A stretch of 64,000 nt of DNA from Polyangiaceae bacterium (GTDB lineage: Bacteria > Myxococcota_A > Polyangia > Polyangiales > Polyangiaceae), in NCBI GenBank assembly GCA_029941785.1, contig JAPYTK010000003.1:13216-77215 (forward strand). The letters are read 5' to 3'. Each line of letters begins with the position of its first letter. The first letter of the stretch is position 1. This document shows, one piece after another, positions 1 to 64,000 of the stretch. The notes beneath the pieces are model-generated. The model made no database searches, was not told the origin of the DNA, and worked only from the letters and a program-made list of their open reading frames with translations. The translations under genes were made by a program, and so were the position numbers.

Positions 1-600
1 GCCCTGTCATCGAGTTCGATGTTTCGGTAGTCGATGCGCTTACGTGCTTTCGCGATCAGTGCGGCATCAGGCACGACGGCCCGTCGGTCCTCGTCGAAGC
101 GCCACAGCTTGCCCATGGAGGCGAAGGTGATGTCGAAGGTCCCCTCCGAGAGTTCGCTTATCCAGAGGCTGCGCTCGATGACGCGAAAGGTATCCTCGCT
201 CACCTTGATGGCCTGTTTACCTGCGTTGGCATTGATTCGCGAAACCTCGCTGTCGTCCCGCCACGTCGTCATCAAGTCCTCGATGCGCACGATTTCGGCG
301 AACGCTTTGGCGAGCGCTTTGCGGATCTGCTCTTCGCTCGTCTGCTCGTCGGTATAGCTGGCCAGGACGATGCGTGTGCCCATCGCCCGGTTTACCGACT
401 GGATGCGCTCGGAGCGGTAAGCGGGCTTGGCCGGAGTGGGAAGGGCCGATGGGCCCGCCTCCGCTGACGGCTCCGCCGACGGGCCCGCCAGCGCTGGGGC
501 GGCGATCGGTTGGCGAAGCACCGGTCTGGGTACTTCGTGGCAAGCGGTTAGGCAACACCACGCGCCCAGCCCGCCGACAAACGCGCCCAGCCCGACGACA
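1..600 (-). CDS. apbE: ApbE-family FAD:protein FMN transferase, partial (runs off left edge; start uncertain, near 600-640)
   Basis: Manual minus-strand translation: ...ERIQSVNRAMGTRIVLASYTDEQTSEEQIRKALAKAFAEIVRIEDLMTTWRDDSEVSRINANAGKQAIKVSEDTFRVIERSLWISELSEGTFDITFASMGKLWRFDEDRR...IDYRNIELDD; typical ApbE motifs. Not in ORF track because it is open at the edge. Confidence 0.85.
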
Positions 601-616
601 AAAGAGTGGAGGCGTC

Positions 617-1003
617 TCAGGAGTCTGACTTCGCTTTCGTGCCGCTGGCAGCCTTGGCCTTTTCGGCGCACGCGGCGGCGTCTGAAGCCTGCACCGCGTT
701 GCTTCGGAACCAGACCACGCACTCTTCTTTCATATCGGCTGTAAAGTCCACGCACGGGATCTCCGACGCCTTCTGACCGCTGCGATCGTTGTTGAGGGCC
801 GCCAAACATTGTCCACAACATTCGGCGCGCGTCTCGGCCTTGCTCTTGATGATCGGTGCGGGTCCGGCTTCCGGTTCGGCCATCATGTCGGCATCGCCCG
901 CTGCGTCGTCGGCGATGCGGGGGGGCTGTACCTGTTGGATCTTCGTGTGGCACGCCCCAAGGCAGAGCGTGCAGAAAAAGAGGAGTCCGAGAATTCGTGT
1001 CAT
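617..1003 (-). CDS. small hypothetical lipoprotein
   Basis: 128 aa, signal peptide with lipobox (LCLGAC), Cys-containing C-terminal part. Confidence 0.6.
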   Translation of the reverse strand: MTRILGLLFFCTLCLGACHTKIQQVQPPRIADDAAGDADMMAEPEAGPAPIIKSKAETRAECCGQCLAALNNDRSGQKASEIPCVDFTADMKEECVVWFRSNAVQASDAAACAEKAKAASGTKAKSDS

Positions 1004-1054
1004 GCGTCAGGCCTATCGGATGGATGAAGGGGAGGCAACGGAGTATACTCAAGT

Positions 1055-1840
1055 GTGGTCGCCGACGAGCGTTTGGATGCGTCCCCAGGTTTCTTTCACG
1101 GTATCACGTGTTTTTTCGGTGGCCTGGGCCTGCTCTTGCGAACGCCCTCACTTTGGGCGATTTCCCTCGTTCCGGTCGCGCTGTTCTTAGGGGGATGGCT
1201 GTTGTTCGGCGGACTGGGCGTGGCTTACCTTCCAGGGTTGGTTGGCGCTGCGGTTGGGCCGACGGACAGTGTTGTCGGTGGGCTGGGGCTCGGCCTCCTC
1301 AAGGTCATCAGCGGCGTGTTGGCGCTTGGCCTGGGGGCCCTCGTCGCCCTCGTGGTCGCGCAGCCTCTGTCGGGTCCTGCGTTGGCTTCGCTCGTTCGAA
1401 GCCAAGAGCGGCGACTTGGGGCACCGGCGCGTCCTGAAACACCCTTTTTCCGCGACATGATTCAATCGGTGCAGTCGGTGCTCATCGGCCTCGCCATCGG
1501 AGTGCCGGCGATGTTGTTTCTCGCCGTCATTGGATTCATCTTTCCACCGACTCTCATCGTGGTAGCGCCGCTCGAGCTGCTCATCGCAACTGTCGCTCTC
1601 GCGTGGGACGTGTGCGACTTGCCGATGTCCATTCGTGGCCTACCCGTGAAAACCAGAATTCGGTGGTTGCGCTCGCACCAGGCGGCGGTGCTCGGCTTCG
1701 GCTTCAGTTGCGCGCTCGTGCAGATGATTCCCGTGCTGAATCTTCTGTTGCTTCCCGCCGCTCTGCTTGGCTCTACGCGCCTGGTCTGGGACATCGAGCA
1801 GCGCGAACTCCAGATCGGGGCGGGATCGGCGCTGAGCTAG
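1055..1840 (+). CDS. EI24 / CysZ-like integral membrane protein
   Basis: 261 aa, multiple TM segments, FFHGITCFFGGLGLLLRTPSLWAISLVPVAL start typical of EI24-domain proteins. Confidence 0.7.
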   Translation: MVADERLDASPGFFHGITCFFGGLGLLLRTPSLWAISLVPVALFLGGWLLFGGLGVAYLPGLVGAAVGPTDSVVGGLGLGLLKVISGVLALGLGALVALVVAQPLSGPALASLVRSQERRLGAPARPETPFFRDMIQSVQSVLIGLAIGVPAMLFLAVIGFIFPPTLIVVAPLELLIATVALAWDVCDLPMSIRGLPVKTRIRWLRSHQAAVLGFGFSCALVQMIPVLNLLLLPAALLGSTRLVWDIEQRELQIGAGSALS

Positions 1841-1886
1841 TTCGAGCTAGCCACTCGGCGGCAACCGCCGTATTCACCTCATCATT

Positions 1887-2915
1887 ATGCACGACCGATT
1901 TTTGCGCGCTTGCCGACGGGAGTCGACCGATTTTACTCCAGTGTGGTTCATGAGGCAGGCGGGACGCTACATGCCCGAATATCGGGCGCTGCGCGAAAAG
2001 TACTCGCTGATCGAGATCTGCAAGACCCCCGAACTTGCACTTGAGGTGACATTGCAGCCGCTCAAGTTTGGCTTCGATGCGGCGATTCTCTTCGCTGACA
2101 TCTTGCTGTTGCTCGAGCCAATGGGTGCACCCTTCGACTTCGTCAAAGGTCAGGGTCCGGTCGTCCACGAGCCGATTCGTACGCGTGCGCAGATCGAGAA
2201 GTTGCGGGTTTGCGACCCGGAGGAGGGCTTGGCGTATGTTCTGGAGGCTGTGCGCCTGATCCGCTCCGAACTCGACGGCAAGACGCCGCTCATCGGATTT
2301 TCTGGCGCACCGTTTACTATCGCGAGTTATCTCATTGAGGGCGGAAAATCTGCCAACTACCGGCTGACGAAACAGATGATGTGGAGCGAACCGGAGGCGT
2401 GGCAGATGCTCATGCGAAAGGTGAGCGAGGTGGTTCGTCGCTACTTGCGCGCCCAGGTCGAAGCGGGCGCCCAAGCCGTGCAGCTCTTCGATTCTTGGAT
2501 AGGTTCGCTTTCCCCGGCGGACTATGAGGCGCACGTTCAGCCCTTCGTTCGCGAGATTTTGCAGGACGTGATGACGCTTGGCGTCCCGGTTCTTCATTTC
2601 GGCACCATCACGTCGACTTTGCTCGAGGCACAACGGGACGCGGGCGGAACGGTCATCGGGGTCGATTGGCGGATCCCGCTCGACCAGGCCTGGAACCGCA
2701 TCGGTCATGACTACGCTATTCAGGGCAATATGGATCCGCTGCTCCTATGTGCCCCTCCGGAGGTTGCCGTCGCGCGGGCACGTGAGGTGATGCGGCTTGC
2801 GGCGGGTCGGCCCGGCCATATCTTCAATCTGGGTCACGGCATCATTCCGCAGACGCCACCGGACACCGTCAAGGCCGTTATCGAAGCCGTCCATGCGTAC
2901 ACACACGAGGGTTGA
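1887..2915 (+). CDS. hemE: uroporphyrinogen decarboxylase
   Basis: 342 aa; TPVWFMRQAGRYMPEYR, GFSGAPFTIASYLIEGG, FNLGHGIIPQTPPDTVKAVIEAVH. Confidence 0.97.
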   Translation: MHDRFLRACRRESTDFTPVWFMRQAGRYMPEYRALREKYSLIEICKTPELALEVTLQPLKFGFDAAILFADILLLLEPMGAPFDFVKGQGPVVHEPIRTRAQIEKLRVCDPEEGLAYVLEAVRLIRSELDGKTPLIGFSGAPFTIASYLIEGGKSANYRLTKQMMWSEPEAWQMLMRKVSEVVRRYLRAQVEAGAQAVQLFDSWIGSLSPADYEAHVQPFVREILQDVMTLGVPVLHFGTITSTLLEAQRDAGGTVIGVDWRIPLDQAWNRIGHDYAIQGNMDPLLLCAPPEVAVARAREVMRLAAGRPGHIFNLGHGIIPQTPPDTVKAVIEAVHAYTHEG

Positions 2916-3175
2916 TGCGTTCGCTGGGCGACGAAGACCTTCGCGTCCTTGCACATTTGGAAGAGCGCCCGTTCAACTCTGAAAGACAAGAGCGCGTCCG
3001 GAGGTGCCAAGTCGCTGAAATTGCATTTCCCGTAGATTGGCATGGGACGTGCAATAAGTGATGGCAGCGCTTCGGCGGAAACCTTCCCCCCCCAGGTCCG
3101 TCGCGGCGCTGTTTTTATTTTGTCGCCGCATGCGGTGGTCCTGACTGCTCCGTACGGCGCGACTCGGTGTAGACT

Positions 3176-4258
3176 GTGAGCACGATGCCCCGGCTCTGGA
3201 TCCTCACACCGCTCGTTGTCGTGAGCATGCTGTACGCATGTTCCGGTGATGAGGGCGAGTCGTCGTCATCGACGAATTCGAGCGTTGGCGCCAGCGGTAG
3301 TGGCGGATCGACGAGCAGCATGTCGAGCGCCGGAGCGGGCGTGGGGACACCGAGTTTTGTAGGTCGGTCCTGTGAAAAGACCAGTCACTGTGGTCCGGCC
3401 GTCGACATGATCTGCATCAAGCAGAGCGATGATGAGGCCCGCTTGTCGATTGAGGCAGATCTCGTGGGCGGCCCTCCAGGTGGCTATTGTTCGCGCGGCT
3501 GCGAGAGCCACAGTAACTGTCCAAGCGACAGTTATTGTCGTTACGATGAAAAACTCGACGCCGGCCTGTGTGTGCTCACGTGCACCTTTGGCGACCCCGT
3601 CGCCGAGTCCCCTCAGCAGCCTCCCTCCGAGGACAAGTGTCGCGGCCGTGACGAGCTGGCCTGCGTACCGATGCAGGATGGCTTCACCTTGTGTCTGCCC
3701 GTGTGCGGCCATGACAGCGAGTGCGGGGACGGTCGCCGATGCGACAAGCGCGGAGGAGTATGCGTCGATACGCCGACCGCCGGGGAGAGCCTTTCCGCAT
3801 CGTGCACGCCCGGTACCGATGGATGTGCGGGTTTCTGTTTGGCTTTCACGGACGCCGGGAAGACTGTGGCGAGTGTCTGTTCGTCGCGGTGTTCGTTTGG
3901 CGGATCGCTTTCGAGTACGCTCAATTGCGGTGGACCGACCGAGGGCCTTTGCGCTTTCGCGCCTACCATCGATGGGCAGCAGGCGGAGCTAGGGGATATG
4001 GCGTACTGCGCGGGTGCCTGCGAGCAGCACGATGCCTGCGACTTCATGAGCGGCATGTTTTGCCTCGATGTCGGTGTCTACGCGGACTTCGGCAAGGGCT
4101 ATTGCCTGTTTGCTGGCGACTGTCCGAACGGTGATGAATGCGCTGCCGGGGAGGTGTGCAAGCAGACGGCATCTGGGCCGCGTTGTCTTGATGGCGATCC
4201 AAGCGATCCCAATGGGTTGAGCCTGCTTCTACCGCTCGGCGGTGCTGCGCCACCCTGA
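3176..4258 (+). CDS. Cys-rich secreted lipoprotein
   Basis: 360 aa, lipobox (SMLYACSG), Ser/Gly low-complexity linker, many spaced cysteines. Confidence 0.7.
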   Translation: MSTMPRLWILTPLVVVSMLYACSGDEGESSSSTNSSVGASGSGGSTSSMSSAGAGVGTPSFVGRSCEKTSHCGPAVDMICIKQSDDEARLSIEADLVGGPPGGYCSRGCESHSNCPSDSYCRYDEKLDAGLCVLTCTFGDPVAESPQQPPSEDKCRGRDELACVPMQDGFTLCLPVCGHDSECGDGRRCDKRGGVCVDTPTAGESLSASCTPGTDGCAGFCLAFTDAGKTVASVCSSRCSFGGSLSSTLNCGGPTEGLCAFAPTIDGQQAELGDMAYCAGACEQHDACDFMSGMFCLDVGVYADFGKGYCLFAGDCPNGDECAAGEVCKQTASGPRCLDGDPSDPNGLSLLLPLGGAAPP

Positions 4259-4297
4259 TACCTGCACGTTTTCGTTTTTCGAGCTAAGCTATCCGGC

Positions 4298-5137
4298 ATG
4301 AACAAGGCGGGGCGCTCGATTATCTTTTTGTCTATGGCGTGGCTCTTGGCGATGGGCTGCGGCTCTCCGGACGACACGGAGGATGGTTCCGCGGCTGGGG
4401 CCGGTGCGGGTGGGAGCACGGCCCCAAGCACGCCGTCCAGTGGTGGGTCCGGTAGTGTGGGCGGTGCGGGTCCAGGCAGCATGGGTTCGGGTGCGGGCCT
4501 CACGTGCAGCGAGGCGTACACCGACATGAGGGGTGATTGCGACCTGTTGGCCCAAGATTGCCCCACCGGTTTTTGGTGCAACGTGGTTGGCGAAAGTTCC
4601 GCGTGTGTCGCTTCGACCGGCTCCCTCAAAGGGATAGGCGCAGAATGTTTCCAAGGCCAATGCGCGGCGGGCTTGCGCTGCCTCGAGAAGTTCTGTTCAC
4701 CGTATTGCTGTCCTGCCTCCAACGAGCCCTGCGGCGAAGGAACGTGCGATGTCCACGTCACCTTTGGAACGAAGTACGCCATGATGTGTAGCTTCAATCC
4801 CGGCTGCACACTGTTCGAGGGAAATTGCCCGGAAGGACAGTATTGCCACATCGGTGATGCGGACGCCGGGCTCGCGGTGTGTGACCTTCCCGCGTCGAGC
4901 TTCGTTGCAGAGGGAGAGGTCTGCAAGTACCGCAATGACTGCGGCGAATCGCAGCTTTGCAACAAGAATGGCAGCGACAAGAACGGCGAAAACGGGGTTT
5001 GTCGTCATCTTTGCAAGCCGAGTGCTTGGGAGAAACTCGATCCCGGCAAAGGCGGCTGCGCGGCCGATCGCAAATGCAATCCGGCCAACGCGGGTAGTTT
5101 CATGGATCTCGGGATCTGCGAGCCCGTGTCAATCTGA
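4298..5137 (+). CDS. Cys-rich secreted lipoprotein
   Basis: 279 aa, lipobox (LLAMGCGS), Gly/Ser linker, Cys-rich domain resembling the upstream gene. Confidence 0.7.
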   Translation: MNKAGRSIIFLSMAWLLAMGCGSPDDTEDGSAAGAGAGGSTAPSTPSSGGSGSVGGAGPGSMGSGAGLTCSEAYTDMRGDCDLLAQDCPTGFWCNVVGESSACVASTGSLKGIGAECFQGQCAAGLRCLEKFCSPYCCPASNEPCGEGTCDVHVTFGTKYAMMCSFNPGCTLFEGNCPEGQYCHIGDADAGLAVCDLPASSFVAEGEVCKYRNDCGESQLCNKNGSDKNGENGVCRHLCKPSAWEKLDPGKGGCAADRKCNPANAGSFMDLGICEPVSI

Positions 5138-5143
5138 GACAAC

Positions 5144-6478
5144 TCAGCCGTACGCACTCATCGTCAGCTGACGGCCGAAGGGCGGAGCGAGATCGGTCTT
5201 GTGTGGCGTGACCCACAAGACGTCGAGCATCGCGACTGCAGCAGCAGGGGGGAAGGACCCATCGAGATCCGTCAAGTAGGCGACGGTAAAGGACTCGGCG
5301 CTTCGCGTGGCTTCGTCTGCAAGTCGTTCGAGCGCGGGAGCGAAGCTCGTCCCACCGCGGCCGCGAATGTCGATGTCGATGAACAACAATTCGGCGGCGA
5401 ACCGTGTTTCGTCATGGGTGATGTCGGCATCGGCTTGCATCAAACGTACATCGTCGATTCCCTCGGCCGTTGCCACCGAGACGATCGATCCGAGAAAGCG
5501 TGCCAGTGTGTCGTTGCCGATCGATGCAGAGGTGTCGATGATGGCCACGAGTACGCCGGCCGCTTCGATGCGTCGTCCCGGCATCGCCACCATATCGGGC
5601 CAGCGCCCAGTGGCGTCGACCAAGGCGCTCATCCTTCGCGAGGGCCGCAAGTAGCTGCGCTCGCTTCGATGCAAGGAGCTCACGGCGCGCTGCAAGGTTG
5701 CGGCCCAGTGGCTTGGCGGTTCGATCGTGGCTCGAAGTGTTTCGTCGATCCAGTCCGGCATCTCCCCGAAGGTGGCTCCCCCCGACGCGAGCTCTTCTTC
5801 GTAGGCGGCGGCGAGGCGCATGGACCATTGCAGCTCACGACCTCGATCCTGCACGCTAGGCACCTGCTGGGCAGCGCCGTCCCTTGCCGCGGGGAGATCC
5901 TCTTTCGAGATTGGTTTCGTGCCGTGACGGGGCAGCGGCGGGGAGGCAGCTGCAGGCCCCAGGTCTTGCTTCTCCGCCTTTGGCTCTTGCGCCCCGTCCG
6001 TCGAGGGGTCGACGTCACAGAGATCACACCAGTTGTCTTGCGGTCGAATGCCTGAAGGTAAGGATTCATAATAGTTTTCCGCGCTTGCCCCCCGCGGAAG
6101 GCGGCCGAGTTGCGCTGTCAGATGGGGCGCGGCGACCGACAACTGAGCGGCTTCGAGAAGACCGTCGATCGCCAGATCGTGTGCGACGTTCCAACGCCCG
6201 GCCTCCCGCGGTCCACGTCGGCCAAAACAGGCCAAGCTTGCGTGCATGCACAGATGGGCGAGTCGGGCGCAGAGCGCGGGAAAGGGCAGAGCGAGCACGA
6301 GGTCGGGAGCGAAGAGCAGTCGGTCGTCTGGTAGGAGCCGAAAAGCAGGCGTCCGGTCGCTGGCTTCGACACGCAGGGCACGGGCCAACACGCCGAAGAA
6401 GGGCTTGTGCTTGATCAACCAAACCCGGGCGGCGGCGATTTTGTCACGCGCTTCCATCGTCACTTGTTCGAGGTGCAA
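5144..6478 (-). CDS. VWA-like / DUF2201-type putative metallopeptidase domain protein
   Basis: 444 aa; AGRWNVAHDLAIDGLL N-terminal motif and C-terminal VWA-like domain (VLVAIIDTSASIGNDTLARFLGSI). Confidence 0.75.
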   Translation of the reverse strand: MHLEQVTMEARDKIAAARVWLIKHKPFFGVLARALRVEASDRTPAFRLLPDDRLLFAPDLVLALPFPALCARLAHLCMHASLACFGRRGPREAGRWNVAHDLAIDGLLEAAQLSVAAPHLTAQLGRLPRGASAENYYESLPSGIRPQDNWCDLCDVDPSTDGAQEPKAEKQDLGPAAASPPLPRHGTKPISKEDLPAARDGAAQQVPSVQDRGRELQWSMRLAAAYEEELASGGATFGEMPDWIDETLRATIEPPSHWAATLQRAVSSLHRSERSYLRPSRRMSALVDATGRWPDMVAMPGRRIEAAGVLVAIIDTSASIGNDTLARFLGSIVSVATAEGIDDVRLMQADADITHDETRFAAELLFIDIDIRGRGGTSFAPALERLADEATRSAESFTVAYLTDLDGSFPPAAAVAMLDVLWVTPHKTDLAPPFGRQLTMSAYG

Positions 6479-7571
6479 ACCGGCCGAGTCTGACCACGTC
6501 GCTGAGCACGCGCGACCCCGAGCTTCGCAAATGTTGTTCGAACGCCTCGCTGGCCAAGCTTCCGTTCTTGCGTCGCAAGGCCGCGTCGACCGTCCACACG
6601 GCCACCTCCATGGACGCCCCGGCCAGCACCGCCAGAGCCTTGGCGGAGCGCTCGCCGACCGCCGGATCGGATGCGCCTAGCTGCGCGTTGATGCTCGCTC
6701 CGAGAAAGTAGATGAGATCAGGATCATCAGGGACGGCGGCTCGTCCTTCGGCGATGTCGTCGAGTGAAGGGGCTAGCGCGGCCCGTTTGGCGAAGGCGCT
6801 GAATTCTGCACCGGCACGATCTCCAACCGTGCCAGCTGCCAGTGCCGGCCACAGACTGACGTCGACTGGGCCGAGCGCGTCGGACAACATGTGCCATGCC
6901 CGGGGCGTTGGGTAGGCCGGAGTGGCGTCACTCGGTGGAGGCTGGAAGAGCCAATCGGGGCGTGCATGAATGAAACCGAGCACCAGTGGGTGCAGAGCCC
7001 ATCGGCTGCCCCATGCGAGCCATGCCTCGGCGTTCGGCTCGAGCGCGACGTGCAACATGCGATTCGACAGAGCCGTGGCCATGGGCCGGACCAAGGCGCG
7101 ATCCTCGATTCGGTTTCCTGCGCCGAGAACACGCGACCCGGTGGGCAGCTGGTAGTCCCCAAGGCGGCGGTCCAAGATCAATGAGTAAAAGGCCTTCTGC
7201 ACGTCCGGCACGGCGCTGTTCAGTTCGTCGATGAACAGCAAGAAGGGGTCGGAGCGCAGAATGGCACTCGGCGGACAAAACTCGGTCACGAAACGACCTT
7301 GATCGTCCGTCCGAATGCGGGGCACACCGATCAAATCCTCGGGAGCGAGCTGTGTTCCCAACAGGGTGACGCAGGGCAACTCGAGCTGCTGAGCGGCGTC
7401 GCGCACCAAGGCGCTCTTTCCGATACCGGGGGGCCCCCAGATGAACGGGGTGCGGTCAGGGGGCAAGCTGACCAACAACTCGACGAGCTGGGGGGGGCTG
7501 AGCGAGAGCATCTGCGATATATAGACCTGGCCCACTGCGCTCATCAATCGGCCCAGCGATTCTTTTTTCAT
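6444..7571 (-). CDS. MoxR-family AAA+ ATPase
   Basis: Walker A PFIWGPPGIGKSALV, Walker B FLLFIDELNSA; overlaps the downstream VWA gene. ORF extends to 7634, but MKKESLGR at 7571 is a plausible start (7511 is an alternative). Confidence 0.88.
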   Translation of the reverse strand: MKKESLGRLMSAVGQVYISQMLSLSPPQLVELLVSLPPDRTPFIWGPPGIGKSALVRDAAQQLELPCVTLLGTQLAPEDLIGVPRIRTDDQGRFVTEFCPPSAILRSDPFLLFIDELNSAVPDVQKAFYSLILDRRLGDYQLPTGSRVLGAGNRIEDRALVRPMATALSNRMLHVALEPNAEAWLAWGSRWALHPLVLGFIHARPDWLFQPPPSDATPAYPTPRAWHMLSDALGPVDVSLWPALAAGTVGDRAGAEFSAFAKRAALAPSLDDIAEGRAAVPDDPDLIYFLGASINAQLGASDPAVGERSAKALAVLAGASMEVAVWTVDAALRRKNGSLASEAFEQHLRSSGSRVLSDVVRLGRFAPRTSDDGSA

Positions 7572-9639
7572 GCTCGACCCTGAACTGCTCGACCACTTGG
7601 CGGCCCAACCCGGGCAAAACGCGCCGGATATCAACGTGGCCCTGGCGGAGCAGGGTCACGGTGGCGTGCTTCTCGCGCTCGTGCGCAGCGGTGCCACCGG
7701 CCCCGATGCCTTGGCTGTCGTGGCCCAGCGCGTGGTGGCCGATCGGCAGCAACTTGCTGTCTGGGAACCAGAGGAGGGCGAATCCGAGGCGGTTGTCGAC
7801 GTGCTCGATCAGCACTTGATTTGCCACCCCAACACGCCCGCTGCCGCACGGGATACGGTGCTCGCTCGGCATCCAGCGGATGCTTTTTTCGTCCTGGCGG
7901 CCTCGTGTCATATTGGCGCGACCGAGACAGCGATTGAACGCGCTGCGAGCTGGCCGAGTCGTTACCCGGTGCTCGACCGACCGTGGCTGGCGTTGATCAT
8001 GCCGGGCGCCGTGTCACCTTTGACCTACGAGGCATGGGCCCAGGGCGAGTGTGTTCTGCGTCGTGAATTGGTGGCGCGTCTGACCTTCGACTCGGCCTTG
8101 TTGGAAATTCTTTCAGGTGACGCGGACCGGCGGGTTCGCCGAGCGGTGGCATCCAATCCGCGTGCCGCAAAATGGCGCGAGCGCCTGGCGATTTCAGATT
8201 CAGCCGTCGAAGTGCGCGCCCGTGCCAAGCGTCCTCTCGGAACGCGTGAAGACAAGGTGTGCGTGGTCGATTCTCCACGTTTCGCCGCCGCCTTGAGGGC
8301 GCTCGAATCGGGCGGAGTGTTGGCTCCGGATGTCGCGGCGGCCTTGGGCATGAAGGACCTTCGCATCGATGAAGAGGGTGCCGCCCGCGCAGCCCAGGTT
8401 CTCCCATTAGGGCGCGTCATCGAGCTCCTCCCGTCCGTCTTGGACTTGCCGGGAGACCACCCGGCTGCGCGCGGATTTTCGGCGGGCTTCGCCTTGCGTC
8501 GCGCGACCCATGGAGCAGGTCTCGGCGAGATGATCGGTGAAGCGGCCAAGGCGCTGGCCCACATGCCGGCGGGGGTGGCGAGCTCGTACACTGGGAAAGC
8601 GCGCCTCGCCGCATGGGCATCGGGGGGTCTCGCCGCCAGCACGGTTCTCGACGCCGGCGAAGTGATCGACCATCTGGCAGATCACTCGCTCGCCTCCGAT
8701 ACCATGGTGCTGCGCCGCGGCTTGTCGGGCGACGCCTCGCGCGTTGCGGAGTTGTGTCGAGCTTGCCGAAGTACTCCTCTCGTGCCGCCGGGTTTGCTTG
8801 CCGTGGCTTGGGCCACCGACAGCGTCGCTGACGAAGAAGTGATCGAGATGGCCAAACGCGTCTCGAGGGTGAGGGCTCGCGGTCGTGACTTGCCCGAGGA
8901 TGAGATGGACCTCGATCCCTCTCTTCGCTCGCTCGACGTTCTGGAGCAAGTGGTGCTCGCGGCGAGCAAGAAGGTGGTCTTCTCTCCGCGTTGTGCGCTG
9001 TCTGTCGTTGCGCTGGATGCTCGACGTGTTCGCTATGTGATGACCGCGATGCCTCAATGGAAGGGTCGCTTGAGCGGGGCGATGCTCACACGGGTGTTGC
9101 GCCAAAACGCTGGGGCTTTGTCAGCGGCACCGGCCGAAGCGCGAGAACGCTTGGCTTCGGTTCGCCGGTGGACGGAGCGTGTCTTGACGGACGTCGAGCT
9201 TTCGCTTGCGCTGGGTGTGGGGCACATCACGACCGAGGAAGTCGTGCATCGTCTTCGGCTCGGTCGTCATCGGGTGGATGACGGCGAGACCTTGGCTTGT
9301 GGTGCGGATGTTCGCGCCGCCATTGAGGGTAGACGAAGCATTCGGCCACTGCTCACGTGGGCGTCGGAACAACGACAGAGCGATCCGGCGGCCCTCGCGA
9401 CATGGCTGCTGCTCGAGAGTCACGATCGACCGCGGACACCGAGCATGATCGCGGCATCGATCGACAGCTTTGCCGCTCGACAGCTTCGTGTTCCCGAGGC
9501 CCTGAGCTGTGCTCTTGCGTGTCTCGAGAACCGCAAGCCGGGGCGGTTTGAGGTCGTGTTTCCCCAGACCCCACGCGGAAAAGCAACCTTGGTGAGCGCG
9601 ATTGCGCGCGCCTATTGCGCGGTCGGAGGAACGCGCTAG
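7570..9639 (+). CDS. hypothetical protein (689 aa), divergent from MoxR
   Basis: Long ORF, Ala/Leu/Arg-rich alpha-helical-looking sequence, no recognised domain. Confidence 0.7.
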   Translation: MLDPELLDHLAAQPGQNAPDINVALAEQGHGGVLLALVRSGATGPDALAVVAQRVVADRQQLAVWEPEEGESEAVVDVLDQHLICHPNTPAAARDTVLARHPADAFFVLAASCHIGATETAIERAASWPSRYPVLDRPWLALIMPGAVSPLTYEAWAQGECVLRRELVARLTFDSALLEILSGDADRRVRRAVASNPRAAKWRERLAISDSAVEVRARAKRPLGTREDKVCVVDSPRFAAALRALESGGVLAPDVAAALGMKDLRIDEEGAARAAQVLPLGRVIELLPSVLDLPGDHPAARGFSAGFALRRATHGAGLGEMIGEAAKALAHMPAGVASSYTGKARLAAWASGGLAASTVLDAGEVIDHLADHSLASDTMVLRRGLSGDASRVAELCRACRSTPLVPPGLLAVAWATDSVADEEVIEMAKRVSRVRARGRDLPEDEMDLDPSLRSLDVLEQVVLAASKKVVFSPRCALSVVALDARRVRYVMTAMPQWKGRLSGAMLTRVLRQNAGALSAAPAEARERLASVRRWTERVLTDVELSLALGVGHITTEEVVHRLRLGRHRVDDGETLACGADVRAAIEGRRSIRPLLTWASEQRQSDPAALATWLLLESHDRPRTPSMIAASIDSFAARQLRVPEALSCALACLENRKPGRFEVVFPQTPRGKATLVSAIARAYCAVGGTR

Positions 9640-9700
9640 CTCGCGCGAAGGTCGTGCGCTGTGTCGTTGAGCGGCATGTGTCGTGCGCGCCCCGGTCAAA

Positions 9701-10462
9701 CTAGGGAAAGCCGTCGTAGCAAACGCCCCATTCGGTGGCGCCAACATAGACCGCAGGCAAGAGTGGATAACAGCTGTCGACTGGGAAGCCCGGGCAGTCC
9801 GTGTCGACGGTGCACCACTGCATGCAGTAGGTGGTGTTAAAACCCGTCGTGATGCACTCGTAGATGTCGGCGCAGTCGTTCGAAGAGAGACAATTTCCGT
9901 ACTGCACGCCGCCGCCGATAGGGGTTTGGCAAATCGGGGTTCCGTTCGTCTGTGGAATGCAGTGGTGGTTCGCGCCGCAGACGGCTGACGGTAAGAGTGG
10001 AGCGCAAGGGCCCATGCCTCCGCTGGAGCTGCTGGACGCGACCGTGCTTGCTACCGTCGAGCTGACGCTGCTGCTGACACTGACGCTGCTGCTGGTGCTT
10101 GTCGTCGCTACGCTGCTCGACGTTGCGGAGGCGGCACTGACGTTACTGCTCACGGTGGTTGAGGCGCCCGTCGCGCTGCTGGCGCTCACGTCGTTCGTGG
10201 TCGGTTGGCATTGTCCCATCACGCAGCTTTCGCCCGCGAAGCAGACGTTTCCGCAGCTCCCGCAATGGCTTGGGTCGCTCAGCAAGTCTACGCACAGCGA
10301 CCCGCACTGCGTCAGGCCATCGAGACAGCCGCTCGATGCTCCGCCAACGCCCACCGCACTGACGGAGGCGCTCGTGCTGTCGTCTTCCTCGTCGATGCTG
10401 ACCTCCGATCCGTGGGCGCAGGCGGCTAGCCAGCAAAGCGGGAGAAGGAAGTGGTATCGCAT
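9701..10462 (-). CDS. Cys-rich lipoprotein with Ser/Thr/Val low-complexity linker
   Basis: 253 aa; lipobox LAACAHG; CLDGLTQCGSLCVDLLSDPSHCGSCGNVCFAGESCVMGQC motif common in myxobacterial surface proteins. Confidence 0.75.
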   Translation of the reverse strand: MRYHFLLPLCWLAACAHGSEVSIDEEDDSTSASVSAVGVGGASSGCLDGLTQCGSLCVDLLSDPSHCGSCGNVCFAGESCVMGQCQPTTNDVSASSATGASTTVSSNVSAASATSSSVATTSTSSSVSVSSSVSSTVASTVASSSSSGGMGPCAPLLPSAVCGANHHCIPQTNGTPICQTPIGGGVQYGNCLSSNDCADIYECITTGFNTTYCMQWCTVDTDCPGFPVDSCYPLLPAVYVGATEWGVCYDGFP

Positions 10463-10491
10463 GACCTCGAACCTGAGTGTAGAGTAACGTA

Positions 10492-10517
10492 TTCTCCAGC
10501 TTCGACAAGCTGAAGAA
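10492..10517. promoter_or_regulatory. inverted repeat in divergent intergenic region
   Basis: TTCTcCAGCTT CGAC AAGCTGaAGAA, one mismatch, between divergent starts at 10462(-) and 10535(+). Confidence 0.4.
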
Positions 10518-10534
10518 TTAATAACAATTACCGC

Positions 10535-12961
10535 ATGTTAAGAGAGACCCCGGTTCGAAGACATCTCGTGGTGGTGTTTTTGATGCTCCTCGTCAGCGTC
10601 GTGGCGACCTATGGGGTGGGTTCTCGATTGCGGTTGGATCCGAACGTTGCAAGCCTCCTTCCGAAGCGGGGTGAGGCCTCGGCTCTGCGTCAGTATCTAC
10701 GCGCTTTCGGTGGGACGGACCTCGCGTTGGTGCTGGTCGAGGGTGAAGAGCCGGCGCTTGTCAGGCGAGCGGCGGAGAGCGTGGCGGACGAATTGGCGGC
10801 CCTTCCCTCGGTAGAGCGAGCTGCTGCGAGCGTGGCTCTGCAATCTGAGAAGGTCGATCCGACGGCGGCGTGGCGCTACGCGGATCAGCCGATGCGCGCG
10901 CGGCTCGCGCGTGCCGTGTCTCCGGAGGGTATGCGCGCGCGGCTCGCCACGACGCGCGCCATGGTGCTGGCGCCGGGCGCGTCCGCTCACGCCGATCGCT
11001 TGGTTCGCGATCCTCTTCGGTTGTGGGCGTTGATTGGTGAATCGACGACGTCAGGATCGGGAGTACGCGTCGATGCGCTCGGGCGCTTTGCCTCCTCGGA
11101 CGGGCGCGCGCACTTGGTGCTGGTGAAACCGAAAGGCCAGGCCTTGCGCGGTGAGGACGCCCAGGCGTTCGTTTCCGACGCGCAGACTGTGCTTGCCGCC
11201 CAGGAGGCTCGGTTTGCGGGCGTGAGCTTCGGCCTGACGGGAGGACACGCGATCGCGGCGGCGACGGAGGCAATGCTCACGCGTGATCTCATGTGGTCGA
11301 GTACCTTGTCCTTGTTTCTCGCGTCCCTCGCGTTCCTCATAGCGTTTCGCCGGGTGCGGGCCGTTGTTGCCGTCATGCCCCCGCTCTTCTTGGGGGGATT
11401 GTGGACTGCAGGCATCGCTTCGCTCTGGCCGTCGGGATTGAGCGGTATCGCGGTGGCGTTCATGTCGGTCGTGATCGGCGTGGGCGTTGACACGGGCGTG
11501 CACGTGTACGCCGCGTTGCTCGATGCGCGGCGCGGCGGCGCATCTGCTGAGGCGGCAGCGACCATTGCACGACGGCGAACGATCCGTCCGGTGCTTGTGG
11601 CCGCGACGACCGGCGCGGTGGCATTTGCGGCGCTGGGATTATCGGAAATTCGAGCGCTCCGGCAGCTCGGGCTGTTGTGCGCGAGCGGCGAGTTGCTCAC
11701 GGCGTTCGCGATCTTGGCGATGACGCCGGTGCTCGGTGCGCGGCTCGAGCGTGAGGAGGTGAAAGCTCGAAGCGACTCCTGGTGGCTTGCGCCCGTCGTT
11801 TGGCTCACGAAGACGCGCCGCCGTGCCGTTGCCGGTCTGGTCCTCGCGCTCGCGCCGGTGGCGGCCTTGGCCGTTGGATTCGTGCCCACCGTGGCGGACG
11901 CCATCGTGGCGATGCGCCCCACGGGCCTCGCTCCCCTCGAGGTGCAGCAGCGCGTGTACGCGCGGTTTGGCGGTCGTCCTGGTCAATGGGTGGTGTTGGT
12001 GAGCGATCACGATCGCGACGAGGCGATGCGTCGCGCGGATCGGATCACGGCGCGGCTTCGTGGCATGCCCCAACATGTCGAGAGCCTCGACTCTCTGACG
12101 TTTTGGGCGCCGGCTGAAGCCACTCAGCGAGCGCGTCTCGCGGCACGGGATGCCCTGGCTCTGCCCGATCGCGCGAGTAAGCTCGAAGCCGCCCTCGTCC
12201 ACGCCGGATTTGATCCCAAACGGTTCGAGCCAGCCCTCGAGTCCTTCCGAAAGCCCCACGATGGGATCGTCACGATTGATGATCTCCAAAAGAGCCATGT
12301 GGCGATCATGGTTCAGCGGTATCTCGGCGCGGATGATGACCTTCATGTGGCGGTCGTTTATGTTCACCCGCAACCAGGGGCCGAGCACGAGCGAACGGTC
12401 GAGAGGGCGATCGCGAATGTCGATCCGCAGGCGAGAGTGACGGGTTACAGTCGGCTCGACGGCTCGTTGCGGGCGTCGTTGAACGCCGACTTGCCGCGGG
12501 TTGGTTTGGTCGCCGCCCTCCTCGTACTGCTTACGCTCGGCGTGGCTCTGCGCCGGCCTCGTGAGATCGGTCTCGCGGTGCTCGTCGTCGCGGCCGAGTT
12601 GGCTGCCGTGCTGGTCGCGATTCGCCTTCTACAGATCCCTCTCCATGTATACGATGCGCTCGTGTTACCGGTCTTGCTTGGGATCACCGTCGATGAAGCG
12701 ATGTTTCTCCTCTATGAGGCACGTCGCACCGAGGGATCGATCGAGGAGACCTTGAGAGGTGAAGGGCCGGCTGTCATCACGACGGGATTGACCACCGCGG
12801 CAGGATTCGCAGGACTGATCATTTGCGACTTTGACGGCTTGCGGCACTTGGGCATGGTGGGCGCGCTAGGTAGCATCATAGGTTTGATCATGGCCTTGGT
12901 CGTCGTACCGGCAGGGTTGCGTCTCGGCCTCGCTGGCGTGGAGGATCGGCGTGCCGCGTGA
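10535..12961 (+). CDS. MMPL/RND-family (HpnN-like) transporter
   Basis: 808 aa, duplicated TM blocks, GVDTGVHVYAAL and GITVDEAMFLLYEARR motifs. Confidence 0.85.
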   Translation: MLRETPVRRHLVVVFLMLLVSVVATYGVGSRLRLDPNVASLLPKRGEASALRQYLRAFGGTDLALVLVEGEEPALVRRAAESVADELAALPSVERAAASVALQSEKVDPTAAWRYADQPMRARLARAVSPEGMRARLATTRAMVLAPGASAHADRLVRDPLRLWALIGESTTSGSGVRVDALGRFASSDGRAHLVLVKPKGQALRGEDAQAFVSDAQTVLAAQEARFAGVSFGLTGGHAIAAATEAMLTRDLMWSSTLSLFLASLAFLIAFRRVRAVVAVMPPLFLGGLWTAGIASLWPSGLSGIAVAFMSVVIGVGVDTGVHVYAALLDARRGGASAEAAATIARRRTIRPVLVAATTGAVAFAALGLSEIRALRQLGLLCASGELLTAFAILAMTPVLGARLEREEVKARSDSWWLAPVVWLTKTRRRAVAGLVLALAPVAALAVGFVPTVADAIVAMRPTGLAPLEVQQRVYARFGGRPGQWVVLVSDHDRDEAMRRADRITARLRGMPQHVESLDSLTFWAPAEATQRARLAARDALALPDRASKLEAALVHAGFDPKRFEPALESFRKPHDGIVTIDDLQKSHVAIMVQRYLGADDDLHVAVVYVHPQPGAEHERTVERAIANVDPQARVTGYSRLDGSLRASLNADLPRVGLVAALLVLLTLGVALRRPREIGLAVLVVAAELAAVLVAIRLLQIPLHVYDALVLPVLLGITVDEAMFLLYEARRTEGSIEETLRGEGPAVITTGLTTAAGFAGLIICDFDGLRHLGMVGALGSIIGLIMALVVVPAGLRLGLAGVEDRRAA

Positions 12962-13763
12962 GCGCAGCGCCGTGGCGGTCGGGGGATTGGACCCTAGCGG
13001 GGGAGCCGGTGTGCTCGCGGATGTCGCGGCGTTTCGCGTTGCTGGCACATGGGGTGCGGCCATCTGTGCCTGCTCTACGGTCCAGAACACTCGCTCACTC
13101 CAGGCAGTACAAGCGACGTCCGCCACTCTCGTCGCCAAGCAACTCGAGGCGTTATGGGTCGATCTGCGGGTTGGAGCGATCAAGACCGGTGCGATCGGTT
13201 CGCGGGCGAATGCGGAGGTTGTTGGGGGCCGCGTCGACAGGGGCAAAGGGGCGTTGTTGGTGGTCGATCCGGTGATGGTACCGAGTTCGGGAGAGGTCTC
13301 ATTGTGCGGGCGCGCCGCCGAAGATCTGCGACCTCTCATCGAGCGTGCCCATCTGCTAACGCCGAATGTGCCGGAGGCAGAGCGGCTGCTCGCTTCACCG
13401 ATCGAGTCGCTCGCGGACATGAGAGATGCGGCGGTGGATCTACGTCGCATGGGCCCTCGCGCCGTCCTACTCAAGGGCGGGCATCTCGACACGGCGGCGG
13501 CGTGGTCGATCGACGTGCTCGCGACGCGCCACGGGGTCGTGTCGTTGCGGAGCCGTCGCCTCGCTCGCCTCACCGTGCACGGTACGGGCTGCGTCCTAGC
13601 CTCCCTCATCACGGGACGTTTGGTTCACGAGAAGAGCCGAGGGTCGGCCCGCGATATCGAGGCCGCGGTCCGTTGGGCTTTGCGTCGATTTCGTCGCTAC
13701 TTGCGCCAGCCGCTTCGCGTCGGTGCGGGTTCGGCCGTCCTACCCTTGGGAGTGTGCCGATGA
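12951..13763 (+). CDS. thiD: hydroxymethylpyrimidine / phosphomethylpyrimidine kinase
   Basis: 270 aa; GGLDPSGGAGVLADV, VDPVMVPSSG, LLTPNVPEAERLL, VHGTGCVLASLI. Confidence 0.9.
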   Translation: MPRERSAVAVGGLDPSGGAGVLADVAAFRVAGTWGAAICACSTVQNTRSLQAVQATSATLVAKQLEALWVDLRVGAIKTGAIGSRANAEVVGGRVDRGKGALLVVDPVMVPSSGEVSLCGRAAEDLRPLIERAHLLTPNVPEAERLLASPIESLADMRDAAVDLRRMGPRAVLLKGGHLDTAAAWSIDVLATRHGVVSLRSRRLARLTVHGTGCVLASLITGRLVHEKSRGSARDIEAAVRWALRRFRRYLRQPLRVGAGSAVLPLGVCR

Positions 13764-15136
13764 ACCCCCGCGCTTGGGTCTGTTGTCTCCTCTTCGTGGG
13801 TGTGGGGCTGCTGCCGCAGCGGGTGAGTGCTCGAGCGCCTGCGCCGACCAAGTCGCGGACTGAGGCGCCCGCCGATCCGTCCCCGACGGCACTGTCCACC
13901 GTTGTCGCAGTCGTGAAGCGAGATCTCGGTCAGCTTCCGCCGGGGGTCATCGTGGCGAGTGCTCCGTTCACGAGCGACGTGAAGGCGCCACGAGCTGCCG
14001 CGCTTCGGCTTCGACTGCTTCAGCTCGTGGCCTCGTCAATCAGTCGCCCGCCCGCCGCGGCGACGGTCTCAAGGTTGGTCGGGGCAACCGCCGCAGCTCG
14101 TAAACGTGGATTGGCGGGGTTTGTCTGGTTGCGGCCGGAGGTGCGAGCAGGACGCCTGGCGCTCACCGCCGAAGCTTATTCGGTCGCTGCGACCGTGTGG
14201 TCGCGCGCGGCCCGGCCTGGAGCCACCCTGCTGCGACAGGTGCATGCAGAGGCGCGTCTTGACGCGCAACTGCGGCTCTATCTCACACCGCTTCGAATTG
14301 GCGAGCCCCGCGTCGAAAAGTTTCTCGGCGCAGACCACGGCATTGTGGCCCTCGCTTGCGGCGATATCGATGCCGACGGACGGAGTGAGGTGGTGTCGAT
14401 GAGTCGCCGGCGCTTGTTGATCGCCCGGCTCGCCGCGGGGCGCGTCGTGCGCGAGCACGACGTGTCGTGGGCGAGTTTGTCGGGGATCGCGCCGGTGCCT
14501 CTTCGCGAGCCACTTGGCACCCTGACCTTGGTGCCGCGTGATGACGGGCCAAAGATGTGGATCGACGCGTCTTTGAGTGATCGTGGCCAATCGGTAAGGC
14601 TCGACGACTCGTTCTCCGTGATCGCGACCAGCCCGCAACGCGTCGTGCCGTTCGGCTCGGGTTCGGCCTGCGTCCGAATGAAGAGCATGTACCTGGATCC
14701 CAAGCTGAGTTCATGTTGGGGAGGTCCGGTCGTGGGTTTGCCGGCCCGGTTGCCGTTGCGCGCCGATGCGGTGGCGAGCGCACGAATCGTGCGCACCGAT
14801 GGGACGTCGCAACGATGGCTGGCGGTAAGAGGGCCGTCGGGTTTGAGGCTGCATGCGGGCGCGACAGGATACGCGCTTGGGCAGGCGGGCGCGCAGGTGG
14901 CGGTCGGCGACCTCGATCAAGATGGCCAACCCGACGTGGTGTCCACTCGTGACGTCCAACAGCCGCGCCACGATAAGGTCGACGTTCGGTCGATTGCCTC
15001 GTCGGGACTCGTACAGCCACGGTTTACGCTACCGGTTTTGGCTGGCGTTGACGCGGTCGCCATCTGTCCGGTGGACGACGCGGGCGTAGCGCCTGTCGTG
15101 TTGGCATCGGGGGGAGAGATTTGGCTGATCCGATGA
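13760..15136 (+). CDS. secreted protein with FG-GAP/VCBS-like repeats
   Basis: Signal peptide MNPRAWVCCLLFVGVGLLPQRVSA; GDIDADGRSEVVS and GDLDQDGQPDVVS motifs. ATGA overlap with thiD; ORF-track start at 13049 is artefactual. Confidence 0.75.
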   Translation: MNPRAWVCCLLFVGVGLLPQRVSARAPAPTKSRTEAPADPSPTALSTVVAVVKRDLGQLPPGVIVASAPFTSDVKAPRAAALRLRLLQLVASSISRPPAAATVSRLVGATAAARKRGLAGFVWLRPEVRAGRLALTAEAYSVAATVWSRAARPGATLLRQVHAEARLDAQLRLYLTPLRIGEPRVEKFLGADHGIVALACGDIDADGRSEVVSMSRRRLLIARLAAGRVVREHDVSWASLSGIAPVPLREPLGTLTLVPRDDGPKMWIDASLSDRGQSVRLDDSFSVIATSPQRVVPFGSGSACVRMKSMYLDPKLSSCWGGPVVGLPARLPLRADAVASARIVRTDGTSQRWLAVRGPSGLRLHAGATGYALGQAGAQVAVGDLDQDGQPDVVSTRDVQQPRHDKVDVRSIASSGLVQPRFTLPVLAGVDAVAICPVDDAGVAPVVLASGGEIWLIR

Positions 15137-16467
15137 GCCTCTCGAGACGGACGTTCGTCGCGGCGGGGGTGGGAGCTCTGATCGCGCGACCGGTTGAGGC
15201 GATGGGCCGCAAGCCGATCGGTGGCCGTCTGCGTTTGCGCTGGCCCTATGCGACCGACGCCATCGATCCTCACGATCTTTTCGATCCGCTCGCCGCGTGT
15301 CTCGGAACAGCGATTTTCAATACGGTTTATGCCCGCGATTCTCGTGGCCGTGTCTATTCTGCGCTTGCGGCGGGTTTGCCCAGACAGGAGTCGGGCGAGA
15401 CGACCATCCGTTTGCGAGGGGGCTTGCGAAGCGCCACGGGGCGGCGCATCGATGCGCGCGATCTGCTGACCAGCTTCAAGAGGGCCAAAGGCCGGACCGC
15501 GGGGGTTTTTCTGGCCATGTTGCCCTCGCTTCGGATGCGGATCGATTCGTCCGATGCTTTGCGGCTACGATGTGGTCGGGTCGATCCGGCCACCTTGGCC
15601 GAGCTGCTCTGTTCGCCGCTCTTTCCCTTGCTGCCGGGCACCTACGATCCACGGCGACCGGACGGCACGGGAGGGTTCAAGGCAACGCTTCTCGCGGATC
15701 GCATCACTCTCGATCGCAACGGTTTTGCTGCGCGCGGTTCCAGTTTTCTAGATGGCGCGACGATCCGTTCGGCCTCCGACTTGACCTCTTCGTTGCGCGC
15801 GTTCGAGATGGAACGGGATGACTTGGGCTGGCTCGGTCTGGGGCTTCATCGCGATCGCGCGAAGGCGCGACCTTTCGACTTTGGCGACGTAGGCTGGATG
15901 GTGCTCACGACAGGTGATCGCGCGCGCGCTCTTGCCTCGCCCGGCGTCGCCCAACAGCTCGCCAACGCGGTGAACGTCGAGGCTTTGCACTTGGGCCTCC
16001 GCCCTCGCGAAGGTCTGCAGCGCGGTATGCCCTGGCTTGGAGAGCCGACGTCACTCTATTACGAGCAGGGATCGGCACACCTTCGTGTGGTTGCTGAGCG
16101 CGTGGCGGCCCAGCTGTCCAGTCGAGGCCACGAAATTCGTGCCGCGAGCATCGAGCCTGCGCGCTGGCGTCGTCTGCGCAAAAATCGCGACTACTCCTTG
16201 GCGGTCCAATTCGTTCGAGACCCCCGACTTGGACCGTGGGCGGTTCGCGCCGCGTTGGCCGCCGTGGATCGGCGGCGCCTTGCCGAGGAGATCGTCTCGC
16301 GGAAAACTCGCCGGGCTCCCGCCCGCCCGGCCCACCTTCTCACCGCGAATTTACGCGTCGGTGTTCTGGGGGCTCTGAGCGTGCGTGGTGGTATCGCAGC
16401 TGGCTGGCACATGCCCGCTCACGTACACGGTGGCGGCATCGATTGGTCCAATATTCACCGGCTCTGA
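15133..16467 (+). CDS. extracellular solute-binding protein family 5-like (peptide ABC SBP), Tat signal
   Basis: SRRTFVAAGVGALIARP Tat-like signal; WPYATDAIDPHDLFDPLA...YSALAAGLPRQESGETTIRLRGGLR matches SBP_bac_5 logic; ATGA overlap with preceding gene. Confidence 0.7.
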   Translation: MSLSRRTFVAAGVGALIARPVEAMGRKPIGGRLRLRWPYATDAIDPHDLFDPLAACLGTAIFNTVYARDSRGRVYSALAAGLPRQESGETTIRLRGGLRSATGRRIDARDLLTSFKRAKGRTAGVFLAMLPSLRMRIDSSDALRLRCGRVDPATLAELLCSPLFPLLPGTYDPRRPDGTGGFKATLLADRITLDRNGFAARGSSFLDGATIRSASDLTSSLRAFEMERDDLGWLGLGLHRDRAKARPFDFGDVGWMVLTTGDRARALASPGVAQQLANAVNVEALHLGLRPREGLQRGMPWLGEPTSLYYEQGSAHLRVVAERVAAQLSSRGHEIRAASIEPARWRRLRKNRDYSLAVQFVRDPRLGPWAVRAALAAVDRRRLAEEIVSRKTRRAPARPAHLLTANLRVGVLGALSVRGGIAAGWHMPAHVHGGGIDWSNIHRL

Positions 16468-16488
16468 CCGCCGCTGAGCCATCGTGCT

Positions 16489-17019
16489 ATGCGGCCCGAG
16501 GCCATGTTTGGTAGTACCCGCAGAACGATTCTCTTGGTCGTGACAAGCGCCGTCGCGGCGCTTTGCGTCCTGTGGATGCAGGGTCGATTCGAAGCGGCTG
16601 ATGCTCGCCACGCACGGGCCATCGTCCAGGATTACCGATCCAAGGCTGGCCCGAGTATTCCCGATCTCCTTTCCCACCAACATCCCGGCAAGGGGATTCA
16701 GTGGGCCTCGCACGTTCAGTCGTCGTGTTTTCAGCACATTGAGGTCCACGCGTCCGTGAACGCGGATCCGAGCAAGGCCCCGTTGGTTTATGTCTTCATC
16801 GTGGACCTCAATGGCCCCGCCATTCATCCGGGAAACGAAGCCGGTAAGCAATTGCTCAAGCTGCTCGACAAGCCTCTGACCCGATCGCTCCACAAGCAAG
16901 CCAAGCTGCGGGCCGCACCGAGCGCGAGCGCGCGGGCGGGATCCTCCGGTGGGTCGGCACCCTTGGTCACAAAGACGGCGCCGCCCGCGACTCCGTCCAC
17001 TTCCTCCCCTCATCCCTGA
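16489..17019 (+). CDS. hypothetical membrane-anchored protein
   Basis: 176 aa, N-terminal TM, Ser/Ala/Pro-rich tail. Confidence 0.55.
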   Translation: MRPEAMFGSTRRTILLVVTSAVAALCVLWMQGRFEAADARHARAIVQDYRSKAGPSIPDLLSHQHPGKGIQWASHVQSSCFQHIEVHASVNADPSKAPLVYVFIVDLNGPAIHPGNEAGKQLLKLLDKPLTRSLHKQAKLRAAPSASARAGSSGGSAPLVTKTAPPATPSTSSPHP

Positions 17020-17032
17020 GCGAGAACATTCC

Positions 17033-18460
17033 GTGGCCCTCCGCGCTGATTTGACGCTTCTCGCGATCACCAAAGTGGTCGCTGGCGCATCGGTTTGGCT
17101 CGGCGGCTTCCGAGCGGTTAGCGATGACGATTATGCTCGCGTCGTGTTGGCGCAGTCCTTTGCCGAGTTGCCCAGGCTCGATCCCACGGGAAGCAGTTGG
17201 CTGCCCTTTCCGTTTTGGGTGACCGGAGGGGTGGCGATGGTCTTCGGCCCTTTTCTGGACGTCGCCAGGGTAGCGGCGATCGTGCAAGGTATCTTGGCCG
17301 TTTGGCTGGTGTATTGGGCAGGTCGCTTGTGTTTCGCCGAGCGCCGGGAGGCGTTGGCCGGGGCCGTGCTCGCCGCCACGCTGCCGTGGAGCGCCCGACT
17401 CGGCGTGGCGACCGTACCGGAATTGCCGACCGCGGCCCTGTGCGTCTTTGCACTGATCACCATGGTTCCTCGGGCGCGTTCGCGGCGAATGCTTGGCGCC
17501 ATCGCTTTGCTCGTCGCTACGCTGTCCCGTTATGAGGCATGGCCCATCGCCGTGTGCTTCTCCTTGTGGTCGGTCTACGAGGCTCGTCAGCATCCGCAGC
17601 ATCTCCGAGGGCTCATTGGTAGCGCTCTCGTTGCGGTCCTCGGCCCCGCGGCGTGGTTGGGTCATAACGCGGTAGCCCATGGCGATGCCTTCGCTTTTGC
17701 GGTGCGGGTGAGCGCGTACCGTGAAGCGGTCGTTGGCGCGTCCGGGCGCACGTTGATTGCCTACCCTGAGGCGCTCGTGCGCGAGGCCCCGCTTCTGTGT
17801 GGATTGGTCGTCATCGTCGCTCTTGCTCGGTGGCGGCGGGGGGAGCGTGACGTCGGCCCGTTTCGCATTGTGTTGTGGTCCGCCGCTGCACTCCTGGTCA
17901 CGCTCCTCTTGATGAGTCTCCGCGGGGGGGGACCTACTCACCACCCGGAGCGTGCCGTGTTGGTGTTGTGGCTGCTCGGCGCGATGTACGTCGGCGCCGG
18001 GATTTATCGTTTGGGCCGGCGATCTCCTGCTGCGCGCCATGGGGGAGTCCCGATCGTGGGCCTCATCGCGGTCATGTTTTGTCTGCGAGCGAGTTTTCGC
18101 GGCCACTTTGAACCGGCCGTGAGAGCGAGTGAGCGTGCCCTCGGCGCCGCAGTGGCGGGGCACGTGCCTCCGAATCAACGGGTGCTGATCGAGGCCGTGG
18201 ATTACGGCTACTTTGCGGTGTTCGCTGCGAGTGGTCGGCCCAATGACTTTGTCATCGATCGGTCGGTCGATCCTCGCCGACCCAAGCAACCGAGTGCCTT
18301 TGTGAGTGCGTCTGCCCTAAAGGCGCGGGCGCGGATCGCCGGTGCCCGCTTTGTGGCGGGTCGAGTGTCAGCGGCCACCAGCGGCCTCGGGAAATCGGTT
18401 TACGACGACGGTCGTCTCGGCCTGTGGCGTCTCGATTCGGCGAAGCCCGGTCGTCCTTGA
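17033..18460 (+). CDS. ArnT/PMT-like (GT-C fold) membrane glycosyltransferase-family protein
   Basis: Hydrophobic protein with [16 protein letters not shown] (DD motif in first loop) and many TM helices; GTG start at 17033. Confidence 0.65.
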
Positions 18461-18522
18461 GCCTCCAGGGGCTCGCGGCCGCCGGTTGCGTTCCCGCAGC
18501 AGAGCGCATACTTTCCCGGACG

Positions 18523-19527
18523 ATGAAACGCGCGCTCGTCACCGGGATCACGGGGCAGGATGGTTCGTACTTGGCCGAACTGCTTCTCGAGAAGGGGTAT
18601 GAGGTCCACGGAATCATCCGCCGCTCCAGTAGCTTCAACACCGGGCGAATCGACCACATCTATCAGGAGCCGCACTTTCCGAAGCGGCGACTCGTGCTTC
18701 ATTATGGCGACTTGAGCGACGCCTCGGGACTTCAGGGGATCATCAGGCAGGTCGAGCCAGACGAGCTTTATAACCTCGGCGCCCAGAGTCACGTGAGGGT
18801 GTCGTTCGACACACCGGAGTACACGGGGGAGGTGACCGGGCTGGGCACCGTGCGCGTCTTGGAGGCGGTGCGCCGCTGCGGATTGACCGAGACGTGTCGC
18901 GTTTATCAAGCCAGCTCGAGTGAACTGTATGGCAAGGTCGTCGAGACGCCCCAGAGCGAGACGACGCCGTTCCACCCTCGGAGTCCGTACGCCGCTGCGA
19001 AGGCTTACGCTTTTTACATCGCGCAGAATTACCGTGAAGCGTACGGCATGTTCGTGTGCAACGGGATCCTGTTCAACCACGAGAGCGAGCGCCGAGGAGA
19101 GACCTTCGTCACGCGCAAAATCACGCGCGCCGTGGGGCGAATCAAGCACGGCCTACAAGAGCACCTGTATCTCGGAAATCTCACCGCCAAGCGCGACTGG
19201 GGCCACGCCGCTGACTACGTCGATGCCATGTGGCGCATGTTGCAGCACGACGAGCCGGACGATTATGTGGTGGGGACGGGCGAGACTCACGCGGTTCAGG
19301 AATTCCTCGACAAGGCTTTTGCTCACGCAGGACTCGATCCGACCGACCACGTGCGAATCGATCAAAAGTACATGCGCCCTGCCGAGGTCGATCTTCTGCT
19401 CGCCGATCCACGCAAAGCGCAGAAGGTTTTAGGCTGGAAAGCGGAGACCTCCTTCGACACGCTCATCAGCCGGATGGTCGATCACGACGTGGAGCTCGCC
19501 GCGCGCGAAAAACGCGCCATCGGCTGA
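18523..19527 (+). CDS. gmd: GDP-mannose 4,6-dehydratase
   Basis: [87 protein letters not shown]. Confidence 0.96.
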
Positions 19528-19628
19528 GGCCTCGGGCGAACGGCCCTTTCCGCGGCCCATTTTCTCCCCTGCGTCATCATCGCGTTAAGGACTGGTCGCT
19601 CTTGCGGGCTCGTGGCACGAAACAACTT

Positions 19629-20768
19629 GTGCGCGTCTTGATGGTCACCCCGTTCTTTCACCCGGCAACCGTGTACGGCGGCGCGACGCGCGCGGCGCTT
19701 GGGCTCTGCAAGGGGTTGATCGACGTAGGTTGTGAGCTGAGGGTGCTGACGACCGATGCGGCGGGGCCGGCCGAAGTGCTCGATGTCACCACTGGTCAAT
19801 TCGAGGAAATCGAGCCCGGCCTCTCGGTGAACTATTGCCGCCGTTGGCTTTCGGACGCTGCGGCACCGGGTTTGCTCATGGCCCTTCCTCAGGCGATTCG
19901 TTGGGCCGACGTCGTGCACCTGCAGTCGGTGTATTCCTTTCCGACTTTTCCCGTCCTCAGCTTGTGTCGGCTGCAGGGCAAGCCGCTCGTGTGGACACCG
20001 CACGGTTCGCTTCAGCGCTGGCGAGGAAGCAGCAAGCCGGCGGCGAAGCGTGTGTGGGAGGCCGTGTGCCAGACGCTTCGCTCCGACAAGGTCATGCTCC
20101 ATTGCACGAGCCCGGCGGAGGCTGAGGCTTCGGCGACACGAATGCGAGGCGCTGAGACCTTCGTCTTGCCGAACGGAGTCGAGCTTCCGTCGATCTCCGA
20201 GCCGGCGCCGGTCCACTCGCCCGTCGAGGAATTGAGCCTCCTCTTTCTGGGGCGTTTGCATCCGCAAAAAGGCATCGATCGTCTGCTGGAGGCCTGCGCG
20301 AAGCTCGCTCGCGGGAGCGAACTGGCGTGGAAGCTGTGCATCGCAGGCGGATGCAGTGACGGCTACGATCGGGTGATCCAGGCCCAGATCACGGAGCTCG
20401 AACTGGGGGATCGGGTGCGCATGGTCGGGCACGTCGATGGAGCGGACAAGGAGCGCTTGTTCTGCGAGGCGGATGTGCTCGTCGCCCCTTCGCATCGAGA
20501 AAATTTCGGGATTGCCGTGGCGGAGGCTTTGGCGCGAGCGCGCCCGGTCATCGTGAGTCGGGGCATGCCGTGGTCCATGGTGGAGGAGCGGGGCTGCGGT
20601 TTGTGGGTGAATAACGATCCCGATTCGCTCGCCGCGGCCATCGAGAAGATCGCCGGTGAAGCGCGTGATGAAATGGGGGCGCGCGGCCGGGCCTACGTCG
20701 AGCGACAATTCAATTGGGCGGCGATCGCCCTTCAGATGCGCGACCGCTATACGGCGCTACTCGGCTAG
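19629..20768 (+). CDS. glycosyltransferase family 4
   Basis: MVTPFFHPATVYGGATRAALGL, HPQKGIDRLLEACAKL, LVAPSHRENFGIAVAEALARARPVIVS. Confidence 0.9.
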   Translation: MRVLMVTPFFHPATVYGGATRAALGLCKGLIDVGCELRVLTTDAAGPAEVLDVTTGQFEEIEPGLSVNYCRRWLSDAAAPGLLMALPQAIRWADVVHLQSVYSFPTFPVLSLCRLQGKPLVWTPHGSLQRWRGSSKPAAKRVWEAVCQTLRSDKVMLHCTSPAEAEASATRMRGAETFVLPNGVELPSISEPAPVHSPVEELSLLFLGRLHPQKGIDRLLEACAKLARGSELAWKLCIAGGCSDGYDRVIQAQITELELGDRVRMVGHVDGADKERLFCEADVLVAPSHRENFGIAVAEALARARPVIVSRGMPWSMVEERGCGLWVNNDPDSLAAAIEKIAGEARDEMGARGRAYVERQFNWAAIALQMRDRYTALLG

Positions 20769-22861
20769 TTCCCGAGGAGCGCGGCGAGTACGGCGTCTGC
20801 TCCTTGTTTCGTGTGCGTCGCGGCGATGGGATCGACGGCTTCGAGATCCTGGATGGTAAACAAGTCCTCCGGGAGCTTCTGCAGAAAGCGGCTGGTGGCG
20901 CGCTTGAGCACGCCTCCCCGCGTGAGGCGTGTGGTGGCGTGGCAGAGGAAGAGCTTTTTCTTGGCTCGTGTGATCGCCACGTACAGAAGACGACGCTCCT
21001 GTTCGATCTCGTCGGTCTTGATCGCGCTCAAAGGTGCCGCGTCTGTGACCCGCTCGTCGAGCACCCGCTTGTGTGGCATCAGCCCGTCTTCGAGTCCGAC
21101 CAGAAAGACATAGGGAAACTCTAAGCCCTTGGCGCCGTGCATCGTGGTCATCGTCACCCGATTGTGCGGTTCGTCGTTCTTGTCTCGGTCATCGTCGCGC
21201 AACAGGAGACGTTGGAGAAACTCCTTGAGCTCGCAACCTCCCCGTTCGTCGTGTCGGGCGAAGGATCGCAAGAGGTACTGGACGTTTCCCCAGCGTCGGG
21301 CTGCGAGCTTGTTGTTGCTGCCGCACTCCGCCGCGATGTGGTTTTTGAGATCGATGGCCTCGATCAACTCGGTCATGATCGTCTTGCTCGGCTTCTTCGC
21401 TTCGATGCCCTGCTTCATCATCGACAGATGCCGGATATAGGTTCGGCAGCTGTTGCGTGCTTGGGCGCTGAGGTTTTGAATTTCGTGGGCCTTGCAGATG
21501 GTGGCGTAAAGAGACTGCTCTTTGGCGGTTGCGTGTTGGACGATCTTGCCAAGCGCGACATCGCCGATCCCTCGTGCCGGGTAATTCAAGGTCCGTCGAA
21601 CCGCGAGTTCGTCGAAGGGTTCGATAGCGACGCGCAGATAGGCGAGCAGATCTTTGACCTCCTTCTTTTCGAACAGCTGCTTGCTGCCGCTTAGCTCGTA
21701 GGGGATCCCCTCCATCTTCAACGTGGCCTCGATCTCAGGAGCTTGCTTGTTCGAGCGATACAAAATGGCGATATCTCGGGGCCGAGCATCTCCGCTGTCG
21801 ATCAAGTTTTGGATTTTTCGGGCGACGAACTGTGCTTCGGCGTCACCGTCGGCTGCTCGCAAGAGTTCGACCACGTCGCCTTCACCCTGGGTGCAGATGA
21901 GTTGTTTGGGATGTCGCCTGGAGCTGCTGTTGGCAAGGACGGCGTTCGCGAGGTTGAGGATAGCGGCGGTCGAGCGGTAGTTGTGCTCGAGCTTGACGAT
22001 TTTGGTGCCGCGAAAGTGTTTGGGGAAATCGAGGATGTTGCGAACATCGGCACCGCGCCAGGCGTAGATTGCCTGGTCGTCATCGCCGACGACGCACAGG
22101 TTCTTGTGTTCCTTGACGAGCAGGCGAAGCGTCTCGAGCTGCACGAGATTGGTGTCTTGATACTCGTCGACGATCACGTAGCGAAAGCGTTGTTGCCATC
22201 TTTGTAGAACGTCGGGCCGGTTCCGCCACAGGTGCACGGGCTGGCACACGAGGTCGTCGAAATCGAAGGCTTGGAGGTTGTCCATCGCTCGTTGGTAACG
22301 AGGGTAGGCTCGAGTCGTGATCAGGTCGTATTCGTCGTCCGAGTTCGCGAATTGAGTTTCGTAAGTTTCAGGATCGAGAAAGGCGTTTTTGGCGAGCGAG
22401 ATTCGGTTGAGAATGGCGCCGAGATCGGCTCCTTGCTCGGTTCGCATGCCCCGCATCGACTCCCGCAGTACGCTCGTGCAGTCGCTGCGATCGTAGATGG
22501 CGAACTTCCCTCCGCGGAGTCCCATCGCCTTGGCTTCGCGGCTGAGAACATGGAGTCCGAAGCGGTGGAAGGTGCACGCGAGCAGTTGTTTGCATGCTTT
22601 GGGACCGACCAAGCGGGTGACCCGCTCGTGCATTTCGCTGGCCGCCTTGTTGGTGAAGGTCATGGCGACGATGCTCTGGGCAGGCACGCCCGCTTCGATC
22701 ATGCGTGCAATGCGTCGCGTGACGACGCCGGTCTTGCCAGACCCTGCGCCGGCCAAGACCAAGAGGGGGCCTTGATCGTGGGCGACCACGTCTCTCTGTG
22801 CTTTGTTAAGTTGGAATCGACCCACGAGCGGGATTCCATAGCGCGACCCTCGTGGTGACAA
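20765..22861 (-). CDS. UvrD/Rep-family ATP-dependent DNA helicase
   Basis: 698 aa; LNKAQRDVVAHDQGPLLVLAGAGSGKTGVVTRRI, VDEYQDTN, VGDDDQAIYAWRGAD, MTTMHGAKGLEFPYVFLVGLEDGLMPH. Confidence 0.95.
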   Translation of the reverse strand: MSPRGSRYGIPLVGRFQLNKAQRDVVAHDQGPLLVLAGAGSGKTGVVTRRIARMIEAGVPAQSIVAMTFTNKAASEMHERVTRLVGPKACKQLLACTFHRFGLHVLSREAKAMGLRGGKFAIYDRSDCTSVLRESMRGMRTEQGADLGAILNRISLAKNAFLDPETYETQFANSDDEYDLITTRAYPRYQRAMDNLQAFDFDDLVCQPVHLWRNRPDVLQRWQQRFRYVIVDEYQDTNLVQLETLRLLVKEHKNLCVVGDDDQAIYAWRGADVRNILDFPKHFRGTKIVKLEHNYRSTAAILNLANAVLANSSSRRHPKQLICTQGEGDVVELLRAADGDAEAQFVARKIQNLIDSGDARPRDIAILYRSNKQAPEIEATLKMEGIPYELSGSKQLFEKKEVKDLLAYLRVAIEPFDELAVRRTLNYPARGIGDVALGKIVQHATAKEQSLYATICKAHEIQNLSAQARNSCRTYIRHLSMMKQGIEAKKPSKTIMTELIEAIDLKNHIAAECGSNNKLAARRWGNVQYLLRSFARHDERGGCELKEFLQRLLLRDDDRDKNDEPHNRVTMTTMHGAKGLEFPYVFLVGLEDGLMPHKRVLDERVTDAAPLSAIKTDEIEQERRLLYVAITRAKKKLFLCHATTRLTRGGVLKRATSRFLQKLPEDLFTIQDLEAVDPIAATHTKQGADAVLAALLGN

Positions 22862-22911
22862 CAGTCTTGACCTTGGCCTTTGTGTGAGCCGAGGTCAGGA
22901 TCGGAGTCGGA

Positions 22912-25251
22912 TCAGTGCGTCGCGGGGGGTTGCGGATCACGAGCGGACGGCGGTCCGGCCAGGCTTTGCCGTGGAGCATCGCTTCCGTAGTAGTCGTCGC
23001 GGCGATAGTAATAATACGAGTACTTGTACTCGGCCCGCGCGAAGTCGACAGCGTTGAGAACGGCTCCGGCGATATGCCCGCCGACGTCTCGAATCGAGCG
23101 GACGGCGTGCCGGGCGAGTTCTTTGCGTGTTTCGAATGCGCGAGCGACGATGACCGTGCCGTCCACCAGGGTTGACAAGATGGTCGCGTCGGTGACCGCC
23201 GCGATCGGTGGGCTGTCGATGATGACACGGTCGAATTCGTGCCGCGCTTCGGCGAGCAATTCCCGGAATCGGTCGCTGTGGAAAAGCTCGGCCGGATTCG
23301 GTGGGACGGGGCCACAGGGCACGATGCTCATGTTGGGCACGCCGCTGTCGCGCACGACATCGGCGATCTTTCCGCTGAGCAGCGCGGTCGTGATACCGGT
23401 TTCGGAGCCAAGCCCAAAGACACGGTGCACACGGGGACGGCGCAGGTCGCAATCCATGAGCAAGACGCGCTGTCCGGCCTGCGCCATGGCGATCGCGATG
23501 CTCGTGGCCACGGTCGTCTTGCCTTCGACGGGTCCGGGGCTGGTGACGAGCAAGGTCTCGTATGGCTGATCGGGTCTCATGAAGATGAGGTTGGTGCGGA
23601 TGGCACGCGCGGCTTCCGCGATGCTGCTCGTGGGCTGCTCGTGAACGATGAGTTCCGGCTTCTCGGTGATCTCGATCCGGCGGCCCCGCTTGCGGCGACG
23701 CTTCTTCATGGCCGGATCGGCAACGCCTTTTGCTTCGCGGTCGAACTGAGGGAGGATCCCTAGGAAGGTCACGTTCAGATCTGTCTCGATGTCGTCGGGA
23801 ACCTTGAGGGTCCGGTCGAGCAGGCCGCGCAGGAAGGCTGAGGCGATGCCGAGGAGCAAACCGGCAAAAAGGCCTGCGGCGATGTTGAGCGGAACGCGCG
23901 GGTGCACAGCGTGTTTGGGCACCAAGGGTCGATCGAGGACGCGGACGTTGTTCACGCGCAGAAGCCGCGCCAGATCGCTCTCCTTGCTGCGTTCGAGCAC
24001 GAGAGAGTAAAGCTTCTCGGTGTTGTCCTTGCTGCGCCTGAGACGCTTGTATTCGATCTCGAGCAGGTTCAAGTCGTGCGCCGAGAGCTTGGCTTTCTTG
24101 AGCATCCCCGCCAAGCCCGCAGCGTGGCGGGACACGACCCGTACTTCTCGACCGGCGGCAGCCTGGATGTTTTTCGTTTCTTGGAGGACGGCCTTTTGCG
24201 CGCGTCGAATACGGCGGCTTGCCGCAACGACATCAGGGTGCTTGATCCCCTTGCCACCACCCATCAGACCGTTACGCTCTCGCACGGCCTGTTCGTAGGT
24301 TTGTCGCAGACTGTTGAGCAGGCCACTGTCCAAGAGTTCGCGGGCCGTGATGCGGGTCGGATCGCTGGTCTGCGCCCGACGGAGCTCGCTGTGCTTTGCG
24401 GCGGCTCGATGCAAATCAGCGCGCACCCGGGTCAACTCGGCGTTGAGAAACTTGATCTGTTCACGCAGCATGTTCGACTGGTCGTCGAAGGCTATGGATA
24501 GGATATCTTTGCTTTTCTTGTAACGATGCAGAGCCATCTCGCTCGATTCGAGATCGGTCTTGAGGCCGTCGAGCTGTTGCCGCAGCCAGTCCGAGGCGGC
24601 GTTCGTGCTGTCGAGGTTCTGCGTAAGATTCTGTTCGACGTACGTGTCGACCAAGGCGCCGAGTATGCGGGTCGTCCGTTGCGGATCGGCACCACGCAGT
24701 CTCACCGAGGCCAAGCGGCTGTCTTTCACGGCGCGGATCGTCAGGCGGTTGCGCAGGGCACGAGCCGCTTCTTCGGGCGATGACTTTTCGGCCTTCGCGG
24801 GCGGAGGGTCGCCCGGCGCGAGGTCGTAGAGGAAGCGCAGGTCGTTGTGCAAGCCGAGGTCCCGCACGACCGCGAACGCGACTCGCATCGACTTCATCAC
24901 CTTGTACTGGGTCTCGTAATACTCCTGGTTATTCCAGTAGTTACCGGACCCCATGTCGACGACTTGTTCGACCCGGCGGCCCAGCGGCCGCGGCGGGTTG
25001 GGGTTGAATATGATGGTCGTCTCCGGTTCGTAGATGCGCTTCGAGCCCAGAGTGTAAAACGTGACGCCGATGACGACGGTGAGCAGCGTGGCGAGGGACG
25101 TCGCCCAGTACTTCCGCACCATGTTCAGCACCATCAAATTGCCATCACGGCGATTTGGATCTGGCGGTGTTGGTTTTGGGTTGTCGGTGCTCATCGAACG
25201 CTCGTCTGTCGATTGTTGGCTTTTGATGCCTCGAGGGTCGCCAACGTTCAA
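22912..25251 (-). CDS. exopolysaccharide Wzz-domain tyrosine autokinase (BY-kinase)
   Basis: 779 aa; Wzz N-term, Walker A TSPGPVEGKTTVATSIA, LMDCDLRRPRVH, VIIDSPPIAAVTDA, C-terminal Tyr cluster EYKYSYYYYRRDDYYG. Confidence 0.93.
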   Translation of the reverse strand: MNVGDPRGIKSQQSTDERSMSTDNPKPTPPDPNRRDGNLMVLNMVRKYWATSLATLLTVVIGVTFYTLGSKRIYEPETTIIFNPNPPRPLGRRVEQVVDMGSGNYWNNQEYYETQYKVMKSMRVAFAVVRDLGLHNDLRFLYDLAPGDPPPAKAEKSSPEEAARALRNRLTIRAVKDSRLASVRLRGADPQRTTRILGALVDTYVEQNLTQNLDSTNAASDWLRQQLDGLKTDLESSEMALHRYKKSKDILSIAFDDQSNMLREQIKFLNAELTRVRADLHRAAAKHSELRRAQTSDPTRITARELLDSGLLNSLRQTYEQAVRERNGLMGGGKGIKHPDVVAASRRIRRAQKAVLQETKNIQAAAGREVRVVSRHAAGLAGMLKKAKLSAHDLNLLEIEYKRLRRSKDNTEKLYSLVLERSKESDLARLLRVNNVRVLDRPLVPKHAVHPRVPLNIAAGLFAGLLLGIASAFLRGLLDRTLKVPDDIETDLNVTFLGILPQFDREAKGVADPAMKKRRRKRGRRIEITEKPELIVHEQPTSSIAEAARAIRTNLIFMRPDQPYETLLVTSPGPVEGKTTVATSIAIAMAQAGQRVLLMDCDLRRPRVHRVFGLGSETGITTALLSGKIADVVRDSGVPNMSIVPCGPVPPNPAELFHSDRFRELLAEARHEFDRVIIDSPPIAAVTDATILSTLVDGTVIVARAFETRKELARHAVRSIRDVGGHIAGAVLNAVDFARAEYKYSYYYYRRDDYYGSDAPRQSLAGPPSARDPQPPATH

Positions 25252-25262
25252 ACACGCCTAAC

Positions 25263-26507
25263 ATGGATAACAGCGCTATGCTCGGGCATCTCCCGATGCG
25301 CGTGCTCGCCCTGAACCAGTATTATGCCCCGGATGCGTCGGCGACGGCACAGCTGTTGACAGACTTGTGCGAGGATCTGGTGAAGGCTGGTGATGAGGTG
25401 CGGGTCGTGGCGAGCCGTGTCCAAGGCGATCGTCGCTTGCCGGCGCACGAGTGCATCGACGGTGTCGAGGTGGTTCGACCGTGGTCCACCGGGTACGGGA
25501 AAAGTCGCCTAACATATCGTTTTCTTGATGATTTGTCCTTCGTGGCAGCGGCGGCTTCGCGTGCGTGCGTCGTGGCGAGACCGGATGTGATCTTGGCCCT
25601 GTCCGCCCCGCCAATGGTCGCGACGGCCGCTGCGCTGGCGGCCCGAGGTCGAGAGCTCCCGCTGGTGCATTGGGTCCACGATGTGTATCCCGACATCGCG
25701 TTGGCGACCGGCGTACTCCCGCGACGCTCGGCGCTGGGCAGCACGCTGCAGATCTTGAGCCGCATGACCCATCGCCACGCCGCCATGAGCATCGCCGTGT
25801 CGTCGAAGATGGCCGAGATCCTGAAGGCCCATGGGCAGTCCGCAGATCGGGTGCGCGTTCAAGAGAATTGGGCTGATGGGACGGCCATCCAACCGCGACC
25901 CGCCGCGGCGACTTCGTTCCGAGCGCGCCACGGTCTGAAGGGGCGATTTGTGGTCATGTACAGCGGGAATCTGGGTCTCGTTCACGACATCGCCACCCCC
26001 ATTCGGGCTGCCCACGAGCTGAGCAGCTCATGCCCCGATGTGGTCTTCGTGTTCGTTGGAGCGGGCGCACGCCTCGCGGAGGCTCGGGCCCTGGCCGGCG
26101 AGGCTGCCAACATTCGCTTCCTTCCGGCGCAGCCTCGCGGAGAGCTAAGCGACAGCTTGGCGGCGGCCAACCTGCACCTCGTCTCGTTGGCGGAGGGAAT
26201 GGAGGGCCTGGTCGTGCCGAGCAAACTCTACGGTGTGATGGCTGCGGGGCGGCCTGTCGTTTACATCGGGCCCGCTCAGAGTGAGGTGGCGCACGTCGTT
26301 CGGCGTCACGAGCTAGGTTGGCGTGTCGATCCCGGTGATGCCGCGGGCTTGGCGGCGATCGTCGCGGACGCTACCCGCCGTGGTGACGACCTGGCGGCAT
26401 GCGGCGAGCGAGCCAGGCGCCGGTTTGTCGAGCGTCACGAGCGTGCCGTTGCGACCACCTCGCTTCGAGGTCTGCTGTTGGAGGCGGCAAACTTGCGAGT
26501 ACAATGA
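25263..26507 (+). CDS. glycosyltransferase family 4 (WbuB-like)
   Basis: MRVLALNQYYAPDASATAQLLTDLCEDLVKAGDEVRVV, YSGNLGLVHDIATPIRAAHEL; start may be internal. Confidence 0.88.
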   Translation: MDNSAMLGHLPMRVLALNQYYAPDASATAQLLTDLCEDLVKAGDEVRVVASRVQGDRRLPAHECIDGVEVVRPWSTGYGKSRLTYRFLDDLSFVAAAASRACVVARPDVILALSAPPMVATAAALAARGRELPLVHWVHDVYPDIALATGVLPRRSALGSTLQILSRMTHRHAAMSIAVSSKMAEILKAHGQSADRVRVQENWADGTAIQPRPAAATSFRARHGLKGRFVVMYSGNLGLVHDIATPIRAAHELSSSCPDVVFVFVGAGARLAEARALAGEAANIRFLPAQPRGELSDSLAAANLHLVSLAEGMEGLVVPSKLYGVMAAGRPVVYIGPAQSEVAHVVRRHELGWRVDPGDAAGLAAIVADATRRGDDLAACGERARRRFVERHERAVATTSLRGLLLEAANLRVQ

Positions 26508-26565
26508 ACACCGGCTTGGTTTTGCGCTACCAAAGAGGTGGTGGCGCCATGGTCGCCACGAAGCC

Positions 26566-28521
26566 ATGACGAGTTTTATTGCGGCATTTTTCATCGCGGC
26601 CTTGGTCGTGCTCGTTTTGACGCCCTACGTGCGTCAGGCCGCTCTGCGCCGAGGCCTGGTGGCGACGACGGGCCACCGTCATGTACACACCGAGAGCGTT
26701 CCGCGGATCGGTGGTCTTGCGATCGCTGCTGCGATCTTCGCTCCCATCGTGGGCCTTTTCTTTGTCGAATCCACGGTGGCGACCTTGGTGCAGAGCGAGT
26801 CGCAGAAAGTCATGGGTCTCTGCCTAGGGGGCGCCGTGCTTTGCTTGGTCGGCTTCATCGATGACACACGCGGACTGAGCGTTTGGCCCAAGTTGCTCGC
26901 CCAAGTGCTCGTTGCGATGTTCGCCTTCTATTGTGGCTTTCGTATCGAGTCGGTGTTGTTGCCATTCGTCGGCGCCATCCCCATGGGTGACGCGGCTTTG
27001 CTCGTCACGGTGCTGTGGATCGTGGGGATCACCAACGCGGTGAACTTGCTCGATGGTCTTGATGGACTGGCTGCGGGGGTCGTGTTCTTTGCGGGGATCA
27101 GCAATCTCGTCGTCGCGCTGGTTGCGGGGGCGGCTTTTTCTGCGTTGGTCATGTCGGCGTTGCTCGGCGCGGTGGCGGGCTTTCTGTTCTACAACTTCAA
27201 CCCGGCCCGCATTTTCATGGGCGACTCGGGCAGCTACCTCTTGGGTTACGTCATGGCCGTTACGGCGCTGGTGGGCGACAGCTCCAAGGGTTCGACGGCG
27301 GTGGCCCTGCTCGTGCCGATCGTCGCCTTGGGAGAGCCCATTTTCGACACCGTCTTTTCAGTCGTGAGGCGTTATCTGGACCGCCGCCCCGTGTTGTCTC
27401 CGGACCGTGGCCACCTGCACCATCGTTTGCTCGACCGCGGGTTGACTCAAAGGCGTGCTGTCTTGTCTCTTTACGGGATCACGGTCTTGTTCACGGTATC
27501 GGCGATCGCGATCTACATCGGACGACGCTGGCAGGTCGGCGTGGCCTTGCTCATCGTGAGTCTGGGCGTATTGGCCATGGTCCGATTGATGAGCGGACGG
27601 ATCGGCATGCGTGAATCACCACGAGCGAGCTATGGTGAGCTGAACGATCCGTCTGTTCGGGTGAGCGACGAGCGCCGGGCGATGGCCGAGTACGCGTTGC
27701 GCGAGCGAGCCTTGCAGCGGCTCGGCGCAGCGTTTGCGGCGGCGGACATTCCCGCGATGTTGGTCAAAGGAGCGGGTCTTGCGCAGACGGTGTACCCGAA
27801 ACCCTGGCTTCGAGAGATGGGAGACATCGACATTCTCGTCCTGCGGCAGGATCGAGGGCGGGCGATCGATGCCCTCGTGGCTGCCGACTGCGAACTGCTC
27901 GGTTCGGATCGAGGGCGGCGGATCAGCGCTGAGGCAGCGGGAACCCGGCAGTTGGTTGTCCGCGTGGGGCAACTTGGCTGGGAGATCGATCTGCACACAC
28001 GCTTGGACAAAGTCGTTGGGCGCAACATCGATTACGAAGCCGTGTTCGAGCGCGCTGCGCCGATCGAGGATCCCGCGCTGAACGGCTTCGTCGTGCCGAG
28101 CATCGAGGATCATGTGCTCTTTCTCGTCATTCATGCGGCCGCGGCCGAGTTTGATCATGCGGCCACGTGGGGCGATCTCGAGCTTCTCCTCGCTCGAGAT
28201 CTGGACCACGACCTGCTGCTCCAGCGCGCGAGGCGATGGCATCTAACGACTTCTCTGCATGTGGTTCTCCGCACCTTGCAGGTCCTCGATTCGGAGCACG
28301 TCCCCGCCGGTCTCATCGAACAGAGCGCGCCCACATGGCTTCGGCGCAAGCTCCTTGGGCGACTGTATCGAATAGGGCAATTTCCGGTCACGCTCGCGCC
28401 GCGGGAGCTCGGTTGGCGCTGGATCGTGCGCCAGTTGCCTCTGCGAGATGATGCACTAAGGTGGTGCCTCGGCGTGATGGTGTATGGCTTCCGCCGGATG
28501 GCGGACCGAGTAAGCCCATGA
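26566..28521 (+). CDS. fusion: WecA/MraY-like polyprenyl-phosphate glycan-1-phosphate transferase + lasso-type nucleotidyltransferase (NTP_transf_5-like)
   Basis: N-half: HTESVPRIGGLAI, VGFIDDTRGL, NAVNLLDGLDGLAAG, IFMGDSGSYLLGY, RGHLHHRLLDRG. C-half: AADIPAMLVKGAGLAQTVYPKPWLREMGDIDILVLR...IDLHTRLD. Single uninterrupted ORF; start MTSFIAAFF chosen over track start 26323. Confidence 0.88.
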   Translation: MTSFIAAFFIAALVVLVLTPYVRQAALRRGLVATTGHRHVHTESVPRIGGLAIAAAIFAPIVGLFFVESTVATLVQSESQKVMGLCLGGAVLCLVGFIDDTRGLSVWPKLLAQVLVAMFAFYCGFRIESVLLPFVGAIPMGDAALLVTVLWIVGITNAVNLLDGLDGLAAGVVFFAGISNLVVALVAGAAFSALVMSALLGAVAGFLFYNFNPARIFMGDSGSYLLGYVMAVTALVGDSSKGSTAVALLVPIVALGEPIFDTVFSVVRRYLDRRPVLSPDRGHLHHRLLDRGLTQRRAVLSLYGITVLFTVSAIAIYIGRRWQVGVALLIVSLGVLAMVRLMSGRIGMRESPRASYGELNDPSVRVSDERRAMAEYALRERALQRLGAAFAAADIPAMLVKGAGLAQTVYPKPWLREMGDIDILVLRQDRGRAIDALVAADCELLGSDRGRRISAEAAGTRQLVVRVGQLGWEIDLHTRLDKVVGRNIDYEAVFERAAPIEDPALNGFVVPSIEDHVLFLVIHAAAAEFDHAATWGDLELLLARDLDHDLLLQRARRWHLTTSLHVVLRTLQVLDSEHVPAGLIEQSAPTWLRRKLLGRLYRIGQFPVTLAPRELGWRWIVRQLPLRDDALRWCLGVMVYGFRRMADRVSP

Positions 28522-28802
28522 GTTATTCCGACGACCAACGATTCATCGCGAGCGACGATGCGCTCGCGCGGGTGCTCGATGGCGAACTCGTCATGCTCGA
28601 CTTGAAGTCGGGAACCTACTTTGGGATGAACGAGGTCGGCGCTCGCATCTGGGAGATCTTGACGGCAGGAGAGAATATCGCGAGCGCCGTGGAGACATTG
28701 ACGTCCGAGTTTGCCGTCGATCCGCCGACGGTCCGAGAAGATATCGAGTCTCTCCTCGTGCAGCTTGCGGAGCGAGACTTGATCAAGCCGGTCGAGGCCT
28801 GA
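28518..28802 (+). CDS. PqqD-family protein (lasso B1 / RiPP recognition element-like)
   Basis: DDALARVLDGELVMLDLKSGTYFGMNEVGARIWEIL...LVQLAERDLI; ATGA overlap with upstream fusion gene. Confidence 0.9.
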   Translation: MSYSDDQRFIASDDALARVLDGELVMLDLKSGTYFGMNEVGARIWEILTAGENIASAVETLTSEFAVDPPTVREDIESLLVQLAERDLIKPVEA

Positions 28803-30553
28803 TGGTGACGCAGCTGGCGCCATCGGATTTGTGCGAGATCTCCGCGGCCGCGTGCGATCCGTCGCCGCCGGTTGCGGGCAAGGACCCGGCCCAGAGCCGT
28901 GGCGCTCCGGTGTTGCCGGGGTCGCGGCCTGCGGTCGCTTCGGCTGTTTCCCCCTGGCGGCTCCATTCGACGGTCGTCGCGCTTTGCTGTTGCGAACTCG
29001 GCGCGCGGGTCTGTGGAGTGCTCTCGTTGCTGGCGCTGACCTGGTCCCGATTTGAGATGGCGCTCTGGCTCGCAGCGGCGGTCAACCTGCTCGCGGCCCT
29101 CCGCGGTGTCATCGGTGGGCGCGCGACAGAGCACGCTTTGCACTCGGTATGGGGAGGGGTCATCGACGCGACCCGGCGAAGGTCGCTCAGCGGTCTGCGT
29201 TCCCGCGATCAATCACAACAGTTGGCCGCCTTGACCGAGGCGAGCGGGCACGTGGCTCACTTTCGAGCGGCGGTGGTCCCGCGGGCTTTGGCTCATGTGT
29301 TGGGCTTGGCCTTGACCGCGATCGCGGTCGTTTTCTGGCTGGGCGCATACTGGCTCCTCGTGGGGTTGGTCTTGGTGGTGTTGGTGGCTCCGTTCGTCTG
29401 GTTTGGTTATCGGAACTTGTCCCGTCGACGCCAGATGTCCTTCGAGTATTTCGTCGAAGCGAGCGCCAACTACGGGCTGCTGCTCGACGGTGCTACGGAG
29501 TTGCGCGCGCATGGGGTCGAGGCACGTCACGCTGAACAGCTCAATCAGGCGGTGGTGTCGATGGCAAGCGCCGAGCGGAAATCCTATGTCATTCGCAGCT
29601 GGCTGAACGCGATGCCGCTCGCGATTGGCTTTGCCGTCATGTTGTTTCCCTTGCGGGATATGCTCCCCGGCCTGGTGAGTCAGGCGGGCCGAATGGCCGA
29701 GTTTGGGGTCTTGGCCGCTGTCGGGGTGAGCTCGTTGCTCGGCATCGTTGCGGCTCTGCAGGGGTGGGCTCAAGCTCGGCCGTTTCTCGCGAGCTTGGCC
29801 CGATTTCTCCACGTGCCAGAGCGCATCCGCGAAGGGGGCACGCAAGGTGTCGACGTGGCCGGAGCGACCATCGTGTTCGAGCACGTGAGCGTGCATCATG
29901 ACGGGGCGACGGAAGGTACGCCTCACGCTTTTTCGTGTCGCTGGTCGCCCGAGCGCGGTCTCGCCTTGCTCGGCGACAACGGCACGGGAAAGTCGTCACT
30001 TGCTTGGTGCTTGCTCGGCCTGCTGTCGCCCAGTTCGGGGAAGCTGAGTTTTGGTGAGGTGCAGTCTGCTCAGGTAAACTGGTCGACAATTCGATCGAAG
30101 CTGGTCTTCGTGCCCCAACATGGCTTCGTGGCGCCAGAGCGCAGCATCGCTTGGCACCTGCGGCTACTTTCCTCGTCCGAACTCAGCGATGAGGCGATAG
30201 ACCGCGCCCTCGAGGCGGTGCAGCTCGACCGCACCCTGGGCCGTGACGCTCCGTTACGGAATGCCCTCGTGGGCGATCTGTCGGGAGGTGAACGAAAGCG
30301 GGTTCAGCTCGCCCGTGCTCTACTCGGCGGGCCCGAGCTGATCGTGTTGGATGAACCGGAGGCGGGCCTCGACGCGAATTCGCGCGAATGGTTGAAGACA
30401 TTTGTTCAGGGGTTGAGTGAGCAGTGTCGCGTATTGCTGATCGCGCACGACGAAAAGGTCATCCCTGAGTCGTTTCAGACGGTGAGCTGCAAGCGGCAGC
30501 CTCTCGCTCCGTCTCTGGAGAAAACCAGCTCCACCTCTGGAGAAAAAAAGTGA
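28802..30553 (+). CDS. ABC transporter, fused permease/ATPase (lasso D-like exporter)
   Basis: 583 aa; TM region, Walker A LLGDNGTGKSSLA, signature LSGGERKRVQLARALLGG, Walker B ELIVLDEPEAGLD. Confidence 0.9.
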   Translation: MVTQLAPSDLCEISAAACDPSPPVAGKDPAQSRGAPVLPGSRPAVASAVSPWRLHSTVVALCCCELGARVCGVLSLLALTWSRFEMALWLAAAVNLLAALRGVIGGRATEHALHSVWGGVIDATRRRSLSGLRSRDQSQQLAALTEASGHVAHFRAAVVPRALAHVLGLALTAIAVVFWLGAYWLLVGLVLVVLVAPFVWFGYRNLSRRRQMSFEYFVEASANYGLLLDGATELRAHGVEARHAEQLNQAVVSMASAERKSYVIRSWLNAMPLAIGFAVMLFPLRDMLPGLVSQAGRMAEFGVLAAVGVSSLLGIVAALQGWAQARPFLASLARFLHVPERIREGGTQGVDVAGATIVFEHVSVHHDGATEGTPHAFSCRWSPERGLALLGDNGTGKSSLAWCLLGLLSPSSGKLSFGEVQSAQVNWSTIRSKLVFVPQHGFVAPERSIAWHLRLLSSSELSDEAIDRALEAVQLDRTLGRDAPLRNALVGDLSGGERKRVQLARALLGGPELIVLDEPEAGLDANSREWLKTFVQGLSEQCRVLLIAHDEKVIPESFQTVSCKRQPLAPSLEKTSSTSGEKK

Positions 30554-30651
30554 GTGTTCTCGTGTATTGCAACGGCGAGCCGCTCAAGCCATACTCAAGT
30601 AAGACGGCCGCCACGTGGCGGTCGGGTGTGTTGAAAGGTCTCTTGTCATGA
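30550..30651 (+). CDS. possible small ORF (33 aa) MSVLVYCNGEPLKPYSSKTAATWRSGVLKGLLS
   Basis: GTG start overlapping the ABC-transporter stop (GTGA), stop overlapping the next ATG; too short for the ORF track. Confidence 0.2.
   Translation: MSVLVYCNGEPLKPYSSKTAATWRSGVLKGLLS
30608..30621. promoter_or_regulatory. 14-bp perfect palindrome CCGCCACGTGGCGG
   Basis: Perfect dyad upstream of the 30648 lipoprotein gene. Confidence 0.35.
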
Positions 30652-31982
30652 TGATCAACAGGTGCTTATTCGCCGCGGGTGTCGTCTCTTTGCTTTACCT
30701 CGGCATGGGACCGATCGCGTGCGGCGGTAAAGTGAACGTCAACCCTCCGATAACCTCGGCGACGGGCGGAGCCGGTGGAACGGGCGATGGCGGCACGGCC
30801 GGCGACGGCGGCACGGCCGGCGATGGCGGCACGGCCGGCCCTGGCGGTACGGGCGGCGATGGCGGCACGGCCGGCCCTGGCGGTACGGGCGGCGATGGCG
30901 GCACGGGAGCAGGCGGTACGATGAATAGCGGCGCCGATTTGTGCCCAGGCGATCCGTTCGATCTCGCTGTCGGCAGTACCTTGATGCTTCAGGGCGACAC
31001 CACCATGGCGAATGGTGACTACAGTGACTTCTGTGGCAACACGACGCCTGGCTCGGGCAACGATCTCGTTTATGCCGTGAACCTCCAAGGTGCGGCGACG
31101 GTGACCTACACCTTGAGCGCGCCGGGGATTTTGGACCCAGTAATGTACGCGCGTACGACGTGCGATGATAGCGGCACGACCACTTGGTGTCGTGACTTCA
31201 GCGCCAGTACCCGAATCAACAAGCGTCATGTCGACGCCGGCACCCACTTCGTGTTTGTCGATGGCAATGCCGGCACCTCGGGCGAGTACACGTTGACGAT
31301 TGCCGCCGCTGCACCCGCTTGTGGTGACGGGATCATCAACACGGGCGAGGCCTGCGATGATGGCAACACCATGGGTGGCGATGGTTGCGCTGGCGACTGT
31401 TCGATGGTCGAAGCCGGTGCCAATGACAGCTGCAGCGACGCGGCGGAAAACTTTATCAACCCGAATCTCCAGATTGTGATGTCGGGCAGCACCGTCGGCA
31501 ATACCCATCAGCACACCTTCGACGAGGCGAAGTGCACCGTCGGTGGTCAGATGGCGTCATCGCCAGTGGACAACGGAGCTCCCGACAAGGTGTTTCGTTT
31601 GGTTCCGACCGCCGATGGGACGATGAATCTCACGCTCGGCTTCGACGCGACGGGCATGGACGCGATCTGCGACACGAACGGCTTCAACGACCCCGGTTGC
31701 TGGGACCGTGTGCTGCACGTCAGGCATACTCAGGGATCGCTTGGTCCTGCGATTTGCGGCGGCGGCGAGGATATCAGCGACCCCTTGCCCGCCAACTGGA
31801 CAGTTCCCACCAATCAGATCGCGTGCGACATCTTCGGCGTCGATCCGGGCTACACCCAAGCGGTGTCCTTCGCGGTTCAAAATGGCGAGTCGTATTATGT
31901 CTTCGTGAGCGGTTACTACATCGATCCCGGCATGAAATTCGACCGCGGAAGCTACAACCTCATCGCGAACCTCACTCCATAA
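30648..31982 (+). CDS. secreted lipoprotein with Gly/Thr/Asp repeats and DUF4215-like motif
   Basis: Lipobox (GMGPIACGG); TAGDGGTAGDGGTAGPGGTGGDGG repeats; CGDGIINTGEACDDGNTMGGDGCAGDCS. Confidence 0.75.
   Translation: MMINRCLFAAGVVSLLYLGMGPIACGGKVNVNPPITSATGGAGGTGDGGTAGDGGTAGDGGTAGPGGTGGDGGTAGPGGTGGDGGTGAGGTMNSGADLCPGDPFDLAVGSTLMLQGDTTMANGDYSDFCGNTTPGSGNDLVYAVNLQGAATVTYTLSAPGILDPVMYARTTCDDSGTTTWCRDFSASTRINKRHVDAGTHFVFVDGNAGTSGEYTLTIAAAAPACGDGIINTGEACDDGNTMGGDGCAGDCSMVEAGANDSCSDAAENFINPNLQIVMSGSTVGNTHQHTFDEAKCTVGGQMASSPVDNGAPDKVFRLVPTADGTMNLTLGFDATGMDAICDTNGFNDPGCWDRVLHVRHTQGSLGPAICGGGEDISDPLPANWTVPTNQIACDIFGVDPGYTQAVSFAVQNGESYYVFVSGYYIDPGMKFDRGSYNLIANLTP
30783..30908 (+). repeat. degenerate tandem repeat ggcgatggcggcacggcc, encoding Gly-rich linker
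   Basis: Multiple adjacent copies of GGCGATGGCGGCACGGCC / GGCCCTGGCGGTACGGGC. Confidence 0.85.
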
Positions 31983-31984
31983 CG

Positions 31985-32506
31985 TTGGCTGGCGAATCCC
32001 TGTGCGCGGAGTGTGGACTCTGCTGCAATGGTACCTTCTTCGCGCAAGTGACCTTGCGAAGCGAGGAAGAGATCGCTCGCGTCGAGAGGCGTGGACTTCC
32101 CGTGCTGCGCAAGACCAGCAGCTGCGTTTTGCCCTTGCCGTGTCCACAGCACACCGGGACAGCGTGTTCCATCTACGAAGATCGACCCGAAGCGTGCGCT
32201 GAATTTCGGTGCTGGCTCTTGCGCGACGTCGGATCGACGTTGATCGGTTTCGATGACGCGCTCGCGACCATCGCTCGCCTCAAGGTGCTCGCCACCACGA
32301 TCCAGGCCGCGCTCGGGCTGGATGTTCGTGGCCAAGCGCTGTTCGATGCGGCGGCCGCCTTCTTCGATGAAAACGACACGCTCGAGGCCCGCCGCGAGCA
32401 CGCGGCCCTGTTCCTCGACATGGCCGAGTTTCTGCAGATCGCGCGACGTCGTTTTGGTATCGAGACCGACGGGCCGTCGACCGGCAAGACCACGGGCCCG
32501 ACGTGA
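31985..32506 (+). CDS. YkgJ-family Cys-cluster (zinc/iron-chelating) protein
   Basis: LCAECGLCCNGTFFAQV...CPQHTGTACSIYEDRPEACAEFRC; TTG start 2 nt after preceding stop. Confidence 0.75.
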   Translation: MAGESLCAECGLCCNGTFFAQVTLRSEEEIARVERRGLPVLRKTSSCVLPLPCPQHTGTACSIYEDRPEACAEFRCWLLRDVGSTLIGFDDALATIARLKVLATTIQAALGLDVRGQALFDAAAAFFDENDTLEARREHAALFLDMAEFLQIARRRFGIETDGPSTGKTTGPT

Positions 32507-32532
32507 ACCCGCGCCGGGGTTTGGAGACCGAA

Positions 32533-33456
32533 TTACGAGGCTCGAGAGAGCTCAGCGAGAACACGCGCGTGGACCCTCGGCAAGCACGCGTAGCGCCGCG
32601 GGTAGTGCAACTCGTAGACGGGCACGACCCTCGCGATGCGATCGAGACTGTCGAGCTCCTCGAGGAGCGCGCCGCGATCCGATGGGTCGAGCCGATACAG
32701 GTGGCGCGCGAGCTCGGTGACCGCGTCGCGACGGCTCTTTCGCTCTAGCCGGAGTGGACCATCGGACGCGAGTGAAAAAATGACCGCCACCTCTTGGGGG
32801 CCGCTCGCGACGGCGCGTCGCAGGCGCCACTTGTGGTTCCGCGCCGAGGCGCGCTCCTGTGCTTCTCCCCCGACCGCACCGAGCGAGTCACCGAAGAGCC
32901 GCGCGAACGGGTAGCTCGGGTGCACATGGATCCCATCGGGGTGAACGCGCAGCACCGCCGAGTCGTCGGAGACCCATTTTGCGGGGGGGCACCCGGCGCT
33001 CGCGAGCGTGCTCTTGCCGAGCCCGGGATCCCCCATGAACATGGCGGCCTTGCCCTGATGCGCGATCACGCTCGAGTGAAAGGCTGGGGTGTCGGGGCAG
33101 CTCACGGCGTTGGGCAGGACCCGATCGATGAAGAGCTGGGCCATGATGGATTCAGGACAGCCCGGAACGGGCCGGCAGAGGATGTCGCGTCGGTCCTCGT
33201 CCACGTCGAAGTCGGCGTAGCCGTGGGCGCGTATGCGGTGGCCGCCCGCGCGCTTCACGATGGTCAGAAACGGCTTGCCGTCGATGTCATGCGTGTTGAC
33301 GATGTCCTCGGTCTGGAGCGCGCCTTGGTCTGTTGGTGGTGACAAACGCAGGAACAAGCTGGCCTCTCCGAGCCGAGCGACGTCGATCGGGCGACCGTAG
33401 TCCTCCAGAGAGATCGCGCTGGAAACCAGTTCACCGCTGATCGCGGTGAGCATCAT
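32533..33456 (-). CDS. HPr kinase/phosphorylase-like kinase (lasso K-type)
   Basis: 307 aa; HSSVIAHQGKAAMFMGDPGLGKSTLASAGC...WVSDDSAVL, HprK-like P-loop fold. Confidence 0.82.
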   Translation of the reverse strand: MMLTAISGELVSSAISLEDYGRPIDVARLGEASLFLRLSPPTDQGALQTEDIVNTHDIDGKPFLTIVKRAGGHRIRAHGYADFDVDEDRRDILCRPVPGCPESIMAQLFIDRVLPNAVSCPDTPAFHSSVIAHQGKAAMFMGDPGLGKSTLASAGCPPAKWVSDDSAVLRVHPDGIHVHPSYPFARLFGDSLGAVGGEAQERASARNHKWRLRRAVASGPQEVAVIFSLASDGPLRLERKSRRDAVTELARHLYRLDPSDRGALLEELDSLDRIARVVPVYELHYPRRYACLPRVHARVLAELSRAS

Positions 33457-33537
33457 CGACCTGGGGACCCACGCCCATCGTCAGGATCACGAGAGCATAC
33501 CTCGCGATTCTTTCGCTCCGTCACGATCAGGTATCGA

Positions 33538-33693
33538 TCAAACCTGCGGTTGCGACTTGTCCGCATGGGAACCGCCACCGCCGCGGGTGAACTCGCGCAC
33601 GTTACCGTAAGCTGTAAGTGCCGGCCGCGCGTACTTCTTGCGCGCGTCGGTCGTTTGCTCGCTTTGGATTTTTTCTTGTTTTTTGTCCGTCAT
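33538..33693 (-). CDS. lasso-peptide-type RiPP precursor (51 aa): MTDKKQEKIQSEQTTDARKKYARPALTAYGNVREFTRGGGGSHADKSQPQV
   Basis: Manual minus-strand translation. Leader YxxPxLxxxGxxxxxT motif, Thr at -2, Gly1 and Asp8 of putative core GGGGSHADKSQPQV; ATG overlaps stop of cyclase (ATGA). Confidence 0.87.
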   Translation of the reverse strand: MTDKKQEKIQSEQTTDARKKYARPALTAYGNVREFTRGGGGSHADKSQPQV

Positions 33694-35489
33694 GACCAAT
33701 CCTGTCGGAGCCAGAGCTCCATCGACAATACCATGCCGAAGTGAATGAGGTGTGAAGGTGAGGGAAGTCCTGCATCGAGAGCCGAACGGACCTCGTTCAG
33801 GTTGATGATACCAAGGTCTGCGAGCCGGCTGTCCGCGAGTAATGCGCTCACTTCGCCGCTATGCACTCGTACGTACACGTCTCTGAGATAGCATGAAAAC
33901 TCGGCCGCGTCGCGACGGGTGGCGACGGCACCGGGGAGCAGATCGACCATCGCGCGTCTTAGCATGGGCTTGCGTTTTCGCCACCCGCGGCGCAAACGGT
34001 GGCGTCTCGGCATGGCGAGAGCCAGCTCGAAGACGCGGCGGTCGAGAAAGGGATGGGTGACCTCCAGGCCGTGGAGCGTTCCGACGAGGTTGCAGTTCGC
34101 CGCGCTGATACGGATCCCGTGTTGTTCGAGCATGGCGCACATGGCGGCGCTCGATCGGTCGGGCCAGTTCTCGTCGAGGCTGTCACGCCGATCTGCGTCT
34201 ACGTGCTGCTGAACTCGTTTGGTCCAGCTCGGCGACAAAAACGGCGGCCTGTGACGCGGCCGAAGCTGGCGGGTCGCGAACCTCAAGCGGGCCGGAACCA
34301 CGCCTTTGATGCCCTGATACAAGCGGCGATAGCTTTGCAAGGAAAACGGCGCGCGATCGATTCCGGTGATCGTCGCTGCCTCACGAAGAGCCCCGGCTCG
34401 CAAGGCGTCGACACACTCGCTTCCGTTTTCGTCCACCATTTGGTCGCCCCCGAGCCCGGTCATCACCGTGTCGATCCCCTCGCGTCGAGCACGCGCAAAC
34501 AGCGCATCGAAACACGCACTCCAGGTTTGATAGAGCTGGTCGGGGTGCCGGCTATGAGGTCGTGTGGCCTCCTTCATCGCGCCCCCGTCTCCCGCAATGG
34601 CGATCCACGGCATGGACCACTTCTCCGACACGGCGCGGCCGATGGGGGTTTCATCGCAGTCCCAGCCGCTGAGGCTGCAGTGTAGTGCCGTCGGTGCCGA
34701 ATCCAGCGCGGCGGCTTGGCAGGCGATCGAGGAGGAGTCGAGACCGCCGGAGAGAATGACGCCGAGCTTGCCGGTGCGGGGCATGCGACAGCGAACGGCT
34801 TCACGAAAGGTCTCCGCGAACATCGTCGCCGCTTCTTGCTCGTCGACGTCGAGTTTGTGCCACGGATTGGGTTTCCAATAGCGGCGCATTTCGATTCCCG
34901 AGCCGTTCGCGATGAGTAGATGGCCCGGTGGCAGAGCCTCGATACCGTCGCGCAGAGAGTGTCCTTGCTCCTTAAAATCGCACGTCATGAAGAGGGCGAT
35001 GGCCAGCAAGTCAGGACGATTGTCCACGCCAGCGGCGATGAGCGCCTGTGATTCGCTCGCGAGGCGTAGGGTCGCGGCGTCTCGATGGAAATAGAGGGGA
35101 CGCATGCCGAGCGCGTCGCGCGCGGCGATAAGTCGTCGCTCGTGTTCGTCGTAGATCACAAACGCAAAATCGCCGATCAGTTGTCCGATGGCAGAGATCC
35201 CTCCCCGTTGGTAACAGCGTAATACGACCGTCGCGGCATCCACGTCGGCCTCGACCTGCAGGTCTTTGCGGTTGTGGATCTCCCCATCGATGATGACGTG
35301 CAGAGCCCCGCTTGAGGCGGAGCCGCCGGCCACGTACGATTGCGAGGCCATGGAGACGGACTGGATCTCCTTCTGCCACCGGAGTTCGCCGCGATGAGCC
35401 ATGGCGCGGGTCATCGCGGTGCAGGTCGCCGCCGTTGCGGTTCGAGGGCCGTCTGACGATCGCTGCAGCACGGCCGCGATGGCGCTCAC
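33690..35489 (-). CDS. asparagine-synthetase-like lasso cyclase (C protein)
   Basis: GTG start at 35489 overlapping B2 stop; GELRWQ...IIDGEIHNRKDL, LGVILSGGLDSSSIACQAAALD, GLGGDQMVDENGSECVDALR. Confidence 0.9.
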   Translation of the reverse strand: MSAIAAVLQRSSDGPRTATAATCTAMTRAMAHRGELRWQKEIQSVSMASQSYVAGGSASSGALHVIIDGEIHNRKDLQVEADVDAATVVLRCYQRGGISAIGQLIGDFAFVIYDEHERRLIAARDALGMRPLYFHRDAATLRLASESQALIAAGVDNRPDLLAIALFMTCDFKEQGHSLRDGIEALPPGHLLIANGSGIEMRRYWKPNPWHKLDVDEQEAATMFAETFREAVRCRMPRTGKLGVILSGGLDSSSIACQAAALDSAPTALHCSLSGWDCDETPIGRAVSEKWSMPWIAIAGDGGAMKEATRPHSRHPDQLYQTWSACFDALFARARREGIDTVMTGLGGDQMVDENGSECVDALRAGALREAATITGIDRAPFSLQSYRRLYQGIKGVVPARLRFATRQLRPRHRPPFLSPSWTKRVQQHVDADRRDSLDENWPDRSSAAMCAMLEQHGIRISAANCNLVGTLHGLEVTHPFLDRRVFELALAMPRRHRLRRGWRKRKPMLRRAMVDLLPGAVATRRDAAEFSCYLRDVYVRVHSGEVSALLADSRLADLGIINLNEVRSALDAGLPSPSHLIHFGMVLSMELWLRQDWS

Positions 35490-35932
35490 GATTCGACCAC
35501 CAAGAGCTTCTCGAACTTTAGCCCTTCGGCTTTCGCACGACTCGACTCGCTGCCGCGCGTTTCGACCCAGGCATGCGCCCGAAAGTCCTCGTGTGTGTTC
35601 ACGCCCATGACAAAGCGTACGTGCTTGCCCGCGCGCCGCATGAGGGAAAACTGAACCAGCGAGCGGGGCAAACACTCGCCCCTGAGGAGATGGCGCCGAT
35701 AGGCCGCATTCACGAGCTGCTCGGCGCGCTGCGCGTGTGGCGCATCGGGGGCCGAGGGGGTCTTCGCTCGGAAGAGGAATTGGATCCCCTTGATCGTCCG
35801 TTTGACGCCCAGCGTGAGCAGGGACGTCTCCATGAGAGGAGCGAGCAGCCAAGCCTGAGCCGCAAATTTCAATTCGCCGCGATCGAGCGATCGCAGTTTG
35901 CGAATGAATACGAGGGGTTTGCGAAGCACCAT
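35486..35932 (-). CDS. lasso peptide biosynthesis B2 protein (transglutaminase-like leader peptidase)
   Basis: 148 aa; RGECLPRSLVQFSLMRRAGKHVRFVMGVN...FRAHAWVE, Cys/His catalytic pattern. Confidence 0.9.
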   Translation of the reverse strand: MVLRKPLVFIRKLRSLDRGELKFAAQAWLLAPLMETSLLTLGVKRTIKGIQFLFRAKTPSAPDAPHAQRAEQLVNAAYRRHLLRGECLPRSLVQFSLMRRAGKHVRFVMGVNTHEDFRAHAWVETRGSESSRAKAEGLKFEKLLVVES

Positions 35933-36028
35933 AGGCGTTGGAATGGACGCACACTAGTCTATCAGTTGCATGAGCACCCCGATCATTCAAAATCGCGCGC
36001 TGACCTGGCGAGGCTCGGAGTAGCTGGC

Positions 36029-37780
36029 GTGGTCTGGATCCTTGGCCTCAATGCCCATCACGCTGACGCCTCAGCGTGCCTGTTGCGAGATGGGCAACTC
36101 GTGGCCGCGGTGCAGGAGGAGCGACTGGTTCGCGTCAAGCACGCGGCGGGCCTTCCGGTCCGCGCGCTCGCGTCTTGCCTCGAAGCGGGCGGCATCGACC
36201 TTGCGGCGATCGACCACGTTGCCGTCAATCGGGACAGCCGCGCGAACCGTGCAGCCAAACTGCGATACCTCGTCGCGCAGCGGCCCTCTCTATCCAAAAT
36301 CGCCGAGCGCTTGCGCAGTCGCGCGAGGGTAGGCGCGCTGGAGAGTCAGCTTCGAGCGGCCTTTCCCGGTCAGCGTTTGACAGCTCGCTTCCATCGCGTG
36401 CAGCACCACCTTGCGCACATGGCGTCCGCCGCCTACTGCTCGCCTTTCGACCCCTCCGTCTCCCTCTCGGTCGATCAGTTTGGTGACTTTGAGAGCGCGG
36501 CCTGGGGAGTCTGTCGTGGCAACCGCATCGAGCCCGAGGGGGCGATTCTGTTTCCGGACTCTCTCGGCACGCTCTACTCAGCCGTTACGCAATGGTTGGG
36601 TTTTCGCGATTACGGGGACGAGTACAAGGTGATGGGGTTGGCGGCTCACGGGAAGGACGACTTCGCCGAGGCGATGAACGCCCTCGTGACGAGTACCGAT
36701 AGCGGGCAGTACGCGCTCGATCTCAGCTACTTTCGTCACCACCTCCAGCGCGTTTATTCGATCGGAGATGATGGTCGTCCCGTGGTGGAGAACTTGTATG
36801 CCGGCGAGCTCCGAAGTCTGCTCGGTCCGCCCCGGGCGCAAGGCGAAGCGATCGAGTCGCGGCATCGTGATATCGCCTGCTCGCTTCAGCGGCGTTACGA
36901 GCAGACGCTGTTTGCCCTGCTTCGGCGACTGTACGAAAAGTACCAGCTTCCGGCTCTGAGTTTGGCGGGAGGTTGTGCGCTCAACGCAACAGCGAACGGG
37001 AAGATTCGAGCGCAGACCCCCTTTGAGCATCTGTTTGTGCCGCCGGCAGCCGGCGATGCAGGAGGCGCGCTCGGTGCGGCCCTGGTGACGTGGTTCCAGA
37101 TATGCCCGCAGGCGACGCGGACTCCCTTGCGGCATGCCTCATGGGGCCCGTCGTTCTCGGCTGAGGAGGTGGCGATCGAAGTCCAGCGGCGTCAGAACGA
37201 ACTGCAGGTGGCCGGTTGTGAAGTACAGGCTGGTGTTTCCGAATCGACGCGTTGCGACCTGGCCGCGGAGCGGCTCGCCAACGGCCAAGTCGTCGCTTGG
37301 TTTCAGGGCCGAATGGAGTGGGGAGCGCGCGCGCTTGGCCATCGCAGTATCTTGGCTGATCCGACCCGCCTCGAGAGCCGCCAGCGAATCAACGAATCGG
37401 TGAAGCGACGAGAGGACTTTCGCCCCTTTGCGCCGGCTGTCTTGCAGGAGGAGGTGGCGAACTGGTTTCACCTTGAAGGCTCCTCCCCCTTCATGACCGA
37501 GGTGGCGAGCATTCGCTCCGATCAGCTCGATCGCGTGCCCGCGATCCGCCACGTGGACGGCACCGCGAGGGTTCAGACGGTCGACCGCGTCCACCAGCCG
37601 CTCTTTCATAAACTGATCCGGGCGTTCTGCGAGCGATCCGGTGTGCCGATGGTGCTCAACACCTCGTTCAACCGCCACGAACCGATCGTGTGTACGCCCT
37701 CCGACGCGATCGATTGTTTTCTGCGAAGCGGTATCGATGCGCTCGTGATCGAGGACCACGTGATCACGCGGAAGGACTAA
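36029..37780 (+). CDS. carbamoyltransferase (NodU/CmcH/TobZ family)
   Basis: VVWILGLNAHHADASACLLRDGQLVAAVQEERLVRVKH, LAGGCALNATANGKI, GRMEWGARALGHRSILADP, MVLNTSFNRHEPIVCTP. Confidence 0.93.
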   Translation: MVWILGLNAHHADASACLLRDGQLVAAVQEERLVRVKHAAGLPVRALASCLEAGGIDLAAIDHVAVNRDSRANRAAKLRYLVAQRPSLSKIAERLRSRARVGALESQLRAAFPGQRLTARFHRVQHHLAHMASAAYCSPFDPSVSLSVDQFGDFESAAWGVCRGNRIEPEGAILFPDSLGTLYSAVTQWLGFRDYGDEYKVMGLAAHGKDDFAEAMNALVTSTDSGQYALDLSYFRHHLQRVYSIGDDGRPVVENLYAGELRSLLGPPRAQGEAIESRHRDIACSLQRRYEQTLFALLRRLYEKYQLPALSLAGGCALNATANGKIRAQTPFEHLFVPPAAGDAGGALGAALVTWFQICPQATRTPLRHASWGPSFSAEEVAIEVQRRQNELQVAGCEVQAGVSESTRCDLAAERLANGQVVAWFQGRMEWGARALGHRSILADPTRLESRQRINESVKRREDFRPFAPAVLQEEVANWFHLEGSSPFMTEVASIRSDQLDRVPAIRHVDGTARVQTVDRVHQPLFHKLIRAFCERSGVPMVLNTSFNRHEPIVCTPSDAIDCFLRSGIDALVIEDHVITRKD

Positions 37781-38130
37781 CCGTCGCGTGGATCCGGATC
37801 GTCGTGTTCGTTGTAATAAGCATCGAGGCTCTCGCCGGATACCGTCGCCACGATTTTCCCCTCGCGCTCGATGATCGATTGGCAACCGAGCCGGCTCGTG
37901 ATTTGTACGTCGAAGGCCTTGTCGAGGATGTCCTCTTCGTCCTCTTCCGCTTCACTGAGAAGATCGCCCCCTTGGGTTACGTACAGGTGGCAAGTTGAGC
38001 AAGCACACACGCCGCCGCAGGCATCGCCTTCCGGCGCGCCACACGCCCGGGCAGCCTCGAGCATCGTGGTGCCGAGCGAAACGTCTGTTTCCCAGGTGTC
38101 GTCATGACCGACAAAGCGAACGAGAGCCAT
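37777..38130 (-). CDS. fdx: [2Fe-2S] ferredoxin, isc type
   Basis: CGGVCACSTCHLYV...LGCQSIIE; downstream of hscA. Confidence 0.93.
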   Translation of the reverse strand: MALVRFVGHDDTWETDVSLGTTMLEAARACGAPEGDACGGVCACSTCHLYVTQGGDLLSEAEEDEEDILDKAFDVQITSRLGCQSIIEREGKIVATVSGESLDAYYNEHDDPDPRDG

Positions 38131-40103
38131 CAGGTGTTTCCTTCGTGGGAGGCGGCCGGCGAGCTTCGCCTCGCTTCGTGTTCGGCGACGTGAGCCTCGA
38201 CGCCTCGCGCGTGAGAGACCGTTTCGTCGACTTCGTCTACCCCTCGACCGGCGATGGCGTGGGCGATGGCCCGATCCATGCGTCGACCCGCGAAGGCCTT
38301 GCTCGTCTCGTCGAGGGTCTCGATTCCGGTCAAGATGGCGCCAGGGCTCGTTCCCGCGATGGCTTCGCTCAACGTTGACATGGCTTGCTCGATCGTGTCG
38401 CGTTCGCCATCTTGCAGCAGTCCGGGATCTTCCTCAAGGGCCCGGCGGGTGGCTGACACAATGCGCTCCGCTTCCACACGTCGTTCGACGAGCCGGCGCG
38501 TATCGAGATCCTGTTCGCCGTGATCGAGCGCCTCGAGCAGCATCTGCTCGACCTGCTCGTCACTCAGTCCGTAGCTCGGCTCGACTTCGACCTCTTGCTC
38601 GATCCCGGTGGTGAGTTCCTTGGCAGACACCGTGAGAAGTCCGTCGGCGTCGACTCGAAAGGTGACCTCGAGCCGGGCCATGCCCGCGGCCATGGGAGGG
38701 ATCCCCTTCAGCGTGAAACGGGCCAAGGACCGGCAATCTTGTACCAGTTCGCGCTCGCCCTGCACGATGTGAAGATCGAAGCCGGTCTGCTTGTCGGCAT
38801 AGGTCGTGAAGACCTGTCGTGCGCCGGCGGGGATCGTGGTGTTACGTGGCAGGACCTTCTCGACCACCCCGCCCATGGTGCCGAGCCCGAGGGAGAGCGG
38901 TAAGACATCGAGCAGCAAGATCTCTCCTGCGCGGTCCTCGCCGCCTGCGAGCACGTCGGCTTGCACCGCGGCGCCCATGGCGACAACGAGATCGGGGTCG
39001 ATGTCGGCGAGGGGCTCCTGTCCGAAGATCTCTTGCACGTAGTTTCGCACGTAAGGCACGCGGGTTGAGCCACCGACCAGGATGACGCCGTCGAGCTGAT
39101 CGGCATTCACGCCTGCATCGCGCAGCGCGCGTCGGCAGCTGCGGCCGGTTCGAGCGACGATGGGCGCGATGAGCTCTTCGAACTGCTCGCGGGTGATGCG
39201 AACGCTCGTTTGGCCTCCTCCACGCACGGGTAACTCGAGGTCGATCGCGGCCTCCTTCGTGAGGGCGTGCTTGGCTTGTCGTGCAGCGTCGAGCGCCAAG
39301 CGGACGAGCTCCCGACCTGCGGTGGTGTCTTTGTCTATGGCTTGCGCCTGCATGGCTGCGAGGAGGATCTCGGCCAGAGCGCGGTCCATGTCGTCGCCGC
39401 CCAGGGCGCTGTTGCCCCCCGTGGACTTGACCTGAAACACTCCACCATCGAGCAACAGAATCGTGATGTCGAAGGTGCCGCCCCCCAGATCGTACACCGC
39501 GAAGAGACCGTCCTTTTTCTTGTCGAGGCCGTAGGCCAGCGCCGCCGCGGTCGGTTCGTTGAGCAGGCGCAGCACCTCGAGGCCAGCGAGGCGACCGGCA
39601 TCCTTTGTCGCTTGCCGTTGTGCGTCGTCGAAATAGGCCGGAACGGTGATGACGGCGCCGCCGACACTGCGTAGTTCGTCCTCCGCGAGTTGTTTGAGCG
39701 CCTTGAGGATTTCGGCTGAGACTTCGACCGGGCCCACGACTCGGTCCGCACCGACCCGTAGGCGAACGGTGCGGGCTTCTTCGTCTGTTGTCGGGGCGAC
39801 GAATTCGAAGGTGCCAAGTCTTTTCGTCTCTTCGTCATCGGCTCCACGACCGATGAGTCGTTTCACGCTGACGATGGTCTCGCGCGGGTGACTACTCGCC
39901 ATTCGCAGGGCTTCGCGTCCGACAATGACCTGCCCTCGTTCGTCGTAAAACACGGCGGAGGGGACCAAACTCTCGAGATCGCAATTCGTGATCGGCGTGG
40001 GCTTGCCGTCGCGCATTCGCGCCACGATCGAATGAGTCGTGCCCAAATCGATGCCGATGGGCTTCGGTGATGCAGCGGGATCGAAGATTTCAAATAATGC
40101 CAT
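38130..40103 (-). CDS. hscA: Fe-S assembly chaperone HscA
   Basis: 657 aa Hsp70-family, [20 protein letters not shown], context isc operon. Confidence 0.95.
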
Positions 40104-40112
40104 GGCAGATGC

Positions 40113-40649
40113 TCAGTCGAGGAGTTGCTCTTCGATCGCCTCGACTTCTTCGAAGAAGCGCTTGAGGTAGCGCAGTTCACCCAGCGTGGGAAGGAGGGTG
40201 CGTAGGGTGTTCACGTCCCCTGCGGCCGAGACGAAACCGAGTCGCAACGCTTCGAGCACCTCCGCCTCCTTGGCGCTCATACTTTGGCCGAGTTTTCCGA
40301 TGCGATCCAGATCGCGTGCTTGTTTGGCCTCGGACAGTTCTTCGCGAACTTCCATCATTTCCATCAACAGAGTGGGGCTGGCCTTGGGAGCCGTGGTCTC
40401 GGATATGGCGATGCCATGATGTTCGAGCAAACGCTCCGCGCGTTGAACCGGGTCGCGGAGCTGTCGCCAAGCGGTGTTCACGTTTATCGCGCGGTCGAGA
40501 GCCATACGACGCTCGTTGGCCGGCTTGGTGGTGTAGCGATCGGGATGGAGCGCGGCGGAGAGATCGCGGTGGCGCGTATCGAGCGCCTCGAGATCGAGAT
40601 CGAAACGGGGATCGATCCCAAGCGTGCGGAAAGGATCGACGCTCATCAC
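40113..40649 (-). CDS. hscB: Fe-S assembly co-chaperone HscB
   Basis: DPFRTLGIDPRFDLDLEALDTRHRDLSAALHPDRY J-domain (HPD). Confidence 0.93.
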   Translation of the reverse strand: MMSVDPFRTLGIDPRFDLDLEALDTRHRDLSAALHPDRYTTKPANERRMALDRAINVNTAWRQLRDPVQRAERLLEHHGIAISETTAPKASPTLLMEMMEVREELSEAKQARDLDRIGKLGQSMSAKEAEVLEALRLGFVSAAGDVNTLRTLLPTLGELRYLKRFFEEVEAIEEQLLD

Positions 40650-40682
40650 AAGCTCAGCGGTTGGTGCGTCTGTCGCGGTGAC

Positions 40683-41117
40683 TTAGACGGCAAAGGACTC
40701 ATTGCATCCGCAGCTGCTTTTCTCCTGCGGGTTGCGAAAACGAAAGCCTTGATACATCAAGGTTTTTTCCCAATCGAGGGAGGTACCGTTGAGATACAGA
40801 ATGCTCTTCTTGTCGCAGAAAACGCGCACCGGCTGTGGTTTGACGTCGTCACTCTCTTTTGCTTGCACGTCGAATTCGAAGACGAGATCGCGCTTTCGCG
40901 GCTCCCCGTCGGCAAATTCGATGACGTAGGTGAAACCCGAACATCCGCCACCACGGACGCCAACTCGCAGCGCGGCTTCGGGCGTACCGCGCTTGCGCAG
41001 GTTGTCGTAGAGCGCGCGCGCGGCAGCGGGCGATAGCGAAAAGTCATAGCTTCGCTCGCTCGGCGCCGCCGTGCTCTTTGGCGCTCCGTTGTTCGTGATG
41101 GCCGCGGTCGATTCCAT
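40683..41117 (-). CDS. iscA: IscA-type Fe-S assembly protein
   Basis: LRVGVRGGGCSGFTYVIEFAD ... SSCGCNESF; C...CxC pattern. Confidence 0.92.
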   Translation of the reverse strand: MESTAAITNNGAPKSTAAPSERSYDFSLSPAAARALYDNLRKRGTPEAALRVGVRGGGCSGFTYVIEFADGEPRKRDLVFEFDVQAKESDDVKPQPVRVFCDKKSILYLNGTSLDWEKTLMYQGFRFRNPQEKSSCGCNESFAV

Positions 41118-41119
41118 GT

Positions 41120-41524
41120 CTACTCGCCAGTGAGGGCCCGGCTCGCTTCCTGTTTGGCGCGGAAATCCGCGATGGCGCTCTTGATGGCGTCTTCGGCGAG
41201 CACAGAGCAATGGACCTTGACCGGAGGAAGATTGAGTTCTTCGACGATCTCGGTATTTCGAATTTCGTCGGCCTGATCGATCGTCTTTCCTTTGATCCAC
41301 TCGGTCGCGAGTGAACTCGACGCGATGGCCGAACCGCAGCCAAAGGTTTTGAACTTGGCGTCTTCAATGACACCGTCATCGCTGACCTTGATCTGCAAAC
41401 GCATCACGTCGCCACATGCGGGTGCGCCGACGAGGCCGGTTCCGACGGTGGGATCGTCCTTGTCGAGAGAGCCGACGTTGCGTGGGTTTTCGTAGTGATC
41501 GATGACTTTGTTGCTATACGCCAT
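41120..41524 (-). CDS. iscU: Fe-S scaffold IscU
   Basis: MAYSNKVIDHYENPRNVGSLDKDDPTVGTGLVGAPACGDVMRLQI, LPPVKVHCSVLAEDAIK. Confidence 0.97.
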   Translation of the reverse strand: MAYSNKVIDHYENPRNVGSLDKDDPTVGTGLVGAPACGDVMRLQIKVSDDGVIEDAKFKTFGCGSAIASSSLATEWIKGKTIDQADEIRNTEIVEELNLPPVKVHCSVLAEDAIKSAIADFRAKQEASRALTGE

Positions 41525-41555
41525 GTGTCGTTTCCGTATCAGAGGTGGAGAATCA

Positions 41556-42779
41556 CTAGTGCGCGCTCCATTGAACGCTTTTGAGATCGATGCCGTCCTT
41601 GAACATCTCGTACAGAGGGGACATCTCGCGCAGCTTGTTGACTTTTTCGATCATCAAGTCTGCCACGTAGTCGATTTCTTCTTCGGTCGTGAAGCGACCG
41701 ACGCTGAAGCGAATGGAGGAGTGGGCCGCGTCGTCGCTCACGCCCATGGCGTGCAGCACGTAGGAAGGCTCGAGGCTCGCGCTGGTGCAGGCGGAGCCAC
41801 TCGAGACGGCAACATTCTTGATCGCCATCATCAACGATTCGCCTTCGACATAGGTGAAGGAGATGTTGAGGTTGTTCGGCAAGCGGTGTTCCATCGAACC
41901 GTTGACCGAAAGTTCATCGAGAGCTTCGGTAACCTTGTGGAGCAAACGGTCGCGTAATTCGCGCAGGCGCTTGGCCTCATCGACCCACTCGTCGTTCAAG
42001 ATCTGACACGCTTTGCCGAAGCCCACGATCGCGGGCACGTTCAGTGTGCCTGATCGCATGCCGAACTCGTGGCCGCCGCCATCTACCTCGGCTGTCAGGC
42101 GTACGCGAGGACGCGAACGCCGGACATACAGAGCGCCCACTCCCTTGGGGCCGTAGATCTTGTGTGCCGAGATCGACGCGAGATCGACGTTCATGTCCTG
42201 CACGTTGAACGGCGTCTTACCGATGCCTTGTACGGCGTCGGTATGAAACAAGATCCCCTTCTCCCGGGTAAGCGCGCCAATCTCTTTGATCGGCTGAATG
42301 GTTCCCACCTCGTTGTTGGCGAGCATGACCGACACGAGGATGGTGTCATCGCGAATGGCATCGCGGACCGCATCGACCGAGACCAGTCCGCTCTTGTCGA
42401 CCGGCAGGTACGTGATTTCGAAGCCCTCTTTTTCGAGACGCTTGCAGGTATCGAGCACGGCCTTGTGTTCGATTTTCGTGGTGATGATGTGTTTGCCGCG
42501 ACTCTGGTAGAAGTGCGCGACGCCCTTGATCGCGAGATTGTCACTCTCGGTTGCTCCCGACGTGAAGACGATTTCTTTTGGCTTGGCGGCACCGATCAGC
42601 TGCGCGATTTGTGCCCGAGCGTCGGCGACGGCTTCTTCGGCTGTCCAACCAAAGGCGTGACTACGGCTCGCAGCATTGCCGAACTTGTCGTTGAAGTAGG
42701 GCAGCATCGCATCGACAACACGCGGGTCGGTCGGCGTGGTCGCGTTGTAATCCATGTAGATGGGGAAACTGAGTGCCAT
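41556..42779 (-). CDS. iscS: cysteine desulfurase IscS
   Basis: [46 protein letters not shown]; track start 42995 is too far upstream. Confidence 0.97.
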
Positions 42780-42834
42780 GGGATTCTCGGAGGTGGGCGA
42801 TCGGGTCGTGGTCGTGGGACTGTGAACGAAGAGC

Positions 42835-43407
42835 TCAATGGTCTCCGGTTGGGGTGCTTCGGCAGGCGTAGAGCCCGGACACGAGTTCGGGTTCAGGTTG
42901 TTTTGCGGTGTGCACGGTGCACGAAGAGCAGGTTGGGATGAGTTCGTTTGGATCGCAGCTGCTGCAGGTCCGAAGATAGGCGAGGCTCGCCTCAAGTTCG
43001 TGCTCGAGCGTGCTCAAGTGCGCAACTTGCCTCCGTACTTCGTCGAGCTTTTGGCGGTAGACTGCTTCGATACTGGCCATCGCCTCGGGGGCGGATGGTG
43101 CGTCCTCCCACGCGCTCAAGATCTTTTGGATCTCTGTGAGACTCATCCCGAGATCGTGGAGCTTGCCGATCCACTTGACCCGGGTGATGGCGTCATCGGC
43201 GTACAAGCGATAGCCGCCCGAGGAGCGTTTGTGCGGCTCGAGCAAGCCGACTTTCTCGTAGTGATGAATCGCTCGCACCGTCTTGCCACAGGCACGCGCA
43301 AGATCACCGACGCGGATCAGGACATCCGACTCGGTACGTGGATCGGAAGCCGGTCCGGGACTCGAGTCCACGTCGACGACGACCGGTAGATGGTGAAAGT
43401 TACTCAC
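42835..43407 (-). CDS. MerR-family regulator with C-terminal Cys cluster
   Basis: [49 protein letters not shown]-term [20 protein letters not shown]. Confidence 0.88.
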
Positions 43408-43558
43408 GAATTCAGCTGTTTAGGTGCGTAGGTGAAGGCTCTGTACACCGTTTGGTCGCGGTGATCCAATCCCAGACCCTTACGCATGCGTTAGTGTTTG
43501 TGCATTTGAGATCTAACCCGCGCCGAAGAGCTTGTCAACACGAAAGGATTTCAGATAC

Positions 43559-44326
43559 TTAAACGGGTGAAGCCAGACGAAAACCAAGATTTGAGAAACG
43601 CGCCGTGGGTGGGTAGGCATTGCGCCGGCAGCAACCGATGCTCCATTGCTTGTTGTTCCACGCGCCTCCGCAAGCGAACCGGAGCTCCTCCTCTTCGCCG
43701 GGTCGTGTGCCCGAGTCGCTCGTCCATTGCCACACCGAGCCCACCAGCTCATGAACGCCCAAGGGACTGACGCCGCGCGGAAACACCCCGATCGGGACGG
43801 TCCCTCGCGGACCGTATTCGCGGCAACTGCAGGCATCGTCGATCCAATCATCGCCCCACGGAAAGTTGCGCGCGTCATCTCCTCGGGCTGCGCGTTCCCA
43901 TTCGTGAGTTGTGGGCAGCCGGCTTTCCCGAAAGCTCGCGTACGCTTCGGCCTCGTACAGACTGACTCCGATCACCGGGTGGTTGGCCACGAGGTACGCT
44001 GCCCACTCCGCGTCGTTCCAAAAGCGCGGTGCGGTGATGTCTTCATCTAGACGCCATGACCACCCGGCCGGGTCCCAATAGGACGCGTCGTCGTAGCCGC
44101 CGGCTTCGATGAATTCGCCGTATGCGCTGACCGTGACGAGATGCCGTCCTAGGGCGAAGCTACTGATATCGATGCGTTGGACCGGTGCGGTCGGATCGGG
44201 CTTGTGGTGGAGCGTGCCGCCCGCAATATTGATCATCCGATCGCCGTCGTTTCGCCATGAGCTCGCGTCGAGGGACGCGTGGGCGGCCTCGATGCGCCGC
44301 GTGAGGGCCTCGTGAGGCGGGGACAT
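43559..44326 (-). CDS. SUMF1/formylglycine-generating-enzyme-family protein
   Basis: LGRHLVTVSAYGEFIEAGGY, RLPTTHEWERAARG, VHELVGSVWQWTSD, GGAWNNKQWSIGCCRRNAYPPTARFSNLGFR. Confidence 0.85.
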   Translation of the reverse strand: MSPPHEALTRRIEAAHASLDASSWRNDGDRMINIAGGTLHHKPDPTAPVQRIDISSFALGRHLVTVSAYGEFIEAGGYDDASYWDPAGWSWRLDEDITAPRFWNDAEWAAYLVANHPVIGVSLYEAEAYASFRESRLPTTHEWERAARGDDARNFPWGDDWIDDACSCREYGPRGTVPIGVFPRGVSPLGVHELVGSVWQWTSDSGTRPGEEEELRFACGGAWNNKQWSIGCCRRNAYPPTARFSNLGFRLASPV

Positions 44327-44442
44327 GAGTTGATGGTGTAGCAGAATGCTCGCGCGTGCGGGGCTGCTGGAGCGTCCGCTGCCTGACCGGGCCGACGGCC
44401 GCCATCGTGGTCATTCGAGAATTGAAGTGATATGCAGGGACC

Positions 44443-44883
44443 GTGGTCAAGATCTGCACCCAGTGTTACGAGATCAACGCCGGTGGCTTTCGTTGCCACG
44501 TGTGCGAGGGGAAGCTCGTGCACACCGACTCTGCTGAAGCCCGGGCCCTGCCCGAGAGCGTGTGGAAGAGCCAGCGCGTCGACTACGGTGCGCGCCGGGG
44601 CATGATCATACGTATCTTGGCGATCCTCTTTGGAGTGGGTGTTGGTCTGTGGGGTATGCGCCGCTCGGTGCCGCTTGAGGCGCCCTGGTCGACGGTGGGT
44701 TTCATAGCCTCGATTATTTTGGGCTTCGCGCTATGGCGGCTCATGCACAACGGCGCCGATCGCGGGGTCCGCATCTGGGTTTTCCACAAAGGAAAAGTGC
44801 ACAAGCGTCGCTTGGCCCGCGCCATGATGATGAGCGTGCTGCCCAAACGCCGCGATGCCGATCCCGAGAGCAAAGCCACCTGA
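44443..44883 (+). CDS. hypothetical zinc-ribbon membrane protein
   Basis: CTQCYEINAGGFRCHVCEGKL zinc ribbon then two TM segments; GTG start. Confidence 0.6.
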   Translation: MVKICTQCYEINAGGFRCHVCEGKLVHTDSAEARALPESVWKSQRVDYGARRGMIIRILAILFGVGVGLWGMRRSVPLEAPWSTVGFIASIILGFALWRLMHNGADRGVRIWVFHKGKVHKRRLARAMMMSVLPKRRDADPESKAT

Positions 44884-44996
44884 AGATTACCCTCACCCAA
44901 GAAAACGAACGGGGCACCATATGTTGTATGGGCAAGGATAATCTTCAGAAGGCTTTGCTCGTTGGGAGTCGTCTTTCGGTTGCAGGGGGCGGAGGA

Positions 44997-46205
44997 TCAC
45001 TTGGGGGTAGGGATGGTGCCTACGGAAATGGTTCCCGCGTTGGCAATCCACTGAAAGTTGTCGATGAGCACCGTGGAGTCCCAGGCTTGGTCGCCCGTGT
45101 CCCAGGTTGCGAATCGAATCGAAAACTCACTGCCGGCCTCGACAGGCGCGGTGGTCGTCAGCCAGCTCGTCGCACCGGCATCGTCCCAGATGTCGAAACC
45201 CGTGCCCTGCAGTTCGGCGTCACCAAGAGGACAGCCCGGGCACACGTCGAAGAAGGCGATGTTGACGCTGACCGGATTATTCTGGCTATCGAAGGAGATG
45301 TTTCCGTTGATGGCGCCCATTGGAGCCGGCGTGACGAGCGCGATGAACTGGTCATTGAAGCTCGTGCAGACCCACTCGGGGTACTCGAAGGAGTAGAAAC
45401 TGAAGTCGAAGGAATACCCCTTGGCGTTCGTGGGTGCCCGCAGCCGAAGCTGCAGTGCGATGTCGTCGTTGATGTCGGTGGCGCCGGTGCAGCTGGGCAC
45501 GTCTTGCGGGAAGCCGGGGGGAGGCACGCCTTGACCGCTGCCGTAACAGCTGAGCGTTCCGCAGGCGTCTGGCTGGTTGGCGGTCCGTGCGTGTCCTGAG
45601 GAAAGGACGAGCAGCCGATCACCGGCTCGTGGGCTCACGTTCGGGCCGAAGCCGTCGAGCAGGCCGACTTGTACGCCAGGGCTTGCTGCGGACCCATCAG
45701 CGCGTACGTACGCGGCTGAAATGACGCCGAAGGTCTTGTCATTGGCGCCGGTCTGGTCGCACAGGTTGAGCGCTCGCGCGCCGTTCATCGGGTCGGTGTC
45801 TTCGAGCGCGAGGTTCGCGTCGCACAGTGCCGGCGGCTCATCTTCGAGGTCGTTGCAGTTTTCGTCGGCTGGTGTTTCGCCGTCAGCTGTCGGAACCTCC
45901 ACGGCGCCAGGATTCATGTTGGGATCGCAGTCGTTGCAATCGCCCTCCGACGGCGTGAAGCCGTCTTGGTCCTCATCGTCGTTCGGGCCGCTGTCGCAGA
46001 GGGATCCATCACTGCCCCCGCCGGTCGGATCGAAGCCCGAGCTGACGGTTGCCGTGTTGGTCGTCGGCTCCGCTCCACCCTGGCCCCCGTTGCCCTTGTT
46101 CCCGTCGTCGCTCAACGTCGCGCCGGAATTCGCAGCGGAGCAGGCGGCGATCATGGCGACCGCGCCGAGGCTGAGCCAACTTGAATGTGTACGTTTTACT
46201 CGCAT
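44997..46205 (-). CDS. MopE-like / choice-of-anchor-type secreted lipoprotein
   Basis: Lipobox (MIAACSA); DEDQDGFTPSEGDCNDCDPNMNPGAVE...DENCNDLED metal-binding-like motif. Confidence 0.78.
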   Translation of the reverse strand: MRVKRTHSSWLSLGAVAMIAACSAANSGATLSDDGNKGNGGQGGAEPTTNTATVSSGFDPTGGGSDGSLCDSGPNDDEDQDGFTPSEGDCNDCDPNMNPGAVEVPTADGETPADENCNDLEDEPPALCDANLALEDTDPMNGARALNLCDQTGANDKTFGVISAAYVRADGSAASPGVQVGLLDGFGPNVSPRAGDRLLVLSSGHARTANQPDACGTLSCYGSGQGVPPPGFPQDVPSCTGATDINDDIALQLRLRAPTNAKGYSFDFSFYSFEYPEWVCTSFNDQFIALVTPAPMGAINGNISFDSQNNPVSVNIAFFDVCPGCPLGDAELQGTGFDIWDDAGATSWLTTTAPVEAGSEFSIRFATWDTGDQAWDSTVLIDNFQWIANAGTISVGTIPTPK

Positions 46206-46360
46206 GGTGCCCTACAGTGAGCACCTAGCTAGCAATGAAGGTGCCAACGTCATTTCCTCCCTAAGTGATGATAATGACGTTTTCCCAGTGACCGCTCCGT
46301 ACCGAAGCGGCTAATTCATGCACCAGATCTGAGTGGTAGACGATCCAGACTGTGGAAAAC

Positions 46361-47689
46361 TCACTTTGGATCTTCGACGGGCTTGGTGACCGTCGGCGTT
46401 TCCTCGACCTCGAATCGGAAATTATCGAACAAGCCCGTCGTGTCGAGCCACCCGTCACCGGAGTCCCACACCGCCAAATCAACCGTAATGTTGGAGCCAG
46501 GGCTCTCGACGGGCGCGCTCGTTTGAAGCCAACCGGTCGCCGCGTGTCCCTCGAAGCCCGTACCCGAGAGTTGGCTCGTGCCGAGCAAACACGGGAAGTT
46601 CTTTGTCCACGGCGGTGTCCCCGCCATCTGTGGTGTGCAGACCTCGAGGAAGCCAGCGTTGACGCTCAACGGGTTACCTTGGCTGTCGAAGCTGATGTTC
46701 CCATCGGCTTGACCTTGGGGGATTGGGCTTAGCATCGCGACGAGAAAATCGTTGAATTCACTACAGATGTAGACAGGGAATTCCCAGGTATACATGTTCA
46801 CGTTGAACGCGAAGCTCTTGGAGTTCGTCGGCGTCTTGATCTCGAGGCGCAACATGATCGAGTCGTGGGGCTCGCCGGTCGTGACGTCGGGGCCACAAGC
46901 GGGGAACTCCTTCGGGTAACCCGTGGGAGCGCCGGAGGTGTAGTTTTTATCGACACCCACCGGATCTTGGTACCCCGGATCGTTGGGCTGTCGTGCGGTA
47001 CCCGACGAAATCGCAAAGAGCTTCGTCCCTTCTTGTGGTTTCACGTTCGGGCCGAAGCCGCTCAGGATCCCGTGTCCAAGCGTGTCGGCACCCGGGGCCC
47101 CGTCGGCGAGAAGATATTGTGCGCTCACGACTCCCCAGCTTGGGAATTGCGACATCTTGCACAAACCCATCGCGCGGGCCGCGTCGAGTCCATTGGAGCT
47201 GGTGAGCGCGAGCGGACCATCGCAGTCGGTCGGGTTGTCGTCGTCGGTACCGTTGCAGTCCTCGTCGATGCCGTTGCCCGGGTAGTCGAGCGCGCCAGGG
47301 TTCATCTGGGGCGTGCAGTCGTTGCAGTCGCCCTCGTTGTCGGTGAATCCATCGCCGTCCTGGTCCAAGGTGGGGTCCGAGTCGTCACACGGCGGCTCCA
47401 TCATCAACACGCCCGCACCCGCGCCGCTCGTCGTGGTGAAATCGACGTTGCCACCCGACCCTCCGGCGCCCGCGTTCGAGCTGCTGCTCGAGGAGTCGTC
47501 ATCCAGACCACCGGAGGAATTGGCGGTGGCCGAGCACGCGGCGGCGAAGAAAAGTAAGATCGCGGCGCCAAGCCGCCATTGATTCACGAGAATCATCATT
47601 GAGCCTCCGAAACGGGACACAACCCAACGCTGTGTCAAAGAGAAGATGCTGACACCGGCAGTGTACGTGATCGACTCAGGCTGAGCCAT
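46361..47689 (-). CDS. MopE-like / choice-of-anchor-type secreted lipoprotein, paralogue of 44997..46205
   Basis: DQDGDGFTDNEGDCNDCTPQMNPGALDYPGNGIDEDCNGTDDD; shared C-terminal architecture with neighbour. Confidence 0.78.
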   Translation of the reverse strand: MAQPESITYTAGVSIFSLTQRWVVSRFGGSMMILVNQWRLGAAILLFFAAACSATANSSGGLDDDSSSSSSNAGAGGSGGNVDFTTTSGAGAGVLMMEPPCDDSDPTLDQDGDGFTDNEGDCNDCTPQMNPGALDYPGNGIDEDCNGTDDDNPTDCDGPLALTSSNGLDAARAMGLCKMSQFPSWGVVSAQYLLADGAPGADTLGHGILSGFGPNVKPQEGTKLFAISSGTARQPNDPGYQDPVGVDKNYTSGAPTGYPKEFPACGPDVTTGEPHDSIMLRLEIKTPTNSKSFAFNVNMYTWEFPVYICSEFNDFLVAMLSPIPQGQADGNISFDSQGNPLSVNAGFLEVCTPQMAGTPPWTKNFPCLLGTSQLSGTGFEGHAATGWLQTSAPVESPGSNITVDLAVWDSGDGWLDTTGLFDNFRFEVEETPTVTKPVEDPK

Positions 47690-47742
47690 CGACTTTTCTC
47701 TGCCGCGAAGGCCGCTGCAGCTTTGGCGAGGTCTGACGATCG

Positions 47743-49080
47743 TCAGGCCCGTGCGCGGACCGACTTGCGAGCAGCCTTCTTACGCGCAGGCTTCTTTCCC
47801 GCAGGCTTCTTTCCCGCAGGCTTCTTTCCCGCAGGCTTCTTTCCCGCAGGTTTTGCGGCTCGTGGCTTGCTCGCGCCATTGGCCTTTGCTTTTCCGTTGC
47901 TGGTCGAGCGCTTTGCCGACTTCTTGGGTCCGAGAGCGGCTGCGAGCTCCGCTGCGCGGTCCGTCTTCTCCCAGCTGAACTCCTTGCGGCCGAAGTGACC
48001 GTACGCAGCCGTCTTTCGGTAGATGGGCGCGAGCAAGTCGAGCTGTTCGATGATCGCTCGAGGGCGCATGTCGAATTTGCGCATGATGTAGCGCTCGAGT
48101 TTTTGCTCGTCCACGATGCTCGTACCGAAGGTGTTGACGTGCACGCCAACCGGCTTGGCAACGCCGATGGCATAGGCGAGCTGGACCTCACAACGAGTGG
48201 CCAAGCCCGACGCCACGATGTTCTTCGCGACGTAACGTGCATAGTAGGAGGCGGAGCGATCGACCTTGGACGGATCCTTGCCGCTGAAGGCACCGCCACC
48301 ATGGCGGCCCATGCCGCCGTAGGTATCGACGATGATCTTGCGACCTGTGAGACCCGCGTCACCCATCGGCCCGCCGATGACGAAACGACCGGTCGGGTTC
48401 ACGAGGATCTTGGTCTTTTTGTCCATCAATCGCTTTGGCATGACCTTGTCGATGACCAAGCTGCGGACCGCCTCGGTGATCTCCTTGTGCTTCACGTGCG
48501 GAGCGTGCTGCGTCGAGATCACGATCGTCTGGGCGCGAACTGGCTTGTCCCCCTCGTACTCGAAGGTGACCTGTGATTTGCCGTCGGGGCGTAGCCAGTC
48601 GACCGTGTTCTGTTTGCGAACCAGGGCGAGCCTCTTGGCGAGCTTGTGCGCGTAGTGAATGGGAGCGGGCATGAGCTCGGCCGTCTCGTTCGTGGCATAG
48701 CCGAACATCAGGCCTTGGTCGCCGGCTCCCTGCTCCTTGAACTTGCCAGAGCCTTCGGTCACGCCTTGCGAGATGTCCGGAGACTGCTTCTCAATCGCGT
48801 TCAGTACCGCGCAGGTCTCCCAGTCAAAACCCATGCTCGAGTCGCTGTAGCCGATTTCCCGAATCGTTTGGCGAACGATTCCAGGCATGTCGACCCATGC
48901 TGTCGTCGTTACCTCGCCGCCGACAATCGCAATACCCGTCTTGACGAAGGTCTCGCAGGCGACGCGTGCGTTTGGATCTTGTTTGATAATTGCATCGAGC
49001 ACCGCATCGGAGATCTGATCACAGATCTTGTCGGGGTGGCCTTCGGTAACGGACTCGGAAGTGAACTGATAACGCCTCAT
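47743..49080 (-). CDS. metK: S-adenosylmethionine synthetase with Lys/Pro/Ala-rich C-terminal extension
   Basis: [31 protein letters not shown]...[34 protein letters not shown]; tail [38 protein letters not shown]. Confidence 0.96.
47786..47845 (-). repeat. four perfect tandem 15-bp repeats (gcaggcttctttccc) encoding GKKPA units
   Basis: Read directly in sequence. Confidence 0.95.
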
Positions 49081-49178
49081 CTGGCTTCTCCTCTTTTCGG
49101 AACGAAACCGATACGCGCTCATGCTCGCATCGTCAATGCCCGCCGCTCTTGGAAAGCGGTCTCGAGCAACAAAATGAC

Positions 49179-49205
49179 AACGAGCGGACAGGGTGCCCGC
49201 TCGTT
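49179..49205 (-). terminator. hairpin downstream of TRAP SBP gene
   Basis: AACGAGCGG-acagggtgc-CCGCTCGTT perfect 9-bp stem, followed on the minus strand by GTCATTTTGTTG. Confidence 0.55.
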
Positions 49206-49226
49206 GTGTGTGGATCGGTTGTCTGC

Positions 49227-50237
49227 CTACCGGTGCCTGTCGGCGAGCGCTTCGACTTTCTTGACCCAATCACGTTTCAAGGTGCCATCGCTGGCGAGTC
49301 GGTCGCGCACAGTCTTGAACACCGACTTCCATCTCGACTTTTCGCTGGCCGATAGCGTGACGACCGTCATGCGGCTCTTGAGCATTTTGTAGGCCTTCGC
49401 GTCTTCCTTGCGAATGCGCTTCGTCAGCAACACGCCGGCTTTTTTCCCGGTGCTCAGAAGCTTCTCCCTTAAGTCTTCCTCAAGGCCGTTCACGCGCTTC
49501 TTTGCGAGGATGAGACCACCGATCCCGACGCCAGCCACGTTGTCGTTGACGTGATCGAGATGGGACCACCACTGCAGCTGAGTCGACGCGAGGGCCGGCG
49601 TCGTGATGACGTTGATGCGGCCGCCAGAGAGGGCCGGGAGCAGACCTGGTACCGACGATTTTACGCCCGTGTAACCGATCACCGAAGCGGTGACGGGCGC
49701 GATGATGTCGTCGCTCCACTGATAGACCTTCATGCTTTTCAGGTCCTCGGGAGAGCGGATCGCTCTGCCCCGTGACTGGGTGCGGGCCAAGCCCACGTCG
49801 CCGGAGCCAACCAAAAGGAAACCTTCTTTCTCCATGCCATCCTGAAATTGGGGCATCAGCGTGTCGCGGACCTTGTCGAGCGTCTTCCAATTGTTGAAGA
49901 GTCCCGGCATCTGAAGCGTCAGGATGGGCTCGTAGACGGCGCTCAGACCAACTGCGGTGACCGCGGCTCCGTCGAGCTGCCCCGATCGCATCTTGTTGAT
50001 CATCGCTCTCTCGTCGCCTTGGCCGCCGTTGAAATAGAATTTAAGCTCCAGCGCGCCTCCGGTCTTTTTCTTGAGCGCCCTGGCCCATGCCTTGAAGACC
50101 TTGCCCCACGGGCTGCTTGCCGGCGCGAGCGTTCCGATCGTGATTTTTTCGGCGGCTGCTGCCTGGCTGCTGACGGTTATGCCGCCAAGAAGCAGGGTGG
50201 CTCCAATCAGGCCGGCTAGGCTCTTTCGCAATGACAT
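49227..50237 (-). CDS. TRAP transporter substrate-binding protein (DctP family)
   Basis: Signal peptide; [68 protein letters not shown]. Confidence 0.9.
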
Positions 50238-50387
50238 GGTGTTCTCCGGAAAATGTTGAAGGATACTGAAATCATAGTGCCGCCTACTCGCGCCGTTTGT
50301 CGCGGGAGTTGATTCGTTGCGCACCTTTTACCACATGGTGAAAGTACGTGCCACCACGCACTATCGACGGAGTCGTGCTCGAAATAT

Positions 50388-50774
50388 TCAGTCTTTTAGG
50401 ATTTGTTTGTTCGGCGTCACGCGGTCGCTGCCAGCCAGGGGACCACGGGTTAGCTCCAAGTGGATCACCTCGCGACCGCGCAGGACGGTCAACTGGACGG
50501 AGGATCCGACCCTGCCACGAAGAAGGCCTTGTACCTCTTTGGTCACCAAGGGGTCGAGCAGTTGTCCGTCGATCATCTTGAGCCGGTCACCGGGAAGGAG
50601 GCCCGCCTTCGCAGCCGCCTGATTGGACGGCGTCTCCCGCACGTGGACCGCCCCGCTTTGCCGATCGCGGCTCAGCACGGCACCAATTGATCCTTGGCTC
50701 GACGTCGCACATGCCGGCAGGGAGATCGCCAGAGCAAGAAGGAGTCCCGCACGAAGTCCCGAGTTTGGGACCAC
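50388..50774 (-). CDS. PDZ-domain lipoprotein
   Basis: GLRAGLLLALAISLPACATSS lipobox then PDZ (SNQAAAKAGLLPGDRLKMIDGQLL). ORF extends to 50933 but the internal lipobox suggests a GTG start near 50774. Confidence 0.65.
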   Translation of the reverse strand: MVPNSGLRAGLLLALAISLPACATSSQGSIGAVLSRDRQSGAVHVRETPSNQAAAKAGLLPGDRLKMIDGQLLDPLVTKEVQGLLRGRVGSSVQLTVLRGREVIHLELTRGPLAGSDRVTPNKQILKD

Positions 50775-51038
50775 GCAAAAGCCGGCCGGAGCGACGGGCT
50801 TGCTCACACGACGCGCCACGCGATCTTGCCTTTGCCGTAGCCTTCGATGTTCATCACGCAATGTTGGCGTGCCAGGACGATCGAGGAGCTCCGTTCCTTC
50901 GATGACCTCAATCAAGTCTTCGTCGCCAGTCATCGGTGTGCGGCCCCTCGCCCCTTTTTACGAACGCGAGAGTAGTGGTGGTGGCCGCGGAATTGAAGCC
51001 TCATATCTGCACGGCGAGATCGTGCCCTGATGTCGTCC

Positions 51039-51362
51039 TCAAGGAATACGGATCTGCACGCGCGGCGAACCGTCTCCCGTCGAGCTCGGGGCGTCGTCGC
51101 GGATACGGGCCTGACAGGCGAGCCGGTGTGGATGGGAGAGTTCCTCGCTCGCGAGAAGGTCCTGTTCCTCGGGCTCCGGGGCAGCGAGAACGTGGTGGGG
51201 ATCGTCTACGATGACGGCGCATGTTGCGCACGACGCGCTGCGACACCCAAAGGGTACGGGCGCATCATGTTCGTCGCACAAGTCGACGATCGCGTCGCCT
51301 GGACGTGCATGGCAGCGGGTCGTCACGCCGTCCGAAGTTTCCTCGAAGACAATTTCAACCAT
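51039..51362 (-). CDS. [2Fe-2S] ferredoxin
   Basis: MVEIVFEETSDGVTTRCHARPGDAIVDLCDEHDAPVPFGCRSASCATCAVIV...HRLACQARI. Confidence 0.88.
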   Translation of the reverse strand: MVEIVFEETSDGVTTRCHARPGDAIVDLCDEHDAPVPFGCRSASCATCAVIVDDPHHVLAAPEPEEQDLLASEELSHPHRLACQARIRDDAPSSTGDGSPRVQIRIP

Positions 51363-52101
51363 CGCCAAACGACTTGTTGTGGTTTTGCGACTTCGCGGCT
51401 TCATGTTCGGCGGCCAGCGCTTCGAGCTCGGCGTCGAGGCCCATCGGCTGGAGAGGACCGTGGTCTGCCGGGCGGGTGCCTTCGATACGTAGGCCGGTGG
51501 TGTACATGAGCTGGCCTTCATCGGTGACGTGGGACTGCACCTTGTCTTCGATACTCAAGGTGGTGAGCATTTGTTCAGCGACGGTGGCCGTGGTTCCGAG
51601 TTGCTCGGCGAGTTGCTCGGCGGTGATTCCATCGGTCGCTTGTTGAGCGATGTCGTGAGCCGCGCTTCGCCAAGCGGCATCGATGGATTCGTCGGTCGTT
51701 TTGCGACGGTCGGCCGACCGGCGCAGGGCCGTGACGAGCAGGGCGACCATCGGCAAGGCAAAGACGACGCCCAATACGAGCCACCATGCGCCCAGGCTAA
51801 ACAACGAACCTAGAGCCGTCGTGGCCGCCACCGTCAGGGTGCCAAGCCCTCCGAGTCCGGCGCCAACTTGCCATCTTCGTAGGCTTCCGTGGGCTGTCTT
51901 GGCTTGGGCAAGTGCGGCTTGCTCGCGACCGGACAAGGCGGCGTCGGGGTGCATCAGTGCAATCCTCGGTCCACCACAGACATTGCACACGGCTCGAAGC
52001 GTCGTGTGTGGGCGAACGTGGGCGCCGGCGCCGCAATGCGGGCAAGCTCGCGCGCCCTGCAACGGTGCGTGGTGGTTGTAGGGCGCTTGCTGGGTGTTCA
52101 A
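51355..52101 (-). CDS. hypothetical zinc-ribbon membrane protein
   Basis: CPHCGAGAHV...AVCNVCGGPRI plus hydrophobic pair and helical C-term. Confidence 0.65.
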   Translation of the reverse strand: MNTQQAPYNHHAPLQGARACPHCGAGAHVRPHTTLRAVCNVCGGPRIALMHPDAALSGREQAALAQAKTAHGSLRRWQVGAGLGGLGTLTVAATTALGSLFSLGAWWLVLGVVFALPMVALLVTALRRSADRRKTTDESIDAAWRSAAHDIAQQATDGITAEQLAEQLGTTATVAEQMLTTLSIEDKVQSHVTDEGQLMYTTGLRIEGTRPADHGPLQPMGLDAELEALAAEHEAAKSQNHNKSFGDG

Positions 52102-52796
52102 GCTGCCGTGCTCCGTGTCGTGATCGCTCGGCTCACCGCTTCGAAGAGCTGGCGGCCGTCACGACCGCCATGAAGGGTTTCGCTCATTCGTTCTGGGTGG
52201 GGCATCAATCCCAAGACGTTTCGCTCGGGCCCCCCATAAATCCCGGCGATGTTCTGCACCGAGCCGTTGGGGTTGGCGTCCGGCGTGACCTCGCCATTTT
52301 GCGTGCAGTAACGCAACGCGACCTTGTCCTCGATCTGAGCGAGCGTGGTCTCGTCGGCGAAGTAGCACCCTTCCGCGTGAGCGATGGGCAGGCGCAGGAC
52401 GTCGCCGACGCGAGTCGAAAACGGCCCTTCGCTCTCCACGCGAACGTAGATGTCTCGGCACTCGAAGCGGAGGTGGGCGTTGCGGGTGAGGGCACCGGGC
52501 AGGAGTTTGGTCTCGGTCAGTATTTGGAAGCCGTTGCAGACGCCAATGACAAAGCCGCCGCGCTCGGCGTGCTCTCGAATGGCGGCGATGATGGGACTCG
52601 AGGCAGAGATCGCCCCGCAGCGAAGGTAGTCCCCGTATGAAAAGCCACCAGGAATGGCGACCAAGTCGGTGCCGGTCGGCAAGGCCCGGTCGCGATGCCA
52701 GACGACTTCGGTCGCCATGCCCATCACATCACGGAGCGTTTGCACCATCTCAATGTCCGCGTTGGACCCAGGGAAAAGAAGTACGGCGGCACGCAT
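52098..52796 (-). CDS. purQ: phosphoribosylformylglycinamidine synthase subunit PurQ
   Basis: VLLFPGSNADIEMVQTLRDV, GGFSYGDYLRCGAI, GVCNGFQILTE, NVLGLMPHPER. Confidence 0.95.
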   Translation of the reverse strand: MRAAVLLFPGSNADIEMVQTLRDVMGMATEVVWHRDRALPTGTDLVAIPGGFSYGDYLRCGAISASSPIIAAIREHAERGGFVIGVCNGFQILTETKLLPGALTRNAHLRFECRDIYVRVESEGPFSTRVGDVLRLPIAHAEGCYFADETTLAQIEDKVALRYCTQNGEVTPDANPNGSVQNIAGIYGGPERNVLGLMPHPERMSETLHGGRDGRQLFEAVSRAITTRSTAA

Positions 52797-52876
52797 GGCT
52801 GCGATCTACCTCGAATCAACGATGAAGTCCCCAGCGAAATGCGGGCTTGCGATGAAGGCTGTGCCATGATCGAGGA

Positions 52877-53479
52877 GTGCAAGAACGACCAGAGATGACG
52901 CTCGGGCAGGCCGTGCGACCGATCGCTGCGGCCTACGTGGTCGCTGCCGTCGTCACACTCGCAGGCGTTTACCTGTACAGTGGTCGGGCGCTGTGGCTGC
53001 ACCCCAGCCCTTGGGCCTTTGCTCCGTGGCTGCGAGGCCCGGCCGCAAGCGGGCTGCTTGGCTTGGCCTTTGCCGCGTTCGTCGTGGTTGTCACGCGTCT
53101 GACGGTGCCGCGGCTGAGTTGGGCGAGACAACTCCACGAAACCCTGCATCCGCTGGCGCGCGACCTGAGTCGCGGACAGATCGTGGTGTTGGCGCTTTGT
53201 TCTGGTGCCGCAGAAGAGTTGGTCTTCCGCGGTTGGCTTCAACCGCTCATCGGCTTTTGGCTCGCCTCGATTCTATTCGGCTTCGTTCACCAGCTGCCCG
53301 GACCGAGCCGGTGGATTTGGGTGGCTTGGGCGACGAGCGCCGGCCTGGCTTTGGGCCTCATCTTCGAGGTGACAGGCCACCTGCTCGGCCCCGTCGTTGC
53401 GCACGCGACCATCAATGGTGTAAATCTTCAATATTTACAGTCGTTTGATGGCTCTCGCCCCGTCTCGGCTCCGAGCTAG
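52877..53479 (+). CDS. CPBP-family intramembrane metalloprotease
   Basis: AEELVFRGWLQPLIG (EExxxR), FGFVHQLPG, HATINGVNL. Confidence 0.85.
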   Translation: MQERPEMTLGQAVRPIAAAYVVAAVVTLAGVYLYSGRALWLHPSPWAFAPWLRGPAASGLLGLAFAAFVVVVTRLTVPRLSWARQLHETLHPLARDLSRGQIVVLALCSGAAEELVFRGWLQPLIGFWLASILFGFVHQLPGPSRWIWVAWATSAGLALGLIFEVTGHLLGPVVAHATINGVNLQYLQSFDGSRPVSAPS

Positions 53480-54198
53480 GGAAACGGTTGGCCTGGCTTG
53501 CCGCGTTGAAAGTGGAATCGAAAGTCCCCCACCATTCTGGAGATTCGCTCCGGCGGAATATGGAGCGTGCCCTCGGGTACGGCGTCGCGGGGATCGGCCA
53601 CGAGCACGTCGAAGGTGGCGTCGGTGAGCTTCTCCGAACCAACCGATTCGTTCGGATCTCCACTGAAGAGCTCGTGGAAAGTGATCTCCCCTGTGATGGC
53701 GTAAAGCACCACGTTCTGGTTGTGGCAGCTGAATTGCAGGTACAGCGCCAAGCTAATCGGTGGTGGCGTGACGGGATCTTCGGAATCCTTCGTTTGACAC
53801 AGCTTCGCCTTGAGATCGTCGTCGGGGGTGCTGGGATCGCAGAGCTTGGGGGCGAGTTCGTCGCGCAGTTTTGGGGCGAGCCCCACCTCGAGTGGCTGGC
53901 CGAGATAGGTCTCGCGGATCGTGGCCACGTCGTTGACCAGCACGGCGACGCCGTCCGACACCTCTTGCAAGTCGCTGCCGCGTTGCGCGCGGATCTGCAG
54001 CGTCTCCCGGTACGGAATGGCGGCGAAAAAGTCTGGGTTGAGGTCAAATGCGCCCGACCAACAGGATTCGATTACGAGCAAGTCGCTGTGGACTTGACCT
54101 TCTCCTTGTCCGACGAAGGTGCAGCCGGTTGCGGCGCTGAGGGCGAGGATCGAGATGAGCAATATCGAGCCAGCGTTTTGGGTCCGATGGTGGCTCAC
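53476..54198 (-). CDS. hypothetical lipoprotein
   Basis: 240 aa, lipobox (LSAATGCTF); ATGA overlap with mnmA. Confidence 0.65.
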   Translation of the reverse strand: MSHHRTQNAGSILLISILALSAATGCTFVGQGEGQVHSDLLVIESCWSGAFDLNPDFFAAIPYRETLQIRAQRGSDLQEVSDGVAVLVNDVATIRETYLGQPLEVGLAPKLRDELAPKLCDPSTPDDDLKAKLCQTKDSEDPVTPPPISLALYLQFSCHNQNVVLYAITGEITFHELFSGDPNESVGSEKLTDATFDVLVADPRDAVPEGTLHIPPERISRMVGDFRFHFQRGKPGQPFP

Positions 54199-55313
54199 GC
54201 CTGCACCTCGGTTAGGCGTCGCGCGGCTCGAATGGTACCACCGCCGAGGACGCGATCGCCATCGTAGGCGACGGCAATTTGTCCCGGAGAGACGGCCCGG
54301 ACGGCTTCACTGAAACGCACGATCGTCGCGTCTTTGCCTTCCGCGCGCGTGATGAGGGCGTCCGCTGGTTCGTGATGAGAACGCACCTTCACCTGAGCGC
54401 GCAGCGGCAACGTGATGTCGTCAGCCCATGTCGTGTCGTAGATTTCTGCGCCGTCACAATAAATGTCCTGTGCTGGGCCTACGGTGACCGCGCCGCTGCT
54501 TTCGTCAATCGACGTCACGAAGGCCGGCTCTCCCAGTGCGATGCCCAGCCCGCGACGTTGCCCGATCGTGAAGCGGTGAACTCCCCCATGCTCGCCCAGT
54601 TGTTCGCCGTTTCGGTTCAAGATTTTCCCTGGCCGGATGCGGCCATCTGTTGCGCGTTCTTCTACGAAACGGGCGTAATGGCTGCTCGAGACGAAACACA
54701 GTTCCTGGCTCTCACCTTTGTCGGCGCGCGGCAGATTTCGCTCGATCGCCTCGGCGCGAACCTCCTCTTTCACAGCGTCCGCCAGCGGCAAGACGAGCCG
54801 TGCTAGTTGCGCGCTGCTCAGCATGTGCAGGAAATAGCTTTGGTCCTTGCGTCGGTCTCGGCCTCGGTAGAGGCGCATTTTCCCGTCATCGTCTTGCGCG
54901 ACCTTGGCGTAATGGCCGGTCGCGATACGCGCTGCCCCCAAACGATCGGCGAGGCTTAGCAGCTCGCGGATCTTGACCGTGCGATTGCAGGAGACGCACG
55001 GGCTCGGCGTGTGACCATGTAGATAGGCGTCGACGAAGGGGTCGACTACTTCGCGTGCGAAAAGCTCGCGGCGGTCGAAGGTGTAATGCGGGATCCCGAG
55101 GAAGTCGGCGACGGTTCGAGCGTCGTGGGCATCTTCTGGGGCACAACACCGGCTTTTGGCCGGAGCATCGTCGGGGTAGTCCCACAAGTGGAGCGTCACG
55201 CCGACCACTTCGTGGCCCATGTCGCAGAGTCTTGCCGCGGCGACTGCCGAATCGACGCCGCCCGACATCGCAATGAGGACCCGCTCGTACACGGTGCTAG
55301 CATACATCAGCAA
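54195..55313 (-). CDS. mnmA: tRNA-specific 2-thiouridylase MnmA
   Basis: VLIAMSGGVDSAVAAARL, SPCVSCNRTVKI, RIATGHYAKV, GQRRGLGIA. Confidence 0.95.
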   Translation of the reverse strand: MLMYASTVYERVLIAMSGGVDSAVAAARLCDMGHEVVGVTLHLWDYPDDAPAKSRCCAPEDAHDARTVADFLGIPHYTFDRRELFAREVVDPFVDAYLHGHTPSPCVSCNRTVKIRELLSLADRLGAARIATGHYAKVAQDDDGKMRLYRGRDRRKDQSYFLHMLSSAQLARLVLPLADAVKEEVRAEAIERNLPRADKGESQELCFVSSSHYARFVEERATDGRIRPGKILNRNGEQLGEHGGVHRFTIGQRRGLGIALGEPAFVTSIDESSGAVTVGPAQDIYCDGAEIYDTTWADDITLPLRAQVKVRSHHEPADALITRAEGKDATIVRFSEAVRAVSPGQIAVAYDGDRVLGGGTIRAARRLTEVQA

Positions 55314-55380
55314 TTCGGGTTCGCCACGGTTGGTCGTGTCCGGCGTGTCGTAGTAGGGTGGTCGCCGTCCTGGTTTCGCT

Positions 55381-57729
55381 ATGAACCGCCGTCCCCCCCC
55401 ACCACCACGTCGTCCCGGCTCGCCGCAAGCCGGTGGGTCGTTGCCGCGACCGGGTGCGCAAGCGGCGCCCGATCCGGGGAACCTGGGTGCGACCCGTGCT
55501 GAGCGACCCGATTCGGCGGTGGTGGGTCCGACCGGTGCCCCGCGCCAGCCTCCGGCACCACCTGCTCCGCCGTCCGTCGGGCCGTCTGCCCCGCGAGAGC
55601 CGATGGCGCCGAGCGTCGCGGCTCCCTACGACGATTCTTCCGACGCCTTGCCTCAAACGTTCTTTCTCGGGCGTTATCGGGTTGTCGACGAGATCGGCGT
55701 CGGGGGCATGGCGAGCGTGCACTTGGCGCGAGTTGACGGACCGGGCGGGTTTCAGAAGTGGATCGCCATCAAGCGCATTCACCCGCATTTGGTCGAAGAC
55801 GATCAGTTCGTGGACATGTTTCTCGACGAAGCGCGTATCGCTGCGGGCATCAACCACGCGAACGTGGCCCAGGTCTTCGACTTGGGGAAGGACAACAACA
55901 CGTATTGGATCGCCATGGAGTATTTGCATGGCGAACCGCTGCGCGAGATGATGCGCAAGGCAGACGAACGAGGTGAGACAATCCCACCGTTCTTGGCAGC
56001 CCGGATGTGCGCCGATGCCGCCGAGGGTTTGCACGCCGCTCACCAACTCCGCGGCCGCAACGGCCAGCTACTCAATCTCGTGCACCGCGACGTCACGCCG
56101 CACAATTTGTTCGTGACCTACGACGGTTATACGAAGGTTGTCGATTTTGGCATCGCGAAGGTTGTCGATCGCCTCGCCTCCACGAGGGCAGGGACGCTCA
56201 AGGGCAAGCTGGCCTACATGTCTCCCGAGCAGGTGCGCGGGCAAGAGGTCGATCGGCGAACCGACATTTTTGCGCTTGGTGTCGTGCTCTGGGAGCTGAC
56301 AACCGGTCGCCGGCTGTTTCGAATGGATACCGACCTCGATACGCTTGAGAAGGTTCAAGCGTGTGTCGTTCCGCGTCCCTCCACGATCGTTTCCGGTTAC
56401 CCCCCTCAGCTCGAAGAGGTTGTCATGCATGCGCTCGCTCGTCGTGTCGAGGACCGGTTTCAGACCGGCCGGGAGTTCTCGCGGGCTCTGCAGAGCTTTC
56501 TCATGAGCCAGGGCACCTTCATCGGTCCTGAGGATGTGGGTGACTACGCGCTCAAGTTGTTTGGTGCTCGCGTGGCCAAACGCGAAAAGTATCTGGAGTG
56601 GGCGGCGGAGGTCACATCGACTATCGATGTGGACGCCCTGCACGCCAAACAGGCGGAGGTGGCTCACTCGCCGGTGCCGGCGGCTCAGTCTGCACGGCCC
56701 CAGCCGAGCGCGGGAGCGCCGCCTCGTAGTGCCGGCGAGCAGGCGAGCGCCCATCGATCCGAAGGTCAGAACTCGGCGTCGGCTTCGCTCATGACTTCGG
56801 CACCAGCGGCTGGCCAAGGTTCTCCGTCTCCACAGATGGCGTCGTCATCGCTGCTCGACGATGACGAGGAGATCCCCACCGTCGTGGCGAATCGCGAGGA
56901 TTTTCAAGCGTTTGCGGACGCCGCTCGGGCGAAGCCGCCTTCGCCAGCGGCCGGCATGAACTCGCCCGCCGAGGACCCGGGTGATGAACTCAATGCGACG
57001 ATTGCGCTCCAGGCAGATGGACCCGCGCTAGAGATTCGTGCCGCCGTCAATCATCTTGGCCAGCGTGGGCCTACCGTGCCCTTCCCGTCGGAGCAGCGCC
57101 ATTTTCCGCCACCGGGCCAAGCGGGTGGACAGGCGGCTCAAGAGGCCATTGAAACCAAGATGAGCATGCCCCGACCGGCGGCGGTGGCCAATTGGATTGC
57201 GCAACAGGGCGAACTCAGCCTTCAAGGCGCCCGCAGTACCGCGGTGTTGATGGCCATTGCCGTGCTCTCGACGCTGTGTTTCATAGGCATCGTGGCGCTG
57301 CTTTTTCACCGAGCCTATCGGGTCCCCGAGGAGGCGAAGGCGCCGACGGTGTCGTCTGCAACCGCGGGTTCCGGTTCGGCGAACGCAGGTGGACGCGACG
57401 ATAGCAAGGGCAAGGCCGGCAGTGATTCGAGAGCCGGCACGGCGAGTTCGTCCCGGACAGCAGCGCGGCGCTCCACGACGCGCCAAAAACGTGCCTCCGG
57501 TGCCCGTGCTGCGAAGGCGGACGCGCCGGGGTTTCTCACGGTCTTCTGCACGCCCTCTTGTGATCGCGTCGTCGCAGCGGGGCAGTCCTTGGGTCCCGAC
57601 CCCGTCGTCAGACGACCTCTACCTCCGGGTCAACACCGCCTCTCTTTGCGCAGCGGGAAGGTGTCGAAGACCTTGTCAATCATTGTCGAGTCGGACCAGT
57701 TAACGTCTCGGCGCGTGACGATGAAGTGA
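55381..57729 (+). CDS. Ser/Thr protein kinase with single TM helix
   Basis: 782 aa; GRYRVVDEIGVGGMASVHLA, IAIKRIHPH, LVHRDVTPHNLFV, VDFGIAKV, LAYMSPEQVRG; TM near residue 640. Confidence 0.93.
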   Translation: MNRRPPPPPRRPGSPQAGGSLPRPGAQAAPDPGNLGATRAERPDSAVVGPTGAPRQPPAPPAPPSVGPSAPREPMAPSVAAPYDDSSDALPQTFFLGRYRVVDEIGVGGMASVHLARVDGPGGFQKWIAIKRIHPHLVEDDQFVDMFLDEARIAAGINHANVAQVFDLGKDNNTYWIAMEYLHGEPLREMMRKADERGETIPPFLAARMCADAAEGLHAAHQLRGRNGQLLNLVHRDVTPHNLFVTYDGYTKVVDFGIAKVVDRLASTRAGTLKGKLAYMSPEQVRGQEVDRRTDIFALGVVLWELTTGRRLFRMDTDLDTLEKVQACVVPRPSTIVSGYPPQLEEVVMHALARRVEDRFQTGREFSRALQSFLMSQGTFIGPEDVGDYALKLFGARVAKREKYLEWAAEVTSTIDVDALHAKQAEVAHSPVPAAQSARPQPSAGAPPRSAGEQASAHRSEGQNSASASLMTSAPAAGQGSPSPQMASSSLLDDDEEIPTVVANREDFQAFADAARAKPPSPAAGMNSPAEDPGDELNATIALQADGPALEIRAAVNHLGQRGPTVPFPSEQRHFPPPGQAGGQAAQEAIETKMSMPRPAAVANWIAQQGELSLQGARSTAVLMAIAVLSTLCFIGIVALLFHRAYRVPEEAKAPTVSSATAGSGSANAGGRDDSKGKAGSDSRAGTASSSRTAARRSTTRQKRASGARAAKADAPGFLTVFCTPSCDRVVAAGQSLGPDPVVRRPLPPGQHRLSLRSGKVSKTLSIIVESDQLTSRRVTMK

Positions 57730-58586
57730 GTCGGCCGACCCTGCTGAGTCTCGCGCGCCGGTTGGTGCGGGATGACGCCTTGTGGAAGCGCGCAGACCAC
57801 GTGCTGTGCGCGACGTCAGGCGGCCCCGATTCGATGGCGATGCTTCATGCCGCGATCCTGCTTCGCAAGCGATTGGGTCACGAGTTGAGCGCGGTTGGCG
57901 TGGATCACGGCTTACGCGCCGCCGCGTCCGAAGAGCTTGGGCACGCGCGCGCGTTGGCGGCACAACACGACGTACCCTTTCGTACGATTCGCTTGCGCGT
58001 GGCTCGGGGTTCCAATCTTCAAGCGCGGGCGCGAGAGGCTCGACACGCTGCGCTGCAACGCGCCGCGAAGCGGGCGGCGGCCGATGTCATTGCGCTGGGA
58101 CATACGGCGGACGACCGGGCCGAGACGGTGATCCTTCGTATTCTCCGCGGCGCGGGCCCGCGCGGCGTCGCGGCCATGCCCTCTTCTGCCGCGGCTCTTT
58201 CGTCACGAGGCATTCCCTTGGTGCGTCCGTTGCTTTTGGCCCGGCGTGCGGATGTGATGGCCCACTTGGCCCGGCACGACATTTCCTACGCTGACGACCC
58301 GAGTAACTGTGACGCTCGTTTCTTGAGGGTCCGGATCCGTCACGAGGTCCTGCCTCTGCTTGAGGAACTCTCACCTGGGATCGTGACCCACTTGTGCGCT
58401 CTCGCCGATATGCTCCAGACCACCCTGGATACGGACCCACTTGAGGCGCTCAACCGAGCCCAACGTTTCAGTATCGAGCGCGCGCGCAAGCAGGGGCGTA
58501 AGAAAACAACTGTACGCGTGAGCGGTGGTCGAGACCTCGAAGTTGTTTTTTTGGGGAAAACTCCTGTTCTTCGAGCCCATAAATGA
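57726..58586 (+). CDS. tilS: tRNA(Ile)-lysidine synthetase, short form
   Basis: ATSGGPDSMAMLHAAILL PP-loop, GHTADDRAETVILRILRGAG, RNxR-like region; GTGA overlap with kinase. Confidence 0.88.
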   Translation: MSRPTLLSLARRLVRDDALWKRADHVLCATSGGPDSMAMLHAAILLRKRLGHELSAVGVDHGLRAAASEELGHARALAAQHDVPFRTIRLRVARGSNLQARAREARHAALQRAAKRAAADVIALGHTADDRAETVILRILRGAGPRGVAAMPSSAAALSSRGIPLVRPLLLARRADVMAHLARHDISYADDPSNCDARFLRVRIRHEVLPLLEELSPGIVTHLCALADMLQTTLDTDPLEALNRAQRFSIERARKQGRKKTTVRVSGGRDLEVVFLGKTPVLRAHK

Positions 58587-58678
58587 CCATGTTGTCGGTC
58601 GATGAGCAGCTGTCTTTCGGCATGCTCGATCGTCGGAATCCATCGTCGGAGGTGGCGAAGGGCAAGTCGATGACTTAG
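58583..58678 (+). CDS. possible small ORF (31 aa) MTMLSVDEQLSFGMLDRRNPSSEVAKGKSMT
   Basis: ATGA overlap with tilS stop; below ORF-track size cutoff. Confidence 0.25.
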   Translation: MTMLSVDEQLSFGMLDRRNPSSEVAKGKSMT

Positions 58679-58767
58679 GTTTGATACGTGCCCTTTGGTG
58701 GCGACGAAAAAAACCTCGTATTTTCATGTACTTCTTTGAGCCTGGTGGCTCGGAACCTAGTTAAGCC

Positions 58768-60714
58768 GTGAAGCAATCTCATAAGACTCTTTTGTTGTGG
58801 GTCATGCTGATCATGATCTTTTTGGCGATCTGGCAGCTGCTCAGTCCAGAGCGCCCGCCGGCCGGCAAGGTCAGTTACACCGATTTTCTCGCTTTCGTCG
58901 AAGCGGACAAGATGAAGGCGCCCTACGCCGAAACCGTGACCATCCGAGACGGCGATTACATTTTTACCGTCAAGGACCCGGTAGCCGGATCGACGACGAA
59001 GAAGCTGGCTCAGGGGCCCCGCAAGGTGGACAGCGAGGTCATCGAGAAGCTCCGCAAGAACAAGGTGGCGGTTTCCTTCGAGAAGGAAGAAGCCTCGCCG
59101 ATGTGGTCGGGGGCTTTGGTGACCATCGTGCCCATGCTCCTCCTCTTGGGCATGTTCTATCTGTTCATGCGGCAGCTGCAGGCTGGTGGTGGCAAGGCGA
59201 TGAGCTTCGGCAAATCGCGTGCTCGTATGCTCGACGAGAACGCAATCAAGATCACGTTCGACGACGTTGCCGGGATCGATGAAGCCAAGGACGAAGTCGA
59301 GGAGATCATCGAGTTTCTCAAAGACCCGAAGAAGTTTCAGCGTCTCGGTGGGCGCATTCCCAAGGGCGTACTCATGGTCGGCCCGCCCGGTACCGGTAAG
59401 ACCCTACTCGCGCGCGCCATCGCTGGAGAAGCCGCCGTTCCGTTCTTCTCCATTTCAGGCTCTGACTTTGTCGAGATGTTCGTAGGTGTCGGCGCCAGCC
59501 GAGTGCGAGACTTGTTCGAGCAGGGCAAGAAGCACGCGCCATGCATTATTTTCATCGATGAAATCGACGCGGTCGGCCGTCATCGGGGCGCTGGTCTCGG
59601 TGGTGGACACGACGAGCGGGAGCAGACACTCAACCAGTTGTTGGTCGAGATGGATGGTTTCGAATCGTCCGAAGGTGTCATCATCATTGCCGCGACGAAC
59701 CGCCCCGACGTTCTCGACCCGGCGATTCTCCGCCCCGGTCGATTCGATCGGCGCATCGTCGTCAATCGTCCCGACGTTCGCGGTCGCGAAGCGATCCTCG
59801 CGATACACACCCGAAAAGTGCCACTATCGGACGACGTCGTGCTCGACGTGATCGCACGAGGTACCCCCGGATTCGTGGGTGCCGATCTCGAGAACTTGGT
59901 CAACGAGGCGGCGTTGCTTGCGGCTCGACAAGACAAAGAGTCCTGCGCCATGAGCGATTTTGAGATGGCCAAGGACAAGGTGCTGATGGGTACCGAGCGG
60001 CGCAGCATGGTGATTGGCGAAGAGGAAAAACGCACCACCGCGTGGCACGAGTCGGGCCACACATTGGTCGCCAAGTTGCTCGAAGAGCACACCGACCCGG
60101 TGCACAAGGTCACGATCATTCCTCGTGGGCCGGCGCTTGGTGTGACGCAGCAGCTGCCGAAGGCGGATCGCCTGAGCATATCCCGCGAGTTTGCCAAGGC
60201 GCGCATTTCGGTCCTGATGGGCGGTCGCGTTGCCGAAGAAATCGTGTTTGGCCGTTACACGACCGGGGCATCCAACGATATCAAACAAGCCACGGAGATC
60301 GCGCACCGCATGGTCACCGAATATGGGATGAGCGACAAACTGGGTCCGATCTGTTTTTCCAGCGGCGAGGAGCAGGTCTTCTTGGGCCGAGACCTCTCCA
60401 CCAAACGAAACACCTACTCGGAGCGCACCGCACAGCTCATCGACGAAGAGGTGCAGCGTTTCGTACTCGAAGGCCAACAACAAGCGCGCGATCTGCTCAA
60501 CGAGCACCGCGAGACTCTCGACAAGTTGGCTGAGGTTTTGCTTGAGCGCGAGACCCTCGACGCGGAAGAGATCGACGCTCTGGTGGCGGGCATTGAACTG
60601 CCCGAGCCCAAGAATGTGCGCATTCCGACCTACCGCGAGCGTGCGGAAGAGGCGACAAAGAAGCGCCGCGCTGCGAGTATTTTCGGGGCGCCGAAGCCTG
60701 TACCGCAAGCGTAG
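58768..60714 (+). CDS. ftsH: ATP-dependent zinc metalloprotease FtsH
   Basis: [54 protein letters not shown]. Confidence 0.97.
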
Positions 60715-60750
60715 CCGCCGGCAGTCGGTGGCCTCGGAGAGACATTCCCT

Positions 60751-60768
60751 GGGTTAGCCCGTTAACCC
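60751..60768. terminator. possible bidirectional hairpin between convergent genes
   Basis: GGGTTA-gcccgt-TAACCC inverted repeat between ftsH(+) and glycosyltransferase(-). Confidence 0.35.
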
Positions 60769-60777
60769 GTAGACCGC

Positions 60778-62931
60778 TCAGCGTGCGCGCTGCAGGTGCC
60801 CTGGCGCGATGTCATACGCCTTGCCGCGAGTGGGTTGCGGTTCATGGGCTGGCGCATCTGGGCGGAAGTGGCGGTTTTCGTAGACGCACCAGCGAAAGCC
60901 TTGATCGAGCGGGACGTGGCCGCTCACGACGTACCTACGGAGGAAACGCCGGTCACGGAACAAGGACTGTGAGCCCGGCACCGATGGGTTGTTGCAGCGA
61001 CGATTTGCCGAGATGAGAATGAAATAGCGCGGAGCCGACTTGAAGAAGTGGTCGCGAAACCCCCTGCCAATCTTGCGGGTGTAGCCCCCGGGAAGATTGG
61101 CAACCACAGGATCGACCAGGCCGAGAAGATCGAGAATGGGGTAGCCCGTCTTGTACCCGACCTCGCCGATGTCTCCGAGAGCGATTGTTCCGATGACATC
61201 TTCTCGTCCGCGCTTCTTCTCCTGGTTTTTGAACCACCTTGCGGTCCCGCCTGCAGCCATGTCCCAGAAGTGCTTTTCCTTCTTGAACATCCGGCTCCGG
61301 TCGTTTTCGAAGGTTACGGTGCGCTGCCCGGCGACGATCATGGCGAGCATCAGGAGGCCGTAGTTAGCGAAACGGGACTTTTCGTCCACGATGCTTCGAG
61401 CGCCTACGTCGACCAACATGAAGGCAAAGGGCACGATGGGCGCCATGAAGCGGAACAGAGGCATCCAGTCGCCCCCGACGAGGATGACGTAGCCGGTCCC
61501 GACTCCCACGGTAGCGGTCATGGCGAGAGCCAGCCGTTGTTTTCGGACGAGCGCGTAGCCAAGGCCGAACAGAACGAGGTACAGGACCACGCCGTCGTGC
61601 TTCAAGAACTGTGAGACGTAATCCAGACCGCCTGCGAACTGCTGACGAAGATCTCCTGTTTTTGCGGTGAAGGTATTGGGCAGGTAGCTGCCGTAATAGT
61701 TCTTGCGCCACAAGACGTGCATCGCGATCGGCGCCACAAAGAGGGTGCCGCGCAGGAGGTTTCTCTTGCCGAAGAGCGCGCGCGGAATTTGGCTGAGCAA
61801 CACGACGGCGCCGGCGGCCAGAAGAAGGTAGCTCAGTACGTTGAACGGTGTGGCCAATCTGGGCACCTTGAGTCGCACGAGCATGACTGTGACCAACAGG
61901 AGCAGTGCACTCAATACGGCGAAGGGCCGGGCATCGTCATCCTTCGCCTGCGGTCCGAAAACTCCGTCTGCTGGGATCAGTCCGCGTCCACCGAGGAAGA
62001 GCATCAGCAGGCCGAGGTACATCGGCGCCTCCGGTCGTGTCAGTCCAGCCAAGCCAAAGACGACGCCCGACCATGGGAATGTCCATCCTTCTGCTTTCTC
62101 TTCGCGGGTGAACAAGAGCGTGCCCATGAGCACGAGGAAGATGAACAATGGCGTTTCGAGACCGAACACGGCGTAACCGATGAACGGCATGCTGGTGGCG
62201 AGGAGCCAGGTCGCCACACATGGAAGGAGTTTGAACGGCCTCATGGCCGAGCTGAGGTGGTAGCAAAGCGCGAGGCTCGCGAGGGCGAAGACGCTGCCGA
62301 GAGTTTTGGCGACAAGGTCGGGACCGAGGCCGATCTTGATGCCTAGTCCGAGGATGACGGTCCAAGAGAAATTCGTGTAGCCCTCGATGCGCTCGCCGGC
62401 GTTGTAAACGAGGCCCAGGCCTTGGGCGAATTTGTCCGCGTAGCGGTAGGAGATGTACGCGTCGTCGACCGTGAAATGGCGCATGCGCCAGAGATTGAAG
62501 AGGGCGATGAGCGAGGGGAGGCCCAAGCCGACGAGTAGATGAGCCCGGGCCGGAGGAGCTACTCCCGCGAGCCAGCTGCGCAACACTCCGGCCAATCCGC
62601 CACCGGGGTGAAGCTCCGCTGGTGGCGGCTCGCTGGACTCACGACCGAGTGGCTCTGGCTCCTGTGCAGCCTCGGCAACTTCGTCGTCATGTTTCCCGGG
62701 CTTGTCGCACGGATCGTCTTGCCTCTCCTGCTGCTCACCGTCAGATGAGTCTCGGTCGGCCACCGAAGTCTCCTGTTGATCATCGGGCATTGTCGTTTGC
62801 TTTGTCTTCGCAGTCCGGGACCTCAAACGACTGCGGGCTTCTCTTACCACGCGCTCCCGCGCCGCGCGAAGTATGCCTGGCCCTCGGCGTGACGAGGTTG
62901 TCCGAGGCCGACTCGATGTGCCTTCAGCCAA
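60778..62931 (-). CDS. large membrane glycosyltransferase-like protein (GT-C type)
   Basis: HFTVDDAYISYRYADKFAQGLGLVYNAGERIEGYTNFSWTVILG motif, many TM helices; start probably MPDDQQETS (about 62790). Confidence 0.75.
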   Translation of the reverse strand: MAEGTSSRPRTTSSRRGPGILRAARERVVREARSRLRSRTAKTKQTTMPDDQQETSVADRDSSDGEQQERQDDPCDKPGKHDDEVAEAAQEPEPLGRESSEPPPAELHPGGGLAGVLRSWLAGVAPPARAHLLVGLGLPSLIALFNLWRMRHFTVDDAYISYRYADKFAQGLGLVYNAGERIEGYTNFSWTVILGLGIKIGLGPDLVAKTLGSVFALASLALCYHLSSAMRPFKLLPCVATWLLATSMPFIGYAVFGLETPLFIFLVLMGTLLFTREEKAEGWTFPWSGVVFGLAGLTRPEAPMYLGLLMLFLGGRGLIPADGVFGPQAKDDDARPFAVLSALLLLVTVMLVRLKVPRLATPFNVLSYLLLAAGAVVLLSQIPRALFGKRNLLRGTLFVAPIAMHVLWRKNYYGSYLPNTFTAKTGDLRQQFAGGLDYVSQFLKHDGVVLYLVLFGLGYALVRKQRLALAMTATVGVGTGYVILVGGDWMPLFRFMAPIVPFAFMLVDVGARSIVDEKSRFANYGLLMLAMIVAGQRTVTFENDRSRMFKKEKHFWDMAAGGTARWFKNQEKKRGREDVIGTIALGDIGEVGYKTGYPILDLLGLVDPVVANLPGGYTRKIGRGFRDHFFKSAPRYFILISANRRCNNPSVPGSQSLFRDRRFLRRYVVSGHVPLDQGFRWCVYENRHFRPDAPAHEPQPTRGKAYDIAPGHLQRAR

Positions 62932-62980
62932 GGAGCTATCGGATGGCGGGTGTCGCGCTCCGAGGCAACTCGCCCTATGA

Positions 62981-63766
62981 TTGCTGCCAGTGACAATACC
63001 TCCTGTGCTTTATGGTCATCGCGGTGCGCCCACCGAGCGGCCCGAAAATACGCTGATTTCTTTCGAGCGAGCCGTCGAGCTCGGGGCCACGGCGCTGGAG
63101 ACCGACGTGCACATGACCCGCGACGGACACATCGTGATCTCCCACGATGCGTCGGCTGAGCGTTCCGCCGACCAGCGGGCTGTCATCCGAGATTCGACCT
63201 GGGCCCAGGTCTGCACCTGGGACGTGGGCTGGCAATACGTTGCGCCGGACGGGTCACGACCCTTTGCTGGTCAGGGTGTGCGGATGCCCCAATTGGACGA
63301 CGTTCTCAAAGCCTTTCCCGACCTGCGGATCAACATTGACGTCAAACAGCAGAAACCTCAGATGGTTGAGCCCTTGCTCGCCGCGATCCGCGCGCACAAT
63401 GCCGAGGAGCGAGTTACGCTCGCGAGCTTTGCCTCTCGCACGATGCGAGAGATTCGCGCGGCGGGCTTTCAGGGTCGCACCGTGCTCGGCCGCAACGAGG
63501 TGCTCGCCTTGGTGTTGTCGCCGGAGTCTCTGGCCAGGCGTTTCGTGGCCGGCGATTCCGCTCAGGTTCCAACTCGCGCGGGCTTGTTCAACCTCGGCAG
63601 TCGACGCTTCGTCGACAAGTGCCACGCTCTGGGCTTGAGGGTCGAGTATTGGACGGTGAACGATGCCGCCGAAGCGGAGCGGCTTCTCGGGCTCGGCGCC
63701 GACGGGATCATGACCGACGATCTGGCGTCGATCGCCCCCGTGTTCATGCGTCACCACGCGGGTTAG
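62981..63766 (+). CDS. glycerophosphodiester phosphodiesterase
   Basis: LYGHRGAPTERPENTLISFERAVELGATALETDVHMTRDGHIVISHD, VEYWTVND, GADGIMTDD. Confidence 0.95.
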   Translation: MLPVTIPPVLYGHRGAPTERPENTLISFERAVELGATALETDVHMTRDGHIVISHDASAERSADQRAVIRDSTWAQVCTWDVGWQYVAPDGSRPFAGQGVRMPQLDDVLKAFPDLRINIDVKQQKPQMVEPLLAAIRAHNAEERVTLASFASRTMREIRAAGFQGRTVLGRNEVLALVLSPESLARRFVAGDSAQVPTRAGLFNLGSRRFVDKCHALGLRVEYWTVNDAAEAERLLGLGADGIMTDDLASIAPVFMRHHAG

Positions 63767-63854
63767 CGCCCTCTTGACCCTTCGCGCGCCGGGGTGCGCC
63801 CAGGCGAAGGGCGTTCATTCTGTCATGGGCGATCGAGAGACTCGCGGCCGCGGC

Positions 63855-64000
63855 TCAGGGAAGCAGTTCGCACATGTCCCCGTAGGTTTCGGGACGACGG
63901 TCGCGATAAAACTGCCACGTCCGGCGGACCTCCTCGATCATGTCGAGGTCGCAATCAGCGGTGACCAGTTCGTCCTGGTCACGACTGGCTGTGGCCAGAA
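63855..64000 (-). CDS. nitrilase/carbon-nitrogen hydrolase family protein, C-terminal fragment (runs off right edge)
   Basis: Manual minus-strand translation: LATASRDQDELVTADCDLDMIEEVRRTWQFYRDRRPETYGDMCELLP*. Confidence 0.75.
   Translation of the reverse strand, partial: LATASRDQDELVTADCDLDMIEEVRRTWQFYRDRRPETYGDMCELLP

Follow-up and report, generated by a model that had tools for sequence, protein, structure and literature searches.

The window, a 64,000-nucleotide stretch of a Polyangiaceae contig, carries a lasso peptide locus that is split between the strands, the plus strand bearing N-B1-ABC-D and the minus strand B2-C-A-K (Table 1). Precursor gene A, flanked by the genes for cyclase C and the kinase-like protein K, gave exactly the translation reported in a preliminary description of this DNA. 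The TGA of the cyclase gene and the ATG of A overlap as ATGA, and the GTG start of the cyclase gene overlaps the B2 stop as GTGA. Because of these overlaps, translation of B2, C and A is apparently coupled.

Table 1. Features of the lasso locus and of its surroundings in the window
Feature	Position	Strand	Remarks
N, NTP_transf_5 (PF14907) domain	27679-28278	+	E 5e-29; C-terminus of ORF 26323-28521
B1, PqqD-type RiPP recognition element	28518-28802	+	PF05402 E 3e-18
ABC exporter (permease + ATPase), predicted	28802-30553	+	homologs adjoin related D-type clusters
D, predicted lipoprotein	30651-31982	+	Gly-rich linker, DUF4215 motif, beta-sandwich domains; conserved cluster gene
K, putative HPr-kinase-like tailoring kinase	32533-33456	-	HKDD residues, structure model, weak HprK_rel_A match
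A, lasso precursor	33538-33693	-	51 aa; stop 33538-33540
Core of A, GGGGSHADKSQPQV	33541-33582	-	14 aa
Leader of A	33583-33693	-	37 aa
C, lasso cyclase (asparagine-synthase type, SGGLDSS ATP loop)	33690-35489	-	NF033535 E 4e-63; PF00733 E 2e-32
B2, leader peptidase (transglutaminase-like cysteine protease)	35486-35932	-	NF033537 61.8 bits (cut-off 33); PF13471
NodU/CmcH-type carbamoyltransferase	35573-37780	+	
Ferredoxin-HscA-HscB-IscA-IscU-IscS type operon	37777-42995	-	

The product of A has class II features: a YxxPxLxxxG...T leader, Thr at position -2, Gly1 and Asp8. The core has no cysteine, so no disulfide is expected. A six-frame scan of the window for YxxPx[LIV]xxxGxxxxxT returned a single match, that in precursor A, with 0.046 chance matches expected, a figure that falls to 0.003 once Gly/Ala/Ser1 and Asp/Glu at core positions 7-9 are required as well. 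ORFs as short as A are frequent in this GC-rich window, and A could in principle be a chance ORF, the real substrate being encoded elsewhere. We rejected this exceedingly improbable reading since the motif expectation is low (about 0.05 in the window, with no other leader motif there), A is coupled to C through the ATGA overlap and, as described below, the precursor is conserved across relatives. Judged from its sequence, the 51-residue ORF can be called a class II lasso peptide precursor with near certainty. When the assembly was searched in full at the protein level, no second copy turned up, and no plasmid homologs were found. The preliminary description had pointed to lasso-leader models as a check: the leader was matched by both NCBIfam NF033521 (18.6 bits against a cut-off of 19, or 0.4 bit short) and NF033528 (22.2 bits, cut-off 33), each time under the curated cut-off, which is a point against the assignment. 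That A had gone unannotated fits these scores.

The cognate B1, B2 and C genes are all present in the window, B2 and C with their catalytic residues. SGGxDS of the cyclase is invariant in 6 aligned sequences, and C87 and H120 of B2 are also invariant. The NF033535 match of C sits under that model's cut-off, as do the scores of B1 with the lasso PqqD models NF033536 and NF033530; note that these NCBIfam models are taxon-specific and that the Pfam families match strongly. The B1 gene overlaps the stop of the upstream N as ATGA, and the ABC gene by one base (TGATG). A point against the pathway assignment is that B1 lies about 5 kb from A, on the opposite strand. In most relatives D-ABC diverges from B2-C-A-K, and B1 converges on K. 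This set was found, as far as the contigs reach, in G083, G114, G157, G158, G159, G170 and G171, and G080 carries it too, but with B2 not matched; in L026, K reads away from C and B2 was not detected. Gene content in the relatives is bounded by the ends of short contigs. By its recurrent gene order, D-ABC/B2-C-A-K/B1 is a conserved cluster unit.

The lasso locus adjoins an isc/hsc operon in the window and in three relatives. The operon listed in Table 1 is likewise found beside the lasso locus in L018, and in L027 and L030 ferredoxin and HscA are close to the lasso genes. In the window, the carbamoyltransferase gene separates the lasso genes from this operon and diverges from B2; L025 has a homolog at a distance of about 7 kb from its precursor.

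Precursor homologs were detected by protein search in 16 of the 184 genomes of the order, the window's own counted. The cyclase gene adjoins most of them and K many, and the order C-A-K is common. The precursor of contig CANJMI010000001.1 (Polyangiaceae MAG, L049) is the same as that of G159:C1. The family comprises 13 precursors, the window's included; for three of these (L019, L029, L159) the contigs are too short to show D, and they were assigned via K and the cyclase. Besides the GGGGSHADKSQPQV of the window, the family cores are GFGGSKSDAKTPRA, GFGGSNSDAKTPRA, GGSGRSPDGRFFRFKT, GPGGSVFDGDVGLIPS, AAVGSNNDGNLGQQRS, AARGSLADGGLGLQRSS, GSAGSRADGRTTQP, AGKKSNSEASKRPRN, AAAGTVGDGGAGLQPA, GAVGTQSDGGRTLQP, ASGKSGKEGGPGAKPRN and AAAGTVSDGGGLQPTP. 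Although these cores differ, the leader motif, Thr at -2, Gly/Ala1 and Asp/Glu8 are kept in all 13. The earlier proposal of a lasso precursor with Thr -2, Gly1 and an 8-residue ring closed by Asp8 is supported by this, since the acidic residue at position 8 is retained while its neighbours vary. Moreover, conservation beside the same B1, B2 and C genes, on which that proposal had made its case depend, was looked for in the relatives and is present. The closest precursor pair, L018 and L019, shows 12 codon differences, 7 of them synonymous, and these spare Asp8, Ser5 and the fixed residues of the leader motif.

The family cores are 14-17 residues long, with tails of 6-9 residues in which Gln, Arg or Lys often stands beside a Pro near the end. 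Ser or Thr occupies position 5 in 12 cores, the sole exception carrying Ser3 and Ser6, and a C-terminal Ser is present in 3 of the 13 and absent from 10. The cluster and its precursor family appear to be a new form of the already known class II lasso peptides, adding a conserved family of short, hydrophilic members from myxobacteria.

Other kinase-linked precursors were also observed. A second, large group in the same order (L160-L188), mostly arranged A-C-K-B1, has cores such as GGTGRRSDGPAMAKRV, often with Ser/Thr3 and without a C-terminal Ser. In the L166 and L167 precursors, the reading frame of the lasso-like leader and core extends into a longer protein tail (SSREAKEDIAYLDDAARKRL...), which may mean a fusion. 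The kinase-linked precursors of Mesorhizobium (L043-L055, L061, L062, L100, L113) have cores such as GGGGSTAIDASFPAHTPIGDLTFS, mostly with a GGGG or GGAG start, with Asp9 and, in every case, a C-terminal Ser.

Threading cannot be deduced from sequence, and a threaded product is what we infer. The preliminary description had taken the atypical core as a hint of an unthreaded ring or of a lock supplied by a modification. This part was not supported, as each feature has a characterised precedent in a published table (PMC12427821): the felipeptin A2 core begins GGGG, tails of 6 residues occur in achromosin and huascopentin, and eight characterised lasso peptides (benenodin-1, caulonodins I and II, caulosegnin I, citrulassin, lagmysin, lassomycin and sphingonodin II) have tails free of aromatic residues. 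Because of these precedents, the GGGG start and the short, non-aromatic tail fall within the known range, and neither an unthreaded ring nor a special lock is needed. The Gly-rich ring, made flexible by its four Gly, and the short tail without an aromatic residue would suit a branched-cyclic product, closed to the 8-residue macrolactam yet unthreaded, but the characterised lassos just named share these features and the family keeps its 6-9-residue tails with Gln, Arg or Lys next to Pro. We therefore consider a product of that kind quite unlikely.

The preliminary description had overlooked a mismatch between the kinase and its acceptor, the NTP_transf_5 domain coupled to B1 and the conserved lipoprotein-like gene D. 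In K, residues H126, K147, D163 and D164 are invariant in 26 aligned sequences and match the His-Lys-Asp-Asp motif of known lasso kinases (PMC9266682). The AlphaFold2 model (pLDDT 93), which Foldseek matched with PEPCK and with HPr kinase, allows us to predict an HprK/PEPCK-type fold with confidence. The residue modified by known lasso kinases is a C-terminal Ser (PMC9266682, PMC8498205), which the literature on these enzymes describes as extremely conserved in kinase-containing lasso clusters. This paeninodin-type acceptor is missing from the window core, which ends in Val.

A hydroxyl is nevertheless common in the rings. Ser or Thr at ring positions 2-6 occurs in 35 of the 37 distinct myxobacterial kinase-linked cores without a C-terminal Ser, as against an average of 24.4 of 37 (maximum 33) in 5000 within-core shuffles, a comparison that ignores relatedness and uses positions picked after seeing the data. 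The same holds for the comparison with the characterised lasso peptides that we take, from general knowledge, to be kinase-free, 24 of 52 of which have such a residue (Fisher p = 8e-7, with relatedness ignored and positions 2-6 picked after inspection). Ring Ser/Thr set against C-terminal Ser gave p = 0.014 within Myxococcota and p = 0.05 over all phyla in plain Fisher tests subject to the same two limits; with independent pairs on the K tree, too few for power, the median p was 1.

From these patterns K may phosphorylate the ring of the lasso peptide, a suggestion that we make tentatively. If K acts on the peptide, Ser5 in the ring is the most likely site, followed by Ser10. Modification of the tail instead, at Ser10 in the window core, would be a slight shift from the C-terminal Ser rule of the known kinases; we find this doubtful, since the L148 and L155 cores have no Ser or Thr in the tail and yet K is adjacent, Thr5 being the sole hydroxyl of the L148 core, AAAGTVGDGGAGLQPA. 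It is also possible, though not probable, that K leaves the core unmodified, serving another substrate, the leader or regulation, and that Ser/Thr5 is kept for ring shape. The frequency of ring Ser/Thr in lasso peptides with no known kinase agrees with this, as does the absence of a link to the missing C-terminal Ser after correction for K phylogeny, few as the pairs are, but K lies inside the B2-C-A-K block, has intact HKDD residues and recurs in D-type clusters. The family exposes a testable gap, the target of a lasso kinase where the usual C-terminal Ser is missing, and offers more than ten natural variants for probing the choice of site by the kinase.

The ORF that contains N joins a WecA-like glycosyltransferase-4 domain to the NTP_transf_5 domain. 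Given the overlap of its stop with the B1 start, N is translationally coupled to B1, and by the description of PsmN it is a possible PsmN-type tailoring enzyme. Weak homologs lie near the lasso genes of L022 and L025; the remaining D-type clusters showed no N.

Gene D, the neighbour of the ABC gene, is present as one full-length copy in the genome. A search with a D-only profile gave matches above 300 bits in nine genomes, and these were lasso-linked wherever the contig was long enough; the D matches in G084 and G156 begin at contig ends. D alone pointed to three further complete lasso clusters, in the previously unexamined genomes G159 and G157 and also in G171, with a weaker D (228 bits). 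Matches of about 200-245 bits in G170:C66, G170:C3, G171:C63 and G171:C506 had no linked lasso genes. The structure model of D (mean pLDDT 66) gave local beta-sandwich matches only, the best of which included collagen-binding and CUB domains. Our literature searches yielded no report on gene D, nothing that combined lasso peptides with DUF4215, and a single mention of lasso peptides together with Polyangia. The role of D is a further testable gap that the family exposes.

Taken together, A is very probably the substrate of a class II lasso pathway in which the B1, B2, C, K and ABC steps would each proceed via a conserved gene. B1 would bind the YxxPxLxxxG leader of A, and B2 would cleave after Arg37, one residue beyond the conserved Thr at -2. 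C would then activate Asp8 with ATP and couple it to the Gly1 amino group, so that the 8-residue Gly1-Asp8 ring closes round the tail KSQPQV, which side chains of Gln/Lys size near Pro12 would most likely hold in place. K would phosphorylate a hydroxyl of the precursor, and the ABC protein would export the product, whatever activity this may have. The computed monoisotopic mass expected for the unmodified product is 1305.606, after loss of water from 1323.617; a single phosphate would raise it to 1385.573.

Finally, we compared the locus with known systems. It resembles the split B1/B2 class II lasso peptides in having A, B1, B2, C and ABC, and in its leader motif, Thr -2, Gly1 and acidic residue 8, but it is myxobacterial, includes gene D and has very short, hydrophilic cores. 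To paeninodin with PadeK, and to ThcoK and SyanK, it is linked by having in its cluster an HPr-kinase-like gene whose product carries the His-Lys-Asp-Asp motif, a likeness by described motif; these kinases act on a C-terminal Ser, whereas the window core ends in Val and 10 of the 13 family cores lack such a Ser. Pseudomycoidin (PsmK and PsmN) likewise combines a kinase and a nucleotidyltransferase-type gene in one cluster, whereas here N, likened to PsmN by description, is fused in a WecA-like ORF and the C-terminal Ser is absent. Sphingonodin I/II, achromosin, huascopentin and felipeptin A2, for which we know of no kinase or gene D, share Gly-rich rings (GPGGITGD, GMGSGSTD) and 6-residue tails, a GGGG start or non-aromatic tails with the core described here.
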